From Actinacidiphila rubida (GTDB lineage: Bacteria; Actinomycetota; Actinomycetes; Streptomycetales; Streptomycetaceae), in the NCBI RefSeq assembly GCF_900110255.1, contig NZ_FODD01000004.1, positions 248,001 through 312,000 on the forward strand: 64,000 bases of DNA. The letters are read 5' to 3'. How positions within the stretch are numbered: the stretch's first letter is position 1; each line of letters opens with the position of its first letter. The translations under genes were made by a program, and so were the position numbers. Shown here piece by piece: positions 1 to 64,000 of this stretch. The notes under the pieces are model-generated. The model worked only from the letters and a program-made list of their open reading frames with translations. It searched no databases and was not told where the DNA came from.

Positions 1-7
1 CACCTTA

Positions 8-69
8 CGCAACGATAAGTTGCGCATCGCACTGCCTCGTGGCAGGCTGATACGCAACAGAAGGTTGCT
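8..69. promoter_or_regulatory. tandem ArsR-type operator palindromes
   Basis: Two copies of GCAAC-N5-GTTGC lie at 9-23 and 54-68, with centres 45 bp apart, just upstream of the operon start at 85. Between them is a perfect CTGCC-TCGT-GGCAG palindrome at 32-45. ArsR-family repressors usually bind such inverted repeats and the second gene of the operon is an ArsR protein, so autoregulation is the natural inference. The second site nearly touches the GGAGG ribosome binding site. Confidence 0.6.
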
Positions 70-84
70 CATCGGAGGTGCGGT

Positions 85-534
85 GTGGAGTACGGAAAGC
101 TGGAGCGGGAGATCCACGTCGCCGCGGCCCCCGCGGTCGTGTTCGACGTGGTGAGCCGCCCCGAGCACATCAGGATGTGGTGGTCCGACGACGCGTCGCT
201 CGAGCCCGCGCCGGGTGAGGTCGGCGAGCTGGTGTGGGGCGACCGGGCCGAGGTCGCCGCGATCACCGTGGTCGACGTGGACCCGCCGCACAGGTTCTCG
301 TTCCGGTGGATCGCCCCCGACGGCGAGGTGCCGGACTCCGGCAACTCCCTCCTGGTCACCTTCGAGCTGGAGCCCTCCGGCGACGGCACGATGCTGCGCC
401 TGACCGAGAGCGGCTGGCGGGAGAAGGGCTGGGAGGCCGCCGTGCTGGAGGAGGCCTTCCACGACCACGAGCGCGGCTGGGACCTGTTCCTGCCCCGGCT
501 GCGGGACTACGCCCCGACCGTGGTGCCGCGATGA
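85..534 (+). CDS. SRPBCC (AHSA1-type) domain protein
   Basis: A 149-residue protein of the START/Bet v1-like SRPBCC superfamily in the Aha1 C-terminal-like (AHSA1) group. It shows the usual N-terminal strand and helix (IHVAAAPAVVFDVVS), the WW-containing segment after it, and a C-terminal amphipathic helix ending in W-D-L-F-L-P-R-L. These proteins bind hydrophobic ligands, and their role in pairs with ArsR regulators is poorly known. The start is GTG at 85, behind GGAGG. It overlaps the next gene by an ATGA, which suggests translational coupling. No catalytic residues can be assigned. Confidence 0.88.
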   Translation: MEYGKLEREIHVAAAPAVVFDVVSRPEHIRMWWSDDASLEPAPGEVGELVWGDRAEVAAITVVDVDPPHRFSFRWIAPDGEVPDSGNSLLVTFELEPSGDGTMLRLTESGWREKGWEAAVLEEAFHDHERGWDLFLPRLRDYAPTVVPR

Positions 535-869
535 CCGTCGCCGTCGACGACGAGCTCTGGTCGGCGATCGGCGACCCGACGCGGCGCCGCCTGCTCGACC
601 TGCTGCTCGCCCAGGGCACCGGCACGCCCACCAGCCTGAGCGACCGCCTCCCGATCTCGCGCCAGGCCGTCACCAAGCACCTGGGCGTGCTCGACCGCGC
701 CGGCCTCGTCCACGCGACGCCGATGGGCCGCGAACGGCGCTACGAGGTCGACGAGGCCCAACTCGCCCGCGCCGTCCGGCAGCTCAGCGAGGTCGGCAAG
801 AGCTGGGACGCGCGCCTCAACCGGATCAAGCGCATCGCGGAACAGATCCAGCGGCGCCAGGACAGCTGA
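531..869 (+). CDS. ArsR-family winged-helix transcriptional regulator
   Basis: A 112-residue ArsR/SmtB-type repressor. The N-terminal helix contains IGDPTRRRLLDLL, followed by the HTH recognition segment LPISRQAVTKHLGVLDRAGLV and the wing GRERRYEVD. No CxC or other metal-binding cysteines are present, so it is probably a non-metal ArsR protein responding to an organic ligand or stress. It starts with the ATG that overlaps the stop of the SRPBCC gene. SRPBCC-ArsR pairs are common in actinobacteria and usually autoregulated; the palindromes at 8-69 are the likely target. Confidence 0.9.
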   Translation: MTVAVDDELWSAIGDPTRRRLLDLLLAQGTGTPTSLSDRLPISRQAVTKHLGVLDRAGLVHATPMGRERRYEVDEAQLARAVRQLSEVGKSWDARLNRIKRIAEQIQRRQDS

Positions 870-903
870 CCGACCGGGCGCCGCGCACCTTTGGAGGACT
901 GTC

Positions 904-1716
904 ATGAGTGGATTGCTGCTGAACGACAAGACCGCCGTCATCTACGGCGGCGGAGGCGCCATCGGCGGTGCCGTGGCCAGGGTGTTCGCCCGGGAGGGCG
1001 CGCGGGTCTTCATCGCCGGGCGGACGCAGGAGAAGCTGGACGCCGTGGCGGGCGACATCGCCGACGCGGGCGGCAAGGCCGAGACCGCGCAGGTCGACGT
1101 CTTCGACCAGGAGGCGGTCGACCGGCACGCCGACGAGGTCGCGACGACGGCCGGCGGCATCGACATCGCCCTGAACGCCGTGAGCGTCATGCACGACCAG
1201 GGAACGACACTGGCGGACCTGTCGCTCGAGGAGTTCATGCGCCCGGTCGACGGCTTCCTGCGGTCGCTCTTCATCACGAGCAAGGCCGTGGCGCGCCACA
1301 TGGGCGGTGACCGCCCCGGCGTCATCCTGACGCTGTCCGAGCCCGGGTCCAAACTGGCCGTGGGCGGCATCCTCGGCCACAGCGTGAGCGCTGCCGGCAA
1401 GGAGGCCTTCACCCGGGTGCTGGCCGCGGAACTGGCTCCCCGCGACATCCGCGTGGTCGGCATCCGCCCCCACGCCGTCGTCGACGCCCCCGCCGCCGGC
1501 TCCTACACCGAAGAGCTCTTCCAGCCGCTCGCCGCGGGCGCCGGCCAGTCCGTCCGCGATCTCCTCGAAGGCGGCGCCATGGCCGAAGGCACCCTCCTCA
1601 AGCGCCTGCCCACCCTCTCCCAAGTGGCCGAGACCGCGGCGTTCCTGGCATCGGACCGGGCCGCCTCCCTCACCGCCACCACCGTCAACCTCTCCGCCGG
1701 CACCCTCACCGACTGA
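904..1716 (+). CDS. SDR-family protein lacking the catalytic tyrosine
   Basis: A 270-residue short-chain dehydrogenase/reductase. The N-terminal nucleotide-binding loop is GGGGAIG (residues about 16-22), NAVS replaces the usual NNAG, and the C-terminal part follows the family (LAPRDIRVVGIRP). The YxxxK active site reads SAAGK: the lysine is kept but the tyrosine is serine. It may therefore be a non-canonical reductase or a ligand-binding protein rather than a normal oxidoreductase. The ATG at 904 follows TTTGGAGGAC, 34 bases after the ArsR stop, so it probably belongs to the same operon. Confidence 0.88.
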   Translation: MSGLLLNDKTAVIYGGGGAIGGAVARVFAREGARVFIAGRTQEKLDAVAGDIADAGGKAETAQVDVFDQEAVDRHADEVATTAGGIDIALNAVSVMHDQGTTLADLSLEEFMRPVDGFLRSLFITSKAVARHMGGDRPGVILTLSEPGSKLAVGGILGHSVSAAGKEAFTRVLAAELAPRDIRVVGIRPHAVVDAPAAGSYTEELFQPLAAGAGQSVRDLLEGGAMAEGTLLKRLPTLSQVAETAAFLASDRAASLTATTVNLSAGTLTD

Positions 1717-1755
1717 ACCCCGCGCCGCGGTGGCGATGTGCCGTCGCGCACCCCC

Positions 1756-2181
1756 TCAGCGCGGCATGACGGCGGAGTGCTGATCGCGCAGGGCGGCCCA
1801 GGCGGCCTGCTGTTCGGGGACGACCGAGCCGGGCACGGGCCGTCCGGCGCGGTCCAGCAGGACAAGGGCCGTGGCGATGAGCCCCACGGTCAGCGTGCGC
1901 TGGATTCCCTGCTCCGTCGCGCCGTACTCGGCCAGCGCGGCGGAGCAGAACGCCTCGAGAAGGGAATCGTCCACGCGGCACTCGCCGTTGACGACGTCAC
2001 CGCATCCCGAGGGCGCCCGCAAGAGGTCCGCGAGCAGCGCCGCGTGGCCGAGGAACAGGACGGCGACCCGGTCGTCGGGACGCCACAGGCCGGTGCCGGC
2101 GGCGGAATGCGTCGGGCCGGTTCTGAACCAGGTGTGGGACACGGGGAACCGGGCGCCTTCGGGAGCACCGTCAGAACTCAT
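1756..2181 (-). CDS. hypothetical protein, last gene of the toxin locus
   Basis: A 141-residue protein of no family I recognise. It is mainly helical by appearance, with no signal peptide or membrane segment, and is mildly acidic. It lies downstream of, and on the same strand as, the toxin and SitI3-like immunity genes, 57 bases after the latter. By position it could be a second immunity protein, an orphan immunity gene or an accessory factor. The start is ATG at 2181, with a purine-rich AAAGGG 10-15 bases upstream; an in-frame GTG at 2208 is an alternative. Confidence 0.65.
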   Translation of the reverse strand: MSSDGAPEGARFPVSHTWFRTGPTHSAAGTGLWRPDDRVAVLFLGHAALLADLLRAPSGCGDVVNGECRVDDSLLEAFCSAALAEYGATEQGIQRTLTVGLIATALVLLDRAGRPVPGSVVPEQQAAWAALRDQHSAVMPR

Positions 2182-2212
2182 GGAATCCAGGACCCTTTCA
2201 CCCGTCACTCGT

Positions 2213-2248
2213 CACCGTCACTCGCCACTCGTCATTCGTCACTCGTCA
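2213..2248. repeat. short tandem repeats in the intergenic gap
   Basis: The gap between the two small genes of the toxin locus holds about five imperfect tandem copies of a 7-9 base unit resembling GTCACTC. Slippage-prone repeats like this can vary in number between strains. No function is visible. Confidence 0.6.
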
Positions 2249-2721
2249 GAAAAGGCGTACGTCGCGCGGCGGTAGGGCTGCTGGACGGCAGCCAGGCGCT
2301 GCGGGGACCACAGGTCGTCCCTCTCGTTCAGGCTCAGGTCGTCGCCGCGGCGGAGCAGCCAGATGATCTCGTCGTGGTATTCCAGCGCGGCGTCACCGGG
2401 AACCTGGTCCAGCAGTCCCGCCACGAGCAGGATGACGTCGTCCTCCTGACCGGCCAGGTCCGCCTCCTTGTCGAACACGAACGCCACCCGCACGCTCGGG
2501 GAGATGCCGAGATCGGTGACCAGCGGGCTCCAGGGCTGCGGGCGGGTCGCGACGACCCGGATCCAGGTGCCGTGCTCCGAGACGACTCCGGGGTCCAGGA
2601 GCGCCTCGGGCGTCACGGCCGCCGCGAGCAGGCCGGCGCCGGACCCGATGGCCTTGAGCGCGCGTGCGACTTCGGCCGGCGGCATCGTCGTGGCGATGCT
2701 GAAGCTGTGGGAGATTGCCAT
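2239..2721 (-). CDS. SitI3-like immunity protein
   Basis: A 160-residue cytosolic protein that begins MAISHSFSIATTMP and contains the pattern VRVAFVFDKE and the acidic ending DEIIWLLRRGDDLSLNERDD. This resembles the SitI3 family, known as the cognate immunity protein of SitA3-type toxins in Myxococcus. It starts 25 bases downstream of the toxin gene on the same strand, the standard arrangement for an immunity gene. The expected role is to bind the tRNase tip of the neighbouring toxin and protect the producer. The start ATG at 2721 has only a weak ribosome binding site. Family assignment is from recollection of sequence style, not a search. Confidence 0.72.
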   Translation of the reverse strand: MAISHSFSIATTMPPAEVARALKAIGSGAGLLAAAVTPEALLDPGVVSEHGTWIRVVATRPQPWSPLVTDLGISPSVRVAFVFDKEADLAGQEDDVILLVAGLLDQVPGDAALEYHDEIIWLLRRGDDLSLNERDDLWSPQRLAAVQQPYRRATYAFSDE

Positions 2722-2746
2722 GTCAGGGTGATCCGTCTCGATGGTT

Positions 2747-4174
2747 CTACGGGTACAGGTGCAGGACGTTGCCCTGCTTGTCGATGACGATGACCTCTTT
2801 CAGCCCTTCGATCGGCCAGTCATGGAGCTGGGAACGAAGTTTCCCGACGTCCGCGGAACTGTCGGCGAGGTTCACCACGACGCGGTCGGTCTGGCCGTCC
2901 TCGACTTTCTGGGAGATCCTGCTGGCGATGTTGCGGGGGTTCCCCGTCGAGGGAGCCACGTTGTCGAACACCTGGCCCTCGACCCGGTAGTCAGGGTTCT
3001 TGTCACCGGGAATGTCGGGGTTCTGCTCCACGTCATAACCCGATTTGGCCAGGGTATCGGCCGACTCGTTCTCCCGCTGCAGCGCCAGCTTGTTCTCGGG
3101 GGCGTCGCCGTCGTTGATCGGGGTCCGGCGTCCCCGTGGCGCGGCTTCGGGGTTCGGTTCGTTCGAGGGTCCCGTGCGCGACTCGGTGGCCGACGGGTCC
3201 CAGTCGCCTCCACCGCCCGAACCCCCGTCGGAGGTCATGTTCACCCGGTCAGGACCCGCCGCGTCGTGGGCGATGGTGCTCGCGCCCAGGCCCGCCAGGC
3301 TCAGCCCTCCCGTGATGGCCGCCGCGGACACCACGGCGGTAGGCACGCCCAGAAGCGCTCCGATGCCCGTGGCGTCGAGGACGACCCCGCCGATCTCGCC
3401 GCCGGCGCCCAGCGTCGCGAGCCCGATGCCCCCGAGGACCTCCATCACGGCGCCCGCGTCGTGGGCCATCGCGTTGCCGAGGGAGGCGAGATCCGAGAGC
3501 GCGGTCTCGCCGACGTTCTCCAAGGTGTGGCCGACGTCGGACAGGGCGTCGCCCACGGAGTGGCGCACCTTGTCCCACCGGCTGTCGTGCAGCCCGTCGT
3601 GGGTGATCGCCCGGTGGATGCGCTGCTCGGCAGCCCTGGCCGCGTTGTCCCGCACGTCCTTCGCCGCCCGCAACGCGGTCTTCGCGTCGCCCAGGGCCGA
3701 CGCGGCGGCCTCCTGCTGCTTCTTGAGGCCGGCGAGGGTCGGATCGGACGGGTCGGTGCCCTGGGGAAGCGCGGCCATCTTCGTGGTGGCGGCCCTGTGG
3801 TCGGCGTCGGCGGTCTGGGCGTCCTTGAGCGCCTTGTCCGCCATCTTCTGGGCCTGTTCGAGTGCGCTCGCCCAGTCCGCCTCGCTCCCCTCCCGTACCT
3901 GCGATCCCATGGCCTCCGCGGCTATGTGGTAGCGGTGGTACGCCTTGCGCAGAGTGCCCTCGGCCGAGTCCGCGGCGTCCCGGAAACGGTCGGCGGCCTT
4001 GGACTTCCAGGACTCCACCGAGGCGAGGGCCTTGATCTCACCCGCCTGCCGCCAGATCCGCTCCGCCGTCTCGCCGAGTGCCGTTCCGAGCAGCGCGACG
4101 GCGTCGGGGTCCCCCGGTATCGGGTCCGCGTCCTCGTCGAGAACGGCCCACTCGTGAACGGGCGGGCGCCTCAC
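2747..4174 (-). CDS. polymorphic toxin: T7SS-type N-terminus, CdiA-like tRNase C-terminus
   Basis: A 475-residue modular toxin. Residues about 1-230 are helical and alanine-rich, with W-containing turns (SVESWKSKAADRF), as in the putative T7SS-secreted domain of actinobacterial polymorphic toxins. Residues about 230-310 form a hydrophobic, glycine-rich stretch that could insert into or cross a membrane. A low-complexity Gly/Ser/Pro linker follows. From about residue 360 comes a compact tip containing ENESADTLAKSGYDVEQNP, NPDYRVEG, NIASRI, GQTDRVVVNL and LKEVIVID. This closely resembles the CdiA C-terminal tRNase domain of contact-dependent inhibition systems. It starts with GTG in a GTGA overlap with the upstream WXG-like gene. 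No T7SS core genes are in the window, so secretion machinery must lie elsewhere. Confidence 0.85.
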   Translation of the reverse strand: MRRPPVHEWAVLDEDADPIPGDPDAVALLGTALGETAERIWRQAGEIKALASVESWKSKAADRFRDAADSAEGTLRKAYHRYHIAAEAMGSQVREGSEADWASALEQAQKMADKALKDAQTADADHRAATTKMAALPQGTDPSDPTLAGLKKQQEAAASALGDAKTALRAAKDVRDNAARAAEQRIHRAITHDGLHDSRWDKVRHSVGDALSDVGHTLENVGETALSDLASLGNAMAHDAGAVMEVLGGIGLATLGAGGEIGGVVLDATGIGALLGVPTAVVSAAAITGGLSLAGLGASTIAHDAAGPDRVNMTSDGGSGGGGDWDPSATESRTGPSNEPNPEAAPRGRRTPINDGDAPENKLALQRENESADTLAKSGYDVEQNPDIPGDKNPDYRVEGQVFDNVAPSTGNPRNIASRISQKVEDGQTDRVVVNLADSSADVGKLRSQLHDWPIEGLKEVIVIDKQGNVLHLYP

Positions 4175-4491
4175 TCGGGCGGGCCCTGCTGCTTCGCCGC
4201 GGCGTCCTCGCGCCGCAACGCGTCGGCCAGCGCCTTGTCCACGCCGTCATAGGTGTCGGCGGCGTCCTCGGTGGCCATGCCCAGCGTGCGGATCTGGTCG
4301 GCCAGGTGCTCCCGGTGGATCTTCCAGTTGCTGCCGAAGGAGTGGAACGCGCCGGTGATCCGGGAGTCTCCCAGCTCAGCCTGGGAGTAACCGTCGGCAG
4401 GATTGGCGTGACCGGTGAACTCGTCGTAGATCCGCTGCAGTTCGCGTGAACAGTCACGAATGCGCTTCGTGTCCGCTGTCAGATCGCTCAA
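4171..4491 (-). CDS. WXG100-like small partner protein
   Basis: A 106-residue, mostly helical protein whose length and helix-turn-helix layout fit the ESAT-6/WXG100 superfamily. The turn reads FGSNWKIH, so the tryptophan is kept but the glycine is not. It precedes the toxin and overlaps it by GTGA, as expected for a secretion partner or chaperone. The start is TTG at 4491 behind GGGGGG; no ATG or GTG occurs near the N-terminus of the helix. Confidence 0.7.
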   Translation of the reverse strand: MSDLTADTKRIRDCSRELQRIYDEFTGHANPADGYSQAELGDSRITGAFHSFGSNWKIHREHLADQIRTLGMATEDAADTYDGVDKALADALRREDAAAKQQGPPE

Positions 4492-4614
4492 GATCCCCCC
4501 AGTCTCCGGCGAGCTCCCCGAGCACCAGACTAGCCACGCCCACGCGCCGGCGCCCCGCCTGTTCGGTCACAACCGCGTGCCGTTGATGGTGCGGGGAGTT
4601 CGGTGGGGAGCGGG

Positions 4615-6174
4615 TCATGCCATCGGTGGGCGCAGGCCGGGAAAAAGCGTGTGTGCGCTCTCGTGGACGATCGCCATGGCCTCCTGGCCTTTCAGCGGAG
4701 CCCTTTCGTCGATCTGCGGCACGCTGGCGCCCATCTGCTCGACCAGGGCGAGGTAGCCGTGGAACAGGGCGGTGGCCAGTGGGTTGAGTGGTGCGTCGGG
4801 CGGGACCAGGTCCTGGTCGAACGCGGGGACCGCCTGGGCAGCGATGTCGGGCCAGTCCTGTGGATCGCGTGGCCGATCGAGGCTCAGGATGGCCGACAGG
4901 TCCGGGGCGTCGGCATCCCGGGCTGTGAGGGGCGGGCCGAGATTCCAGCGTTCGCGGAGCGTGCGGATGACCGAGGTGTGGTGGTGGACGTGGTTGACGA
5001 CGGTCCGTTCGGGCACCCAGGCGGAGATCGCGATCGCGGGAAGGCGGACGCCAAGGCGGTCGAAGGCGAAGCCCATCTGCCCCGCTGGCGCGCCGGGCTC
5101 CGGGGGGACGGCGCGGGGCGGGGCTATGTGGTCGTAGGTGCCGCCGTGTTCGTCGAAGACGACCATCAGCAGCGTGTTGAAGGCATTCGAGCCCTCCGGC
5201 GCATTCGACGAGCGGACTGCACCGTAGATCTCGGCCAGCAGGGCCTCGCCGCCCAGGAGGGACGAGGGTGCGTCGAAGGGCATTCCGTGGAGCAGGGCGG
5301 ATTCCGGCGGGTGCATGTCGTTGTGCCCGTGCCACAGGTTGGGCTCGATGAACGCGTAGGTGGGCAGCGTGCCGGCAGCGGCGTCCTCCAGGAACCGGTC
5401 CACGGTGACGAAGTGGGTGGCGAACCGCCGGCGCAGCCGCGGGCCGTGGATCAGCCCGGTGAAGGGGATCGAACTCGGCGCGTCCACGTAGACCCGCCAG
5501 GTCAAGCCGTTCGCCTCCAGCCGCTCGAAGACCGTCTCGGCGTTGTTGTGCAGCGGGAAGGTGCGGTACGGGGCGTTGACGACAAAGCCCGAAGCGCTCG
5601 CGGCGTGGAAGAACGAGCGGTTGGTGAACGTCTGCGAGGGTACCTCGGCGAACCAGTGGTCGAACGTGGCGAATCCCCGTGCCAGCGTTGACAGCACCGG
5701 CATCTGCTCGGAGGTGTACCCGGCCATGATCTGCGCGTACTCGCGGTACTTCGGCTGGCGGCCCAACTCTGCCCGGAACGCGCTGATGTAGTCGGTGACG
5801 AATCCGTCCATCGTCGGCGCGCGCCCGGGTCGTGGCGTGTTGAACGGGGCGGCCATGTCCTCTGCCAGCACCCCCCGGTTGCTCTCGGGGTCGATCACGC
5901 CGAAGAGCTGGGTATTGACGTGCGGGTACTCCTCGCCCGGATCCGGGTTCGGCGTGTCCATCGTCTCGGCGGTCCCGTAGGGGACGATCTGGTGGCCCGA
6001 GTGCTCCTCGGCCCAGCCAGGGATCGGGTTCGAGAGGTCTTTGCCGAGGACACCTTCGAATGCGGCGACCTCGCCCGGCTGGTACAGCTGCCCGAGCAAG
6101 TTGTCGAACGACCGGTTCTCGAACATCAACACGACCACATGGTCCAGGCCATGGCTGCCGTCGGTGGCGGACAT
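4615..6174 (-). CDS. phosphoesterase family protein (phospholipase C/acid phosphatase type)
   Basis: A 519-residue member of the phosphoesterase family (PF04185) that includes non-hemolytic phospholipases C and AcpA-type phosphatases. The N-terminal metal site DHVVVLMFENRSFDNLLG is intact, as are FIEPNLWHGHNDMHPP and the second site VVFDEHGGTYDHI near residue 370. They should hydrolyse phosphodiesters or phosphomonoesters. The start is ATG at 6174, with GGAGG eight bases upstream. Most relatives are Tat-exported, but this start gives no signal peptide, and the open frame upstream does not encode an obvious one either. It may therefore act in the cytosol or leave by another route. Confidence 0.88.
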   Translation of the reverse strand: MSATDGSHGLDHVVVLMFENRSFDNLLGQLYQPGEVAAFEGVLGKDLSNPIPGWAEEHSGHQIVPYGTAETMDTPNPDPGEEYPHVNTQLFGVIDPESNRGVLAEDMAAPFNTPRPGRAPTMDGFVTDYISAFRAELGRQPKYREYAQIMAGYTSEQMPVLSTLARGFATFDHWFAEVPSQTFTNRSFFHAASASGFVVNAPYRTFPLHNNAETVFERLEANGLTWRVYVDAPSSIPFTGLIHGPRLRRRFATHFVTVDRFLEDAAAGTLPTYAFIEPNLWHGHNDMHPPESALLHGMPFDAPSSLLGGEALLAEIYGAVRSSNAPEGSNAFNTLLMVVFDEHGGTYDHIAPPRAVPPEPGAPAGQMGFAFDRLGVRLPAIAISAWVPERTVVNHVHHHTSVIRTLRERWNLGPPLTARDADAPDLSAILSLDRPRDPQDWPDIAAQAVPAFDQDLVPPDAPLNPLATALFHGYLALVEQMGASVPQIDERAPLKGQEAMAIVHESAHTLFPGLRPPMA

Positions 6175-6446
6175 CAGTGGCCTCCGATCCGCGCGCCCCC
6201 TGTCCCCGCAGTCGATTCCACTGTTCTCTTGCTCTGTACCGCTGTCAAAAGAAGGCAGCCGAGCCCGCACGATCAGGCCGATGACCAGCGCAAACGCGCG
6301 CCCCTCTCGCAGCTTCAAGAGCCGGGCAGCGCCTCTCGAATCCGCCGTGACAAGGGCGTCCATCGGGGCGGCGGCCCCGTCTGAGCGAGCGGCTGACGGT
6401 GGCCCGGCGAATGCGTCGGAGGCTGGGCTCGGCGGCCGCCGCTGCT

Positions 6447-7643
6447 TCATGGGATGAACTTCACCTCGGGGAAGGCCGCGCTCGGGCCGTCGAGGCGATG
6501 CCCTCGGCGGTGCCGGAGGTGCAGGTCGAAGAAGGCGAGCGGGTAGGCCTGTTGGATCCGTACCGACCGGGCCGGGTCCAGGGTGCCGATCCAGTCCTGG
6601 ATCTGCTCCTCGGTCATCCCGAGGATCTTGCCCGCTTGCGGGATCAGCGTCGCGTTGTCGCCGTACGAGTTGTGGATGGCCCCGTCGGCCTGGATGTCGA
6701 GCCGCCAGCCGCGAAGACGAGTCCAGAACTCCTCGACGTCGGGCATGGCGGCCCGGGTGAACACGGCGGTCATCATCATGAACGGCCGGTCCAAGTCAGC
6801 GGTGATGGTCGGCTGCATCGGGCCGTCGATGCTGAGCCCGGCGCGGACGCGCCGGTCGGCGAGCATGGTGAGCGCGGTGGCGGTGCCACCCTTCGACCAG
6901 CCGAACGCTCCCATGCACCGCGGGTCGAGGGCGCCGAGCAAGCCCTGGGGCAGTGCCTTGCCGTCGACGTCGGGGTTGTGCCCGGCGGCGAGGCTCTCCA
7001 CGCAGTCGAGAAGGAACGTGAGGTCGGCGGCGAAATCCCTCGGGTACATCGGAACGTCGTCCGGGATGACCACCCGTCCGTCGGGGAACTCGGTGAACGT
7101 GTCGTGGGTGTGGTCGACGGTGACCACGGCGTAGCCATGGCTGGCGAGTTCCTGGACCATGATGGTGTGGTCGCTGCGGTGGCTGCCCGAGCCGTGCGCG
7201 TACACGATGACGGGGAGGCGGTGGCCCGTGCGGCGCACGGGCGCGCCAAGGTGCCCGGCGGTGAGCGGGCCGAGCGCGGGGTCGAGGGGGAAGCCGACGT
7301 CGGCGAGGAACGCCCGCAGTGCGCCCTCGGCCATCCACGGGGCGCGCGGCAGGTTCTCCGTCCTGCGGGCGGGGTACCAGACGCTGGCCATCAACTCGCG
7401 GTAACGCCCCGGGCCGGCCGCAGGATCCGGACGGGAAGCGTCGACGAGGTGCAGGGGCACCGTGCCCACCGGGTACGGTCCGGTGGGCACGGGCAGGGTG
7501 AGCGGCACCGGGTCCGGGGCGGTCGAAGCCGCCCACGCCTGGTGTGCGGCACCCAGCGGCACGGCGGCCCCGACTGCCAGCGCGGCCCCGAGCATGCGGC
7601 GGCGCGTCATTCCTTCTCGGTTCATGAACGGAGTGGTGGTCAC
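6447..7643 (-). CDS. Tat-exported alpha/beta hydrolase (PAF acetylhydrolase/lipase-like)
   Basis: A 398-residue secreted serine esterase. The N-terminus has a twin-arginine signal (MTRRRMLGAALAVGA, cleavage near AWA-A). The oxyanion region is YAHGSGSHRS, the nucleophile elbow is GWSKGG, and a histidine near the end (YGDNATL to HLRHRR region) would complete the triad. The fold resembles platelet-activating factor acetylhydrolase and related lipases. The substrate is unknown. GTG at 7643 is preferred because GGGAGG precedes it; the internal ATG ahead of the twin arginines is an alternative. Confidence 0.85.
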   Translation of the reverse strand: MTTTPFMNREGMTRRRMLGAALAVGAAVPLGAAHQAWAASTAPDPVPLTLPVPTGPYPVGTVPLHLVDASRPDPAAGPGRYRELMASVWYPARRTENLPRAPWMAEGALRAFLADVGFPLDPALGPLTAGHLGAPVRRTGHRLPVIVYAHGSGSHRSDHTIMVQELASHGYAVVTVDHTHDTFTEFPDGRVVIPDDVPMYPRDFAADLTFLLDCVESLAAGHNPDVDGKALPQGLLGALDPRCMGAFGWSKGGTATALTMLADRRVRAGLSIDGPMQPTITADLDRPFMMMTAVFTRAAMPDVEEFWTRLRGWRLDIQADGAIHNSYGDNATLIPQAGKILGMTEEQIQDWIGTLDPARSVRIQQAYPLAFFDLHLRHRRGHRLDGPSAAFPEVKFIP

Positions 7644-7748
7644 GGACCCTCCCTGGGGTCTGGGCGGCACTGGGTTTCCGGGCAGCATCGGGCCGCCCGG
7701 TGATGGGGGCGCCGGGCCCGCCCGGCAGGGTTTCGGTCGGGGATCAGC

Positions 7749-8432
7749 TCAGTGGCTCGGTGGAGTGCGGCCGTCGCCCGGCGCTGACATGAGGTAGGCG
7801 AGCACGGCCAGCACGCGGCGGTTGTCATCGTCGGAGGGGGCGAGCTGCAGCTTGGCGAAGATGCTGGTGCTGTGCTTGGACACGGCCTTCTCACTGATGA
7901 AGAGCCGGTTCGCGATGGCACTGTTGGAGCGTCCCTCGGCCATGAGTTCAATCACTTGGCGTTCCCGTTCGGTGAGCCGCGAGAGGGGTTCGCGGTCGCC
8001 GCGGCCGCGGCGGCCGAGCAGCTTGGTGACCACTTCGGGGTCCATGACCGTGCCGCCCGCGGCGACCGTACGGATCACGTCGACGAACTGGTCGTCGCTG
8101 AACACCCGGTCCTTGAGCAGGTAGCCGACCCCTCCGGACTGGTCGGCGAGCAGTTCCTCGGCGTAGATCTGCTCGACGTACTGGGAGAGGAGGAGGATCG
8201 GCAGGCCCGGGATCCGTTCGCGGGCGGTCAGTGCCGCCCGGAGCCCGTCGTCGGTGTGGGTGGGCGGCAGCCTGATGTCCACGATCGCGAGGTCCGGCCG
8301 GCAGTCCAGCAGCGCGCCGAGCAGGCCAGGGGCGCTGTCGGTGGCCGCCGCGATCTCGAACCCGCGTGCCTTGAGGAGCCTGACCAACCCCTCCCGGAGC
8401 AGGAAGAGGTCTTCCGCGACGACTATGCGCAC
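7749..8432 (-). CDS. LuxR/NarL-family response regulator
   Basis: A 227-residue response regulator. The receiver domain begins VRIVVAEDLFLLREGL and carries the phosphoacceptor aspartate in DLAIVDIRLPP. The C-terminal LuxR helix-turn-helix is LTERERQVIELMAEGRSNSAIA. The GTG start at 8432 follows GGAGGTGCC and overlaps the end of the sensor kinase by 10 bases, so the two are one translationally coupled operon. The signal and regulon are unknown. The neighbouring secreted esterase is a possible target. Confidence 0.93.
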   Translation of the reverse strand: MRIVVAEDLFLLREGLVRLLKARGFEIAAATDSAPGLLGALLDCRPDLAIVDIRLPPTHTDDGLRAALTARERIPGLPILLLSQYVEQIYAEELLADQSGGVGYLLKDRVFSDDQFVDVIRTVAAGGTVMDPEVVTKLLGRRGRGDREPLSRLTERERQVIELMAEGRSNSAIANRLFISEKAVSKHSTSIFAKLQLAPSDDDNRRVLAVLAYLMSAPGDGRTPPSH

Positions 8433-10063
8433 GGCACCTCCATGGCCACGATCGTCGGTCCCCCGGGCGGGCTGCTGACCGCCAGGACTCCGTCGAAGGC
8501 CGCCAGCCGTCGCTCCACCCCGGCCAGCCCGGTGCCCCGGGCGGGATCCGCGCCGCCCACTCCGTCGTCGACGACCTCGATGCGCAGCACCCTGTCGGCC
8601 CGGGCCATGCGGATCCGGAGTTCGTGCGCCGAGGCGTGCCGGACGGCGTTGGTGACGACCTCGGCGACGGCGAAGTAGCACGCCGACTCCAGAGGGTCGG
8701 CGAGCCGTTCGGGCAGATCGATCTCGGTCCCGCACGGCAGGGGCAGGTCCAGTGCGAGTGCCCGGACCGCCTCGCCCAGGCCCCGGTCGGCCAGCATCGG
8801 CGGGTGCATCCCCCGGATCAGGCCGCGCAGTTCCTCCAGTGCCGCCGCGGAGGCGACGCGGGCCTCCACGACCAGTGCGGCGGCCTCGTGCGGATCACTG
8901 TGGATCATCTCCTCGGCGACCCGGAGGTTCATCCCGATGGTGACCAGGCGCCCCTGCGCGCCGTCGTGCAGGTCCCGCTCGATCCTGCGCAGTTCCGCAG
9001 CCGCGGAGCCGACCGCCTCGGCCCGCGTCTCCGACAGTTCCCGCACCCGCCGGGTCAGCGCCGGATCCGGATCCCGTCCCAACATGCGCCTGGCATGCGG
9101 CAACACGGTCACCGGCAGCAGCCAGAGCCCGAGGGTCAGCAGCACTGTCCCCTGGATCCCGCCGAGGACGGACGCATGGTGAGCCGTCTCCAGGGGGAGC
9201 AACGGCGTCGGCCCGCGCGGGGAACCGAACTTCTGCACCACCCCCAGGGACTGCCCGAATCCGCTCTGGGCGATGTCGTACACCCCGATCCCCACGAGTC
9301 CCAGGGCCGCCAGGGCCGCCGCCGCTCTCGGCCACCGCACGAGCCCGACCACGACGGCCCCCAACAGCGCCAAACCCACCAGGTAGTCGACCACGGCCAG
9401 CGTGATCCCGGTGCCCGGCGACGCGGACTGCCACAGATCGAGGCCGAGCAGGTCACCGGTCATCACCACGACGGCGGGCAGCAGCAGGGCCCAGCGCGCG
9501 GAACTCGGCACGTCGGCTGCGGCCAGACGCACGGGCCTTTCGCTCGCCGGCCAGCGCAGAGCTGCACAGGCAAAGACGGCGAGCACCGGGACGCTCACAC
9601 AGCCCACCATGACGTTCAGCAATGTCGACCCACGGCCGGCGGAGGGATAGGTGAGCCAGTACGTCCACTCCAGCAGTTCGCCGGTCACTGCCGCGACCGC
9701 GGGGAGCACCCACCGCCGGGGGGCGCGCGCTGAGGGGAGCAGTACGGTGGCCAGCAGGCCGGCCATCAGCAGCGCCGCGGGGAACAGCCCGCCGGGTTCC
9801 AGTTCCGGCAGGGTGACGACGTAGCCGCCCCCTCCGGTGGAGTTGTGCAGGGCCAGCAGCAGGGCCGGCACACTGCCGTACGCGGCCGCGCCCACCAGCC
9901 CTGCCACGACGGGCCAGCCCATCCGCCCAGCGGGTCGCCCGATACCCCCCGACCGGTCCCGCGCCTGCTCAGCCCTGAAGGCCAGCACAGCGCAGACCGC
10001 GGTCAGCGTCACCAGCACGCCCGCCGGCCAGGGCGCTGCCCCGTACATCGGAAACGGCCACAT
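8423..10063 (-). CDS. multi-pass membrane sensor histidine kinase (HisKA_3 type)
   Basis: A 546-residue NarL-type sensor. The N-terminal two thirds contain roughly ten hydrophobic segments, a large membrane sensor domain. HisKA_3 follows, with the phosphoacceptor in LRRIERDLHDGAQGRLV. The ATPase domain is intact: N-box AVAEVVTNAVRHASA, then DDGVGG and GTGLAGVERR. It phosphorylates the overlapping response regulator. The start is uncertain: ATG at 10063 has a G-rich stretch just upstream, while ATG at 10114 would add 17 residues but lacks a ribosome binding site. Confidence 0.9.
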   Translation of the reverse strand: MWPFPMYGAAPWPAGVLVTLTAVCAVLAFRAEQARDRSGGIGRPAGRMGWPVVAGLVGAAAYGSVPALLLALHNSTGGGGYVVTLPELEPGGLFPAALLMAGLLATVLLPSARAPRRWVLPAVAAVTGELLEWTYWLTYPSAGRGSTLLNVMVGCVSVPVLAVFACAALRWPASERPVRLAAADVPSSARWALLLPAVVVMTGDLLGLDLWQSASPGTGITLAVVDYLVGLALLGAVVVGLVRWPRAAAALAALGLVGIGVYDIAQSGFGQSLGVVQKFGSPRGPTPLLPLETAHHASVLGGIQGTVLLTLGLWLLPVTVLPHARRMLGRDPDPALTRRVRELSETRAEAVGSAAAELRRIERDLHDGAQGRLVTIGMNLRVAEEMIHSDPHEAAALVVEARVASAAALEELRGLIRGMHPPMLADRGLGEAVRALALDLPLPCGTEIDLPERLADPLESACYFAVAEVVTNAVRHASAHELRIRMARADRVLRIEVVDDGVGGADPARGTGLAGVERRLAAFDGVLAVSSPPGGPTIVAMEVPCA

Positions 10064-10162
10064 ACCCGCCCCCCGTCTCGTGATCCGGGCCACGCGCTGT
10101 GGCCTGGAAATCATGCTGCTGTGAGGGACCGGCAAGCGCCATGGGCCGAAACCCACTTCTGA

Positions 10163-10180
10163 GGTAGGCAAACACCTACC
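10163..10180. promoter_or_regulatory. palindrome upstream of the sensor kinase operon
   Basis: GGTAGG-CAAACA-CCTACC is a perfect 6-bp inverted repeat 100 bases upstream of the kinase start. LuxR-type response regulators bind short palindromes of this size, so autoregulation is possible. There is no direct proof. Confidence 0.35.
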
Positions 10181-10292
10181 CCGGCCGGGCTGGGGAGCGC
10201 ACGGAGGCCGAACGAAACAGCGCCCGAGCCGACCGGAGCCGTCCCGGGTGTTGTTGAGCAGGTCGGGGGCCATACCCCCGGCCTGCCACCAG

Positions 10293-10334
10293 TGGGCCCT
10301 GCGGGACTCGAACCCACGACCAGTCGATCAACAG
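10293..10334 (-). other. tRNA 3'-half remnant, possible attachment-site scar
   Basis: On the minus strand this segment contains a complete T-arm (stem GTGGG/CCCGC around TTCGAGT) followed by AGGGCCC and a discriminator A, as in the 3' end of a tRNA whose 5' end would read GGGCCCT. Upstream, at most an anticodon-loop-like CTGTTGA can be recognised, and there is no D-arm or 5' acceptor strand. It is therefore not a working tRNA gene. Phage and integrative elements recombine in tRNA 3' ends and leave such copies. Confidence 0.5.
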
Positions 10335-10411
10335 CGCCGGTCCGGGCGTGCGGCCGGGTGTCGATGGGGAGCGGCTCTTCCGAAACCCGCGGGCCGCCCT
10401 GACGAAGGTGA

Positions 10412-10458
10412 CGGGCCGGTGCGGGGAAGCGGCATGGCCACTCCCCCGCACCGGCCCG
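10412..10458. terminator. strong hairpin downstream of parE
   Basis: A perfect 15-bp inverted repeat (10412-10426 with 10444-10458) and a 17-base loop lies in the gap after parE. It can act as a terminator in either direction. It has no T-run, as is usual in Streptomyces. Confidence 0.6.
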
Positions 10459-10467
10459 GCGGCAGAT

Positions 10468-10497
10468 CCCTTGCGGACTGTTTGCGGACCGCAAGGG
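10468..10497. terminator. second hairpin downstream of parE
   Basis: CCCTTGCGG at 10468-10476 pairs with CCGCAAGGG at 10489-10497 across a 12-base loop. The left arm and loop also contain two direct copies of TTGCGGAC (10471 and 10482). It is the first hairpin met by parE transcripts. Confidence 0.55.
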
Positions 10498-10531
10498 GGT
10501 AGATCAGGCGGCGTGCTCGCTCCGCCGAAGG

Positions 10532-12652
10532 TCAGACGTCGATCTTCGATCGATCCAGCGTCCCCGCCGAGTTGGTGATGAACTCCTTGCGGGGGGCGAC
10601 CTCGTTGCCCATCAGGAGGTCGAAGGCCTGCTCCGCGGCTTCGAGGTCGGCGATGTTGATGCGGCGCAGGGTGCGGTGGCGGGGGTCCATCGTGGTCTCG
10701 GCCAGCTGGTTGGCGTCCATCTCGCCGAGGCCCTTGTAGCGCTGGATGCCGTCCTTGTAGCGCACGTTGCGGCGCTGGAGGTCCAGCAGGGTCTGGTGGA
10801 GTTCGTTGTCGGAGTAGGTGTAGACGTACTTGTCCTGGCCCTTCTTGGGCTGGACGAGTTCGATGCGGTGCAGCGGCGGGACCGCGGAGAAGACGCGGCC
10901 CTCCTCGACCATGGGGCGCATGTAGCGCTGGAACAGGGTGAGGAGGAGGCAGCGGATGTGGGCGCCGTCCACGTCGGCGTCGGCGAGGAAGATCACCTTG
11001 CCGTAGCGGGCCTGGTCGATGTCGAAGGTCCGTCCGGACCCTGCTCCTATGACCTGGATGATCGCGCCGCACTCGGCGTTCTTCAGCATGTCGGAGACCG
11101 ACGACTTCTGGACGTTCAGGATCTTGCCGCGGATCGGCAGCAGCGCCTGGAACTCGGAGTTGCGGGCGAGCTTGGCGGTGCCGAGGGCTGAGTCGCCCTC
11201 GACGATGAACAGTTCGCTGCGCTCGACGTCGTCGCTGCGGCAGTCGGCCAGCTTCGCGGGCAGCGAGGACGTCTCCAGCGCGGTCTTACGGCGCTGCGCG
11301 TCCTTGTGCTGGCGGGCCGCGATCCGGGTGCGGGCGGCCGCAACGGCCTTGTCCAGCACGGCGCGTGCCTGGGCCTTGGTGTCCCGCTTGGTGGAGGTGA
11401 GGAACTCCTTCAGCTCCTTGGCGACGACCGCGGCCACGATCCGGTTGGCCGCGGAGGTGCCGAGCACCTCCTTGGTCTGGCCCTCGAACTGCGGTTCCGC
11501 CAGGCGGACGGTGATGACGGCGGTCAGGCCCTCCATCGCGTCGTCCTTGACGATGTCGTCCTCGGCGACGCGCAACAGCTTGGTGGAGCGCAGGACTTCG
11601 TTGAGGGTGCGGGTCACCGCCCGCTCGAAGCCGGTGACATGGGTGCCGCCCTTGGGGGTGGCGATGATGTTCACGAAGGAGCGGGCGGTGGTGTCGTACC
11701 CGGTGCCCCAGCGCAGCGCGATGTCGACGCCGAGTTCGCGGGTGACCTCGGTGGGCGTCATGTGGCCCAGGTCGTCCAGGACGGGCACGGTCTCCTTGAA
11801 GGTGCCGCTGCCGGTGAGCCGCAGGACGTCGCAGATGGGCTTGTCGGGAGCGAGGTACTCGCAGAACTCGCTGATGCCGCCGTCGAAGTGGAAGACCTCC
11901 TCGACCGGCTTCTCCGTCTCCAGGCCGCGTTCGTCACGCACCACGATAGTGAGGCCGGGCACGAGGAAGGCGGTCTGACGGGCGCGCTGGTGGAGGTGCT
12001 CCAGGGAAAGCTTGGCGTCCTTGAGGAAGATCTGGCGGTCCGCCCAATAGCGGATGCGGGTGCCACTGCGGGTACGCGGGACCTTCTTGACCTTCGTCAG
12101 ACCGCTGCCCGGTTCGAAGCGCGCTTCGGGGCCGGCCTCGGTGAAGATGCCGGGCACACCGCGGCGGAAGCTGATGGCGTGGGTGTGGCCGCCGCGGTCG
12201 ACCTCGACGTCGAGCCGGGCGGACAGCGCGTTGACGACGGAGGCGCCGACGCCGTGCAGGCCGCCGGAGGCCGCGTAGGAGCCGCCGCCGAACTTGCCGC
12301 CGGCGTGCAGCTTGGTCATGACGACCTCGACGCCGGTCAGACCCGTCTTGGGCTCCAGGTCCACGGGGATGCCGCGGCCCTGGTCGCCGACCTCGACCGA
12401 GCCGTCCTCGTGGAGGATCACCTCGATGCGGTCGCCGTGGCCAGCGAGGGCCTCGTCGACGGAGTTGTCGATGATCTCCCAGACGCAGTGCATCAGGCCC
12501 CGGCTGTCGGTGGACCCGATGTACATGCCGGGGCGCTTGCGGACGGCTTCGAGGCCTTCCAGGACGAGCAGGTGCCGCGCGGTGTAATTGGAGCCGTCAC
12601 GCTCTCCACCCGTCAGCAGTGCGGACGACGGCACGGATGTTTCGGCGGTCAC
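10532..12652 (-). CDS. parE: DNA topoisomerase IV subunit B (GyrB2/ParE)
   Basis: A 706-residue type IIA topoisomerase ATPase subunit that works with ParC to decatenate chromosomes. The GHKL ATPase part has VRKRPGMYIGST, WEIIDNSVDEALAG and GGLHGVGASVVNALS; the TOPRIM part has LFIVEGDSALGTAK and LADADVDGAHI, with YKGLGEMDANQL near the end. The length matches the second GyrB-like protein of streptomycetes. The GTG start at 12652 (VTAETSVP) is chosen because GAGGAG lies just upstream; the longer reading from 12691 lacks support. Confidence 0.96.
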   Translation of the reverse strand: MTAETSVPSSALLTGGERDGSNYTARHLLVLEGLEAVRKRPGMYIGSTDSRGLMHCVWEIIDNSVDEALAGHGDRIEVILHEDGSVEVGDQGRGIPVDLEPKTGLTGVEVVMTKLHAGGKFGGGSYAASGGLHGVGASVVNALSARLDVEVDRGGHTHAISFRRGVPGIFTEAGPEARFEPGSGLTKVKKVPRTRSGTRIRYWADRQIFLKDAKLSLEHLHQRARQTAFLVPGLTIVVRDERGLETEKPVEEVFHFDGGISEFCEYLAPDKPICDVLRLTGSGTFKETVPVLDDLGHMTPTEVTRELGVDIALRWGTGYDTTARSFVNIIATPKGGTHVTGFERAVTRTLNEVLRSTKLLRVAEDDIVKDDAMEGLTAVITVRLAEPQFEGQTKEVLGTSAANRIVAAVVAKELKEFLTSTKRDTKAQARAVLDKAVAAARTRIAARQHKDAQRRKTALETSSLPAKLADCRSDDVERSELFIVEGDSALGTAKLARNSEFQALLPIRGKILNVQKSSVSDMLKNAECGAIIQVIGAGSGRTFDIDQARYGKVIFLADADVDGAHIRCLLLTLFQRYMRPMVEEGRVFSAVPPLHRIELVQPKKGQDKYVYTYSDNELHQTLLDLQRRNVRYKDGIQRYKGLGEMDANQLAETTMDPRHRTLRRINIADLEAAEQAFDLLMGNEVAPRKEFITNSAGTLDRSKIDV

Positions 12653-12785
12653 GCGAGCAGCTCCTCGTTCCATATGTGTGACGTTCGTCAACCGCGGCTT
12701 TCGTCGGGGGACGGCGGTCGTGTCGGTGACGAGGGTACCGAGGCCGGGCAGGGAGGCTGCGCCACGACCCGGTATCCGGACTGCC

Positions 12786-12815
12786 CATCCTAGCTCTCAT
12801 CGAGCATGCGTTCGA
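12786..12815 (-). promoter_or_regulatory. putative parE promoter with SOS-like box
   Basis: On the minus strand TAGGAT (12786-12791) fits a HrdB -10 hexamer. Directly upstream, at 12800-12815, is TCGAGC-ATGC-GTTCGA on the plus strand. Its core CGAGC-N4-GTTCG differs by one base from the actinobacterial LexA box CGAAC-N4-GTTCG. The box would cover the -35 region. Confidence 0.4.
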
Positions 12816-13093
12816 TAACACGCACGAGTGATACACATGTCACGTTCCCAAAGAGGCATGAACCATTTAGGCTCCGGGCACGTCCTCTCCAACAACCCGA
12901 CAGCCAGCCGGGGGGAAAAGGGACAACAGCTCCAGACGCGACATCCGACGTGAATCATTCCTTTCTGCCGCGAATCGGTAACAACCAGTCACTCCGAAGT
13001 CGGTTCCAAGGAAAAGCCGTGAGCGGGAACGTTTTCGGCCTGGTTGGATGTTGATGCTGGTACGACCCCTCGTCGAGGTAGAGAAGAGGCGAC

Positions 13094-13324
13094 GTGACTA
13101 CTGTTCTGACCCCCGCGAATCCGCTGACGGCGGCCGACCGCTGCGACCGGTGCGGCGCTCAGGCTTACCTGCGTGTCGTCCTCATCAGCGGTGGTGAGCT
13201 GCTCTTCTGCGCCCACCACGGCCGCAAGTTCGGGCCCGAGCTCAAGAAGATCGCAGCGGAAATACAGGACGAGACCGGCAGGCTCACCGACACCCCGGCG
13301 TCGGCGGAAGAAGACGAGCGCTGA
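13094..13324 (+). CDS. DUF7455 small zinc-ribbon-like protein
   Basis: A 76-residue protein with CDRCGAQAY near residue 17 and FCAHHGRKF near residue 38, giving a Cys-x2-Cys and Cys-x2-His set that could bind zinc. A charged C-terminal tail follows. This small family is conserved next to hrdB in streptomycetes (the S. coelicolor counterpart is, from memory, SCO5821) and has no known function. The GTG start follows GAGAAGAGGCG. It runs divergently from parE. Confidence 0.88.
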   Translation: MTTVLTPANPLTAADRCDRCGAQAYLRVVLISGGELLFCAHHGRKFGPELKKIAAEIQDETGRLTDTPASAEEDER

Positions 13325-13352
13325 CGCATCGCACAGCGGCGAGTTCGGACCC

Positions 13353-13389
13353 GCGGGCGGATGGACCCCTTCAGGGGGTGTCCGCCCGC
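13353..13389. terminator. hairpin between convergent genes
   Basis: GCGGGCGGA at 13353-13361 pairs with TCCGCCCGC at 13381-13389, and an inner CCCC-TTCA-GGGG extends the stem. It lies between the DUF7455 gene and the convergent protease gene, so it may stop transcription from both sides. Confidence 0.65.
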
Positions 13390-13528
13390 AGGTGTTCCCG
13401 AAGGACGGTGAGTGCTGCCGTCGTTACTCGTCGCCCGTCACCTGCCGCACCGCAGCGGCGGTGCGACCCGGAATCGACAACGAACCGTCCCAACGATCTG
13501 ACGCGGCGTCACGAATCGTGACGTGACG

Positions 13529-14383
13529 TCACATGTGCTGCGCGACGAGTGACGCGACCGCAGAGACGCGCGTGTACACGCCGGGATACTCCGCGAGCGC
13601 GCAGCCGTTCCCCCACGAGACCAGGCCGACGAGCCGGCCGCCGACGACCAGCGGGCCACCGCTGTCCCCCTGGCACGCGTCCTTGCCCCCGCCCTGCGCG
13701 CCCGCGCAGAGCATCGTGGCCGCCTGGTAGCTGCCGTCGGTACCCCCCGGATACGCCTTCTCACAGGTCGTGTCCGCGAAGATCGAGACCGGCGCGGTGC
13801 GCAGCGACGTCGCGTAGTCGCCGCGGCCGGTCGTGTCACCCCACCCGTAGACCTCGGCCTGGGTGCCCGGGGCGTAGTCCGCCGTGTCCGAGGGCTGAGC
13901 CATCGGAATGGACGCGCCGGCCGGCAGGGAGTGGCCGAGGGTGATCACCGCGACGTCTCCGGCGTTGGTCGCCGGGTCGAACGCGGGGTTGACCCAGACG
14001 TCGGCCAGCGGCATCTCCTCGCCGCCGGTGCCCGTCAGGTCGGTCCGCCCGACGATCAGGCGGAGATCCGTCAGCTGGTGCCAGTCGCTGACACCGAGGG
14101 CCTCGGTGCTGAAGCAGTGGGCCGCGGTCACCACCGTGTGCGGCCCGACGGCCACGCCGCCGCAGAACTGCCCGGAGCGGTCGGCGCCGAAGCGGGACCT
14201 GCTGCCGAGGGCGACCACCCACGGCTCCTGGTCCGTGGTGGTCGGGGTGCCGCCCACCACGACCTCGTTCGCCGAGGCGGACGTGGCGGGGGCGGCCATC
14301 GGTATGGCCAGTGCCGGCAGCACGGCGACCACCCCGGCGACCAGGACTCGGCAGCGCAGCACGGCACGAAAGACGGAACGCAT
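13529..14383 (-). CDS. secreted trypsin-like serine protease (S1)
   Basis: A 284-residue exported protease. A Sec signal with hydrophobic core VLVAGVVAVLPALAIPM is followed by a short propeptide, and the mature chain probably begins VVGGTPTTTDQEPWVV. The triad is visible: His in TAAHCF, Asp in NAGDVAVI and Ser in GDSGGPL. Cysteines flank the His and Ser as in trypsins, and the Asp six residues before the Ser (KDACQGDSGG) predicts cleavage after Arg or Lys. It probably digests external protein, perhaps during development. The ATG at 14383 follows AGGAGG. Confidence 0.94.
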   Translation of the reverse strand: MRSVFRAVLRCRVLVAGVVAVLPALAIPMAAPATSASANEVVVGGTPTTTDQEPWVVALGSRSRFGADRSGQFCGGVAVGPHTVVTAAHCFSTEALGVSDWHQLTDLRLIVGRTDLTGTGGEEMPLADVWVNPAFDPATNAGDVAVITLGHSLPAGASIPMAQPSDTADYAPGTQAEVYGWGDTTGRGDYATSLRTAPVSIFADTTCEKAYPGGTDGSYQAATMLCAGAQGGGKDACQGDSGGPLVVGGRLVGLVSWGNGCALAEYPGVYTRVSAVASLVAQHM

Positions 14384-14459
14384 AGGGCCTCCTGACTCAG
14401 TGGATCTCCTTGAACACCCAGAGTCAGCGAAACGTTCGGAGGCCGCATCCGCAGAACGC

Positions 14460-14496
14460 GCAGATGCCCGGCCGGGTGACCCGGCCGGGCATCTGC
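14460..14496. terminator. hrdB terminator
   Basis: A perfect 17-bp stem (14460-14476 with 14480-14496) with a TGA loop sits 18 bases after the hrdB stop. It is one of the strongest hairpins in the window and fits a highly expressed gene. The protease gene lies beyond it on the same strand. Confidence 0.85.
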
Positions 14497-14514
14497 GGTG
14501 GTGATCCTCGGCGA

Positions 14515-16086
14515 TCAGTCCAGGTAGTCGCGCAGAACCTGCGAGCGCGACGGGTGCCGCAGCTTCGACATCGTCTTCGACTCGATCTGGCGGATCCGCT
14601 CGCGGGTGACGCCGTACACCTTGCCGATCTCGTCCAGCGTCTTGGGCTGGCCGTCGGTGAGACCGAAGCGCATGGAGACGACGCCCGCCTCACGCTCGGA
14701 CAGGGTGTCCAGCACCGAGTGCAGCTGCTCCTGCAGAAGCGTGAAGCTGACCGCGTCGGCCGGCACGACCGCCTCGGAGTCCTCGATCAGGTCACCGAAC
14801 TCGCTGTCGCCGTCCTCACCCAGGGGGGTGTGCAGCGAGATGGGCTCGCGGCCGTACTTCTGGACCTCGATGACCTTCTCGGGGGTCATGTCGAGTTCCT
14901 TGGCCAGCTCCTCCGGGGTGGGCTCGCGGCCCAGGTCCTGGAGCATCTGCCGCTGGACGCGGGCCAGCTTGTTGATGACCTCGACCATGTGGACGGGGAT
15001 GCGGATCGTCCGCGCCTGGTCGGCCATGGCACGGGTGATCGCCTGCCGGATCCACCACGTGGCGTACGTGGAGAACTTGAAGCCCTTGGTGTAGTCGAAC
15101 TTCTCGACCGCACGGATCAGGCCCAGGTTCCCCTCCTGGATCAGGTCCAGGAAGAGCATGCCGCGGCCGGTGTAGCGCTTGGCCAGCGAGACCACGAGCC
15201 GGAGGTTGGCCTCCAGCAGGTGGTTCTTGGCCCAGCGGCCGTCCTCGGCGATGATCTCGAGCTCACGCTTGAGCTTGGGCGCGAGCTTGTCGGCCGCCGC
15301 CAGCTTGTCCTCGGCGAACAGGCCGGCCTCGATCCGCTTGGCGAGCTCGACCTCCTGCTCGGCGTTGAGCAGCGGGACCTTGCCGATCTGCTTGAGGTAG
15401 TCCTTGACCGGGTCGGCGGTGGCACCGGCGACGGCGACCTGCTGGGCAGGCGCGTCGTCCTCGTCGTCGTCGGAGAGCACGAAGCTCTCGGACTCCGTCT
15501 TCTCGGTCTCGTCTTCTCCGCCCTTGCCGGGCGCGGCGTCCTCGAGCAGCTCCTCCGCCTCGACTGCCTCGTCCTCGCCGGAGCCGGTGGCCGCGGTCTT
15601 CTTCGCCGCCACCTTCTTCGCGGGGGCCTTCTTGGCAGCCGTCTTCTTGGCGGCGGTCTTCTTCGCGGGTGCCTTCTTGGCTGGTGTTTCCGCGTCCACC
15701 GATGGCTCCACCGTGGTCTCGGCCTCGACCACCACCTCGGGGGCGGGGGCCGTGGGCACTACGGTCTTCTTGGCAGGAGTCGCCTTCGTGGCGACCGTCC
15801 TGGTGGCAGTACGCTTCGCCGGGCTCTTGGCTGCGACGCTCTTACGGGTGCGCTTGGGCGCCTCAGCGGCAGTCACCATCAGCGTCACACCCTCCTCGTC
15901 GAGGACCTGGTTGAGGCTGCGCAGAACGTTCTTCCACTGGGTTGCCGGAATCTGGTCCGCTTCGAACGCCCGACGCACGTCGTCGCCGGCGATCTGGCCC
16001 TGGGCCTTACCCTGCTCGATGAGCGCCATCAGAGACTCGGATTCGGCGATCTCGGACGGGAGCGTACGGGATGTGCTGGCCGACAC
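14515..16086 (-). CDS. hrdB: principal RNA polymerase sigma factor HrdB
   Basis: A 523-residue group 1 sigma-70 factor that drives housekeeping transcription. The N-terminal part begins [18 protein letters not shown]. Residues about 80-185 are a lysine/alanine/proline-rich spacer with repeated AKKTAAKK-like units typical of streptomycete HrdB. The conserved core follows: [11 protein letters not shown] (region 1.2), [20 protein letters not shown] and [12 protein letters not shown] (region 2), and [12 protein letters not shown] and [12 protein letters not shown] (region 4.2). GTG at 16086 is chosen over the TTG two codons earlier because GAGAGG lies at a good distance. The spacer makes it a little longer than the S. 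coelicolor protein as I recall it. Confidence 0.98.
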
Positions 16087-16290
16087 GAACAACCTCTCGG
16101 AACGATGGGAACGACTCGGTGGGACCTTGCGGCGACTCAGCGTCGCAACGGACGCCGGGTATGCCGTGCGTGGCCGCCACCTCTTAAGTCATCGCACTGC
16201 TTCGCCAAGCGTTACGCCCAGCTTACGTGGCCCGAGTCACACCCCAAATCGCACCTTCATGCGGCAAAGCCGGGCATCTGCCACGCATGG

Positions 16291-16330
16291 GGCCGCCGCC
16301 GGTCCCGTCGGTCCGGGACCCGCGGCGGCC
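16291..16330. terminator. whiH terminator
   Basis: GGCCGCCGC (16291-16299) and GGTCCC pair with GGGACC and GCGGCGGCC (16315-16330), with one C-C mismatch between the two stem blocks. It begins ten bases inside the 3' side of the whiH stop and would separate whiH from hrdB. Confidence 0.7.
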
Positions 16331-16339
16331 GGGGCGCGA

Positions 16340-17284
16340 TCAGTGCTCGCGCGGCGCGGGGACGACGTGGTCCGAGGAACCCGCGGCGCCCGAGGAGCCC
16401 GCGGCACCGGCGCCGGCGGAGGACGGACGGGCGGACGGGACGGACAGCAGCTCGCGCATCGCCTCCTCGGCCGTGCCGCCGTCGCCCTCGGCGAGCGCGT
16501 CCACGATGCGGTGGTGCAGCCCGACGGCGGCGTCCCCCGAGCGCTCACAGCCGGTGATCGAACCGCCGGAGACGTGGAGTGCGGAGGAGACGATGCCCGA
16601 CAGGTGCTCCAGCATCTTGTTGCCCGCGACCTGGAGCAGCAGGGTGTGGAACTCGGAGTCGGCGCGGGTGCAGGTCAGGGCGTCACCCTGGGCGGCGGCG
16701 TGGGCCATGATCTCCGCCATGTCGGCCAGCCGCTGCTGGACGTCCTCGCGTCCATGGCCCGCGGCGAGCCGGGCCGCCAGCGGCTCGATGGTCCAGCGCA
16801 GCTCCTGGAGCTCGCGTCGCTGCTCGTCGCGCTGCGGGCCGAACGCCCGCCACTCGATGATGTCGGGGTCGAGGAGGTTCCAGTCGCTGACCGGGCGGAC
16901 CCGGGTGCCGACGTTGGGCCGGGCGCTGACCAGCCCTTTGGCCTCCAGCACGCGCAGCGACTCGCGCACCACGGTGCGGGAGACCTCGAAGCGCTGGCCG
17001 ATCTCCTCGGGCACCAGCGGGCGGTCGGCGCCGAGGTCGCCGGAGACGATCATCTGGCCGAGTTGCTGGACGAGTTGGCCGTGCAGTCCACGGCCGCGAC
17101 TGCCGCCCGCGCGGCGGCCGACCCGGCTCAGGTCCGGCTCCACGCCTTCCCAGGACGGCGCAGGTCCGGGGCGTTCGGCGCCGGGGGCGTCGGGGTAGGG
17201 GTAGCGGTCCAGCTCGCCCGCACCGGCGACGCCGGAGTCAGCGGAGCGAGCCGCGGTCATCATGGAATGCGCAAGGGTACTCAC
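16340..17284 (-). CDS. whiH: GntR/FadR-type sporulation regulator WhiH
   Basis: A 314-residue GntR-family regulator. A winged helix spans about residues 60-135 (VPEEIGQRFEVSRTVVRESL, then LVSARPNVGTRVRP). A helical FCD effector domain contains TRADSEFHTLLLQVAGN and LHHRIVDALAEGD. In S. coelicolor whiH lies directly beside hrdB and is needed for sporulation septation in aerial hyphae. The same position and domain layout support the name here. The tail is rich in Gly, Ser and Ala. GTG at 17284 is chosen for the AAGGA eight bases upstream. Confidence 0.85.
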   Translation of the reverse strand: MSTLAHSMMTAARSADSGVAGAGELDRYPYPDAPGAERPGPAPSWEGVEPDLSRVGRRAGGSRGRGLHGQLVQQLGQMIVSGDLGADRPLVPEEIGQRFEVSRTVVRESLRVLEAKGLVSARPNVGTRVRPVSDWNLLDPDIIEWRAFGPQRDEQRRELQELRWTIEPLAARLAAGHGREDVQQRLADMAEIMAHAAAQGDALTCTRADSEFHTLLLQVAGNKMLEHLSGIVSSALHVSGGSITGCERSGDAAVGLHHRIVDALAEGDGGTAEEAMRELLSVPSARPSSAGAGAAGSSGAAGSSDHVVPAPREH

Positions 17285-17390
17285 GCATCCTTTGTCGGCC
17301 ATGCCGATACGAGCCTTGAGCGCTTTGCTGAAAAGCACACGAAAGGGTGAGCACTCATCACCTGATCATTGACGTCCCTTTGTGGAGGAA

Positions 17391-19199
17391 TCACCCCTTC
17401 TTGCTGGTAAGCGGGGCACTTGCGCTGTCGGGGAGGGGAGTTGAGCGGCGTGCGCGCCGCCGTCCGAGCAACGCGCTGGCCGTGTACGCGCCCAGGAGCG
17501 CGGTCAGCGACAACGCCAGCGCCAGGACGAAGGGTTGGCTGACGAACCGCAGCGCCGTCGCGACCGCGCTGCCGTCGCCCTGCGGGACACCGCTCGCGAC
17601 CGACCACAACGCACCTCCCGCTTCGATGAGTTCCCGGGCCGTCGACTCACCGAGCAGTGCCCGCGCGGCCGGTACGGCGAGCAGGGGCACGGCCAGTACC
17701 GCCGCGACCCCGAGCGCGGTCGTGCGGAACACGGCGCCGGCGAGCACCCCCGCCCACGCGCAGCCGACCGCCAGCGCGGCCCAGCCGCCGAGCACCACCG
17801 GCGAGCGCGCGGGGTCGGGCGCGTGCGCCCCGGCGAGCGGGGTGTGCAGCAGTGCGACGTCGACCACCGCGGCGAGTGCGGCCAGCACGAGCGCGGCGAG
17901 CGCGGTGAGCGCGAGCTTGGCGCCGAGCAGCCGCGGGCTGCGCGGCTCGGGCCCGTACCCGGGGGCGAGCGCCGGGTACAGGTACTCCTGGCCGTAGGTG
18001 AGCGCGCCCAGGCCGCCCGCGCCGATCGCGGCCGCGGGCAGCGGGAGTTCCGCGGACCAGCCGGAGAGCTGACGCAGCGGGGTGCGCGGGGTGCTGCCGT
18101 AGCGGGCCATGAGCACGGTGCCCGCGGCCGAGCAGGCCAGCGCGACGGACGCGGCCAGCCAGGGGGTGCGGACGCCGAAGCCGCGCCGCACCTCGTAGGC
18201 CAGGGCGTGGGCGGGCCCGTCGCGGTGGCCGATCCTGCGGGGCAGCCGCGGCGGCCGGGCCGCGAACCTGCGGCGCCTCCCGGACCCGACGTCCGGGCCG
18301 TCCTTCCCCGCGTCCCCGTCGGCCGGTGCGCCGGGCTGCGCGGCTCCCCCTTCGGGGGTCTGGTCGGCGAGCTGGTGGAGCAGGATGCCGTGCTGGTAGG
18401 CGGTCTCGCCGACGGCCGCGGAGGTGGAGCCGAAGACGGCGATCCTGCTGCCGCTCGTGGTCACCACCTCCGCGCCCTCGCCGGTGAGCAGTTCGCCGAG
18501 GCGCTGGGCGTAGGGGGAGCGCACGGCGACGAAGGGACGCAGCCGGGTGCGGGCGAAGTCCTCGGCCGGCTCGTCGGCGGCCAGGCGGCCGCCGTCCAGC
18601 GCGATCACATGGTCGGCGGTGCGGGCCAGGGCCCGAACGTCGCGGCTCGCCAGCAGGACGGCCCCTCCCCCGGCGGCGTGCCGCCGCGCCAGGTCGTGCA
18701 CCCAGGCCGCTTCCCTGGGCGGGAGTTCGCGCACCGGGTCGTCCAGGATCAGCGCGCGGGGGCGTGCCAGGAGCGCGACGGCGAACCCGAGGCGCCGGTC
18801 CATGCCCAGCGAGTAGGTTCCGATGGGCTCCTCCGCGACGGCGTCGAGGCCGACGAGGTCCAGCACTTCCTCGGCGCGGGACAGGGGGACCCCGAAGGCC
18901 GAGCAGAGCATCCGCAGGTGTCCGCGAGCCGAACGCCTCGGGTGCGCCGGGACGTCGCCGATCAGGGCACCGATCTCCCGTGCGGGGTGGACCAGTTCCT
19001 GCAGCGGGCGGCCGTCGACCAGGGTGGCGCCCCGGCCCGGTTCGACGCCCAGCATCAGCCGCATGGCGGTGGACTTGCCCGAACCGGCGGGTCCGAGCAG
19101 GCCCGTCACCTCACCCTTGCGGACCTCGAACGACAGGTCGGCGACCGACGGCCGGGCACCGCGACGGGACATGCTGGTCAATCCGATGGCCTGGATCAC
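17391..19199 (-). CDS. ABC transporter, ATPase fused to membrane domain
   Basis: A 602-residue fusion. Residues 1-220 form an ABC ATPase with Walker A GPAGSGKST and Walker B ALILDDP. The signature reads YSLGMDRRLG rather than LSGGQ, and the residue after Walker B is Pro, not Glu, so hydrolysis may be weak. A Gly/Pro-rich linker leads to a C-terminal half with about six hydrophobic segments, resembling ABC-2-type permeases. Substrate unknown. A similar gene sits beside whiH in S. coelicolor, as far as I remember. The GTG start at 19199 has only a weak ribosome binding site. Confidence 0.87.
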   Translation of the reverse strand: MIQAIGLTSMSRRGARPSVADLSFEVRKGEVTGLLGPAGSGKSTAMRLMLGVEPGRGATLVDGRPLQELVHPAREIGALIGDVPAHPRRSARGHLRMLCSAFGVPLSRAEEVLDLVGLDAVAEEPIGTYSLGMDRRLGFAVALLARPRALILDDPVRELPPREAAWVHDLARRHAAGGGAVLLASRDVRALARTADHVIALDGGRLAADEPAEDFARTRLRPFVAVRSPYAQRLGELLTGEGAEVVTTSGSRIAVFGSTSAAVGETAYQHGILLHQLADQTPEGGAAQPGAPADGDAGKDGPDVGSGRRRRFAARPPRLPRRIGHRDGPAHALAYEVRRGFGVRTPWLAASVALACSAAGTVLMARYGSTPRTPLRQLSGWSAELPLPAAAIGAGGLGALTYGQEYLYPALAPGYGPEPRSPRLLGAKLALTALAALVLAALAAVVDVALLHTPLAGAHAPDPARSPVVLGGWAALAVGCAWAGVLAGAVFRTTALGVAAVLAVPLLAVPAARALLGESTARELIEAGGALWSVASGVPQGDGSAVATALRFVSQPFVLALALSLTALLGAYTASALLGRRRARRSTPLPDSASAPLTSKKG

Positions 19200-19251
19200 C
19201 CCAGCACCATAACGCCCAAAACCTCAGAAAACGGACAGGGTTCGGGGAGCG

Positions 19252-19986
19252 TCAGACCTCGGGCCGCAGCATCGGCGGATTCAGCAGGGTGGCCCCTCCG
19301 GCCCTGAACAACTGAGCGGGCCGGCCGCCCTGACGGGTCGTGGTCCCGCCGGTCGGCACCAGGAAGCCCACCGTGCCGGTGACCTTGCGGTGGAAGTTGC
19401 GCGGGTCCAGCGCGACCCCCCACACCGCCTCGTAGACCCGCCGCAGCTCACCCACCGTGAACTCGGGCGGGCAGAAGGCGGTGGCCAGCGACGAGTACTC
19501 GATCTTCGACCGGGCCCGCTCGACGCCGTCCGCCAGGATCGTGCCGTGGTCGAACGCCAGCGGAGCCGTGTCGCCGGCGTGGTCCTGGCCGTTCTCGGCG
19601 AGCAGCGTGTCCACGGGAGCCCAGCGGGCGCTGCGCGCGTCGCCGCCGGCCCGGGGAGCGGGCAGGTCGGGCGCGAGCACGAGGTGGGCGACGCTGACCA
19701 CCCGCATCCGCGGGTCACGCTGGGGGTCGCCGTAGGTCGCCAGCTGTTCCAGATGGGCGCCGTTCTGCGCGCGCAGTCCGGTCTCCTCCGCCAGCTCGCG
19801 GGCCGCCGCCTGGGACAGGTCCTCGTCCGCCCGCACGAACCCTCCGGGCAGTGCCCACCTGCCCTGGAACGGGGGCTCCCCGCGACGTACCGACAGCGCG
19901 CACAGGGCGTGGTGCCGCACGGTGAGCACGACCAGGTCGACGGTGACGGCAAACGGCGGGAAGGCCGACGGGTCGTAGGGCGACAT
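19252..19986 (-). CDS. Nudix-domain regulator (NrtR-like)
   Basis: A 244-residue protein with an N-terminal Nudix fold and a C-terminal winged helix, the layout of NrtR regulators of NAD metabolism. The Nudix box is canonical (G-x5-E-x7-RELAEETG), so catalytic activity may be kept; many NrtR proteins instead use the fold to sense ADP-ribose. The C-terminal part includes [19 protein letters not shown] and NFHRKVTG. No NAD synthesis genes are adjacent. It is divergent from a peptidase gene, and the palindrome at 20000-20014 could be its operator. Confidence 0.85.
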
Positions 19987-19999
19987 GCCGCGATCTTAG

Positions 20000-20014
20000 T
20001 CGTCTGCCTGACGA
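20000..20014. promoter_or_regulatory. palindrome upstream of the NrtR-like gene
   Basis: TCGTC-TGCCT-GACGA, framed by TTA on the left (after one base) and TAA on the right, lies 13 bases upstream of the regulator start in a divergent promoter region. Position and symmetry suggest an operator; this was inferred from sequence only. Confidence 0.4.
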
Positions 20015-20218
20015 TAATCAGCCGGATCGGCACCTGTTCGCGATCAGGTCGGACCGAAAATTCCCCACGGCCCCCGCGCCCGGCGGATCCCGCGTCCGGC
20101 CCGGCACCCCGTCGAGCGTGCGCTCCCCCGCCCGTCTACCGTTCCCCCACGGGAGCTGCGGCTCCCCGCACCGACCCGTACCGCCCAGCACCGCCCCGCA
20201 CCTCCGGAGAGAACACCC

Positions 20219-21529
20219 ATGGCCGTCCACCGCCAGCCCGGCACCGTCATCACCGACCGCACCTTCACCCTGCCCCTGGACCACGCCGATCCGGCCGGCG
20301 AGCAGATCGAGGTGTACGCACGTGAGGTCGTGGCGGCCGGCAAGGAACACAGCGAGCTGCCCTGGCTGCTGTTCCTGCAGGGCGGACCCGGTGGGCGCTC
20401 GCCGCGCCCGCTGGGCCGTGACAGCTGGCTGACCCGTGCCCTGGACGACCACCGCGTGCTGCTGCTGGACCAGCGCGGCACCGGGCGCTCCACTCCGGCC
20501 ACCCGGCAGACCCTGTCCGCCCGCGGCGACGCCGCCGCGCAGGCGCGCTACCTCACCCACTTCCGGGCCGACTCCATCGTCCGCGACTGCGAGGCCATCC
20601 GGCTGACGCTGCTGGGCGACGCCGGCCGCTGGACCCTGCTGGGCCAGAGCTTCGGCGGCTTCTGCGCCCTCACCTACCTCTCGTTCGCGCCGCAGGGGCT
20701 GCGCGAGGTACTAATCACCGGCGGGCTCGCCGGGCTGCTCAGCAGCGCCGAGGACGTCTACCGCGCGGCCTATCCCCGCGTCGAGCGCAAGAACCTCGCC
20801 CACTACGCCCGCTATCCCGAGGACGTGGCGGCCGTGCGGGAGATCGCACGCCACCTGTCCGACCGGGACGTGGTGCTCCCCGGCGGCGGCCGGCTGACCC
20901 CCGAGGCGTTCCAGTCGCTGGGCCTGATGCTCGGTTCCGGGACCGGCTCGCACACCCTCCACTATCTGATCGAGGACGCCTTCGTCTCCACGTCCACCGG
21001 GCCCGAGCTCTCCGACTCCTTCCTCTCCGAGGTGCAGGGGCACCTGTCGTTCGCGACCAACCCCCTCTACGCGGTCATGCACGAGGCCATCTACGGCCAG
21101 CGCTCCGTCTCCCCCGCCGGGACCGGCTGGGCGGCCGAGCGGGTCCGCGCCGAGTTCCCGCAGTTCGACGCCGCCGCCGCGCTGGGCGGAGGCAGGCCGG
21201 TGCTCTTCACCGGCGAGACCGTCCACCCGTGGATGTTCGCCACGGATCCGGCGCTCCAGCCACTGCGCGAGACCGCGGAGCTGCTGGCGCAGCACGAGGA
21301 GTGGCCCGACCTCTACGACCCGGCCGCCCTGGCGGCCAACGAGGTGCCGGTGGCGGCGGCCGTCTACCACGACGACATGTACGTCCACACCGCCGACTCC
21401 CTGGCCACCGCCCGGGCGGTGCGCGGACTGCGGACCTGGATCACCGACGAGTACGAGCACGATGGCCTCCGGGCGAGCGGCGGCCAGGTGCTCGACCGGC
21501 TGCTCCGTCTGGTCCACGGCGAGCTTTAG
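20219..21529 (+). CDS. proline iminopeptidase-like alpha/beta hydrolase (S33)
   Basis: A 436-residue cytosolic hydrolase of peptidase family S33. The oxyanion motif is LFLQGGPGGRS (near residue 50), the nucleophile elbow is GQSFGG (near residue 140) and the C-terminal region has the acidic-His part VYHDDMYVHTADS. It should release N-terminal proline or similar residues from short peptides. The ATG at 20219 follows GGAGAGAACACCC. It converges on the DUF4192 gene, and the two coding regions overlap by 89 bases at their 3' ends. Confidence 0.9.
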   Translation: MAVHRQPGTVITDRTFTLPLDHADPAGEQIEVYAREVVAAGKEHSELPWLLFLQGGPGGRSPRPLGRDSWLTRALDDHRVLLLDQRGTGRSTPATRQTLSARGDAAAQARYLTHFRADSIVRDCEAIRLTLLGDAGRWTLLGQSFGGFCALTYLSFAPQGLREVLITGGLAGLLSSAEDVYRAAYPRVERKNLAHYARYPEDVAAVREIARHLSDRDVVLPGGGRLTPEAFQSLGLMLGSGTGSHTLHYLIEDAFVSTSTGPELSDSFLSEVQGHLSFATNPLYAVMHEAIYGQRSVSPAGTGWAAERVRAEFPQFDAAAALGGGRPVLFTGETVHPWMFATDPALQPLRETAELLAQHEEWPDLYDPAALAANEVPVAAAVYHDDMYVHTADSLATARAVRGLRTWITDEYEHDGLRASGGQVLDRLLRLVHGEL

Positions 21530-22685
21530 CCGCGGACAGGACCCTGCGGCGGCGCTCCCGTCGCAGGGAGCCGCGCAGCAGCTCAGGGTCGAGCCCCGAG
21601 TTGACGGCGTGGTGCAGCAACCGCGCGAAGGTGTAGGTGGGTTCGAGGTCGAGAGCGAGTCCGAGGGCGGCCCTGGCCTCGGCCTCGTCCCCCGTGGACC
21701 AGGCCACCCAGCCGGCGAGGGTCAGCGGCGCCGCGGCGTGCTCGGCGTAGGTGCCGGCGCAGCGCCGGGCCAGCGCCCGCCACAGCCGCAGTGCCGCGTC
21801 GACCTGCGCGGGCTCCATCCACTCCGCCGCCCGGTCGCGGGTCTCCCGGTCCTGGAGGCCCAGGATGATCGTGGCCGCCTCGTCGTCGGCGAGCAGCTTG
21901 TCGTCCCGCCGATCGGCACGTGGCGCGTCCCCGATCAGCGGCGCCCTGCGGAACCGCTCCATCGCGGTACGGGCCAGGTGGAGGGTGCGGTGCCTGATGT
22001 CGTCGCTGGCGGCGCCGTCGGCGAGCATGCGCGGTACGAGTGCGGCCGCGGCGGTGTCCAAGGCGATCTCGTGGTCCCGGTCGCGCGGTTCGAGGGGCTT
22101 GAGCCGCGACTCCATGTCCCGCAGCGACGACGGAGAGGGAAGGCCGAGGTAGGCGGCCGTGGCCGCCATGGCGGTGCTGCCCGGCGGCGGCAGCGCTTCC
22201 CCTTCCGCCGGCGAGGGCGCGGACTCGGGCCGCACGTAGGACCACCAGCGTCCCGCCGAGACGCACAGAGCCTCCACCACGGGCACCTCCAGAGTTCCGC
22301 AGGCCAGCCGCAGCCGCTGCACGAGCGGGCGCAGCCGCTCCACCACGTCGGCCGGGGTCTCCTTCTCACCGGGGTCCTGGCAGACGAAGGCCACGACGGC
22401 GTCCGGCGAGACGCCGCGGCGCGCGCTGTTCTTCACCAGCACCTCCGCCAGCTGCCCGGCGACCGCGGGCCATTCGTCCGGGTCGTGCGGCAGACCGAGG
22501 CGCACCCGGCCGCCGAACCGGCCGTGCTCGCCGTGGAGCGCCACGAGGACGATGCTGTCGTTGGGATGGAAACCCATCAGATACGGGAGCGCGTCGGCGA
22601 GCTCGCCCGGGCCGCGCAGGGTGATCTTGACTTCTTCGGACGAGTTCGGTGACTGTCCGTGCCGGATTTGGTTGCTCTGTGTCAT
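21441..22685 (-). CDS. DUF4192 family protein
   Basis: A 414-residue actinobacterial DUF4192 protein of unknown function. It opens with the typical VKITLRGPGELADALPYLMGFHPNDSIVLVAL pattern (quoted only in part: GFHPNDSIVLVAL) and ends with a TPR-like helical region (LGLALDLEPTYTFARLLHHAV). The last 30 or so residues are basic and Gly/Arg-rich and are encoded opposite the 3' end of the peptidase gene. It is divergent from recQ across a region with two DnaA-box sequences. The start ATG at 22685 has no clear ribosome binding site. Confidence 0.88.
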   Translation of the reverse strand: MTQSNQIRHGQSPNSSEEVKITLRGPGELADALPYLMGFHPNDSIVLVALHGEHGRFGGRVRLGLPHDPDEWPAVAGQLAEVLVKNSARRGVSPDAVVAFVCQDPGEKETPADVVERLRPLVQRLRLACGTLEVPVVEALCVSAGRWWSYVRPESAPSPAEGEALPPPGSTAMAATAAYLGLPSPSSLRDMESRLKPLEPRDRDHEIALDTAAAALVPRMLADGAASDDIRHRTLHLARTAMERFRRAPLIGDAPRADRRDDKLLADDEAATIILGLQDRETRDRAAEWMEPAQVDAALRLWRALARRCAGTYAEHAAAPLTLAGWVAWSTGDEAEARAALGLALDLEPTYTFARLLHHAVNSGLDPELLRGSLRRERRRRVLSAAKARRGPDGAAGRAPGRRSPGGHRARTRR

Positions 22686-22734
22686 GACTCGACGATGACG
22701 CACCGCACGCTCTCCGCACCAGCCCCCCCGAATG

Positions 22735-22769
22735 CCTGTGGATAACCTTCGTCCCGGGTTATCCACAGG
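22735..22769. promoter_or_regulatory. inverted pair of DnaA-box sequences
   Basis: CCTGTGGATAACC (22735-22747) and GGTTATCCACAGG (22757-22769) form a perfect 13-bp inverted repeat around a 9-base spacer. Each arm contains TTATCCACA, the consensus DnaA box of E. coli and one base from the common streptomycete form TTGTCCACA. It lies between the divergent DUF4192 and recQ genes. Confidence 0.65.
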
Positions 22770-22820
22770 CCCGGACCGCGGCGTTGGCGGAATGTCGGTC
22801 GGATCGGGTTGCATGGGGGC

Positions 22821-25001
22821 ATGAGCGAGGACACCACCGCGCTGCGTGGCGCGGCCGACACCGTACTGAGCCGACTCGTCGGCGCCGAACCGGGCGCCGC
22901 GCGGCTGCGCGAGGACCAGTGGCGCGCGGTCGAGGCGCTCGTCGCGCACGGCCGCAGAACGCTGGTGGTGCAGCGCACGGGCTGGGGCAAGTCGGCGGTG
23001 TACTTCGTGGCGACCGCGCTGCTGCGCGAGCGCGGCGCGGGCCCGACCGTGATCATCTCGCCGCTGCTCGCGCTCATGCGCAACCAGGTGGAGGCGGCCG
23101 CCCGCGCGGGCATCCGCGCGCACACGATCAACTCCTCCAACGCCGAGGAGTGGGACGGCATCCAGGCCGACGTGGCGGCGGGCGAGGTCGACGTCCTGCT
23201 CGTCAGTCCCGAGCGGCTGAACAACCCCGACTTCCGCGATCAGGTCCTGCCGAAGCTGGCGTCCACGACCGGCCTCCTCGTGGTCGACGAGGCGCACTGC
23301 ATCTCCGACTGGGGCCACGACTTCCGCCCGGACTACCGGCGGTTGCGCACCATGCTGTCCGACCTGCCGCCGGGAGTGCCGGTGCTGGCCACCACGGCGA
23401 CGGCCAACGCCCGCGTGACCGCGGACGTCGCCGAGCAGCTCGGCACCGGTCTCGACGGCGGGGAAGGCGCGGGCGCCCTGGTGCTGCGCGGGCCGCTGGA
23501 CCGGGAGAGCCTCTCACTCGGCGTGCTGGGGCTGCCCGACGCCGCGCACCGGCTGGCCTGGCTCGCCGACCACCTCGACTCCCTACCGGGCTCCGGCATC
23601 ATCTACACCCTCACCGTGGCGGCGGCGGACGAGATCACGGCGTTCCTGCGGCAGCGCGGCTTCGCGGTGGCGTCTTACTCCGGGCGCACCGAGAACGCCG
23701 ACCGCATGGCGGCGGAGGCGGATCTGCTGGCCAACCGAGTCAAGGCGCTCGTGGCCACGTCCGCCCTCGGCATGGGCTTCGACAAGCCGGACCTGGGTTT
23801 CGTCGTCCACGTCGGCTCGCCGTCGTCGCCGATCGCGTACTACCAGCAGGTCGGGCGGGCCGGCCGAGGCGTCGACCATGCCGAGGTGCTGCTGCTGCCC
23901 GGCCAGGAGGACAGCGCGATCTGGCGGTACTTCGCGTCCCTCGCCTTCCCGCCCGAGGAGCAGGTGCGGCGCACCCTCGATCTTCTGGCGGCGGCCGACC
24001 GCCCGCTGTCGGTCCCGGCGTTGGAGGCCCGTGTCGACCTGCGGCGGTCCCGCCTGGAGATCATGCTGAAGGTCCTCGACGTGGACGGCGCGGTGCGCCG
24101 CGTCCGCGGCGGCTGGACCGCCACCGGCCAGCCGTGGGTCTACGACACCGACCGCTACGCCTGGGTGGCCCGCCAGCGCGAGGCCGAGCAGGACGCCATG
24201 CGCGAATACGCGAGCACCACGCAGTGCCGGATGGAGTTCCTGCGGCGCCAGTTGGACGACGAGCAGGCCGCTCCCTGCGGGCGCTGCGACAACTGCATCG
24301 GCGCCCGGCATCCGTCGGAGGTGTCGGCGGCCGCATTGGAGGCCGCCCGTGCCGCACTCGGCCGGCCCGGCGTGGAGGTGGAGCCGCGCAAGATGTGGCC
24401 CTCCGGGCTGGACGCCGCCGGTATCGGCCTCAAGGGCCGTATCGCTCCAGGGGAGCAGGCCGCGCCGGGCCGCGCGCTCGGCCGCCTGTCCGACATCGGC
24501 TGGGGCAACCGGCTGCGTCCGCTGTTCGCCGACGGCGCCCCCGACCAGCCCGTACCGCCGGCCGCCGTCGAGGCCGTGGTGCAGGTCCTCGCGGACTGGG
24601 CGAAGGGGCCCGGTGGCTGGGCGAGCGGAGCCCCTGACGCTCCGGAGCGCCCGGTCGGCGTAGTGGCCATGGCGTCGCGTCGGCACGGCACCCTCGTCCA
24701 GTCGCTGGCCGCGCGGATCGCCGACGTCGGCCGCATGCCGCTGCTGGGCACCATCGGCTACGCCGGCGGGGAAGGCCCTGGTGCGGTGCCGCGCAGCAAC
24801 AGCGCCCAGCGGGTCCGTGTGCTGCACGAGGCGTTCCAGCTCTCGCCCGAACTCGCCGGGGCGCTGAGCGACAGCCCCGGCCCGGTACTGCTGGTCGACG
24901 ACGTCACGGACACCGGCTGGACGCTCGCGATGGGGGCCCGGCTCCTCCGGCGCGCGGGGGCCGCCGCGGTGTTCCCGCTGGTCCTGGCGATTCAGGCGTG
25001 A
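22821..25001 (+). CDS. recQ: RecQ-family helicase with C-terminal phosphoribosyltransferase-like domain
   Basis: A 726-residue fusion. Residues 1-510 are a RecQ-type 3'-5' DNA helicase: motif I QRTGWGKS, motif II VVDEAHCISDWGHDF, motif III ATTATAN, motif VI QQVGRAGRG, and the zinc cysteines in CGRCDNC plus an upstream cysteine. The last 150 or so residues contain PVLLVDDVTDTGWTL, the PRPP-binding signature of type I phosphoribosyltransferases such as ComF. The combination occurs in actinobacterial RecQ proteins as I recall. The ATG at 22821 follows GGGGGC; an in-frame TTG at 22809 is less likely. Confidence 0.9.
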   Translation: MSEDTTALRGAADTVLSRLVGAEPGAARLREDQWRAVEALVAHGRRTLVVQRTGWGKSAVYFVATALLRERGAGPTVIISPLLALMRNQVEAAARAGIRAHTINSSNAEEWDGIQADVAAGEVDVLLVSPERLNNPDFRDQVLPKLASTTGLLVVDEAHCISDWGHDFRPDYRRLRTMLSDLPPGVPVLATTATANARVTADVAEQLGTGLDGGEGAGALVLRGPLDRESLSLGVLGLPDAAHRLAWLADHLDSLPGSGIIYTLTVAAADEITAFLRQRGFAVASYSGRTENADRMAAEADLLANRVKALVATSALGMGFDKPDLGFVVHVGSPSSPIAYYQQVGRAGRGVDHAEVLLLPGQEDSAIWRYFASLAFPPEEQVRRTLDLLAAADRPLSVPALEARVDLRRSRLEIMLKVLDVDGAVRRVRGGWTATGQPWVYDTDRYAWVARQREAEQDAMREYASTTQCRMEFLRRQLDDEQAAPCGRCDNCIGARHPSEVSAAALEAARAALGRPGVEVEPRKMWPSGLDAAGIGLKGRIAPGEQAAPGRALGRLSDIGWGNRLRPLFADGAPDQPVPPAAVEAVVQVLADWAKGPGGWASGAPDAPERPVGVVAMASRRHGTLVQSLAARIADVGRMPLLGTIGYAGGEGPGAVPRSNSAQRVRVLHEAFQLSPELAGALSDSPGPVLLVDDVTDTGWTLAMGARLLRRAGAAAVFPLVLAIQA

Positions 25002-25204
25002 ACCGCACCCGCATCATCAGCAACCGGAAGGGATCTAAGCGGCGGACAGGTCTATACCGGTCAGGTCGGTCAATTGCCCGTTGCCGCACGGCAGTGCGAG
25101 AGGAAGAATTGCCTTCGGATCCCCGATCGGCTCCTGGAGCCTTCTGACCGGAGTGCGCCCGCACCCGGTCCCTGGGTGTATCCGCGGAAGGGAGGACCGT
25201 GACC

Positions 25205-25789
25205 ATGGGTTTCGTTGCGGCGACGTCCACCGGTATTCCCTCCCGCGCCGCGAGAAACCTGGAGGCCGCCGAGTGGGCGGACGTCGGCATCCCCCTCCTG
25301 GCCAATCCCCGCGACGTGATCAAGGACCTCCACACCCGCCACCTGCCGTCGCCGTCCACCGCGGTCGTCGCCGTGTACGACCCTGACGGGCGGGTGCGCG
25401 CCAGTGCCTCGTTCTCCGGACGGGTCGGCGTCTTCGACGGATGGGAGCGGCGCAACGCGCTGCTGTCCCACCTCCGCCGGGTCATCCCGCACGACCTGAG
25501 GCTGCGCCATCCGGTGCGGACCGCGGTCCTCATGGTCTGCCGGGACGGAGTGCCCGCCTGGACGCCCGAGGACGGAGCCTGGATGTGGGGGCTGCGCGAC
25601 GCGTGCACCCTGCACGGCCTGCGCTGCGGCTCCTATGTGTCGCTCACCGGCGACGGCTGGAACGTGATCGGCGAGAACCGGGCCGGGCGTACGCCCAACT
25701 CGGCTTCGTGGTCCCGGCAGACGGGCGGTTCCCGCTCGCTGCCTGAGGAGACCCCGAAGCCGCTGCCCAAGGCGGCCGCCGCCCGCTGA
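25205..25789 (+). CDS. conserved hypothetical protein
   Basis: A 194-residue protein I cannot assign to a family. It has an alpha/beta look (VVAVYDPDGRVRASASF, then VRTAVLMVCRDG) and a basic, proline-rich C-terminal tail of about 40 residues. There is no signal peptide, no membrane segment and no clear active site. It follows recQ after a gap of about 200 bases on the same strand and ends in a hairpin shared with the convergent gene. ATG at 25205 is nine bases from GGAGG; GTG at 25199 is the alternative. Confidence 0.75.
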   Translation: MGFVAATSTGIPSRAARNLEAAEWADVGIPLLANPRDVIKDLHTRHLPSPSTAVVAVYDPDGRVRASASFSGRVGVFDGWERRNALLSHLRRVIPHDLRLRHPVRTAVLMVCRDGVPAWTPEDGAWMWGLRDACTLHGLRCGSYVSLTGDGWNVIGENRAGRTPNSASWSRQTGGSRSLPEETPKPLPKAAAAR

Positions 25790-25800
25790 CGGCGGCGGCC
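25774..25800. terminator. bidirectional hairpin over a stop codon
   Basis: GGCCGCCGCC (25774-25783) pairs perfectly with GGCGGCGGCC (25791-25800); the 7-base loop contains the stop codon of the upstream gene. It lies between two convergent genes. Confidence 0.65.
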
Positions 25801-25802
25801 GG

Positions 25803-26474
25803 TCAGGCGCTGGCGCCCAGCAGGGCGTTGATCCGCGCCGGCTCGCCGCAGACGATCAGCAGCGTGCCCGCGCGGTCGAGGGCACCGGCCAGCACCTGAG
25901 GCATCGTTTCGTCATCGCCGCCGTTGATCGCGACCACCACGACCGGACGGCCCGCGGCACGGCCGGCGGTGATGTCGGCGTAGAAGACGTCGTCCGTGGC
26001 GTCGTGCTGCGCCCAGTAGGACGCCTCACCGAAGGACAGCTCGTGGGCTGCCCACGGATGACGGTCGCCGGTCGTCAGCACCAGGATCTCGCCCGGTGCA
26101 CGGCCGGCGTCCAGCAGCAGGTCGACGGCCTCGTCGGCCGCGTCGACCGCACCGTCGACAGGCGCGGGGATCAGCTGGATCTGCGCGGAACCATCGGTCT
26201 CACGCTGCTTGGGCACCGTGGACTGGCCGGCACCGGCGTTCGGCCGCTGGCCGCCGCCGGGCCGGGCGGGCCCGGGACGGGCCGAGCCGGCACCCGCGGA
26301 CGCCGGCGGACCGGGGCGCGGGGCGGTCGGACGCGGGGCCGCGGATCGCGGGGCCGCCGGACGCGGCGGGCCGGGGACAGGACGGGGGGTCGACGCACTC
26401 CGGCCGGGGGCCGGAGCAGTGCGAGGACCCGGGACGCTCTCGTGAATCTGAGGCTCCTCGGGGGTGAGAGGCAT
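25803..26474 (-). CDS. hypothetical protein with proline-rich N-terminus
   Basis: A 223-residue protein. Residues about 15-85 are low complexity, made of Pro, Ala, Gly, Arg and Ser. The C-terminal 130 residues form a globular alpha/beta domain with GEILVLTTGDRHPW, YADITAGRAAGRPVVVVAINGG and LLIVCGEPARINALL. This recalls the C-terminal nucleotide-binding half of UvrD-type helicases, but the likeness is weak and no Walker motif is present. It is just upstream of, and on the same strand as, nothing obviously functional: rnhB follows in the opposite order, ending 54 bases before this start. Function unknown. Confidence 0.75.
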   Translation of the reverse strand: MPLTPEEPQIHESVPGPRTAPAPGRSASTPRPVPGPPRPAAPRSAAPRPTAPRPGPPASAGAGSARPGPARPGGGQRPNAGAGQSTVPKQRETDGSAQIQLIPAPVDGAVDAADEAVDLLLDAGRAPGEILVLTTGDRHPWAAHELSFGEASYWAQHDATDDVFYADITAGRAAGRPVVVVAINGGDDETMPQVLAGALDRAGTLLIVCGEPARINALLGASA

Positions 26475-26528
26475 GAGTTGATGTCTATCAAACGTGCTCG
26501 GAATGCGCAGCGGGGGGTGGGTCCTCAA

Positions 26529-27215
26529 TCAGAAATCGAAACCGAGTTGTTCCCCTGTGTCCGCGTCTTCCCGCACCTTCTTGAGATGCTGCCAGCGGGG
26601 CATCGTGTCCAGGTAGGACCACGACAGGCGGTGCTGGCCGGTCGGCCCGAACTCCTCAAGGGCCGCCCGGTGAACGGGTGACGGATATCCGGCGTTGTCC
26701 TCGAAAGCGAACGGGGCGTATTCCGTGCCGAGTTCGGCCATGGCCGCGTCCCGCTGCACCTTCGCGATGACCGACGCGGCGGCCACCGCGACGCACGACT
26801 GGTCGCCCTTGATCACGGTGCGCACCCGCCAGGGGCCACCGAGGTAGTTGTGCTTGCCGTCGAGTATCACCGCGTCGGGGCGCTCCGGGAGGTCGTCCAG
26901 GGCCCGGGTCGCGGCCAGTCGCAGCGCGGCCGTCATCCCGAGCCGGTCGATCTCCTCGTTCGAGGCGTGTCCGAGGGCGTAGGAGGTGACCCAGCCGGTG
27001 AGCACGGCGGCAAGCGCGGTGCGCCGCTTGGGCGTGAGGAGCTTGGAGTCGGTCAGGCCCTCGGGAGCGCGGCGCAGACCGGTGATCGCGGCGCACACCG
27101 TGACCGGTCCGGCCCAGGCTCCACGGCCCACCTCGTCGACACCGGCGACGGATCGGACGCCCAGGGTGGCGCGCATCGAGCGTTCGACGCGATGAGTGGG
27201 TGGTTCGTACGGCAT
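26529..27215 (-). CDS. rnhB: ribonuclease HII
   Basis: A 228-residue RNase HII that removes RNA from RNA-DNA hybrids and single ribonucleotides left in DNA. The catalytic motif [14 protein letters not shown] is at about residue 28, DSKLLT follows, [10 protein letters not shown] holds the third acidic residue, and the fourth lies in [12 protein letters not shown]. The length is usual. The ATG at 27215 has a weak ribosome binding site. It lies between the ADP-ribosylglycohydrolase and the proline-rich protein gene, all on the minus strand. Confidence 0.96.
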
Positions 27216-27285
27216 GGCGGGGACCAGCCTACTCTGCGGAGATCCGCGGTCTCCAGAGGGTCGAAGGTGGTCGAACAGCCCTGGT

Positions 27286-28194
27286 TCAGGCCGGAACGGC
27301 CCAATCCGGCAGGGTTTCGGTCCGTTCGGTCCAGGTCGCCGGCGGCTCGCCGCCCGCCCGCGCCGCGACGATCCCGCCGACGATGGCGCAGGTGGTGTCG
27401 ACGTCGCCACCGGCCCGCGCCGTGGTCCAGAAGGCCCGTTCGTAGTCGCCGAGATGGCGTGCCGCGGCCCACAGCGCGAAGGGGACGGTGTCGTGGGCGC
27501 TGGTGCGCCGCCCGCAGCCGAGGACGGCGGCCACGGTCGCCACGTCGCCGTAGTCGAGCATGTCGCGGGCGCGCCGGATGCCGGCGTGCACGGCGCTGCG
27601 CGGCACCAGTTCCAGGACGGCGGCCAGCAGGTCCGCCGGGTCCTCGGGACCGCCCGCGGGGTCGGCGGCGATGGCCGCGGCCGCGGCGACGGCCATCGCA
27701 CCGACGACCGCCTCACGGTGCTGGTGGGTCGGGTAGGCGGAGATCTCCGCCTGGTGGGTGGCCTGCACGGGGTCGCCCGCGTAATAGGCGCCGAGCGGGG
27801 CGACCCGCATCGCGGCGCCGTTGCCCCACGAACCCTGCCCGTTGAAGAGCGCCGCGGCCAGCTCGCGCCAGTCGGCCCCCTCCTGGCGGATCTGCCGCAG
27901 CATGCGGTTGACCGCGGGACCGTAACCGCGGTCGAAGTCGTGGTGCTCGGCGAACGACATCGCCAGGGCGTCCTGGTCGATGCGCCCGTGCCGGGCGAGG
28001 ACGGCCACCACCGAGCAGGCCATCTCCGTGTCGTCGGTCCATCCCCAGGCGCCGGGCGGCAGTTCGCCGCGCTGGAGGGCGGGATAGTTGGCGGGGACGA
28101 AGAACTGGGAGCCGAGGGCGTCGCCGATGGCGAGTCCCTGGAGGCTGGCGAGGGCGCGGGCGAGCGCGGCGGAGTCGGCGGTGTGAGCGGTCAT
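27286..28194 (-). CDS. ADP-ribosylglycohydrolase family protein
   Basis: A 302-residue protein of the ADP-ribosylglycohydrolase (DraG/ARH) family, which removes ADP-ribose from proteins or small molecules. The metal-binding residues are visible in [14 protein letters not shown] and, near the C-terminus, [17 protein letters not shown]. It is all-helical by appearance, with no signal peptide. The start ATG at 28194 is chosen as the first Met before the family pattern; the upstream in-frame extension is not protein-like. It is upstream of rnhB on the same strand with a 70-base gap. Confidence 0.93.
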
Positions 28195-28347
28195 GGCCCG
28201 AAAACTCTGACATCGCACATGATCCGGGTCAATCTCCCTGTGCCGAAACTCACCTGCGTGCCCGCCACCGGCGGGCCCTCCACACAGCCGCGCACCCACA
28301 CCGCCACGCACGCGTGGCGGCTCACCCGTGGTGGCTCACGCGCCGGC

Positions 28348-29010
28348 TCACCCGTGGCCGCCGCCGGGCGGCCCTGCCGTGCCCCACCGCTCGAAGGGAC
28401 GGTCGAGCGAGAACCTGCCGTCCTTGCCGCCCACGAGCATCCGGAACTCGCCGTTCGCCGGGTTGGACAGCGTCTCGAACTCCTCCACCGTCCAGTGGAA
28501 CCAGCGCATGCAGAACAGCCGCATGGTCAGCCCGTGGGTGACGAGCAGCACGTTGGGCGGGAAGTCGGGCTTGTCGAACGCGCGGTGCAGGGTCTCCAGG
28601 AAGGCCCCCACCCGGTCGTAGACGTCGGCGCCGCTCTCCCCCATGGCGAAGCGGTAGAAGAAGTGCCCGTAGGCGTCCCGGGCCTTGCGCTGCCGCTGGA
28701 TGTCCTCCAGGTCCTGCCAGTTGCCCCAGTCCTGCTCCCGCAGCCGCGGCTCCTCGCGGGCCTGGACGCGCCAGGGGTCGAGGCCGAGGGCGTGGAAGGT
28801 CGCCCAGGTACGGCGGTAGGGCGACACGAACGCCTGGACGCGCTCGTGGCCGAACACCTCGCGGAGCTGCCCGCCGGCGTGCCGCGCCTGCCGCATTCCC
28901 TCGTCGGTGAGCTCCAGAGCGTGGTCCGGCACCCGTTCGTAGATGCTGTCGTCCGCGTTGCCCTGGGACTCGCCGTGCCGGATCAGCACGATGCGGTGAG
29001 GGCGTCCCAT
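28348..29010 (-). CDS. histidine phosphatase (phosphoglycerate mutase-like)
   Basis: A 220-residue branch-1 histidine phosphatase. The phosphoacceptor motif is LIRHGES (His near residue 12), a second catalytic Arg is in SPYRRT, and the second His is in LLVTHGLTMR. The length is close to phosphoglycerate mutase-like phosphatases, but the substrate cannot be told from sequence. It begins with ATG at 29010. The gap between it and the ADP-ribosylglycohydrolase contains short GGCTCACCCGTGG repeats (28317-28360). Confidence 0.93.
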   Translation of the reverse strand: MGRPHRIVLIRHGESQGNADDSIYERVPDHALELTDEGMRQARHAGGQLREVFGHERVQAFVSPYRRTWATFHALGLDPWRVQAREEPRLREQDWGNWQDLEDIQRQRKARDAYGHFFYRFAMGESGADVYDRVGAFLETLHRAFDKPDFPPNVLLVTHGLTMRLFCMRWFHWTVEEFETLSNPANGEFRMLVGGKDGRFSLDRPFERWGTAGPPGGGHG

Positions 29011-29193
29011 GGCGCCAGCCTATGGCCCCGCAGGTCGCGGGGCACGACCGGCCCCGGACGTCGGGCCGCCGGGCCCCGGACGCCGGGCCCTCGGCGGGCG
29101 GGCGTCGGGCCGTCGGGGGGGCGGCGTCCGGCCGCGGCCGCCGCCGGGGCGTGCCCGGTCGGCGGGGAGGACGACCGAGCTTCCGCCTGGGCC

Positions 29194-29799
29194 TCAGAGC
29201 GTCCAGGTAGGGACCACGTCCACCATGTCGCCCGCCACCGACAGCACGTCGTCGTCCAGCTCCGCCCGCTCCGACAACCGGGACACCGCGGACTCCCGGT
29301 ACTTGCCGTGCTCGGTCGAGGAGTCCCACATGGACAGCACGAGGAAGTCGTCGCGGTCCCCCTGGCCGAAGAGACCCCGGAGCATCCCCGGGGAGCCCGC
29401 CATGGCCGGGTTCCAGACCCGCTGCTGCATCAGGGTGAAGTGGTCGACGCGGTCGGGCCGTACGTTGCACAGCGCCACCCGCAGCAGGTCGGCGTCGGTG
29501 AACAGCGGCTCGAAGCCGACCTTCACGTCGAGCCGGTGCTCGAAGAGCCGCGTGCCGAGCATCTCGAAGGTGCCCCTCTGCGCGGTCGCCAGGCCGTCGT
29601 GGGGGCCGGCCATGAACGCGTCGTACGCCCGCTGCCCGTCCCAGAAGGCGAAGAGGTGCGCCACCCCGGGCTGGGACCGGCTCCAGCCGCCGCCCTGGCC
29701 CCGGAATCCGGGTTGTTCCCGCAATGCCGCCCATCGGCGCTGGCCGCGCTCGAACCCCGGCCGGTCGAGGACCCCGCAGCGTATCCACTTCACCAACAC
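29194..29799 (-). CDS. DUF4937 domain protein
   Basis: A 201-residue protein of the DUF4937 (YdbC-like) group. It begins VLVKWIRCGVLDRPGF and shows the family pattern of a Trp-rich N-terminal half (GGWSRS, LFAFWD, YDAFMAGPHD) followed by a ferredoxin-like C-terminal half (LVLSMWDSSTEHGKYRE) resembling antibiotic-biosynthesis monooxygenase folds. No function is known. GTG at 29799 fits the family N-terminus; the ribosome binding site is weak. The 180 bases downstream are a GC-rich, degenerate repeat tract without a gene. Confidence 0.82.
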   Translation of the reverse strand: MLVKWIRCGVLDRPGFERGQRRWAALREQPGFRGQGGGWSRSQPGVAHLFAFWDGQRAYDAFMAGPHDGLATAQRGTFEMLGTRLFEHRLDVKVGFEPLFTDADLLRVALCNVRPDRVDHFTLMQQRVWNPAMAGSPGMLRGLFGQGDRDDFLVLSMWDSSTEHGKYRESAVSRLSERAELDDDVLSVAGDMVDVVPTWTL

Positions 29800-29858
29800 C
29801 GCGCCATCGTAGTGGGGTTGGAACAGTGCCTCGGGCCACACGGCTGGTCCGCCCGGGA

Positions 29859-30062
29859 TCAGAGCGCTGCGGACTCCCCCGGCCGCAGCCGGTGCAGCCG
29901 GTCGCCGAGGCCGGCGGCCGCGAACGCGGCCTCCAGGCTGTCGCCGTCCTGCGTGAAGTGGCCCCAGTGCTCGAAGTGCAGCGGCACGACCCGGCGGGCC
30001 CCGAGTATCTCCGCCGCCTGCGCCGCCTGCGCGCTGGTGAGGGTCAGCGGGGCACCGGGCAC
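29859..30062 (-). pseudogene. C-terminal relic of an MBL-fold metallo-hydrolase
   Basis: The reading frame encodes 67 residues matching only the C-terminal end of MBL-fold hydrolases of the UlaG type: LTLTSAQAAQAAEILGARR, then VVPLHFEHWGHF with the last metal or substrate histidines. The N-terminal HxHxDH domain is absent, and the sequence upstream shows no continuation before the nrdJ terminator at 30127. It is therefore a truncated gene rather than a small protein. Confidence 0.65.
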
Positions 30063-30126
30063 CAGCCTGCGACAAGCACCTGCCCCGCGGGCCTATTCCC
30101 GGCCTCACCCGTTCGGCCGCACATGC

Positions 30127-30163
30127 GGGAGGGGGCGCCGGCTCGGTGCCGGCGCCCCCTCCC
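30127..30163. terminator. nrdJ terminator
   Basis: A perfect 16-bp stem (30127-30142 with 30148-30163) with loop TCGGT lies 14 bases after the nrdJ stop. Very stable and well placed for nrdJ transcripts. Confidence 0.85.
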
Positions 30164-30177
30164 GTCTCAGACGGTGA

Positions 30178-33057
30178 TCAGCTGCAGCCGCTGGTCGAGC
30201 CGCAGCCCTCGCAGAGGTAGCAGCTTCCGGCGCGCCGCATCTTCGTGCCGCAGGAGAAGCACAGCGGGGCGTCGGCGTTCAGGCCGAGCTGGATCTCCAG
30301 CAGCTCCGTGGAGTTGTGCGCCTGCTTCGGCGCCGGGACCGTCGCCGCGGCCTCGGCGGGCTTGGCCACCGACAGCGGCTTGCGGGGCTCCTCGCGAGGC
30401 GCCGACTGGGCCAGGCCCTCGACGTCCATCTCCTCCTCGGCCGCCTCGTAGGAGCCGGTGTCCAGGTGCCGCTGGCGCTCCCCGGCGGAGTGGATGCCGA
30501 GCGCGGACCGCGTCTCGAAGGGCAGGAAGTCCAGCGCCAGGCGGCGGAAGATGTAGTCGACGATCGACTGGGCCATCCGCACGTCCGGGTCGTCCGTCAG
30601 ACCGGCCGGCTCGAAGCGCATGTTGGTGAACTTCGAGACGTAGGTCTCCAGCGGGACGCCGTACTGCATGCCGACCGAGACGGCGATGGAGAAGGCGTCC
30701 ATCATGCCCGCGAGGGTCGAGCCCTGCTTGGACATCTTCAGGAAGACCTCGCCCAGGCCGTCGTCCGGGTAGGAGTTGGCCGTCATGTAGCCCTCGGCAC
30801 CGCCGACGGTGAAGGACGTGGTGATGCCGGGACGTCCCTTCGGGAGGCGCTTGCGCACCGGACGGTACTCGACGACCTTCTCCACCGCGGCCGGAGCGAC
30901 GGCCTCGGCCTTCGTCTCCTCCTTCTTCTTGGCGGAGAGCGGCTGGCCGACCTTGCAGTTGTCGCGGTAGATCGCGAGGGCCTTCAGGCCGAGCTTCCAG
31001 CCCTCGTAGTAGACCTCCTCGACCTCCTCGACGGTCGCCGTCTCGGGCAGGTTGACCGTCTTGGAGATGGCACCGGACAGGAACGGCTGCGCCGCGGCCA
31101 TCATCCGCACGTGGCCCATGGCGGAGATCGCCCGCTCACCCATCGCGCAGTCGAAGACCTCGTAGTGCTCCTGGCGCAGGCCGGGGGCGTCGACCACGTT
31201 GCCGTGCTCGGAGATGTGGGCGACGATCGCCTCGATCTGCTCGTCCTGGTAGCCGAGCCGCTTGAGGGCGGTGGGCACCGTGTTGTTGACGATCTGCATG
31301 GACCCGCCGCCGACCAGCTTCTTGAACTTGACCAGGGCCAGGTCGGGTTCGACGCCGGTGGTGTCGCAGTCCATCATCAGGCCGATGGTGCCGGTCGGGG
31401 CGAGCACCGACGCCTGCGCGTTGCGGAATCCGTTCTTCTCACCGAGGCGCAGGACGTCCTGCCATGCCTCCGTGGCCGCCGCCCACACCGGGGTGTCGAG
31501 GTCGTCCACCCGCGTGGCGGTGGTGTTGGCGTCCGAGTGCTGCTTCATGACCCGCTTGTGGGCGTCCGCGTTGCGCGCGTAGCCGTCGTACGGGCCGACG
31601 ACCGCGGCGAGCTCGGCCGACCTGCGGTAGGAGGTGCCGGTCATCAGCGAGGTGATGGCGCCGGCCAGCGCCCGGCCGCCGTCCGAGTCGTAGGCGTGGC
31701 CGGTGGCCATCAGCAGGGCGCCGAGGTTGGCGTAGCCGATGCCCAGCTGGCGGAAGGCGCGGGTGGTCTCGCCGATCTTCTCGGTCGGGAAGTCGGCGAA
31801 GCAGATGGAGATGTCCATCGCCGTGATGACCAGCTCGACGACCTTGGCGAAGCGCTCGGCGTCGAAGGACTGGTGGCCCGCCTCGTCGTGCCGCAGGAAC
31901 TTCATCAGGTTCAGCGAGGCCAGGTTGCAGCTGGAGTTGTCCAGGTGCATGTACTCGCTGCACGGGTTGGAGGCGGTGATCCGGCCGGTCTCCGGCGAGG
32001 TGTGCCAGTGGTTGATCGTGTCGTCGTACTGGATGCCGGGGTCGGCGCAGGCCCAGGCGGCCTCGGCGAGCTTGCGGAACAGGCCCTTGGCGTCGACCTC
32101 CTCGATGACCTCGCCGGTCATCCGGGCACGCAGCCCGAACGAGGAGCCGGACTCGTACGCCTTCATGAACTCGTCGTTGACGCGGACGGAGTTGTTGGCG
32201 TTCTGGTACTGGACGGAGGTGATGTCGTCCCCGCCGAGGTCCATGTCGAAGCCCGCGTCGCGCAGGGCGCGGATCTTCTCCTCCTCCGTGACCTTCGTCT
32301 CGATGAAGGCCTCGACGTCGGGGTGGTCGACGTCCAGCACGACCATCTTGGCGGCGCGGCGGGTGGCACCGCCCGACTTGATGGTGCCCGCGGAGGCGTC
32401 GGCACCGCGCATGAAGGAGACCGGGCCGGAGGCGTTGCCGCCGGAGGAGAGCAGCTCCTTGGAGGAGCGGATCCGGGAGAGGTTCAGACCTGCGCCCGAA
32501 CCGCCCTTGAAGATCATGCCCTCTTCCTTGTACCAGTCGAGGATCGACTCCATGGAGTCGTCGACGGACAGGATGAAGCAGGCGGACACCTGCTGGGGCT
32601 GGGCGGTGCCCACGTTGAACCACACCGGCGAGTTGAAGCTGAACACCTGGTGCAGCAGCGCGTAGGTGAGCTCGTGCTCGAAGATCTCGGCATCCGCCGG
32701 GGACGCGAAGTAGCCGTGCTCCTCACCTGCCTTGCGGTAGGTGAGCACGACCCGGTCGATGAGCTGCTTCAGGCTCTTCTCGCGCTGCGGGGTGCCCACC
32801 GCGCCGCGGAAGTACTTGCTGGTGACGATGTTGACCGCGTTCACCGACCAGAAGTCGGGGAACTCCACACCGCGCTGCTCGAAGTTGACCGAACCGTCGC
32901 GCCAGTTCGTCATGACGACGTCACGGTGCTCCCAGACCACCTCGTCGTACGGGTGCACGCCGGGGGTGGTGTGGATGCGCTCGATACGCAGGCCCTTGCT
33001 CGCCTTCGCCCCCTTGCTGCGGGAACCACGCGCCGGGCCGCTCGTCGTCTCTGTCAT
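30178..33057 (-). CDS. nrdJ: class II (adenosylcobalamin-dependent) ribonucleotide reductase
   Basis: A 959-residue NrdJ that reduces ribonucleotides to deoxyribonucleotides with a B12 radical, independent of oxygen. The substrate region includes NPCSEYMHLDNSSCNLASL with an active-site cysteine, and earlier GGSGAGLNLSRIRS; the tail ends in a redox or zinc cluster (LCFSCGTKM, YLCEGCGS). Length and C-terminal Cys-rich tail are typical for streptomycetes. The ATG at 33057 follows GGAGGCGGC. It lies 122 bases downstream of nrdR, forming the nrdR-nrdJ operon. I see no cobalamin riboswitch in front of it. Confidence 0.97.
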   Translation of the reverse strand: MTETTSGPARGSRSKGAKASKGLRIERIHTTPGVHPYDEVVWEHRDVVMTNWRDGSVNFEQRGVEFPDFWSVNAVNIVTSKYFRGAVGTPQREKSLKQLIDRVVLTYRKAGEEHGYFASPADAEIFEHELTYALLHQVFSFNSPVWFNVGTAQPQQVSACFILSVDDSMESILDWYKEEGMIFKGGSGAGLNLSRIRSSKELLSSGGNASGPVSFMRGADASAGTIKSGGATRRAAKMVVLDVDHPDVEAFIETKVTEEEKIRALRDAGFDMDLGGDDITSVQYQNANNSVRVNDEFMKAYESGSSFGLRARMTGEVIEEVDAKGLFRKLAEAAWACADPGIQYDDTINHWHTSPETGRITASNPCSEYMHLDNSSCNLASLNLMKFLRHDEAGHQSFDAERFAKVVELVITAMDISICFADFPTEKIGETTRAFRQLGIGYANLGALLMATGHAYDSDGGRALAGAITSLMTGTSYRRSAELAAVVGPYDGYARNADAHKRVMKQHSDANTTATRVDDLDTPVWAAATEAWQDVLRLGEKNGFRNAQASVLAPTGTIGLMMDCDTTGVEPDLALVKFKKLVGGGSMQIVNNTVPTALKRLGYQDEQIEAIVAHISEHGNVVDAPGLRQEHYEVFDCAMGERAISAMGHVRMMAAAQPFLSGAISKTVNLPETATVEEVEEVYYEGWKLGLKALAIYRDNCKVGQPLSAKKKEETKAEAVAPAAVEKVVEYRPVRKRLPKGRPGITTSFTVGGAEGYMTANSYPDDGLGEVFLKMSKQGSTLAGMMDAFSIAVSVGMQYGVPLETYVSKFTNMRFEPAGLTDDPDVRMAQSIVDYIFRRLALDFLPFETRSALGIHSAGERQRHLDTGSYEAAEEEMDVEGLAQSAPREEPRKPLSVAKPAEAAATVPAPKQAHNSTELLEIQLGLNADAPLCFSCGTKMRRAGSCYLCEGCGSTSGCS

Positions 33058-33179
33058 GCCGCCTCCCTATACGGGCGAAAACGCCCTGATGTGCGCGGTT
33101 CTTCCCCCGCTGCACGGTGTTGTCTGCCGCCTTCGCACCCCCTGGGTGCGCCGGCGTAATCCGGTCCTGCGCGCGGCGG

Positions 33180-33692
33180 TCAGTCAGCCGCGGCCGCGGG
33201 CGCGGGGACCCCGAGGTCCTCGTCGAGCCCGCCAGGGGTCTGCGGTGGGAGCTGCTCGCGCAGCTCTCCGATGGCCCTCTCGAAGTCCTCGAGCGAGTCG
33301 AACGCCCGGTACACCGAGGCGAAGCGCAGATACGCGACCAGGTCGAGGTCCTGGAGCGGGCCGAGTATGGCCAGCCCGACGTCGTGGGTCGACAGCTCGG
33401 CGCTGCCGGTGGCCCGGACCGCCTCCTCGACGCGCTGCCCGAGCTGGGCGAGGGCGTCCTCGGTGACGGGGCGGCCCTGGCACGCCTTGCGCACGCCGGC
33501 GATCACCTTGTCCCGGCTGAAGGGCTCGGTGACGCCGCTGCGCTTGATCACCATCAGGGACGCGGTCTCGACGGTCGTGAAGCGCCGGCCGCAGTCGGGA
33601 CACTGGCGCCGACGGCGGATCGAGGCTCCGTCGTCGGTGGTGCGGCTGTCCACGACGCGGCTGTCGGGGTGTCGGCAGAAGGGGCAGTGCAT
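33180..33692 (-). CDS. nrdR: transcriptional repressor NrdR
   Basis: A 170-residue NrdR: an N-terminal zinc ribbon ([17 protein letters not shown] and QCPDCGRRF) followed by an ATP-cone ([23 protein letters not shown]) and an acidic, Ala/Pro-rich tail. It senses ATP/dATP and represses ribonucleotide reductase genes by binding paired NrdR boxes. Both boxes are present upstream at 33793-33839, so it controls its own operon with nrdJ. The ATG at 33692 is preceded by a GA-rich ribosome binding site. Confidence 0.98.
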
Positions 33693-33792
33693 GTCTTCCT
33701 CCTCCCTCCCTCACCCGGAGGTGAGCGCACGACAACGACGCTCGCGCAAGCCCTGACGGGCCGCCGAAGCAGTCTCAATACTAGTCACGTGA

Positions 33793-33839
33793 CCACAACT
33801 TGTTGTGGCCGGGGTCCATCCAACCACTAGATCTGGTGT
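33793..33839. promoter_or_regulatory. paired NrdR boxes
   Basis: Two 16-bp palindromes lie about 100 bases upstream of nrdR: CCACAACTTGTTGTGG (33793-33808) and CCACTAGATCTGGTGT (33824-33839). Their starts are 31 bp apart, three helical turns, which is the usual spacing of NrdR boxes. They account for repression of nrdR-nrdJ. lexA, transcribed the other way, starts about 460 bases from the second box. Confidence 0.8.
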
Positions 33840-34119
33840 CCGCGCGCCAAAGTCGTGGATTCGCGTGTCGCCCGCGTGTCGCGCGCCCGCCCGCGACCAC
33901 GCAGGGGTGCGGAGCGTGTCGCAGCGTAGACGACGGCGTTCTCCGGTGCGGCGCCGGGAGGGGGTGGCACACTGACGACGGGGGGCGACGCGGAGGTGAT
34001 CCGCGGCGACCGGAAAGGCGATCCGCGGACCCGTTCCGAGACGCTCCGATGAGGTGTCCCGAAGGTCGTGGCGACCCGGCGGAGGGGTAACCGCGACCCG
34101 CCGAAGGTCATTCCCGAAT

Positions 34120-34198
34120 CGAACTTCCATTCGATCAATACACCCGGTACCTTGATCACGTCAGCGGATTTATGCAAATTCACTCGAACGTGTGTTTG
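34120..34198. promoter_or_regulatory. two LexA (SOS) boxes upstream of lexA
   Basis: CGAAC-TTCC-ATTCG at 34120-34133 and CGAAC-GTGT-GTTTG at 34185-34198 each differ by one base from the actinobacterial LexA box CGAAC-N4-GTTCG. They lie 100-180 bases ahead of the lexA start and fit autorepression. The surrounding sequence is relatively A+T rich, as in a promoter. Confidence 0.75.
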
Positions 34199-34298
34199 GC
34201 GCAACCTTTCGAAACCCACTACCGTTGTACTAACTGCCCGTGCCGCGAGCGGGCCGACCGCAGTCCATGCGGTGGAGAACATCTCGAAAGGGGCCGCC

Positions 34299-35078
34299 GT
34301 GACCACCGCCGCAGAGAGCGGGACCGCCACACTGACCGCCCATGACCGCTCCCCGGATCGAATCGGCCCGTTGGACGTGATGAACGAAGAGAACGCACCC
34401 AAGCCCGCACGCGCCCTTCCCGGACGGCCCCCCGGTATTCGCGCGGACAGCTCCGGTCTGACCGAACGGCAGCGGCGCGTGATCGACGTGATCAGGGACT
34501 CCGTGCAGCGGCGCGGCTACCCGCCGTCCATGCGGGAGATCGGCCAGGCCGTCGGCCTGTCCAGCACCTCCTCGGTGGCGCACCAGCTGATGGCGCTGGA
34601 GCGCAAGGGCTTCCTGCGCCGCGACCCGCACCGGCCGCGCGCGTACGAGGTCCGCGCCTCGGACGCCGGCTCCCCGCAGCCCACCGACACCACGGGCAAG
34701 CCCTCCGCCTCGTACGTCCCGCTCGTCGGCCGTATCGCGGCGGGCGGTCCGATCCTGGCCGAGGAGTCCGTCGAGGACGTCTTCCCGCTGCCCCGCCAAC
34801 TGGTGGGCGACGGCGAGCTGTTCGTCCTCAAGGTCGTCGGTGACTCGATGATCGAGGCCGCCATCTGCGACGGGGACTGGGTGACCGTGCGCCGCCAGCC
34901 CGTCGCGGAGAACGGCGACATCGTGGCCGCGATGCTGGACGGCGAGGCGACCGTGAAGCGCTTCAAGCGGGACAACGGCCACGTCTGGCTGATGCCGCAC
35001 AACTCCGCGTACCAGCCGATCCCCGGTGACGAGGCGACGATCCTCGGCAAGGTGGTCGCGGTGCTCCGCCGGGTCTGA
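34299..35078 (+). CDS. lexA: LexA repressor
   Basis: A 259-residue SOS repressor. A winged helix-turn-helix spans about residues 45-110 ([37 protein letters not shown]). The cleavage site is Ala-Gly in [12 protein letters not shown]. The self-cleavage dyad is Ser in VVGDSMIE and Lys in GEATVKRFK. On DNA damage RecA filaments trigger cleavage and derepression. The N-terminal extension before the HTH, about 40 residues, is common in streptomycetes. GTG at 34299 follows AAAGGGGCCGCC; an ATG at 34380 is a less likely start. Confidence 0.97.
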
Positions 35079-35107
35079 CCGCTGCCGGCCGACCCGGCCA
35101 CTCATCC

Positions 35108-35141
35108 GGGCCCCGGAACCACTGCGCCGGTTCCGGGGCCC
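35108..35141. terminator. bidirectional terminator between lexA and dinG
   Basis: GGGCCCCGGAACC (35108-35120) pairs perfectly with GGTTCCGGGGCCC (35129-35141) and is followed by TGTTCT on the plus strand. It separates the convergent lexA and dinG genes. Confidence 0.85.
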
Positions 35142-35175
35142 TGTTCTGCCCGCGGACGGCGCCGCGGGCACCCGC

Positions 35176-37182
35176 TCAGACCGCCGCCTCGACCTTCGCC
35201 TTCGCGTCGATCGCCGCCAGCGACTTCCGTACCTGGTTGCGGTCGGTGGTGTACCAGAACTCCGGCATCGAGGCCCGCAGGAAGCTCCCGTAGCGCGCCG
35301 TGGCCAGCCGCGGGTCCAGGACCGCCACCACGCCGCGGTCGCCGCTCGCACGGATCAGCCGGCCGGCTCCCTGCGCCATGAGCAGCGCCGCGTGGGTGGC
35401 GGCGACGGCCATGAAGCCGTTGCCACCGTGCTCCTCCACGGACTTCTGCCGGGCGCTCATCAGCGGGTCGTCGGGCCGCGGGAACGGGATGCGGTCCATC
35501 ACCACCAGCTGGCAGTTGACTCCGGGCACGTCCACCCCCTGCCACAGCGACAGCGTCCCGAACAGGCAGGTCTCCGCGTCCTGGGAGAAGGTGCGGATCA
35601 GCTCGCCGAGCGTCTCCTCGCCCTGCAGCAGCACGGGGTTGTCCAACCGGCCGCGCATCGCCTCCGCCGCCGCCTGGGCGCCACGCATCGACGAGAACAG
35701 CCCCAGGGTGCGGCCGCCCGCCGCCTCGATCAGCTCCGCGAGCTCGTCCAGCATGTCCTCGCGGCCGCTGTCGCGGCCGGGCTGGGACAGGTGCCGGGCG
35801 ACATAGAGGATGCCCTGCCGGCCGTAGTCGAACGGCGAGCCGACGTCGATGCCCTTCCACGGCGGCACGTCCTCGCCCTCGGTGCCCTCGGGCGCCAGGC
35901 CGAGCGACGCCGCGACCCCGTTGAAGTCGCCGCCGAGCTTCAGCGTCGCCGAGGTCAGCACGACCGACCGCTCGGCGAACAGCTTCTCGCGCAGCAGGCC
36001 GGACACGCTGAGCGGCGCGACGCGCAGGGAGGCGCCGAAGCGGTCGTGCCGCTCGCACCACACCACGTCGTACTCCGAGCCCTGGACCAGGCGTTCGCTC
36101 ACCTCGTGCACGTGCTCCACCGAGGCGAGGGCCTGCTTGCGGATCACGTCCTCGTCCTGGACCGACTTGTCGCGCGTCTCGCCGAGCGCGGTGATCACCT
36201 GGCGGCAGGCGTCGCGGAGCGCCGCGAGGACGTACGCGAGGTCCTCCGGGATCTCCTCGAGACGGCCCGGCAGAGCCAGTTCCATCAGGCGCTCGAAACC
36301 CTCGGCGGCGCTCAGCAGCGCGTCCGCCGCCTTCTCGTTGACGAGCTTGGCGGCGCGCTTGACCGCGCGGTTGACGCCGATCGGCGACAGCTCCCCGGTG
36401 GCCACACCGGTGACGCGCGACACCAGTTCGTGCGCCTCGTCGACGATCAGCACCTCGTGGCTGGGCAGCACCGGGGCGCCCTGGATGGCGTCGATGGCCA
36501 GCAGCGCGTGGTTGGTGACCACCACGTCCGCGAGCTTGGCCCGCTCCCTGGCCGCCTCCGCGAAGCACTCGGCCCCGTAGGCGCACTTGGTGGCGCCCAG
36601 GCACTCCCGCGAGGTCACGGAGACCTGGCTCCAGGCGCGGTCGGACACGCCGGGGGTCAGGCCGTCCCGGTCGCCGGTCTCCGTCTCGTCCGACCAGTCG
36701 CGCAGGCGCAGCAGGTCCTGCCCCAGCTTGCTGGTGGGGGCGGCCGCCTCGAAGGGGTCGAACAGGCCGTCCTCCTCGTCCTGCGGGACGCCCTCGTGGA
36801 GGCGGTGCAGGCACAGGTAGTTGGAACGGCCCTTGAGCATGGCGTACTGCGGCTCCCGGCGCAGCAGCGGTCTGAGCGCCTCGACCGTGCGCGGCAGGTC
36901 GCGCTCCACGAGCTGGCGCTGCAGGGCCAGCGTCGCGGTCGCCACGACCACCCGCTCACCGTGGGCGAGTGCGGGCACCAGGTACCCGAGGGACTTGCCG
37001 GTGCCGGTACCGGCCTGGACCAGCAGGTGCTCCTGCTCGTCGACGGCGGTCTCGACGGCCTGGGCCATGGCCACCTGGCCCTGCCGCTCGACGCCGCCGA
37101 CGGCGGTGACCGCGGCGTGCAGCAGGTCGGTGAGGGCCGGGGGTCCCTCCGGGGGAGGCAGGGGGCGGGATGAGTCGTCCAT
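35176..37182 (-). CDS. dinG: DinG/XPD-like ATP-dependent DNA helicase
   Basis: A 668-residue superfamily 2 helicase of the Rad3/XPD/DinG group. Walker A is VQAGTGTGKS (near residue 56), the DEAH box is LIVDEAHEL, and the C-terminal motor has LFGTLSLWQGVDVPG and QGAGRLIRA. Four cysteines suited to a 4Fe-4S cluster are visible: YLCLHR and then CLGATKCAYGAEC. Such enzymes unwind damaged or R-loop DNA. The ATG start is at 37182, with GGGGGG about 8 bases upstream. It is convergent with lexA; I see no SOS box at its own start. Confidence 0.94.
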   Translation of the reverse strand: MDDSSRPLPPPEGPPALTDLLHAAVTAVGGVERQGQVAMAQAVETAVDEQEHLLVQAGTGTGKSLGYLVPALAHGERVVVATATLALQRQLVERDLPRTVEALRPLLRREPQYAMLKGRSNYLCLHRLHEGVPQDEEDGLFDPFEAAAPTSKLGQDLLRLRDWSDETETGDRDGLTPGVSDRAWSQVSVTSRECLGATKCAYGAECFAEAARERAKLADVVVTNHALLAIDAIQGAPVLPSHEVLIVDEAHELVSRVTGVATGELSPIGVNRAVKRAAKLVNEKAADALLSAAEGFERLMELALPGRLEEIPEDLAYVLAALRDACRQVITALGETRDKSVQDEDVIRKQALASVEHVHEVSERLVQGSEYDVVWCERHDRFGASLRVAPLSVSGLLREKLFAERSVVLTSATLKLGGDFNGVAASLGLAPEGTEGEDVPPWKGIDVGSPFDYGRQGILYVARHLSQPGRDSGREDMLDELAELIEAAGGRTLGLFSSMRGAQAAAEAMRGRLDNPVLLQGEETLGELIRTFSQDAETCLFGTLSLWQGVDVPGVNCQLVVMDRIPFPRPDDPLMSARQKSVEEHGGNGFMAVAATHAALLMAQGAGRLIRASGDRGVVAVLDPRLATARYGSFLRASMPEFWYTTDRNQVRKSLAAIDAKAKVEAAV

Positions 37183-37307
37183 AGGGGGGCCAGCCTACGG
37201 CGCACCACTGACAGTGACGTCCCGCGCCGTCGGATGTGGCCGATACCGGTGGCGGCGGGGATCATTCCCGGGACCGGTCGCGGCGGCCGGTGCTAGCTTC
37301 TGGTCAT

Positions 37308-38495
37308 ATGCAGTGCGAGAGCCGCTTGACGCTTGACGCCTCCGCCGCGGACCACGTCGTCGACGTGGCCAACGTCGTACGGGAGCCCGCGCTCGGCGGC
37401 GACAGGCCGGCCGACCTGGCCCGGTTCGAGGGAGTGCTCGACGCGCTGGCGGACTTCTCCCGCGACCCGGCCGTGCAGGTCTACGCGATCACCGACCGCT
37501 CCCTGCTCACCGACGCCCGGCTGACCGCGCGGGAACGCGAGCGCCTGGACCGGTGGTACCGGCACGGGCTGATGGAGGTCCTCCCGCGGGCCGACGACCG
37601 CATCCTGGAGCTGGCGGACGCCCTCGGCGTGCGGGTGGTGAGCGGCGACAACTTCCTGGACTTCCACCGCGCCCACCCGTGGATCCCCGGCGACCGCGAC
37701 CGCTTCCTGCGGCCGGTGCTCGGCGACGACGGCGTGATCGTGGTGCGCCCGCGGATCATGCCGGTGCCGCCCGAATGGCAGGTCTCCCGCAAGGAGGAGG
37801 AGGGGCTGCTGCTCGAGGCGGGCGTGCTGCGGCGCTGGGCGCCGAACGGGCACCTGACGGTGCTCGGCCGGCACTGGCGCTGCCCCGAGCCCGGCTGCCC
37901 CCTCTTCGGCGCCGGGGACCGGCCGAGCACCGCCCTGCCGCGCCGCCGCAGGGATCGGGTGCTGTGCCCCACCCACGGCGGGCCGCTGGCCGACGCCGGG
38001 CCACGGCCGCGCCAGGTGCAGGTGAAGGTGCTGATGGACGGCACGGTCAGGGGCCGCTTCATGGTGACGGCCGGCGAACCGCTGGCCGTGGGGCGGGCGC
38101 CGGCCGGTGGCGGGGCCGTGCTCGGGACCTGGGTCGACGACCACGCCGTGGAGTCGGTGAGCCGCACCCATGTGGTGCTGGCGTTCGACGGCCGGGTGCT
38201 GACGGTCCTCGACGAGCGCAGTGCCAACGGCACCCGGATCCGCCGCAGCCGCCCGGCCGGCGACGAGCTGGTGCCGCTGCACCACGGCAGCCGCTGGACC
38301 CTGCGCCGCGGCGACTCGGTGGTGCTGCACGACCGTCTCGAACTGCTGCCCAGCGGGCGGCAGTTCGTGTTCGAGGAGGACGGGACGGACGGTACGGTCG
38401 ATCCGCTGCGGCAGGAGTCGGCGGCCGGTCCCACGATGATGGGCGTGCCCTTGCCGGCACTCGACGAGGGGCGGCGGGGCGATGGCCGGGAGTGA
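37308..38495 (+). CDS. NYN/PIN-like domain, zinc knuckle and FHA domain protein
   Basis: A 395-residue three-part protein. Residues 1-130 look like a NYN/PIN-type nuclease domain: acidic residues at D19 (VVDVANVVRE), D63 (AITDRS), D96-D97, D114 and D118 (VVSGDNFLDFH), similar to the Zc3h12a-like group. Residues about 180-235 carry CPEPGC and LCPTHG, a possible zinc knuckle. A C-terminal FHA domain for phosphothreonine binding includes AVGRAP, ESVSRTHVVLAF and ERSANGTRI. It lies upstream of, and overlaps by 14 bases, a Ser/Thr kinase gene. The combination suggests an RNase steered by kinase signalling; this is inference. ATG at 37308 begins the domain; the upstream extension is not supported. 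Confidence 0.8.
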   Translation: MQCESRLTLDASAADHVVDVANVVREPALGGDRPADLARFEGVLDALADFSRDPAVQVYAITDRSLLTDARLTARERERLDRWYRHGLMEVLPRADDRILELADALGVRVVSGDNFLDFHRAHPWIPGDRDRFLRPVLGDDGVIVVRPRIMPVPPEWQVSRKEEEGLLLEAGVLRRWAPNGHLTVLGRHWRCPEPGCPLFGAGDRPSTALPRRRRDRVLCPTHGGPLADAGPRPRQVQVKVLMDGTVRGRFMVTAGEPLAVGRAPAGGGAVLGTWVDDHAVESVSRTHVVLAFDGRVLTVLDERSANGTRIRRSRPAGDELVPLHHGSRWTLRRGDSVVLHDRLELLPSGRQFVFEEDGTDGTVDPLRQESAAGPTMMGVPLPALDEGRRGDGRE

Positions 38496-39783
38496 GGGGC
38501 CGCGGGACGGGGAACCGGCTCGGCGCGGCCCTGGACGCCGGATCGGGCGGGTCCGGGATCAGGCGGGAGACGGGCACGGCGTGGCGGACGTGATCGACGT
38601 CGGTACGGTCCTCAGCGGCCGCTACCGGCTGGAGGAGCCGCTCGGCGGCGGCGGGTTCGGGCGGGTCTTCACGGCCCTGGACCAGAGCCTGGGCCGCCGG
38701 GTCGCGGTCAAGGTGCTGACCCTGCGCGACGAGTGGGCCGACGACGAGCGCAGCGAGCGGCAGGGCAGGTTCCGGCGCGAGGCCATGGCGGCCGCGGCCC
38801 TCAGCCATCCGAACGTCGCCACCGTCCACGACGCCGGCGACCATCAGGGGCGGCCGTTCCTCGTGATGGAGCTGCTGCGGGGCAGGGACTTCGGCCGGGT
38901 GCTGCTGGAGCGGGGCGGCCTGCCGGTCGCCGATGTCGTGGCCTACGGCGCGCAGATCTGCGCGGGCCTGCAGCACGCCCACGAACGGGGCCTGGTGCAC
39001 CGGGACATCAAGCCGGAGAACCTGATGCTGCTGCCCGACGGGGTGGTGAAGATCCTGGACTTCGGCCTGGTCACGCAGCGGGACTCGAAGCTGACCAGGT
39101 ACACCGACCCGCACGCCGTCATGGGCTCCCCCGCCTACTTCTCGCCCGAGCAGGCGCAGGGCCGGGACGTGACGGGCCGGTCCGACCTGTACTCCGTGGG
39201 CTGCGTCCTGTACGCGCTGCTGGCCGAGGGGCCGCCGTTCTCCTCCAGCAACTACGTCGGATTCGCGTACCTGCACGTCCACGAGACGCCGGAGCCGCTG
39301 GAGCGGCGGCGTCCTGACGTGCCGCGGGAGCTGGCCCTCCTGGTGCACGAGATGCTGGCCAAGCACCCGGCGGACCGGCCGGCCGGGGCGGGTGAGGCGG
39401 CGGCGCGGCTGCGGGCCCTGGCGCGCCCGGTCCCCCCGCCGCCGCGCAGCCCCACGGCGCTGGACCAGGGCGCCCGTCATCTGGTGTGGACACTCCTGGA
39501 GGAGGGCGAAGGGCTGCTGCGGAGCGGCAGGTTCGCGGACGCCGACCGCCGCTACTGGCAGGCCATGCAGCAGATCGCGCGCCTGGGAGCGGACCGCGAA
39601 CCCGCCTCCTTCGCCGCGCAGTTCGGCCGGGCCCGGGCGCTGGAGGGGCTGCACGGCCTGGCGGCGGTGGTCCGCCGGCTGGAGAACCTGAGCGACGAGG
39701 CGGCCTCGGCGCTGGGTGCCGGCCATCCGCTGGCGCGCTGCCTGGCCGACTACTCCGCGGCCAGGCCGGAGTCGAGTCTGTGA
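38482..39783 (+). CDS. soluble serine/threonine protein kinase
   Basis: A 433-residue Hanks-type kinase. The glycine loop is LGGGGFGRVF (residues 54-63), the catalytic Lys is K77 in VAVKVL, HRDIKPEN carries D175, DFG is at D193, and GSPAYFSPEQ marks the P+1 loop. The last 110 residues are helical and TPR-like. No membrane segment is present, unlike PknA/PknB-type kinases, so it acts in the cytosol. The ATG at 38482 overlaps the end of the FHA gene; a GTG at 38581 would remove 33 residues before the kinase domain. Confidence 0.92.
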   Translation: MAGSEGPRDGEPARRGPGRRIGRVRDQAGDGHGVADVIDVGTVLSGRYRLEEPLGGGGFGRVFTALDQSLGRRVAVKVLTLRDEWADDERSERQGRFRREAMAAAALSHPNVATVHDAGDHQGRPFLVMELLRGRDFGRVLLERGGLPVADVVAYGAQICAGLQHAHERGLVHRDIKPENLMLLPDGVVKILDFGLVTQRDSKLTRYTDPHAVMGSPAYFSPEQAQGRDVTGRSDLYSVGCVLYALLAEGPPFSSSNYVGFAYLHVHETPEPLERRRPDVPRELALLVHEMLAKHPADRPAGAGEAAARLRALARPVPPPPRSPTALDQGARHLVWTLLEEGEGLLRSGRFADADRRYWQAMQQIARLGADREPASFAAQFGRARALEGLHGLAAVVRRLENLSDEAASALGAGHPLARCLADYSAARPESSL

Positions 39784-39816
39784 GGGGCGGCGCCGGGGAG
39801 ACCCCCACGACGGACC

Positions 39817-40494
39817 TTAGAGCGCGATCCGGACGGTGAGGTCGGCCGCCAGCCGGACGGTGTCGCCGGGCCGCACGGCGGCGGGCTCCAGCGCCTTGAG
39901 CCGGTAGCCGTGCACGAAGGTGCCGTTGGTGGAGTCCTCGTCGGTGATCCACGCCGAACCGTCGGCCTCGACCCCGAAGGTGGCGTGCAGCCGCGACAGG
40001 TTGTCGTGCGCCGCCAGGAACTTCACGGCCGGGCACAGCCGGGGGTCGCGGCCGAGCCGCACGCGCCCGCCCGGCTCCACGGTGACGGTCTCGTCCCCCG
40101 GGAAGCACAGGCGCAGCGCCTGGCTCGGCGCGTCCCTGCGGGTCTGCGCGGCGCGTTGCAGGGCCCCGGGGATGAGCCGGATGACCCGGGCGTGCTCGGC
40201 CTCCCGGCCGGCGGGCCCGCCGACCTGCGGCAGCGCGTCGGTGGCGTCCATGTCGTCGCCCATGTCGTCCGCGTGCTCACGGCCCTGGGCGTCGACTGCG
40301 TCGTCGGCGTGACCGGCGTACCCGGCGTCCGTGCCGCCCCGGGCCTCCCCCGCGTACTCGGCACCCCCGGTCGCGTGGCGCACCGGCCGCATGAGCGCGA
40401 ACGGCACCAGGCAGCCCTGGCACACCAGTTGACCCGCGTGCGCACCCGTCGTGCCGCACTCGGGGCAGGGTCCTGCGCCCTCGTCCTCGCGCAT
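39817..40494 (-). CDS. zinc-ribbon and FHA domain protein
   Basis: A 225-residue protein. The N-terminus has CPECGTTG and CQGC, a treble-clef or zinc-ribbon type set. A middle stretch of about 60 residues is rich in Asp, Gly and Ala. The C-terminal FHA domain shows VRLGRDP, NLSRLHATFGV and DSTNGTFVHG, with the phosphothreonine-binding Arg and Ser-x2-His preserved. It faces the kinase gene, which ends 33 bases away, so kinase and FHA proteins probably act together. ATG at 40494 is preferred; GTG at 40524 lacks a ribosome binding site. Confidence 0.85.
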   Translation of the reverse strand: MREDEGAGPCPECGTTGAHAGQLVCQGCLVPFALMRPVRHATGGAEYAGEARGGTDAGYAGHADDAVDAQGREHADDMGDDMDATDALPQVGGPAGREAEHARVIRLIPGALQRAAQTRRDAPSQALRLCFPGDETVTVEPGGRVRLGRDPRLCPAVKFLAAHDNLSRLHATFGVEADGSAWITDEDSTNGTFVHGYRLKALEPAAVRPGDTVRLAADLTVRIAL

Positions 40495-40554
40495 CCCGCC
40501 CCGCACCTCTCCGTCGCCCGGCACTGGGGAGATCGTATCGGGGACGGCTCTGGA

Positions 40555-42342
40555 TCAGGGCTGGTGCAGCGGGTTGGGGACGGTGCCGTGCACGGCGGCG
40601 TGCGGACGCTCGGCACGGTCGCGGTACCCGTCGAGGTGGAGGCGGTTGCGGTTCAGGCACAGCCGCTCGATCCGGGGGGTGAGCAGGTCGAACAGGGCGA
40701 AGCGTTCCTTGAGTTCGGGGAAGCGTTCCTGGTGGCGCAGGATCTCCTCCCGCACCAGCGTCCAGAAGTCGCCCTCGGGAACTCCGAGTTGCCGCTCGCA
40801 GATCGGGCCGAGATAGCGCAGCACTCCGACGAACAGGCCCGAGTGGATGAACTGCGTGAGGAATTCCGGCGGCTCGGTGAGCAGCACCTCGCGAACTTCG
40901 GCCGGCATGGAACGCAGTTCGGGCAGCGGTTCCGCGCTGACGTTGATGTCGTCGACGAAGTCCTTCACCGCGAGCCGCACCGGGATGTCGTTCTCGTCGA
41001 ACACCACGATGGCGTTCTCGCCGTGCGGTGAGAAAACGGTTCCGTAGCGGTAGAGGAAATGCAGCAGCGGCGGCAGCAGGGCCGCGAACAGGTGGCGCAG
41101 CCAGATCCGCGGGGGCAGTCCGGACCGCTCGACGAGTTCGGCGGTGAACGCCCGCCCGGACGGGTCGGTGTGCAGCAGCGACGCCAGGGTGCGGGCCCGC
41201 TCGCCCGGGTCGAGGCACGGGCCGAGCGGCTCGCGCCAGATGCAGCCGAGCAGTTCGCGGTACTGGTACGGCACGGTCGGCAGGGCGTCGAACTGCGGGT
41301 GGGCGACGGTGACGGACGCGACCTCGCCCAGCAGGATGACCCGGGCCTCGTCCCGCAGGAAGCGGTCGTGGTCGCGCAGGCCGTGCACCCACGAGGTGAC
41401 GGCGGGCGCCGCGAGGGTGCGCTCGGTGGGCAGACCGCGGTACACGAGGGTGTTCAGCACGGACAGCGGCAGCTTGACCGTCCGACGCTGCGGGCGGCTG
41501 CTGTTGAGAAAGGTGCGGATCGACTGCTGGGCCGTCCGCAGGTCGCTGTCGGTGGTCAGGTGGATGATGGTGGCGTCGGCGAGCGCGGGCGCGAACAGCG
41601 GGGCGACGATCTGCTCCCACTGCCAGGGGTGGACGGGCAGGAAGAGGTAGTCGTCGGGGTCGCGGTCCCGGTCGGCGACGGCGTGGCGGAACGCGTCGAG
41701 GGTGTCCGGGGCGAGCTCCTGCTCGTACAGGACCACGGGGGAGGCCAGTGTGGAGATGCCACGGTACGCGGCGAGGTCGCGGTGGACGGCGATCCAGGGC
41801 AGCCGGTGCTGTCTGCGGGCCTCGGGCGCCCAGCGGGCCGCGTCGGCGTCCGAGAACCCGATACGTCCCTTGTTGGCCACCAGCCAGGGGTGACCGGTCT
41901 GGTGCCCCTCCAGCTCGGCGTAGTCCAGGTCCGCCAGGGCGGCGGCCGGCAGCGCGCCGGCGTCCAGGCGCACGTCGGCGCGGAGCGTCGCGAGCAGTTC
42001 CCTGATCAGGTGCCCCGTGGTGTCCCCGCTCAGGCCGAGCACCGAGGCGTGGCCACGGGTGAGGAAGTCGAGTGGGTCACCGGTGGGGGTGATGCCCGCC
42101 GGGTCGACCTGCCAGCTGCCGTACGCACCGCGGCGGGCGCGGAAGCGGTAGACGGTGCCGTCGCCGAGGTCGACGCGGTAGGGGCGCGTGCCGTCGGCGG
42201 CCGTGCCGTCGGAGAGCGTGTCCTGCGGTTCCGGCTCGGGGGCGATCACCTCCTCGTACGCGAACTCGGCGAGCATCTTGGCGAGCATGCGGCGCGACGC
42301 GTGCTGCCAGGCGGCGGAGTCGTACGGGGGCGGGGCGATCAC
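40555..42342 (-). CDS. IucA/IucC-family NIS siderophore synthetase
   Basis: A 595-residue NRPS-independent siderophore (NIS) synthetase, which joins a carboxylic acid to an amine or alcohol using ATP. The family pattern is clear: EGHQTGHPWLVANKGRIG, LFLPVHPWQWEQ, a KLPLSVLNTLVYRGLP motif, FSPHGENAIVVFDEND, and a C-terminal FhuF-like part. It is the last gene of the siderophore operon. The GTG at 42342 follows AGGAGCCCCC. The exact acyl and amine substrates cannot be told from sequence. Confidence 0.93.
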   Translation of the reverse strand: MIAPPPYDSAAWQHASRRMLAKMLAEFAYEEVIAPEPEPQDTLSDGTAADGTRPYRVDLGDGTVYRFRARRGAYGSWQVDPAGITPTGDPLDFLTRGHASVLGLSGDTTGHLIRELLATLRADVRLDAGALPAAALADLDYAELEGHQTGHPWLVANKGRIGFSDADAARWAPEARRQHRLPWIAVHRDLAAYRGISTLASPVVLYEQELAPDTLDAFRHAVADRDRDPDDYLFLPVHPWQWEQIVAPLFAPALADATIIHLTTDSDLRTAQQSIRTFLNSSRPQRRTVKLPLSVLNTLVYRGLPTERTLAAPAVTSWVHGLRDHDRFLRDEARVILLGEVASVTVAHPQFDALPTVPYQYRELLGCIWREPLGPCLDPGERARTLASLLHTDPSGRAFTAELVERSGLPPRIWLRHLFAALLPPLLHFLYRYGTVFSPHGENAIVVFDENDIPVRLAVKDFVDDINVSAEPLPELRSMPAEVREVLLTEPPEFLTQFIHSGLFVGVLRYLGPICERQLGVPEGDFWTLVREEILRHQERFPELKERFALFDLLTPRIERLCLNRNRLHLDGYRDRAERPHAAVHGTVPNPLHQP

Positions 42343-42420
42343 GGGGGCTCCTGCGAGGGGACGGGACGGGCGGTCAGGTGGGGAACCGGGTGGGCGCGCG
42401 TCGGAGGCCGGCGGCCCGGC

Positions 42421-43134
42421 TCACAGGCGCCGGCGCAGGGCGCGGTCGCGGATCATCAACGCGGCGCGCTTGTCCGGGAGTTCGAGTTCCAGGCTGAGAC
42501 GGAAACCGGCGGCGAGGAACGCCGCCACCGAGGGGGTGTTGCGCAGGTCGGGCTCGGCGACGACCCGGGTGCAGCAGGGCCGGTTGTCCAGGACCAGGTC
42601 GGACACGGCGCGCAGCAGCGTGCCGCCCAGGCCGCGGGCGCGGTCGGCGACCGGGCCGATGAGCAGGTGCACGCCGGTGTCGTGCGGCCGGGCGGGGTAG
42701 TACCGCGCCAGCGGGTCGAGGTCGGCGCGGTAGATCTCCCAGTAGCTCATGGGGACGCCGTCGAGCACCCCGAGGCAGGGCACGCTCCGCCCGTCGCCCT
42801 CGAGTTGGGCGTCCAGGTGCTTGGCGGTGAGGTACGCCTCACCGGCCAGTTCCCAGAACTCCGCCACGGCCGGGTCGTTCATCCAGCGGGTGATCAGGTC
42901 CAGGTCCCTGTCCCGGTCGACGGGGAGGAGCTGGAAGCACCCGGCGGGGGTGTCGGCGGGCCGCCAGTCGCCGATGTGGTCGAGCAGCGCCGAGTGGTCG
43001 GCCGGATCGACGGCCCGCAGGCCGCCGCGGGCGTCGTCGGCGGAGCCGGCCGGCGCGGTCGCGAAGAGGGCGAGGACCTCGGCCGGCAGTTTCAGGTCGA
43101 GCGTGTCCTCGGTGCCGGGGTCTGCGGACGGCAA
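42421..43134 (-). CDS. GNAT acyltransferase of the siderophore operon (IucB-like)
   Basis: A 237-residue protein whose C-terminal 165 residues form a GNAT domain of the IucB/AlcC-neighbour type: WMNDPAVAEFWEL, YWEIYRADLDPLARYY, HLLIGPVADRARGLGGTLL and ACCT-side RVVAEPDLRNTPSVAAFLAAGF. Such enzymes N-acylate hydroxylamine intermediates in aerobactin-like pathways. The first 70 residues are a less conserved extension. The start is TTG at 43134, well placed behind AGGAGA; no ATG or GTG gives a better start. Its product would feed the two flanking NIS synthetases. Confidence 0.88.
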   Translation of the reverse strand: MPSADPGTEDTLDLKLPAEVLALFATAPAGSADDARGGLRAVDPADHSALLDHIGDWRPADTPAGCFQLLPVDRDRDLDLITRWMNDPAVAEFWELAGEAYLTAKHLDAQLEGDGRSVPCLGVLDGVPMSYWEIYRADLDPLARYYPARPHDTGVHLLIGPVADRARGLGGTLLRAVSDLVLDNRPCCTRVVAEPDLRNTPSVAAFLAAGFRLSLELELPDKRAALMIRDRALRRRL

Positions 43135-43166
43135 CGGGTCTCCTTCCTCTCCAGGTCCGTTCGTGG

Positions 43167-45332
43167 TCAGCGGGCCAGCGGGTTGGGCACGGTGACGTAC
43201 ACCGACTGCGTGTCGACCGGCCCGACCAGCTCGTCCATGCCGTGCAGCCGGGTCAGCAGGTTGGCCTTGCAGCGCAGGTGCGTGCTGGTGAGCAGGCGTT
43301 CCGGCAGTCCGCTGCCGTGCCCGGTGGCCTGGCCGAGGAAGCGGCGGAACGCGGCGAGCAGCAGTTCCTCGTCGGCGAGCCCCTGGGCGCCGAACGCGCC
43401 GATCAGCCCGAAGACGTTGTTGATGCCGACGTAGTAGGCGAAGCGCTCGTCGGCGACGGCGTCGGGGACGAACGTGTCGCTGGCGGCGCCGATCCCGGGC
43501 AGCCGCCGGTTCAACTCTTCGCGCCGCGACTCCCGGTAGTAGTAGCCCTGGTTGTCGCGGTAGCGGCCGCCGCACGGCCAGCCCTCGGCGTCGAGCAGCA
43601 CGAGGGTGTTCTGCTGGTGGGCCTCCAGCGCGATGCCGGCCTGCCCGTCGAGCCACAGCACCGGCCGGACCACCGCGTCGAGGTAGCGCAGGAACCACTC
43701 GGCGGCCACGGCGGCGGACGGTCGCCCGGTGCGCCGCGCGAGGCGCCCGACGGTGACGCCGAGCCGCGAGCGCAGCTCGGGCGCGGGCACTCCGGGCCAC
43801 GGGCGCGGCGAGGTCAGCCCGGCCACGCAGTGCGCCTGGTCGCCGGGGCCGAACGGGCTGTGCCGGAGTACCGCGTCGAGCCCCTGCACGGGCGTGCCGT
43901 CCAGGTCGTCGACGCCGAGCCAGGCCGGGTCGCGCACGATGTCGAAGCCGGGGTGGGCGGCGCGCCACTCGGCGGCGAGGCCGGTGCGCAGCAGGCGGTG
44001 CACCTCGGTGCCGCGCACCAGCTCCTTGCGGAGGTTCTCCCGGCGGGAGTTGGTGATCCGCAGGCCGAGCGACAGCTTGAGCATCGCCGCCGTGCCGGGG
44101 CGGTGGACGGTGCGCACCGACGACGTCGGGAACCACGGCTCGCCCGCGGGTCCCAGGTCGTGCAGCAGCCCGGCGTCGAACAGCGCCCGCACGCCCGCGC
44201 GGTGGCGGATGTCCCTGGCCTGCCACGGATGAAGCGGCAGCGGCGCGGTGCCGTCCGGCAGCCGCAGGCCGGGTCCGGCGAACGCCGCGAGCAGGTCGGC
44301 GGCCGGCACGGCGCGGCCGCGGTCGGTCCAGGCGGAGTCGGTGGCGAGCACCCGGTGGTCGACGGCCAGCCAGTGCAGGGCGAAGGAGCCGCGCAGTTCG
44401 GGCGAGTAGGCGGCGCTCTCGCTCTCCGAGAGTCCCTCCCGGCCCTTGGGGGTGGGGTGCAGCGCGTGTCCGAGCAGCAGGGCCTGCTCGGAGTCGAGGA
44501 ACGGCAGCTCGGGGTCGTCGGGCCCGGGGCGGTCGCGACGGTCGGCGAGGAAGACGGCGGTCCGCCGCACCGAGTCCGCCACGCGCGCGACCATGTCGGC
44601 GCCCTCCGCGGGCGCGGCGCCGTCGTCGCGGCCCTCCCGGGCCAGCAGCGCGGCGAGTTCGACGGAGGTCAGCGGACGCCCGGCGGGTCCGGTGGCGCCC
44701 GAGGCGCCGAAGTGCGCGGGACCGAAGCGATGCTGCCCGGTGGCCGACCAGTGCAGGACGACCGTCCGCAACTCGGCCCCTGATGCGGGAAGTTCGAGAC
44801 GCAGCACCCCGTTCTCGGGGCGGCCCACGCCGGTCTCCCGCACCCAGCAGCGGAGCAGGTTCTCCGTCCCCGCGGCGTCCGCGAGCGCGTACGGCCCGGG
44901 GTCCGGGACCTGTCCACCGGCTGGGCCCGGAGCCGTCCCCTGCCCGGCCGCCGCGGCGCCGGACCGCTGCGGCGGCACACTGGGCTCGGCGTACGCGGTG
45001 GACTCGGCGTACGCGGCGGGCTCCGAGTATGCCGTGCACTCCGCGGGCTCCGCGCCGGACGGGCCGGCGGGGTCCGCCGCGTTCGCGTGCCGCGCCGACT
45101 CCGCAGCCGGGGACGCGACCTCCGGCGCGGATGAGGGCGAGGTCGCGGCCGGGGCAGGAGGGGCCGGGGGGTGCGCGGGAGCCGAGCCGGACGGCTGCAC
45201 GGCGGGCTGCCCGTCGGCGCCCTCCGCCGGTCCGGTGGCGTCCGGGCGGGAGGGTGCTGCGGGTGTGGACATGCGGGGCGCTCCCCTGCTCGGTTCTGCG
45301 GAACGGCTGTTCTGGTCGGCCTCCGGGTTCAC
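43167..45332 (-). CDS. second IucA/IucC-family NIS synthetase with long N-terminal tail
   Basis: A 721-residue NIS synthetase. The first 150 or so residues are low complexity (Pro, Ala, Ser) and include a short AYAEP/AYSEP repeat. The enzyme core follows: LLLGHALHPTPKGREG, PLPLHPWQARDIRH, KLSLGLRITNSRRENL, ALEAHQQNTLVLLD and GRYRDNQGYYYRES. The GTG at 45332 overlaps the aminotransferase stop (GTGA) and has GGGAGG six bases upstream; ATG at 45272 would remove 20 residues. It lies between the aminotransferase and the GNAT gene. Confidence 0.9.
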   Translation of the reverse strand: MNPEADQNSRSAEPSRGAPRMSTPAAPSRPDATGPAEGADGQPAVQPSGSAPAHPPAPPAPAATSPSSAPEVASPAAESARHANAADPAGPSGAEPAECTAYSEPAAYAESTAYAEPSVPPQRSGAAAAGQGTAPGPAGGQVPDPGPYALADAAGTENLLRCWVRETGVGRPENGVLRLELPASGAELRTVVLHWSATGQHRFGPAHFGASGATGPAGRPLTSVELAALLAREGRDDGAAPAEGADMVARVADSVRRTAVFLADRRDRPGPDDPELPFLDSEQALLLGHALHPTPKGREGLSESESAAYSPELRGSFALHWLAVDHRVLATDSAWTDRGRAVPAADLLAAFAGPGLRLPDGTAPLPLHPWQARDIRHRAGVRALFDAGLLHDLGPAGEPWFPTSSVRTVHRPGTAAMLKLSLGLRITNSRRENLRKELVRGTEVHRLLRTGLAAEWRAAHPGFDIVRDPAWLGVDDLDGTPVQGLDAVLRHSPFGPGDQAHCVAGLTSPRPWPGVPAPELRSRLGVTVGRLARRTGRPSAAVAAEWFLRYLDAVVRPVLWLDGQAGIALEAHQQNTLVLLDAEGWPCGGRYRDNQGYYYRESRREELNRRLPGIGAASDTFVPDAVADERFAYYVGINNVFGLIGAFGAQGLADEELLLAAFRRFLGQATGHGSGLPERLLTSTHLRCKANLLTRLHGMDELVGPVDTQSVYVTVPNPLAR

Positions 45333-46738
45333 CCCGCACCTCCCGGGGCCTCGCGCGGCCCGGAGGCGGCGGCCGCCTCGATGGCCGCGCCCAGCCGGTC
45401 GAGCACGGCCTCGGCCTGCTCGTCGGTGATGGTCAGCGGCGGGAGCAGCCGCACCACGCTGGCGTGGCGCCCGCCGAGTTCGATGATCAGGCCCCGCCGC
45501 AGCGCCTCCTGCTGCACCCGGGCGGCGAGGAGCGGCGCGGCCGGGACAGCCCCGAACTCGTCGGGTTCGGCCGCGGTGTCGACGAGTTCGACGCCGATCA
45601 TCAGACCGCGGCCGCGGACGTCGCCGACGCACGCGTGGTGTGCGGCCAGGCCGCGCAGCCGGCTCAGCATGCGCGCCCCGATCGTGGCGGCGCGCACCTG
45701 GAGCGCGTTCTCCCGGACGTGGCGCAGGGTCGCGGTGCCCGCGGCCATGGCCAGCTGGTTGCCGCGGAACGTCCCGGCGTGGGCCCCGGGACGCCACACG
45801 TCGAGGTCGTCGCGGTAGACGATCACGGCCAGCGGGAGGCTGCCGCCGATGGCCTTCGACATCACCATGACGTCCGGCACGATGCCGCTGCGCTCCACGG
45901 CCCAGAAGGTGCCCGTGCGGCCCACGCCGGTCTGCACCTCGTCGGCGATCAGCGGGATGCCGCGGGACGCGGTGATCTCGCGCATGCGCCGCATCCAGGA
46001 GTCCGGCGGTGGGATCACGCCGCCCTCCCCCTGCACGGGCTCGAGCAGCATCGCGGCGGGCGGCTGCACCCCGCCCTTGGGATCGTCGAGCAGGTGCGCG
46101 GTCCAGCGGGCGGAGAGCTCCGCGCCGCGCTCGCCGCCGGTGCCGAACGGGCAGCGGTAGTCGTACGGGTAGGGCAGCCGGGTGACGCGCACGTCGGCGT
46201 CGACGGTGGCCCGCATGTCGGTGTCACCGGTGGCGCCGAGGGCGGCCGCCGTCATGCCGTGATAGGCGCCGGAGAAGGCCAGCAGACCGCCGCGTCCGGT
46301 GGCGGTCCTGGCCAGCTTGATCGCCGCCTCCACCGCGTCGGTGCCCGCCGGGCCGCAGAACTGGATGCGGCCGTGCTCCGCGAGTTCGCGCGGCAGCGTC
46401 TCGAACAGGGCGGTGGTGAACGCGTCCTTGACGGGCGTGGCCATGTCGAGCACGTGCAACGGCGCCCCGGAGTCCAGGACGCGTCTGACGGCTTCGAGGA
46501 CGACGGGGTGGTTGTGGCCGAGAGCGAGGGTGCCCGCGCCCGACAGGCAGTCCAGGTAGCGGCGCCCGTCGGCGCCCTCCACCGTCATCCCGCGGGCGCG
46601 GACCGGCACGACGGGCAGTGACCGCGCATAGGTGCGGGCCGCCGACTCCCGCTGGGCCTGCCTACGGAGGATCGCCTCCCCCGCACTCAAGTCGTCGGCC
46701 GCTGCCGCCAGTTGTCCCGGCGCGCTCGAAACCGCCAC
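45329..46738 (-). CDS. class III (diaminobutyrate-type) aminotransferase
   Basis: A 469-residue PLP aminotransferase of class III, closest in pattern to L-2,4-diaminobutyrate:2-oxoglutarate aminotransferases of siderophore clusters. It has CLSGAGTLALGHNHP, GPAGTDAVEAAIKLAR, LIADEVQTGVGRTG with the PLP Asp, and the Schiff-base Lys in VMSKAIGGSLPL. It probably supplies a diamine building block from aspartate semialdehyde. The GTG at 46738 follows GGAGGAGAGCAC. It is the first gene of the siderophore operon and is divergent from a protease gene. Confidence 0.92.
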   Translation of the reverse strand: MAVSSAPGQLAAAADDLSAGEAILRRQAQRESAARTYARSLPVVPVRARGMTVEGADGRRYLDCLSGAGTLALGHNHPVVLEAVRRVLDSGAPLHVLDMATPVKDAFTTALFETLPRELAEHGRIQFCGPAGTDAVEAAIKLARTATGRGGLLAFSGAYHGMTAAALGATGDTDMRATVDADVRVTRLPYPYDYRCPFGTGGERGAELSARWTAHLLDDPKGGVQPPAAMLLEPVQGEGGVIPPPDSWMRRMREITASRGIPLIADEVQTGVGRTGTFWAVERSGIVPDVMVMSKAIGGSLPLAVIVYRDDLDVWRPGAHAGTFRGNQLAMAAGTATLRHVRENALQVRAATIGARMLSRLRGLAAHHACVGDVRGRGLMIGVELVDTAAEPDEFGAVPAAPLLAARVQQEALRRGLIIELGGRHASVVRLLPPLTITDEQAEAVLDRLGAAIEAAAASGPREAPGGAG

Positions 46739-46789
46739 GTGCTCTCTCCTCCGGATCCGCGTCATGACACCTCGCCCCCGCACTTCGTC

Positions 46790-46831
46790 CCCCGTCCGTA
46801 CTAACGACGGGGTGACGGACCGATCACGGTC
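46790..46831. promoter_or_regulatory. two inverted repeats in the siderophore/protease promoter region
   Basis: CCCCGTC-N9-GACGGGG (46790-46812) and GACCG-ATCA-CGGTC (46818-46831) lie side by side between the divergent genes. They could be operators. Neither resembles the iron-box palindrome of IdeR/DmdR1, and no such box is seen within the region. Confidence 0.4.
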
Positions 46832-46935
46832 AGTCGTCAGAACTTTCCGTGCGGAACCGCCACCGGAGCGCGACCGTCCCTGACTCCGTAGGACGCAGGG
46901 CACCGCCCGCGCTGACACCCCAGGGGGACACGTTC

Positions 46936-48108
46936 ATGCCATCCATACGCAGGTCGCTGGCTTCCGCGGCGGCCGCGGTGCTCCTGGCGGGCGCCGCCAC
47001 GGCGTGCGGCACCTCCGGCGGCGGCACGGACGCCAGGCCCCCGAGCGCGACGGCCGCGGCGCGGCAGACCACGCACGCGGCCGGGCTCCCCACGTCCTTC
47101 CCCACGAGCCTGAAGGACCTCAAGAAGTGGGAGCAGGCGTACAAGGACGGCGGCTGGCGCGACTGGAACCGCGCGACGTGGCTCCGCAAGGCCAAGGACT
47201 TCGTCAACCCGGTGATCAGCGGGCTGTGGAGCGGTGACCGCATGCGCGGCGCCGACCAGAACGACAAGCAGGTCCCGGCCGACGTACCCGCCGACCAGGG
47301 CATGACCGACCCCGCTCCCGCGCCGGTCGCCGCGCGCGCGGTGACCCCGCCCTACCACGTCAACGCCGCCGCCGTCGGCAAGCTGTTCTTCGACGGGCCG
47401 CAGGGGTCGATGGTGTGCTCGGCGACGGTGGTCCAGGACCCGGCCCACCCGGGCAAGTCGAACCTGGTGTGGACGGCGGGCCACTGCGTGCATGCCGGCA
47501 AGGACGGCGGCTGGTACCGCAACATCGCGTTCGTGCCGGCCTACAACGACGGCGGCCGCAGCGCCGACGCGCTCAAGGGCGCGTCCCGCGGCACGCTCGC
47601 GCCGTACGGGGTGTTCTGGGCGGACTGGGCGAGCACGTCGGACGAGTGGATCGCGCAGGGCTCGGAGAAGGGCGGCGGCGGATCGCCGTACGACTTCGCG
47701 GTGCTGCACGTGGTGCCGGAGAAGGGCGCGGGCGGCAAGTCGCTGCAGGAGACGGTCGGCGCGGCGATGCCGGTGTGGTTCGACGCCCCGGCGGTGTCCT
47801 CGATCCCGGTGATCGGCGCCTGGGGCTACCCCGCGGCTCCGCCCTACGACGGGCAGCGGATGTTCGCGTGCGCGGGCCGGCCGGGACGGCTGTCGCTGGA
47901 CGCGCAGGAGCCCACCGAGTACCGGGTCGGCTGCACGATGACCGGCGGCGCGTCCGGCGGCGGGTGGTTCGCCACCCGGCCGGACGGCAAGACGGCCCTG
48001 GTCAGCAACACGTCGATCGGGCCGGTGACGAACACCTGGCTGGCCGGGCCGCGGCTGGGGTCCGAGGCCAAGAAGGTGTACGACCAGGTGAGCGGCAAGT
48101 TCCGCTGA
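46936..48108 (+). CDS. exported trypsin/V8-like serine protease, possible lipoprotein
   Basis: A 390-residue exported protease. The N-terminus has a positively charged and hydrophobic signal (IRRSLASAAAAVLLAGA) ending ATACGTSGGG, a weak lipobox, so it may be lipid-anchored. The triad is visible: His in VWTAGHCVHAG, Asp in SPYDFAVLHV and Ser in TGGASGGGWF. The residues around the Ser are nearer to V8-like proteases than to trypsins. The ATG at 46936 follows GGGGGACACGTTC; the frame upstream is not coding. A hairpin at 48183-48224 follows. Confidence 0.88.
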   Translation: MPSIRRSLASAAAAVLLAGAATACGTSGGGTDARPPSATAAARQTTHAAGLPTSFPTSLKDLKKWEQAYKDGGWRDWNRATWLRKAKDFVNPVISGLWSGDRMRGADQNDKQVPADVPADQGMTDPAPAPVAARAVTPPYHVNAAAVGKLFFDGPQGSMVCSATVVQDPAHPGKSNLVWTAGHCVHAGKDGGWYRNIAFVPAYNDGGRSADALKGASRGTLAPYGVFWADWASTSDEWIAQGSEKGGGGSPYDFAVLHVVPEKGAGGKSLQETVGAAMPVWFDAPAVSSIPVIGAWGYPAAPPYDGQRMFACAGRPGRLSLDAQEPTEYRVGCTMTGGASGGGWFATRPDGKTALVSNTSIGPVTNTWLAGPRLGSEAKKVYDQVSGKFR

Positions 48109-48140
48109 CCGGACGGCGGACGGGGCTGCCCACCGGGTGA

Positions 48141-48187
48141 CGCGGCCAAGGGTGCGGCCAAAAGTGCGGCCAAGGTGCGGCCAAAGG
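48141..48187. repeat. tandem GTGCGGCCAA repeats
   Basis: Four imperfect units of about 12 bases, each with TGCGGCCAA or GCGGCCAA, run from the end of the protease gene into the terminator hairpin. They are non-coding and look like slippage products. They lack the spacer structure of a CRISPR. Confidence 0.7.
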
Positions 48188-48224
48188 TAAGGACCCGTCT
48201 CCATGGAGGCGGGTCCTTACCTTT
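48183..48224. terminator. bidirectional terminator between protease and hflX
   Basis: AAAGGTAAGGACCCG pairs perfectly with CGGGTCCTTACCTTT, and the inner sequence CTCCATGGAG is itself a palindrome, so the whole 42 bases fold into one long hairpin with only a T-G wobble. It ends in TTTG and lies between convergent genes. Confidence 0.85.
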
Positions 48225-48242
48225 GTGCCGTGTGCACCGTTG

Positions 48243-49739
48243 TCAGTGGCGTGCCGCGAGGGTGAACGGCGCCAGTTCGGCGGCCAGTTCCTCGTGCACC
48301 CGCACCTTCAGCAGCGTGCCGTCGCCGGTGTGCTCCTCGGAGAGCACCTCGCCGCCGGCGTGGACCCGGGACACCAGCCCGCCGTGGGTGTACGGCACGA
48401 GTGCCTCCACCTCGACGTCCGGCCGCGGGAGCTCCTCGTCGATGAGCTCCAGCAGGTCCTCGATGCCCTGGCCGCTGCGGGCCGAGACGGCGATGGCGTG
48501 CTTCTCGTTGCGCAGCAGCCGCTGCAGCACGAGCGGGTCGGCCGCGTCCGCCTTGTTGACCACGACGATCTCCGGCACGTCCAGCGCGCCGACGTCGCGG
48601 AACACCTCGCGGACGGCCGCGAGCTGCTCCTCGGGGGTCGGGTGCGAACCGTCGACCACGTGCAGGATGAGGTCGGCGTCGGCGACCTCCTCCATGGTGG
48701 AGCGGAACGCCTCGACCAGGTGGTGCGGCAGGTGCCGGACGAACCCGACGGTGTCGGCCAGCGTGTAGATCCGGCCCCCGGGCGTCTCGGCCCGGCGCAC
48801 GGTCGGGTCGAGGGTGGCGAACAGGGCGTTCTCCACCAGCACGCCCGCCCCGGTCAGGCGGTTGAGCAGCGAGGACTTGCCCGCGTTGGTGTAACCGGCG
48901 ATCGCCACCGACGGCACCTTGTTGCGCCGGCGTTCCTGGCGCTTGAGGTCGCGGCTGGTCTTCATGTCCGCGATCTCCCGGCGCATCTTGGCCATCTTCT
49001 CGCGGATGCGCCGCCGGTCGGTCTCGATCTTGGTCTCACCGGGACCACGGGTGGCCATACCGCCGCCCGAGGAGCCGGAGCCACCGCCACCCATCTGCCG
49101 GGACAGCGACTGGCCCCAGCCGCGCAGCCTCGGCAGCATGTACTGCATCTGGGCCAGCGAGACCTGCGCCTTGCCCTCACGGGACTTGGCGTGCTGGGCG
49201 AAGATGTCGAGGATCAGGGCGGTGCGGTCGACCACCTTGACCTTGACGACGTCCTCGAGGTGGATCAGCTGGCCGGGGCTCAGCTCGCCGTCGCAGACCA
49301 CGGTGTCGGCACCGGTGTTCAGGACGATGTCCCGCAGCTCCTGCGCCTTGCCGGAGCCGATGTACGTGGCCGAGTCCGGCTTGTCGCGGCGCTGGATCAC
49401 ACCGTCCAGGACGAGGGCGCCCGCCGTCTCGGCGAGGGCCGCGAGCTCGGCCAGGGAGTTCTCGGCGTCGTCGACGGTTCCGGAGGTCCAGACACCGACG
49501 AGTACCACGCGCTCCAGTCGCAGCTGCCGGTACTCGACCTCGGTGACGTCCTCCAGCTCGGTGGAGAGGCCGGCGACGCGGCGCAGCGATGCACGGTCCT
49601 GCCGGTCCAGCTGGTCGCCGTCCCGATCGCCGTCGATCTCATGACTCCACACGCCCTCCTCTTCCATCAGGGCGTCGGCCCGAAGGCTCTCGGGGAGGCG
49701 CTGGCGGTCGTCCGAAGAGGATGAAGGGAAGGAGGTCAT
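48243..49739 (-). CDS. hflX: ribosome-associated GTPase HflX
   Basis: A 498-residue HflX that splits and rescues stalled ribosomes. The N-terminal HflX domain includes GSGKAQELRDIV and the GTPase motifs follow: G1 GYTNAGKSSL, G3 DTVGFVRHLPHHL and G4 VVNKADAAD. A coiled region rich in Arg and Lys (EKMAKMRREIADMKTSRD) precedes G1. The glycine/serine-rich insert before it (GGGGSGSSGGG) is usual in actinobacteria. ATG at 49739 follows AAAGGATCC; the upstream in-frame extension is not supported. Confidence 0.97.
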   Translation of the reverse strand: MTSFPSSSSDDRQRLPESLRADALMEEEGVWSHEIDGDRDGDQLDRQDRASLRRVAGLSTELEDVTEVEYRQLRLERVVLVGVWTSGTVDDAENSLAELAALAETAGALVLDGVIQRRDKPDSATYIGSGKAQELRDIVLNTGADTVVCDGELSPGQLIHLEDVVKVKVVDRTALILDIFAQHAKSREGKAQVSLAQMQYMLPRLRGWGQSLSRQMGGGGSGSSGGGMATRGPGETKIETDRRRIREKMAKMRREIADMKTSRDLKRQERRRNKVPSVAIAGYTNAGKSSLLNRLTGAGVLVENALFATLDPTVRRAETPGGRIYTLADTVGFVRHLPHHLVEAFRSTMEEVADADLILHVVDGSHPTPEEQLAAVREVFRDVGALDVPEIVVVNKADAADPLVLQRLLRNEKHAIAVSARSGQGIEDLLELIDEELPRPDVEVEALVPYTHGGLVSRVHAGGEVLSEEHTGDGTLLKVRVHEELAAELAPFTLAARH

Positions 49740-50047
49740 TGGATCCTTTGGTCGTTCGGTCAGAGTCGGGCGGCGCTCGCGCACCGTCACTGTCGATGGT
49801 CGCACGCCCGGGTGCCGCGGTCACCTGGTTTCCCCGGTGATCCGCGGGGAGCGGCCGCCCGTGAGGGCACTCCGCTCGCCGTCAGTCACAACGTCGCGGC
49901 AGGCTGTCGCATTCCCAGGCCGGAAGGCTGTCCGCCGGCCGGCGCGGACACCCGTCGGACCCGGCCGGAGACGGGCTTCGCGCCCGGTCCGGTTGGCTCT
50001 GCGCCCAGGCTCGCGCTCGGCACCAGCACGCCTTCAGTGGCTCGCGC

Positions 50048-52240
50048 TCAGTTGCGGGCGGCCGCCCCGCTGACCGCCAGCTGGGCCCGGTACACGTCGT
50101 AGACGCCGGGCACCGCGCGCATCGCGCGCATCAGGGCGGGCAGGGCCTCGGCGTCGGGCAGCTCGACGGTGTACGTGTGGCGGACTCGGTGCTCCTGAGG
50201 TGGCTCCACGGCCGCCGACACGATGCCGACGCCCTGGCCCGCGATGACCTCGGTGAGGTCCGCGAGCAGCCGCGGCCTGCTGAGCGCCTCGGCGAGCACG
50301 GTGGCCCGGTAGCCGCCCGCCGGCTGGTCCTCCCGCCACCGCACCGGCACCGGGGCCCGGCCGTCGGCGGCCATCCGCCCGGTGGAAGGGCACTCCACAC
50401 GGTGCACGGCGACGGTGCCGCCGCGGATGACGAACCCGGTCACGCGGTCCGGCGGCACCGGCGTACAGCAGCGGGCGAGCCGCACCGCCGCGCCGGGCAG
50501 GTCCGCGACGGCCAGCGGGTCCGCGGCGGGCACGGCGCCGGCCGCGGGCACGGGCCGTACCGGGGGCACCCGGTCGGGCTGCTCGTCGCGCTCGGCCGCG
50601 GGGTGCTGGCTCAGCCACCGGGTGATCGCGATCCGGGCGGCGGGCGTCGTCGCGTGCTCCAGCCAGTCGCGGTCGGGGCCGGACGTGGCGCTGTCGTCCA
50701 TCAGCAGCTGGAGGGTGTCGCCGTCGCGCAACGCCGTGCCGAGGGGCGCGAGCCGGCCGTTGACGCGGGCGCCGACGCAGGCGTGCCCCGCCTCGCCGTG
50801 CATGGCGTACGCGGCGTCGACGCAGGTCGCCCCGTCCGGCAGCCGGAGCGTGCCGGAGGCGTCCTCGCCCTGTGCGGTGACGACGGTGATCTCGCGGTCC
50901 TGGGCGAGGTCGTCGCGCAGCGCGGACCAGAAGGTGTCCGCGTCGGGGGCGGCCCGCTGCCAGTCGAGCAGCCGGGCGAGCCAGCCGGGCCTGGTGGGGT
51001 CGATGCCGCCGCCCCAGCCCTCGGACGTCGAACCGATTCCGCTCTCGCCGCGCTCGGCGTCCGCACCCGCTCCGGGTTCCGCGGCCGCGTGCGGGTCGCC
51101 CAGGCCGATCACACCGGTCTCGGCCACGTGGTGCATCCGGCGGGTGCGCACCAGGACCTCGGCGATCCGGCCGTCGCCGTCGGCGATGGCAGTGTGCAGC
51201 GACTGGTACAGGTTGAACTTCGGGGCGGCGATGAAGTCCTTGAACTCGGCGATCACCGGCGTGAAACAGGTGTGCAGCTCGCCGAGCACCGCGTAGCAGT
51301 CGGCGTTCTCGCCGACGAGCACCAGCAGGCGGCCGAAGTCGCAGCCGCTGAGCTGCTTGCCGCCGCGCTTGAGCAGCAGGCGGTGGACGGAGACGGCGTG
51401 CCGGGGCCGGATGGCGATCTCGGCGGTGATGCCCGCCTCCCGCAGGACGGTCCTGACCTGGCCGGCGATGCCGCCGAGGAGGTCGGAACCGGCGGCGTTC
51501 TCCTCGATCATCGCGCGGGTGCGCCGGTACTCCTCGGGGTGGAGCACGGCGAAGACCAGGTCCTCCAGCTCGCTCTTGAGCGCCTGGACACCGAGGCGTT
51601 CGGCGAGCGGGATGAGGACGTCGCGGGTGACGTGGGCGATCCTGGCCTGCTTCTCCGGCCGCATGACGCCGAGCGTGCGCATGTTGTGCAGCCGGTCGGC
51701 GAGTTTGATCGACATCACCCGCACGTCGTTGCCGGTCGCGACCAGCATCTTGCGGAACGTCTCCGGCTCGGCGGCGGCCCCGTAGTCGACCTTCTCCAGC
51801 TTCGTGACGCCGTCGACCAGGTAGCCGACCTCGGCGCCGAACTCCCGCTCCACCTGATCGAGCGTCACCTCGGTGTCCTCGACGGTGTCGTGCAGCAGAG
51901 AGGCCGTCAACGTCGTGGTCTCCGCGCCGAGTTCGGCCAGGATGAGGGTGACCGCGAGTGGGTGGGTGATGTACGGCTCACCGCTCTTGCGCGTCTGACC
52001 GCGGTGCGAGGACTCGGCCAGCACGTACGCCTTGCGCAGTTGTTCGATCGCGGCGGAGCCGGCCGCGGGATGCCGGCCGCGGTGCACCTTGATCAGGTGC
52101 TCGATGGCGTCGGGCAGTCTGCTGCCGCCGCCGACGCCCAGAAGCGCCACCCGGCCGAGGCGGCGCAGGTCGATGCGGCGCGTGCCGCGCCGCGGTTCCT
52201 CAGCGGTCCGCCCCGCGTCCACTGCGTTGTGTGCGCTCAT
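50048..52240 (-). CDS. rshA: RelA/SpoT homologue RshA
   Basis: A 730-residue RSH protein. The HD hydrolase domain is intact (ITHPLAVTLILAEL, SLLHDTVEDT, LADRLHNMRT). The synthetase domain has RPRHAVSVHRLLLKRGGKQL and FKDFIAAPKFNLYQSLHT, but the charge motif before KD is E-F-K-D, between the RxKD of bifunctional Rel and the ExDD of RelA, and the usual QIRT reads LVRT. TGS and C-terminal ACT domains follow. The second RSH protein of S. coelicolor, rshA, lies in the same neighbourhood. It probably makes or breaks (p)ppGpp. ATG at 52240 is the first Met of the conserved N-terminus. Confidence 0.93.
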   Translation of the reverse strand: MSAHNAVDAGRTAEEPRRGTRRIDLRRLGRVALLGVGGGSRLPDAIEHLIKVHRGRHPAAGSAAIEQLRKAYVLAESSHRGQTRKSGEPYITHPLAVTLILAELGAETTTLTASLLHDTVEDTEVTLDQVEREFGAEVGYLVDGVTKLEKVDYGAAAEPETFRKMLVATGNDVRVMSIKLADRLHNMRTLGVMRPEKQARIAHVTRDVLIPLAERLGVQALKSELEDLVFAVLHPEEYRRTRAMIEENAAGSDLLGGIAGQVRTVLREAGITAEIAIRPRHAVSVHRLLLKRGGKQLSGCDFGRLLVLVGENADCYAVLGELHTCFTPVIAEFKDFIAAPKFNLYQSLHTAIADGDGRIAEVLVRTRRMHHVAETGVIGLGDPHAAAEPGAGADAERGESGIGSTSEGWGGGIDPTRPGWLARLLDWQRAAPDADTFWSALRDDLAQDREITVVTAQGEDASGTLRLPDGATCVDAAYAMHGEAGHACVGARVNGRLAPLGTALRDGDTLQLLMDDSATSGPDRDWLEHATTPAARIAITRWLSQHPAAERDEQPDRVPPVRPVPAAGAVPAADPLAVADLPGAAVRLARCCTPVPPDRVTGFVIRGGTVAVHRVECPSTGRMAADGRAPVPVRWREDQPAGGYRATVLAEALSRPRLLADLTEVIAGQGVGIVSAAVEPPQEHRVRHTYTVELPDAEALPALMRAMRAVPGVYDVYRAQLAVSGAAARN

Positions 52241-52524
52241 CGGGCCCTCCGGCAGCGTGGACCGGCTGCGGGAGCCCTCCACGACCCGTGGGGCCGCGCC
52301 GGTGCTTGATGCTACCGAGCCCACCACGTGCGGCAGTCGAGCTCTCGCCGAGAGTGATCCCCATCACCCGTTCGAGGGACATCCGGTCGGGGATCATGAG
52401 CGCATACTTCCGGATTCGGCCACCCGCAAGCGGTCAGCGGCCGTCCGGACGACCTCCGGTGGCGGTGCTTCCGGGACGCCGGCGCGGCCGCCGCCGGTCC
52501 GGCGCGACGGCCCCCGGCGTCCGC

Positions 52525-53439
52525 TCAGCGCGGTCCGGACAGCCAGTGCGGGTCGATGGTTCCCTCGGCGACGATCACGGCCGGCCCGGTCATCTCGATC
52601 ATGCCGTCCGTGTCCTCGGCGATGACGAGGCGGCCGCCCGGTACGTCGACGGTGTAGGTCACCCGGCGGCCGGTGACCGCGGGGTCGAGGCCGTCACGGC
52701 GGGCCGCGGCGACCATGACGGCGCAGGCGCCGGTGCCGCACGAGCGGGTCTCGCCCGAGCCACGCTCGTGGACGCGCAGGGCGACATGGAGCGGGCCCCG
52801 GTCCACCACGAACTCCACGTTGGTGCCGTCGGGGTAGGCCGACCGCGGGCTCACCGCGGGCGCCCGCAGCAGGTCCCCGGCCTCGCCGAGCCCGTCCACG
52901 AACGCGACGGCGTGCGGGTTGCCCATGCTGACGTGGACCGCCGGCCAGCTGCGGTCGCCGACCGCCACGACCACCGGGTCGCCGGGCAGCTCCGCGCGGC
53001 CCATCCGCACGGTGACGGCCCCGGGCTCGCCGTCGTCGCCCTCCTTGGCGATGTGCACCTGCCGCACTCCGGCGCGGGTGGCGACGGCGAGGTCGCCCGC
53101 CTCGGCCAGTCCGGCGTGCTGGAGGTAGCGGGCGAAGACCCGTACGCCGTTGCCGCACATCTCGGCGATGCTGCCGTCGCTGTTGCGGTAGTCCATGAAC
53201 CATTCGGCCTCGGCCGCGAGTGCGGCGGCCTCGGGGTGAGCCGTAGAGCGGACCACGCGCAGCACTCCGTCGCCTCCGATGCCGGCACGGCGGTCGCACA
53301 GCCGGGCCACGTCGGAAGCGGACAGGTCGAGCAGACCGTCCGGGTCGGGGACGATCACGAAGTCGTTCTCGGTGCCGTGGCCCTTCAGGAAGGGCAGCGG
53401 CGAGGACGAGTCAGGGGTGCCGTGGTGCGCTTCAGTCAC
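52525..53439 (-). CDS. dapF: diaminopimelate epimerase
   Basis: A 304-residue cofactor-independent epimerase converting LL- to meso-diaminopimelate for lysine and cell wall synthesis. Both catalytic cysteines are present: EMCGNGVRVF near residue 92 and SCGTGACAV near residue 230. The substrate region GIGGDGVLRV and the internal repeat of the fold are intact. Length is normal for the family in actinobacteria. GTG at 53439 fits the N-terminus of the family; a longer GTG start at 53463 is possible but has no ribosome binding site. Confidence 0.95.
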   Translation of the reverse strand: MTEAHHGTPDSSSPLPFLKGHGTENDFVIVPDPDGLLDLSASDVARLCDRRAGIGGDGVLRVVRSTAHPEAAALAAEAEWFMDYRNSDGSIAEMCGNGVRVFARYLQHAGLAEAGDLAVATRAGVRQVHIAKEGDDGEPGAVTVRMGRAELPGDPVVVAVGDRSWPAVHVSMGNPHAVAFVDGLGEAGDLLRAPAVSPRSAYPDGTNVEFVVDRGPLHVALRVHERGSGETRSCGTGACAVMVAAARRDGLDPAVTGRRVTYTVDVPGGRLVIAEDTDGMIEMTGPAVIVAEGTIDPHWLSGPR

Positions 53440-53491
53440 GTCTCGATCGTACGCGGCACGCACGGACCGCCGCGTACGGAGGCCCGTGGCC

Positions 53492-53500
53492 TGTGGATAA
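53492..53500. promoter_or_regulatory. single DnaA-box sequence upstream of dapF
   Basis: TGTGGATAA, the complement of TTATCCACA, lies 53 bases upstream of dapF on the side of its promoter. It is the same 9-mer as in the recQ region. One copy can occur by chance. Confidence 0.35.
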
Positions 53501-53548
53501 CCCGCGGAGCCCCGGGGCGGCCCGGCGGGGCTGTGGTGACGGACGGCC

Positions 53549-54118
53549 TCAGCGCAGCCGCGCCACGCGCCAGACGGCGAGCAGCGCGAGCAGGACGATC
53601 ACCAGCGTGTACCCGGTGACGTAGCGCCAGTCGGGCCGCGAGCCCGAACCCCGCGGCGGCAGGCCGGGCCAGGTCTGGCCCGCGCGGCGGGCGGCCATCA
53701 GCCCCCACCCGGCGGCGCACAGGCACAGCAGCAGCCCCAGCATGGCCACGACGGGCCCAGCGTCCCCGGATTCGAAGGCCAGGGGGAAGGCGAACATCAG
53801 CGAGCCGCCGACGGCGAGCGCGGTGATCGGGGCGAGCTGCCAGAAGCGGAGTCGTCGCGCCGGCCTCAGCTCACGGAAGGACTGGGCGTCCTCCATCGCC
53901 GTCAACGCCTCGGCGGGGTCGAGCGGTTCGAGTTCGTCGAGCGGGCCCAGCGTCTCCAGCCCGTCGTGGCCCAGCGGGCCGTGCGGCTCGTCCGCGTCCA
54001 TGGCGCCGACCGGCTCCCTGGACGGGTGCGCGTCCGGGAAGCCCCGGTGCTCCCGCTCGGGCCCGGTCGCCGTCTCACGTCCCTGGGGGGTGTCGCGCGG
54101 GCCGGCTGCCATCGCCAC
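53549..54118 (-). CDS. hypothetical membrane protein
   Basis: A 189-residue protein. About 95 N-terminal residues are charged and Gly/Asp/Glu-rich (LGPLDELEPLDPAEALTAM). The rest contains three hydrophobic segments: ITALAVGGSLMFAFPLAF, VVAMLGLLLCLCAAGWGLMA and YTLVIVLLALLAVW. It is a membrane protein between miaA and dapF. No function is evident. GTG at 54118 is five bases from GGGAGGG; the ATG two codons later is equally possible. Confidence 0.8.
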   Translation of the reverse strand: MAMAAGPRDTPQGRETATGPEREHRGFPDAHPSREPVGAMDADEPHGPLGHDGLETLGPLDELEPLDPAEALTAMEDAQSFRELRPARRLRFWQLAPITALAVGGSLMFAFPLAFESGDAGPVVAMLGLLLCLCAAGWGLMAARRAGQTWPGLPPRGSGSRPDWRYVTGYTLVIVLLALLAVWRVARLR

Positions 54119-54216
54119 GCGCCCTCCCAAGTCTCCGACACCGTAGCTAGATCCCGATGATGGCACGGCGCGGAGGCCGGGCCGGGACGACAGAGCCTCC
54201 CGATGCCATCACGTGA

Positions 54217-55131
54217 TCAGGCTGTAACCGCTTCTTGGAGCAACCTCAGCACCTGCTCGGTGAGTTCCTGGCCCCTGGCGGCGAGCCAGTGGACGCGGGG
54301 GTCGCGGCGGAACCAGGAGTCCTGGCGGCGGGCGAAGCGCTTGGTGGCCCGCACCGTCTCGGCACGCGCCTGCTCCTCGGTGCACTCGCCGGCGAACGCG
54401 GACAGCACCTGCTGGTACCCCAGGGCCCGCGAGGCGGTGCGCCCTTCGCGCAGGCCGCGCTCTTCGAGCCCGCGGACCTCCGCCACCAGCCCGGCCTCCC
54501 ACATGCGGTCCACCCGCAGGGCGATGCGCTCGTCGAGCACGGGCCGCGGCACGTCGACGCCGACCTGCACGGTGTCGTAGACCGACTCGTGGCCGGGCAG
54601 GCTCGCGGTGAAGGGTCGCCCGGTGATCTCGATGACCTCCAGGGCGCGCACGATGCGGCGGCCGTTGCTCGGCAGGATGGCCAGCGCGGCCTGCGGGTCG
54701 ACGGCCGCGAGCCGGGCGTGCAGGGCCCCGGGGCCGCGGATCTCCAGCTCCTCCTCCAGGCGCGCGCGCACGGCCGCGTCGGTGCCGGGGAAGTCGAGTT
54801 GGTCGATCGCGGCGCGCACGTACAGGCCCGAACCGCCCACCAGGATCGGCACCTTGCCCGCTTCGTGCAGCCGCCCGATCTCGGCGCGGGCCAGGCGCTG
54901 GTAGTCGGCGACGTTGGCCGCCTCGGTGACGTCCCAGATGTCCAGCAGGTGGTGCGGGACGCCCCGGCGCTCGTCGGCGGTGAGCTTCGCGGTGCCGATG
55001 TCCATGCCGCGGTACAGCTGCATGGAGTCGGCGTTGATCACCTCGCCGTCCAGGGCGAGGGCGAGGTCGACGCCCAGGTCCGACTTCCCGGCGGCGGTGG
55101 GCCCGACGACAGCGATGACGCGCTTCTTCAC
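54217..55131 (-). CDS. miaA: tRNA dimethylallyltransferase
   Basis: A 304-residue MiaA that adds a dimethylallyl group to A37 of tRNAs reading UNN codons. Walker A is VVGPTAAGKSDLG, followed by the substrate motif EVINADSMQLYRGMDIGTAKL (quoted in part: INADSMQLYRGMDIG) and the zinc-free C-terminal part RRVRALE, LGYQQVL. It starts with GTG at 55131. miaB, whose product modifies the same base further, lies 1.5 kb upstream on the same strand. Confidence 0.97.
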   Translation of the reverse strand: MKKRVIAVVGPTAAGKSDLGVDLALALDGEVINADSMQLYRGMDIGTAKLTADERRGVPHHLLDIWDVTEAANVADYQRLARAEIGRLHEAGKVPILVGGSGLYVRAAIDQLDFPGTDAAVRARLEEELEIRGPGALHARLAAVDPQAALAILPSNGRRIVRALEVIEITGRPFTASLPGHESVYDTVQVGVDVPRPVLDERIALRVDRMWEAGLVAEVRGLEERGLREGRTASRALGYQQVLSAFAGECTEEQARAETVRATKRFARRQDSWFRRDPRVHWLAARGQELTEQVLRLLQEAVTA

Positions 55132-55384
55132 GGAGTCAGTCTCGCAAACAAACGGGGCCGTACGCGCCCTGGACGATCATCCCGCACGGGGCGCGGGCGG
55201 CCCGGCGCCTGGGTCGGTCAGGGGCTGCTGGCCGTGGCGACGCGAAAACAGCGGGTCGCGGGTATGGTCGGAGTTGGGAAGGGCGCTTTGAGGTGGTTTC
55301 GCCCTGTTCAGATGGTCGATGCCGCCGGGTGCGACGGCGCATTCCGCCCCTTCCCGAGCCGTCATCTCCGAGGGAAGGTGCCAG

Positions 55385-55612
55385 ATGAGCTTCATGGACA
55401 CGCTCAAGGACAAGCTGGGCATGTCGAAGGCGAAGACCGACGACATGATGCGCCAGCACGGCGACAAGGTCGACCAGGGCATCGACAAGGCCGGGCAGGC
55501 CGTCGACTCCAAGACCGGCGGCAAGCACAGCGACCAGGTCCAGACCGGCGTGGACAAGACGAAGGACGCCGCGCACAAGTACGGCGAGCAGGACGGCGGC
55601 GGCCAGTCCTGA
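55385..55612 (+). CDS. MT0933-like small antitoxin-type protein
   Basis: A 75-residue, highly charged protein with the pattern MDTLKDKLGMSKAKTDDMM, GIDKAGQAVDSKTGGKHSD and QTGVDKTKD. It resembles the MT0933 (Rv0909) antitoxin-like family of actinobacteria. No toxin gene is adjacent, so it is orphan or has another role. The ATG at 55385 follows GGGAAGG. It lies divergent from miaA after a 250-base gap and ends in a hairpin. Confidence 0.82.
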   Translation: MSFMDTLKDKLGMSKAKTDDMMRQHGDKVDQGIDKAGQAVDSKTGGKHSDQVQTGVDKTKDAAHKYGEQDGGGQS

Positions 55613-55649
55613 TGCCCGCCTGACCTCAGAGCGCCACCTGAACCGGACG

Positions 55650-55674
55650 GCCGCGGACCTCCACCATCCGCGGC
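55650..55674 (+). terminator. hairpin after the MT0933-like gene
   Basis: GCCGCGGA pairs with TCCGCGGC across a 9-base loop, and outer GGAC/GTCC can extend the stem. It lies 38 bases after the stop. Confidence 0.55.
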
Positions 55675-55686
55675 CTGTCCATGTCC

Positions 55687-55753
55687 GGCGCCCTTCCGTG
55701 CCGGGGCCCTATGACGGGGCCCCTTCCGTGACCGGGCCCCTTCCGTGACGGTG
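55687..55753. repeat. degenerate tandem repeats
   Basis: Three to four imperfect copies of a 17-base unit near GGCCCCTTCCGTGACCG lie in the gap between the MT0933-like gene and the convergent dioxygenase-like gene. They are non-coding. No function is visible. Confidence 0.6.
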
Positions 55754-55784
55754 CCCGCGCCGGCCCGCCGCGCGGGCGGCGGCC

Positions 55785-56504
55785 TCAGGTCCAGGCGGCG
55801 ACGAAGTAGCCGACGCCGTAGGGCGCCGAGTCGTGGAGCAGCTCGCCCGTCAGATGTGCGTCCTCCGCGGCGCCCGCGAGCACCTGCCAGGGCGCTCGGC
55901 CTCCGGCCTTGAGTTCCTGCGCCAGCGCGACGTCGAGGTCCGCCAGAATGCGTATGTCCGCCCCGGCCAGCGCGGCGGCCACGGCCGCGTCGAAGCCCTC
56001 GGCGCGCTCGTCCAGATAGCCGGGCGCCTTCAGGGAGCGGCAGGCGGTGCCGTCGCCCATCACCAGCAGCGCCACCCGTTCGGCGGACGCGGCCACCGCG
56101 CGGCCGGCCGCCGCGCACGTCTCCGGCGCCAGCTGCTCCCCCACTCCGAGGCCCTCCACGGGCGCCGCGCTCCATCCGCGCAGCAGCCACGCGGCCACGG
56201 CCAGGGAGGCCGGCAGCGGCGCGGCGTCCGCGTCCTGCGGCGTCGCCGGGCCGGCCGTCCCCAGAGTGACGTCGAGGTCGACGCCGAAGGGGCGGAAGGA
56301 CCCGGACGTGCCGGGCGGGAAGACTCCCCGGCCCGGGCGCCGCGCGGGTCCGATCACGACGAGCCGTTCGGGCCGCGAGGCGGCGAGCACGCCGACCGCG
56401 TCCTGGCACGCCGCCCGGAGCCCGTCGAGTTCCGGCGCGGCTCCCGCGGCGACCTCGGGCACGAGCAGCGGCGGGCACGGGCACACGGCGGCGGCGACAA
56501 GCAT
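55785..56504 (-). CDS. class III extradiol dioxygenase-like protein
   Basis: A 239-residue protein resembling the catalytic subunit fold of class III extradiol dioxygenases (LigB/MEMO group), with VAAAVCPCPPLLVPEV at the N-terminus and VALLVMGDGTACRSL and GVGYFVAAW near the C-terminus. In LigB-like enzymes two His and a Glu hold iron; here those His cannot be matched with confidence, so it may not be an active dioxygenase. Actinobacterial homologues beside miaB are usually annotated this way. ATG at 56504 has a weak AGGG upstream. Confidence 0.8.
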   Translation of the reverse strand: MLVAAAVCPCPPLLVPEVAAGAAPELDGLRAACQDAVGVLAASRPERLVVIGPARRPGRGVFPPGTSGSFRPFGVDLDVTLGTAGPATPQDADAAPLPASLAVAAWLLRGWSAAPVEGLGVGEQLAPETCAAAGRAVAASAERVALLVMGDGTACRSLKAPGYLDERAEGFDAAVAAALAGADIRILADLDVALAQELKAGGRAPWQVLAGAAEDAHLTGELLHDSAPYGVGYFVAAWT

Positions 56505-56650
56505 GTGCGGAACCCTACCCGCGCCGCCCACGACGCCCGCGCCGACGCCCGGCCGACCTGGCGCCCAGGTGAACCGCGCTCGGTCGAGAAACGCGGCCCC
56601 CCGTCAGTCCGGGCAGCAGCACCGGGTCAGTCGAGGCCGCGGCACCGCGC

Positions 56651-58147
56651 TCAGTCCACGGAGCAGCCCGCGACCGGTGCCGGCACCGGCGCGGGGGCGC
56701 CGACGGTCGGCAGGCCCAGCATCACGCCGGCCGGCTTGGGAGGTGCGGCGTTGCGCCGCTCCCAGGCGTCACCGGCGCGGGTGCGGCGCACCGACAGCGC
56801 GGGCTTCTCGGCGAGCAGGTGGTGCGGGGCGGCGTAGGTGATCTCGACGGTCACCATGTCGCCCGGGCGGACGGGCTCCGCGGGACGCTCGAAGTGGACC
56901 AGGCGGTTGTCGGGAGCCCGGCCGGACAGGCGGTGCGTCGCGTCGTCCTTGCGGCCCTCGCCCTCGGCGACCAGCACCTCGAGGGTGCGGCCGACCTGCT
57001 TCTTGTTCTCCTCCCAGGAGATCTCCTCCTGGAGCGCCACCAGCCGCTCGTACCGCGCCTGGACGACGGCCTTGGGGATCTGGTCCTCCATGTCGGCGGC
57101 GGGCGTGCCGGGGCGCTTGCTGTACTGGAACGTGAACGCCTGCGTGAACCGCGCCTGCCGCACCACATGCAGCGTCTGCTCGAAGTCCTCCTCGGTCTCA
57201 CCGGGGAAGCCGACGATGATGTCCGTGGTGATGGCCGCGTCGGGCATGGCGGCGCGGACCTTCTCGATGATGCCGAGGTAGCGGTCCTGGCGGTAGGAGC
57301 GCCGCATCGCCTTCAGGACGCGGTCGGAGCCGGACTGCAGGGGCATGTGCAGCTGGTGCATCACGGTGGGCGTCTCGGCCATGGCGGCGATCACGTCGTC
57401 GGTGAAGTCCCGCGGGTGCGGCGAGGTGAAGCGGATCCGCTCCAGCCCGTCGACCGCTCCGGTGGCCCGCAGCAGCTTGCTGAACGCCTCGCGGTCGCCG
57501 ATGTCGGAGCCGTACGCGTTGACGTTCTGGCCGAGCAGCGTGACCTCGACGACGCCCTCGCCGACCAGCGCCTCGACCTCGGCGAGCACGTCGCCCGGCC
57601 GGCGGTCCTTCTCCTTGCCGCGCAGCGCGGGGACGATGCAGAACGTGCAGGTGTTGTTGCAGCCGACGGAGATCGCCACCCAGGCCGCGTAGGCGGACTC
57701 GCGGCGCGACGGGAGCGTGGAGGGGAACGTCTCCAGGGACTCGACGATCTCGACCTGCGCCTCCTCCGCGATCCTCGCCCGCTCGAGGAGCACCGGCAGC
57801 TGCCCGATGTTGTGGGTGCCGAAGACCACATCGACCCAGGGCGCGCGCTTGACGATGGTGTCGCGGTCCTTCTGCGCCAGGCAGCCGCCGACCGCGATCT
57901 GCATCCCGGGCCGGGCCGCCTTCTTGGGCACGAGCTGGCCGAGGTTGCCGTAGAGGCGGTTGTCGGCGTTCTCCCGCACCGCACAGGTGTTGAACACGAC
58001 GACGTCCGCGCCGTCGGCCCCCTCGGGCGCGCGCACGTACCCGGCGTCCTCCAGGAGGCCGGAGAGGCGTTCGGAGTCGTGCACGTTCATCTGGCACCCA
58101 TAGGTGCGGATCTCGTAGCTGCGAATGGGTGCGTCCTGCGCGGTCAT
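56651..58147 (-). CDS. miaB: tRNA (N6-isopentenyl adenosine-C2) methylthiotransferase
   Basis: A 498-residue radical-SAM enzyme that adds a methylthio group to C2 of the A37 base modified by MiaA. The UPF0004 domain has [22 protein letters not shown] and VGGCLAQ, giving the three cysteines of the auxiliary cluster. The radical-SAM motif CNNTCTFC is at about residue 170. A C-terminal TRAM domain follows ([14 protein letters not shown]). The ATG at 58147 follows TGGAGGGC. It is upstream of miaA on the same strand, with two genes between. Confidence 0.97.
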
Positions 58148-58229
58148 GCCCTCCAGAGTAGGTGGTCGCGGGGACAGCCAAGGAACCCGTTCGGCGTACC
58201 GGCCGCCCCCTCCAGGTCCGCTGCCGGTG

Positions 58230-59057
58230 TCAGCGTTCGGGCTCCCCGTCGTGCGACTCCTCCCTGGACAGCAGCGCCGCCGGCGCGGGCGACGCCCCCA
58301 CCGAGGGCTTCGCGCCGTGACCGTCGCCGCCGTGCCGGCCGCGGTTCTCCTCCGCGACGAACTCCTGGACCGCGCGGGCACTGTCCAGCAGCTGGGCCGG
58401 GAAGACGATCGTGCTGTTCTTCTCCGCCGCGATCTCGCCGAGGATCTGCAGGTTGCGGAGCTGGAGGGCCACCGGATGGTCGGCGATGACGTCCGCCGCC
58501 TCGGCCAGCCGGTCGGCGCTGAGCGCCTCGCCCTCGGCCGCGATGATCTTCGCGCGCTTCTCCCGCTCGGCCTCGGCCTGCCGTGCCATGGCCCGCTGCA
58601 TCGTCACCGGCAGCTCGATGTCCTTCAGCTCGACCAGGGACACGAACACGCCCCACTGCTGGGTGGTGCGGTCGAGGATCTCCCGGATGGCGAGGTTGAG
58701 CGTCTGGGTGTCGGTCAGCACCTGGTCCAGGAGCGAGCGGCCGACGATGTTCCGTACGGTCGTCTGCGCGATCTGGCCGACCGCCGCGGAGACGTTCTCG
58801 ATCTCCACGATGGACTTCACCGCGTCGACCCGCCGGTAGTAGGCCACCGCGGCCACCCCGATCGAGACGTTGTCCTGGGTGATCACCTGCTGCGACGGCA
58901 CCGGCATGGTGACCGTGCGCAGGCTGACCTTCATCATGCGGTCGCTGATCGGGATCATGAGATGGAAGCCGGGCTTGCGGACCCCGTGCAGCCGCCCCAG
59001 CCGGAACACCACACCGCGCTCGTACTGCCGCACGACGGCGACTCCCAGATTCGGCAT
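58230..59057 (-). CDS. stomatin/slipin (SPFH, band 7) protein
   Basis: A 275-residue SPFH-domain protein. The N-terminus has no clear long membrane helix, but [19 protein letters not shown] is the classic slipin start, and a strong SPFH core follows ([34 protein letters not shown]). A helical tail with [16 protein letters not shown] is typical. Such proteins form rings at membranes and can tether proteases. No NfeD partner is adjacent. The ATG at 59057 follows GGAGGCGGAC. Confidence 0.93.
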
Positions 59058-59143
59058 GTCCGCCTCCTCCTGTCGGCCCCCTCCTCCAGCATCGCTCCGC
59101 TCGGCCTTCCGCGGACCGGCGCGGCCTGGCAGGATCCCGCTCC

Positions 59144-60178
59144 ATGAACGTCACCGGCCTGGGCGCACGCACACGCGGCCGGCTCCGCGCGCACGTGCAC
59201 CGGGCCGGCGGGCGGCGGCGCGTGCTGCAGGCGGTCCTGGCCGGGGCGTCGGCGCTCGCGCTGCTGCTGTGGTGGCTGCTGCCGTCGCAGGGACCCTCGT
59301 ACCCGCACCGGCCGCTCTCGCTGGCCACAGGCGTCGCCAACGGCGTCTACGAGACGTACGGGAAGCTGCTCAAGGCCGACCTGCGGACGGCATTGCCGGG
59401 CGTGCGGGTCGACCTGCTCCAGACCGAGGGGTCGGTCGACAACATCAAGCGGGTCGCCTCGGGCAAGGCGGACTTCACCATCGCCGCGGCCGACGCCGTG
59501 GCGAACTACCACGGGCCGGGGAAGGCCGATCTGCGGGCCTGCGCGCGGCTCTACGACGACTACATGCAGCTGGTGGTGCCGCGCGACTCCACCGTGACGT
59601 CGGCCCGCGACCTGCGCGGCAAGACCGTCGGCATCGGCCAGGCGGACTCGGGCGTCAGCCTGATCACACGGCGGCTGCTCACCGCGGCGGGCCTGGACGT
59701 CACCAAGGACGTGAAGGCCGTGCCCGTGGGCATCGACCAGGCGCCCGCGATGCTGCTCAGCGGCCGGCTCGACGCCTTCTTCTGGTCGGGCGGCCTGCCG
59801 ACCGCCGCCATCGCGGCGATGGCCAACCCCGTGCCCAGGATCCGGCTGGTGCAGCTCGGTGACCTGGTGCCCAGGCTCCACACCATGGGCAGCCAGATGC
59901 AGTACTACCGGCAGGCGGTCATGCCGGCCGACGCCTACCCCAAGGTGCAGGACGGGCAGACGATCGCGACCATCGCCGTCGCGAACCTGCTGGTCACCAC
60001 CGACCACGCGGACACCGGGCTGGTCGAGCGGCTGACCCGGGCGGTGATCGACAGCAGGGACGCGATCGGCAAGGAGGTGCACGCGGCCCAGCTGGTGGAC
60101 CTGCGGACCGCGGTGTTCACCGATCCGCTGCCGCTGCACACGGGTGCGGAGCGCTACTACCGCTCGGTCAAGCCGTAG
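59144..60178 (+). CDS. TAXI-family TRAP-type solute-binding protein
   Basis: A 344-residue TAXI-type periplasmic-binding-like protein. A single N-terminal hydrophobic segment ([17 protein letters not shown]) should anchor it to the membrane with the binding domain outside. Core motifs are [51 protein letters not shown] and [17 protein letters not shown]. These bind small organic acids for TRAP transporters, but no TRAP permease genes are adjacent. A two-component system is next door, so it may act as a sensor partner. The ATG at 59144 has no strong ribosome binding site. Confidence 0.9.
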
Positions 60179-60227
60179 CGGACACGGCGGCCCCGGGGAC
60201 GCGGCCGCGCTCCCGGCCCGGCGGTGC

Positions 60228-61655
60228 TCAGCCGGTGGGGACGGGCGCGGTGCGCGGGACCGTCAGGACGACCTCCAGGCCGTGCGGCTCGCGCTTGGTG
60301 TAGGAGATGGCCCCGCCGCCCTGGCTGAGCAGGGCGCGGGCGATGGACAGCCCGAGGCCCGAGCCGTGCACGTTCTGGTGGCGGGCGCTGCGCCAGAACC
60401 GGTCGCCGATGCGGTCGATCTCGTCGTCGGCGAGCCCGGGGCCGTGGTCCGCGACACGAACCGCCACCTGATCCAGGCCGCCGTCCACCGCGACCGTGAC
60501 CGACTCCCCCACAGGGGTGAACTTGATCGCGTTGTCGAGCACCGCGTCCAGCGCGCTGGACAGCGCGACCTTGTCCGCCCAGGCCTCCACCGGGCTGTCG
60601 CCGGTCGCGACGCGGAACGTCAGCGTCACCCCCGCGTGTTCCGCGGCCGCCTCCCAGGCCGCGGCCCGGACGCGGGCCAGCTCGGCGATGTCGGTGACCG
60701 CCAGGTGGCTGCCGGAGCGCTCCGCGACGGCCAGGCCGAGCAGGTCGTCCAGCACCTGGGCGAGGCGGTGGCCCTCCTCCTTGACCGACTCGGCCTCGGT
60801 GTGGCCGGCCGGAAGTTCGAGGCCGAGCAGCTCGATCCGCAGCAGCAGCGCCGACAGCGGGTTGCGCAGCTGGTGGGAGGCGTCCGCGACGAAGGCGCGC
60901 TGCTGTTCCAGGACCGCCTCGACGTTGTCGGCCATCTCGTTGAACGAGCGGGCGAGCCGGCGCAGCTCCGGGGGGCCGCCGGCGGCCCCCACCCGGGAGG
61001 CCATCCGGCCGGTGGCGATGTCGTGCGTGACCCGGTCCAGCTTGGCGACGGGCAGCAGCACCCAGGCCGTCAGGCGGACCGCGAAGAGCATGGCGATCGC
61101 CATGGCCGCCAGCTCGCCGGCGATCAGCAGCAGCCAGCCGTGCAGGATCCTGCCCCGCAGGGCGCCGGTCGGGGACTCGGTGACGACCACCGCGACGACG
61201 TCGCCGTCCCGCACGATCGGGGAGGCGATGGCCAGTTCGCGGCTCTGCCAGGGCCACACCTGCTCCGGGTCGTGGGCGCGCCGGCCCAGCAGCGCGGAGT
61301 AGTAGGCGTCGAAGAGCTCGCCGTCGACCGGCATCCGCCAGCCCGCCGGAGCGGCGGCCATGGCCGTGCGGTCGCGGTAGAAGACGCCCGCGCTGATGCC
61401 GTAGAGCTGCTGATAGCGGTCGAGTTCGGTGCGCAGGGTGTGCAGCCGCTCGGCGTCCGCGCTGTCGACCTCGGTCCCCTCGCCGTGCGCGGTGACGAAC
61501 TGCGCGAGCGCGGCGAAGCGCGTCGTGTCGTCGATCCGGTCGACGACGACGCGCTGCTGCTGGGCCGCCGCCTGGCTGGCGGCCAGCGGGAAGCCCAGCG
61601 CCAGCAGGACGCCGGCCATCAGCACGATGAGCAGCGGCAGCAGTCGGGTGCGCAC
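60228..61655 (-). CDS. two-component sensor histidine kinase
   Basis: A 475-residue kinase. Two membrane segments (LLPLLIVLMAGVLLALGF, LLLIAGELAAMAIAMLF) flank an external sensor domain of about 130 residues. A HAMP domain and HisKA follow, with the His in VADASHQLRNPL. The ATPase has DNAIKFTP, DHGPGLADDE and HGSGLGLSIARAL. The GTG at 61655 follows GGAGGCACCGCC. It lies 24 bases after the response regulator gene in one operon, facing the TAXI gene. Confidence 0.94.
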   Translation of the reverse strand: MRTRLLPLLIVLMAGVLLALGFPLAASQAAAQQQRVVVDRIDDTTRFAALAQFVTAHGEGTEVDSADAERLHTLRTELDRYQQLYGISAGVFYRDRTAMAAAPAGWRMPVDGELFDAYYSALLGRRAHDPEQVWPWQSRELAIASPIVRDGDVVAVVVTESPTGALRGRILHGWLLLIAGELAAMAIAMLFAVRLTAWVLLPVAKLDRVTHDIATGRMASRVGAAGGPPELRRLARSFNEMADNVEAVLEQQRAFVADASHQLRNPLSALLLRIELLGLELPAGHTEAESVKEEGHRLAQVLDDLLGLAVAERSGSHLAVTDIAELARVRAAAWEAAAEHAGVTLTFRVATGDSPVEAWADKVALSSALDAVLDNAIKFTPVGESVTVAVDGGLDQVAVRVADHGPGLADDEIDRIGDRFWRSARHQNVHGSGLGLSIARALLSQGGGAISYTKREPHGLEVVLTVPRTAPVPTG

Positions 61656-61679
61656 GGCGGTGCCTCCGGACGGGCTCGG

Positions 61680-62432
61680 TCAGCCGACCGGTACGACGAG
61701 CCGGTATCCCACGCCCCGGACCGTCTCGATCATGGCCGGGGTGCGGAGCTTGGACCGCAGCGAGGCGACGTGCACCTCCAGGGTGCGCCCGGTGCCCTCC
61801 CAGGCGGTGCGCCACACCTCGCTGATGATCTGCTCGCGGCGGAACACGACGCCGGGGCGCTGCGCCAGCAGCGCCAGCAGGTCGAACTCCTTGCGCGTGA
61901 GGGCCACCGAGGCGCCGTCGACGGTCACCTGACGGGTCGGCAGGTCGATGGCCACGCCGCCGAGCCGCAGCGGGGCGCTGGCGGGGCCGTCGGCCTCGAC
62001 GGCCGTCGCCGCGCCCGGCGCGGGCGCCGGGACGCCGTGCTGCCCGGCCGCGGCGGGCGGGCGCAGCGGCGGGCGCCGGCCGACGGCGTGGATACGGGCG
62101 AGCAGTTCGCCGGTGTCGTAGGGCTTGACGACGTAGTCGTCCGCGCCGAGGTTCAGGCCGTGGATGCGCGAGCGGACGTCGGCGCGCGCGGTGACCATGA
62201 TCACCGGGGTGGTGGTGCGCCGCCTGATGCGGCTGCACACCTCGAAGCCGTCCTGGTCGGGCAGGCCCAGGTCCAGCAGCACGCAGTCGAATCCCGGGCC
62301 CTCGGCGGGCAGCAGCGCCTGGATGGCCTCCTCGCCGCTGCGGGCGTGCCGGACCTCGAAGCCGTGCCTGCCGAGCACGGCGGAAAGGGCGGCGGCGACC
62401 CGGTCGTCGTCCTCCACGAGCAGCAGTCGCAT
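61680..62432 (-). CDS. OmpR-family response regulator
   Basis: A 250-residue regulator. The receiver starts MRLLLVEDDDRVAAALSAV with acidic pocket residues, the phosphoacceptor is in CVLLDLGLPDQDG, and the Lys is in VVKPYD. A linker of 25 or so Ala/Pro-rich residues leads to an OmpR winged helix (LTRKEFDLLALLAQRPGVV, VHVASLRSKL). The ATG at 62432 follows GGAGGAGGTGACGC. Signal and targets are unknown. Confidence 0.95.
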   Translation of the reverse strand: MRLLLVEDDDRVAAALSAVLGRHGFEVRHARSGEEAIQALLPAEGPGFDCVLLDLGLPDQDGFEVCSRIRRRTTTPVIMVTARADVRSRIHGLNLGADDYVVKPYDTGELLARIHAVGRRPPLRPPAAAGQHGVPAPAPGAATAVEADGPASAPLRLGGVAIDLPTRQVTVDGASVALTRKEFDLLALLAQRPGVVFRREQIISEVWRTAWEGTGRTLEVHVASLRSKLRTPAMIETVRGVGYRLVVPVG

Positions 62433-62549
62433 GCGTCACCTCCTCCTCATCAGGCTCGGTGCAGGACGGCCCGGCGCACCCGGGGGCTTCCGCATGTTCA
62501 CGGAACTGTTCCCCGGCGACCGGGTCATGGTCGTGTCCGACCGAATCCA

Positions 62550-62617
62550 CCCCGATCGGGGAGGGTGCGTCAAGGGCGTACCGGCACATGCGCCGGACCG
62601 TTACCGAGCCGGTACGC
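62550..62617. promoter_or_regulatory. palindromes in the divergent promoter region
   Basis: A perfect CCCCGATCGGGG palindrome lies at 62550-62561, and GCGTACCGG (62576-62584) pairs with CCGGTACGC (62609-62617). They lie between the divergent response regulator and monooxygenase genes and are the only notable structures in this 326-base gap. Confidence 0.35.
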
Positions 62618-62759
62618 GTCGCAAGCGCCGGTGGTGTCCGCCGGGTGCGCCGGACGGAGTGCCTCCGCGCACCGCGCCGAGGGGGGACCGTCGCTTGACG
62701 TGGGCAGTCGCAGTGAGTTGCATACGCTTTGTGACCGCACTCCTTCCGGGGGCCGCTGC

Positions 62760-64000
62760 GTGGACCCGGTGATCGTCGCGGGGGCCGGCCCGGTGGGCCT
62801 GACCCTCGCTCTCGCGCTGGCCCGCCGCGACGTCCCCGTCATCGTGCTCGACGGAGCGGAGGCGCCGGACGGACCCGAAGGACTGCACCGCCCCCGCACC
62901 GCCGTACTCGGCCCGGACACCGCCGCCCTCCTGGAACGGCTCGGCTACGAGGGCCTGCGCCGGGACGGCGCCACCTGGGCCGCCTGGCGGACGCTGCGGC
63001 GCCGCACCGAACTGGAGCGGATCGAGTTCGGTCCCGAACCATCGGGCGCTCCCGTGCACATCGCCCAGCACCTGCTGGAACACGGCCTGCGCCAGGCCCT
63101 GTTGTCCTGCGGTTCGGTCCGGCTCGTGCCGGGCTGCCGCCTGGACGCCCTGGAGCAGGACCGGCAGGGGGTGAGCGTGCACACCCGCGGCACCGAGGAG
63201 ACCTGGTGGCGCGGCAGCTTCCTCGTGGGCTGCGACGGCCCGCGCTCCACGGTCCGCAAGCTGCTCGGCGTGCGCTTCCCCGGCCGGACGGCCGTCGACC
63301 GGCAGGCGGTGGCGGTGCTGCGCACCGAACTCCCCGAGCCGGGCGTCGCGTTGCTGCACCGTGATCCGCCCGGGGCACCCGCCGGCCAGGAGATCACCGC
63401 CCGCCCGCTGCCGGACGGGCTGTGGCGGCTGGACTGGCTGCTGCCCTCCCAGCCACGGCAGTTGACCTCCGACGCCCTCGTCGAACGGCTGCGGTCCACC
63501 CTCACCGCCTGGTGCGGCCGCGTGGTGCCGTACGAGCTCGTGGGCTCCGCCGACCACCCGGTGCACCAGCGGCTGGCCCGGCGCTGGAGGGCCGGCCGGG
63601 TCTTCCTGGCCGGCGACTCGGCCCATCTGATGGGCGCACTGGGGGCGCAGAGCGTCGAGGAGGGGCTGCGCGACGCGGAGAACCTCTCCTGGAAACTGTC
63701 GCTGGCCTGGCACGACGGGGCCTCCCCGCTCCTGCTGGACAGCTACGAGTCCGAGCGCCGCGGCGCCGTGGGCGCCCGCCTGCGCGCCACCGACCAGGCG
63801 CTGCCCCTGGTCAGGGCGAGCGGCGCCTGGCAGACCGTGCGGCAGTCGCTGCTGTCGGGCTCGGCCCGCGGCCAGGCCGAGCTGCTGACCGACAGCCACC
63901 TGGGCCGCGGCGCGGCCGCCGCCACCTCGGTGTACGGGCGGTCGCCGCTTTCGCTGCCCGCGCCGCGCGGCGGCGGCAGGTCGGGGGCGTCGCCCCTGAT
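62760..64000 (+). CDS. FAD-dependent aromatic monooxygenase, 3' end outside window
   Basis: An incomplete reading frame of at least 413 codons for a class A flavin monooxygenase. The N-terminal FAD motif is VIVAGAGPVGLTLALALA, the DG motif is VGCDGPRSTVRKLLG, and the GD motif is FLAGDSAHLMGALGAQSVEE. This family hydroxylates aromatic or polyketide substrates with NAD(P)H. The region after the GD motif, which often reads PPFGGQGMN, reads GALGAQSVE, somewhat unusual. GTG at 62760 follows GGGGGCC. The frame is open to the window edge. Confidence 0.92.
   Translation, partial: MDPVIVAGAGPVGLTLALALARRDVPVIVLDGAEAPDGPEGLHRPRTAVLGPDTAALLERLGYEGLRRDGATWAAWRTLRRRTELERIEFGPEPSGAPVHIAQHLLEHGLRQALLSCGSVRLVPGCRLDALEQDRQGVSVHTRGTEETWWRGSFLVGCDGPRSTVRKLLGVRFPGRTAVDRQAVAVLRTELPEPGVALLHRDPPGAPAGQEITARPLPDGLWRLDWLLPSQPRQLTSDALVERLRSTLTAWCGRVVPYELVGSADHPVHQRLARRWRAGRVFLAGDSAHLMGALGAQSVEEGLRDAENLSWKLSLAWHDGASPLLLDSYESERRGAVGARLRATDQALPLVRASGAWQTVRQSLLSGSARGQAELLTDSHLGRGAAAATSVYGRSPLSLPAPRGGGRSGASPL

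Follow-up and report, generated by a model that had tools for sequence, protein, structure and literature searches.

Organization of the locus

The window analysed here is a 64,000-nucleotide stretch of the 9.0 Mb genome of Actinacidiphila rubida, a soil actinobacterium whose congeners bear the names Actinacidiphila or Streptomyces. Three real genes lie at the place singled out by the initial annotation: P0001 (37308–38495, + strand), which encodes a 395-residue protein made up of a predicted NYN domain, a zinc ribbon, an FHA domain and a threonine-bearing tail; P0002 (38581–39783, + strand), which encodes a Ser/Thr protein kinase, predicted to be soluble, with a five-helix TPR-like tail; and P0003 (39817–40494, − strand), which encodes a zinc ribbon and FHA protein and is convergent to P0002. 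The module is bordered on the left by genes for a DinG-like helicase (PF13307) and LexA, and on the right by an IucA/IucC siderophore synthetase gene.

P0001 and P0002 had been described as overlapping by 14 bases, an arrangement that requires P0002 to start at the alternative ATG 38482 and that we could not support. Indeed, in the nearest relatives (L002 and L043, whose P0001 is 85% identical), the kinase frame opens at a GTG matching GTG 38581 of the window, the sequence upstream is unlike that of the window, and nothing equivalent to the 33 codons ahead of GTG 38581 is present in the closest relatives. We therefore prefer GTG 38581 as the P0002 start, with a likely gap of 85 bases after P0001. 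In some congeners, the NYN and kinase genes overlap by 4 bases, and coupling of the two genes within the lineage is plausible despite the gap in the window. The 33 bases reported at the end of P0003 were found as described and separate the stop codons of P0002 and P0003; because P0003 is convergent, it does not share a transcript with them.

P0001 carries a predicted NYN nuclease domain

The N-terminal part of P0001 (residues about 13–150; 37344–37757, + strand) is predicted to be a nuclease domain of the Zc3h12a/PRORP-type NYN class. This assignment relies on fold comparison and on Hsp70-fused homologues, as direct profile calls are absent: the FHA domain was the sole call in a Pfam scan of P0001, the window NYN domain alone did not reach PF11977 (11.7 bits versus a cut-off of 23), a profile search of the PDB with the alignment of full-length P0001 did not call it, and an NYN-only profile search gave just weak PRORP matches (E 0.49). 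By contrast, the structure prediction that had been proposed as a check of the fold bears it out: the AlphaFold2 model of P0001 is confident (mean pLDDT 86.7, mostly 95–98 in the NYN part), and Foldseek matches it to PRORP1/2 and ZC3H12B/C in the PDB (probability 1.00, E 7e-5 to 1e-3). P0001 shares with Zc3h12a/Regnase and PRORP the fold, a D-x-x-N start and Asp residues placed where the core strands end, but it lacks their CCCH finger or PPR part and has a zinc ribbon with an FHA domain in its place.

Streptomycetaceae loci L035–L039 (e.g. L036:6409–8481) encode Hsp70-like proteins whose C-terminal part is an NYN domain of the Zc3h12a type. These fusions carry an Hsp70-like ATPase and, unlike P0001, no FHA domain; their NYN domain is homologous to that of P0001 (hhalign 97.4%, E 1.5e-11), with a common DNF...PW motif region and with D19, D63, D96 and D114 each opposite an Asp. 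The fused domains themselves clear the cut-off of PF11977 (RNase_Zc3h12a) with 27–28 bits, and they also align with ZC3H12B.

Five residues of the P0001 domain, D19 (37362), N22, D63 (37494), D96 (37593) and D114 (37647; all + strand), are identical in 28 of 28 aligned homologues. The initial annotation had listed acidic residues arranged as in NYN/PIN RNases, and four of these (D19, D63, D96 and D114) are thus present and invariant, whereas D97 and D118 recur in only 8 and 17 of the 28 proteins, respectively.

Zinc ribbon, FHA domain and tail of P0001

The NYN domain is followed by a zinc ribbon (37863–38003, + strand), in which W190, C192, C197 and C220 are invariant in the 28 homologues and residue 223 is either H or C, and by an FHA domain (38013–38357, + strand), in which G262-R263, S285 and H288 are invariant. 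The latter scores 23.1 bits against a Pfam cut-off of 20.7, displays the GR...SxxH...NG motif and matches the folds of FhaA, GarA, OdhI and APLF in the PDB (Foldseek). The FHA domains attributed to P0001 and to P0003 both score above the Pfam cut-off, in agreement with the initial annotation. Some relatives have another residue in place of the NG-motif Asn (e.g. 'STYGT'), and binding of phosphothreonine may therefore not be universal.

After about residue 358, the P0001 tail is disordered in the AlphaFold2 model and poorly conserved apart from T376 (38433–38435, + strand), a near-invariant Thr and candidate phosphorylation site. A Thr is aligned at this position in 26 of the 28 homologues, and the two remaining tails have one nearby. 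In a control in which the tails were shuffled 60 times, kinship being ignored, the best Thr column reached at most 13, versus 24 in the real tails. P0001 had been proposed to be either recruited or switched by phosphorylation; the conserved tail Thr supports the second option more than the first.

The kinase and the second FHA protein

As judged from its sequence, P0002 is a catalytically complete Hanks-type Ser/Thr kinase: its kinase domain is recognized by Pfam (E 3e-47), and the VAVK Lys, the C-helix Glu, HRD and DFG are all present and invariant in the kinase alignment. Inspection by eye revealed no obvious membrane segment, and the C-terminal region contains five hairpin-type helices (residues about 294–393 of the 400-residue form) compatible with TPR, all of which accords with the cytosolic kinase with a TPR-like tail described initially. 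The PknG TPR and rubredoxin domains gave no Pfam or NCBIfam match in P0002.

The P0003 proteins of congeners have a conserved Thr in an N-terminal 'TRVI' tail motif; in the P0003 of the window (39817–40494), this Thr is replaced by Ala (EHARVI). Adjacency of P0003 to the NYN gene is confined to this genus and to the pair formed by S. scabiei and S. coacervatus. In the latter two species (S. coacervatus and S. scabiei; L054:8866–11645 and L055:8455–11333), a P0003-like FHA gene overlaps a second kinase gene, whose product is probably membrane-bound, and this overlapping pair sits beside the NYN–kinase pair.

The NYN gene is paired with diverse kinases outside the genus

We examined 27 loci outside the genus (L054–L081 minus L069); the matches of a phylum-wide profile search, mostly FHA-only or NYN-only, were excluded from the spread of the full architecture. 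In 17 of the 27 loci, the NYN gene lies immediately next to a kinase gene, versus a chance expectation of about 0.7% (27 kinases in the 9.0 Mb genome, about 7,900 genes being assumed), so that the adjacency exceeds chance. The NYN–Zn–FHA gene has no adjoining kinase in L065, L073, L076, L078 and L079.

The adjoining kinases fall into at least four architectural classes (TPR-like, Sel1, WD40 and transmembrane), which track the clades of the NYN tree. The partner is soluble with a TPR-like tail in S. scabiei and S. coacervatus, carries Sel1 repeats in the Kitasatospora type and WD40 in Frankia (L059), and has a C-terminal membrane/extracellular part in Nocardiopsis and others, where its gene lies upstream of the NYN gene, as well as in S. 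griseocarneus and others, where it is divergent. Tight coupling is seen whichever gene comes first: in L054/L055 the NYN gene leads and overlaps the kinase gene by 4 bases, and in L063, L058 and L064 a transmembrane kinase gene leads, separated from the NYN gene by −4, 2 and 16 bases, respectively. Since the partner kinases differ among loci, the NYN–Zn–FHA protein is the constant part and the kinase the variable one. Functional coupling of the two is strongly supported, because the gene pairing recurs independently, with different kinases in unrelated contexts. Altogether, the module is a real and recurrent pairing of a kinase with an NYN protein whose ribonuclease function is predicted from sequence and model.

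Two other arrangements were seen. In Embleya-type genomes (L041:5578–6297 and L076:7246–7965), a gene for a peptidase M50B-like membrane protein follows the NYN–Zn–FHA gene, replacing the kinase. In Actinomadura (L077:2201–9309 and L080), the NYN–Zn–FHA gene heads an operon that continues with genes for a 518-residue protein and a Cys-rich 427-residue protein (neither with a Pfam match) and for a vWA protein, with a divergent kinase.

Gain and loss within the genus

An intact NYN gene is present in 18 of 35 genomes of the genus, and in each of these 18 the kinase adjoins it. Six others have the kinase without an intact NYN gene, which is absent (L096, L097, L098 and L100), a remnant (L101) or half deleted (L021). 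The NYN and kinase genes are both broken in L014, dinG lies directly beside the siderophore gene in eight genomes, and other genes lie between them in two. A candidate broken gene in L006 was rejected, the internal stop being the gene's own. The module thus comes and goes between dinG and the siderophore cluster: NYN is absent or broken in 17 of the 35 congeners, with at least eight state changes on the DinG tree. The module is absent from most Streptomycetaceae sampled. A PHROGs search gave no match to it, and neither did plasmid and phage records, in which no mobile carrier was found.

Conservation of the trio inside the genus was rejected as linkage evidence on its own, the whole neighbourhood being syntenic. 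Nor is the trio a fixed unit, as had been supposed, given that the kinase and a P0003-type FHA protein occur without NYN and that P0003 has a limited spread beside NYN. One might argue from the six congeners that keep the kinase and P0003 that these two form the working pair and that the NYN protein is dispensable or a catalytically dead scaffold. This is highly improbable in our view: five active-site residues are invariant across 28 divergent proteins, and, beyond this genus and the two species S. scabiei and S. coacervatus, the NYN–kinase pair exists without P0003. The loss asymmetry, which comprises few independent losses (at least three), is what would be expected if NYN were harmful without its kinase.

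The same distribution bears on a housekeeping function, in which RNA processing (PRORP-like, or mRNA turnover) would be phospho-regulated and tuned by nutrient or envelope kinases. The match to the PRORP fold, the transmembrane kinases of some clades, which suggest envelope signals, and the analogy with PknG–OdhI metabolic control are consistent with such a function, but the repeated absence or breakage of NYN among congeners and its absence from most Streptomycetaceae sampled make it quite improbable.

Relation to known systems

The statement that no described system has this make-up holds in part. Kaur et al. (2020; PMC7159879) list PIN joined to a Zn-binding domain, and PIN joined to FHA, as effectors of vWA–MoxR–VMAP ternary systems, which they predict to be conflict systems; the open-licence literature yielded no description of a free-standing NYN–Zn–FHA protein paired with a kinase. 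P0001 resembles these effectors in having a Zn-binding domain C-terminal to a PIN-type RNase domain, and in joining PIN and FHA within one polypeptide; unlike them, it is free-standing, has a catalytically complete protein kinase for a partner and has no MoxR/VMAP partners, the MoxR AAA, VMAP and vWA gene set not being among the window neighbours examined. At L031:2973–6698, L032:4487–7813 and L033:4134–7451, we observed proteins of about 1,100–1,240 residues ending in a diverged NYN–zinc ribbon–FHA-like tail (no Pfam match in the two that were scanned), homologous in its NYN–Zn part to P0001. Their genes adjoin VMAP-C/trypsin and MoxR-type AAA genes and look like the vWA–MoxR system type of Kaur et al.

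This kinship raises the possibility that the kinase senses stress or infection and, by phosphorylating the tail, turns the NYN ribonuclease on, as an abortive-infection-like effector. The related C-termini in operons of the vWA–MoxR–VMAP type (PMC7159879), the patchy presence and repeated loss of the module, and the many sensor types of the partner kinases all point that way. However, a harmless uninduced effector could stand alone, whereas intact NYN always comes with the kinase within the genus; moreover, the module lies between dinG/lexA and siderophore genes, outside any defence island, and no PADLOC model matches P0001 or P0003 (the models that match the kinase, PD-T4-6 among them, are all generic kinase models). 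We consider this activating scheme rather unlikely.

The mechanistic precedents are the ETTS–FHA switch of GarA and the TPR kinase PknG (PMC12321487, PMC8546545). As in the actinobacterial PknG–OdhI/GarA systems, a soluble kinase with a helical/TPR tail is found with an FHA protein bearing a Thr in a flexible tail. The differences are that a predicted NYN nuclease domain is joined to the FHA output, that the Thr is C-terminal in P0001 and that P0002 has no match to the TPR or rubredoxin domains of PknG.

A proposed phosphorylation-gated ribonuclease

The reading that we favour, to which we give somewhat less than an even chance, is a ribonuclease gated by phosphorylation, more likely as a restraint: the kinase would act on the tail Thr, which the FHA domain would then bind. 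It is supported by the NYN fold and active site, the recurrent kinase pairing with tight coupling whichever gene leads, the conserved tail Thr of P0001 and that of P0003 in congeners, the loss asymmetry, including the breakage of both genes in L014, and the GarA/PknG precedent. The replaced FHA Asn of some relatives and the NYN–Zn–FHA genes with no adjoining kinase speak against it. P0002 would phosphorylate T376 of P0001, and the phosphorylated residue would be bound by an FHA domain, be it that of this P0001 molecule, of a second one or of P0003, which may serve as a second phospho-reader for P0002. This binding would close or open the NYN active site, much as pThr–FHA closure switches GarA and OdhI. 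The helical tail of P0002 may sense or dock, as that of PknG does. The sign of the switch, which we infer from the few (at least three) independent losses, is more likely that of a restraint: P0001 would be phosphorylated and closed in normal growth, and inactivation of the kinase would release it as an RNA-cutting effector.

A broader proposal is that of a family of kinase-gated RNases, in which a single effector cassette, made up of the NYN domain, the zinc ribbon, the FHA domain and the Thr of the tail, would be combined with many Ser/Thr sensor kinases into a phosphorylation-based toxin–antitoxin system: the kinase would silence the RNase, which would be released once kinase activity is lost. 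This generalization is, for now, an unlikely one.

Few outputs are known for the dozens of Ser/Thr kinases that actinobacteria possess. A module that recurrently leads from a kinase to RNA cleavage would supply a candidate substrate for several orphan kinases, and would show at a nuclease the phospho-switching familiar from GarA and other metabolic regulators. Single-residue predictions follow for the FHA Arg and for the Thr conserved in the tail, and the pairing of one probable NYN enzyme with varied kinases in many unrelated actinobacteria points to a little-noticed phosphorylation control of RNA cutting.
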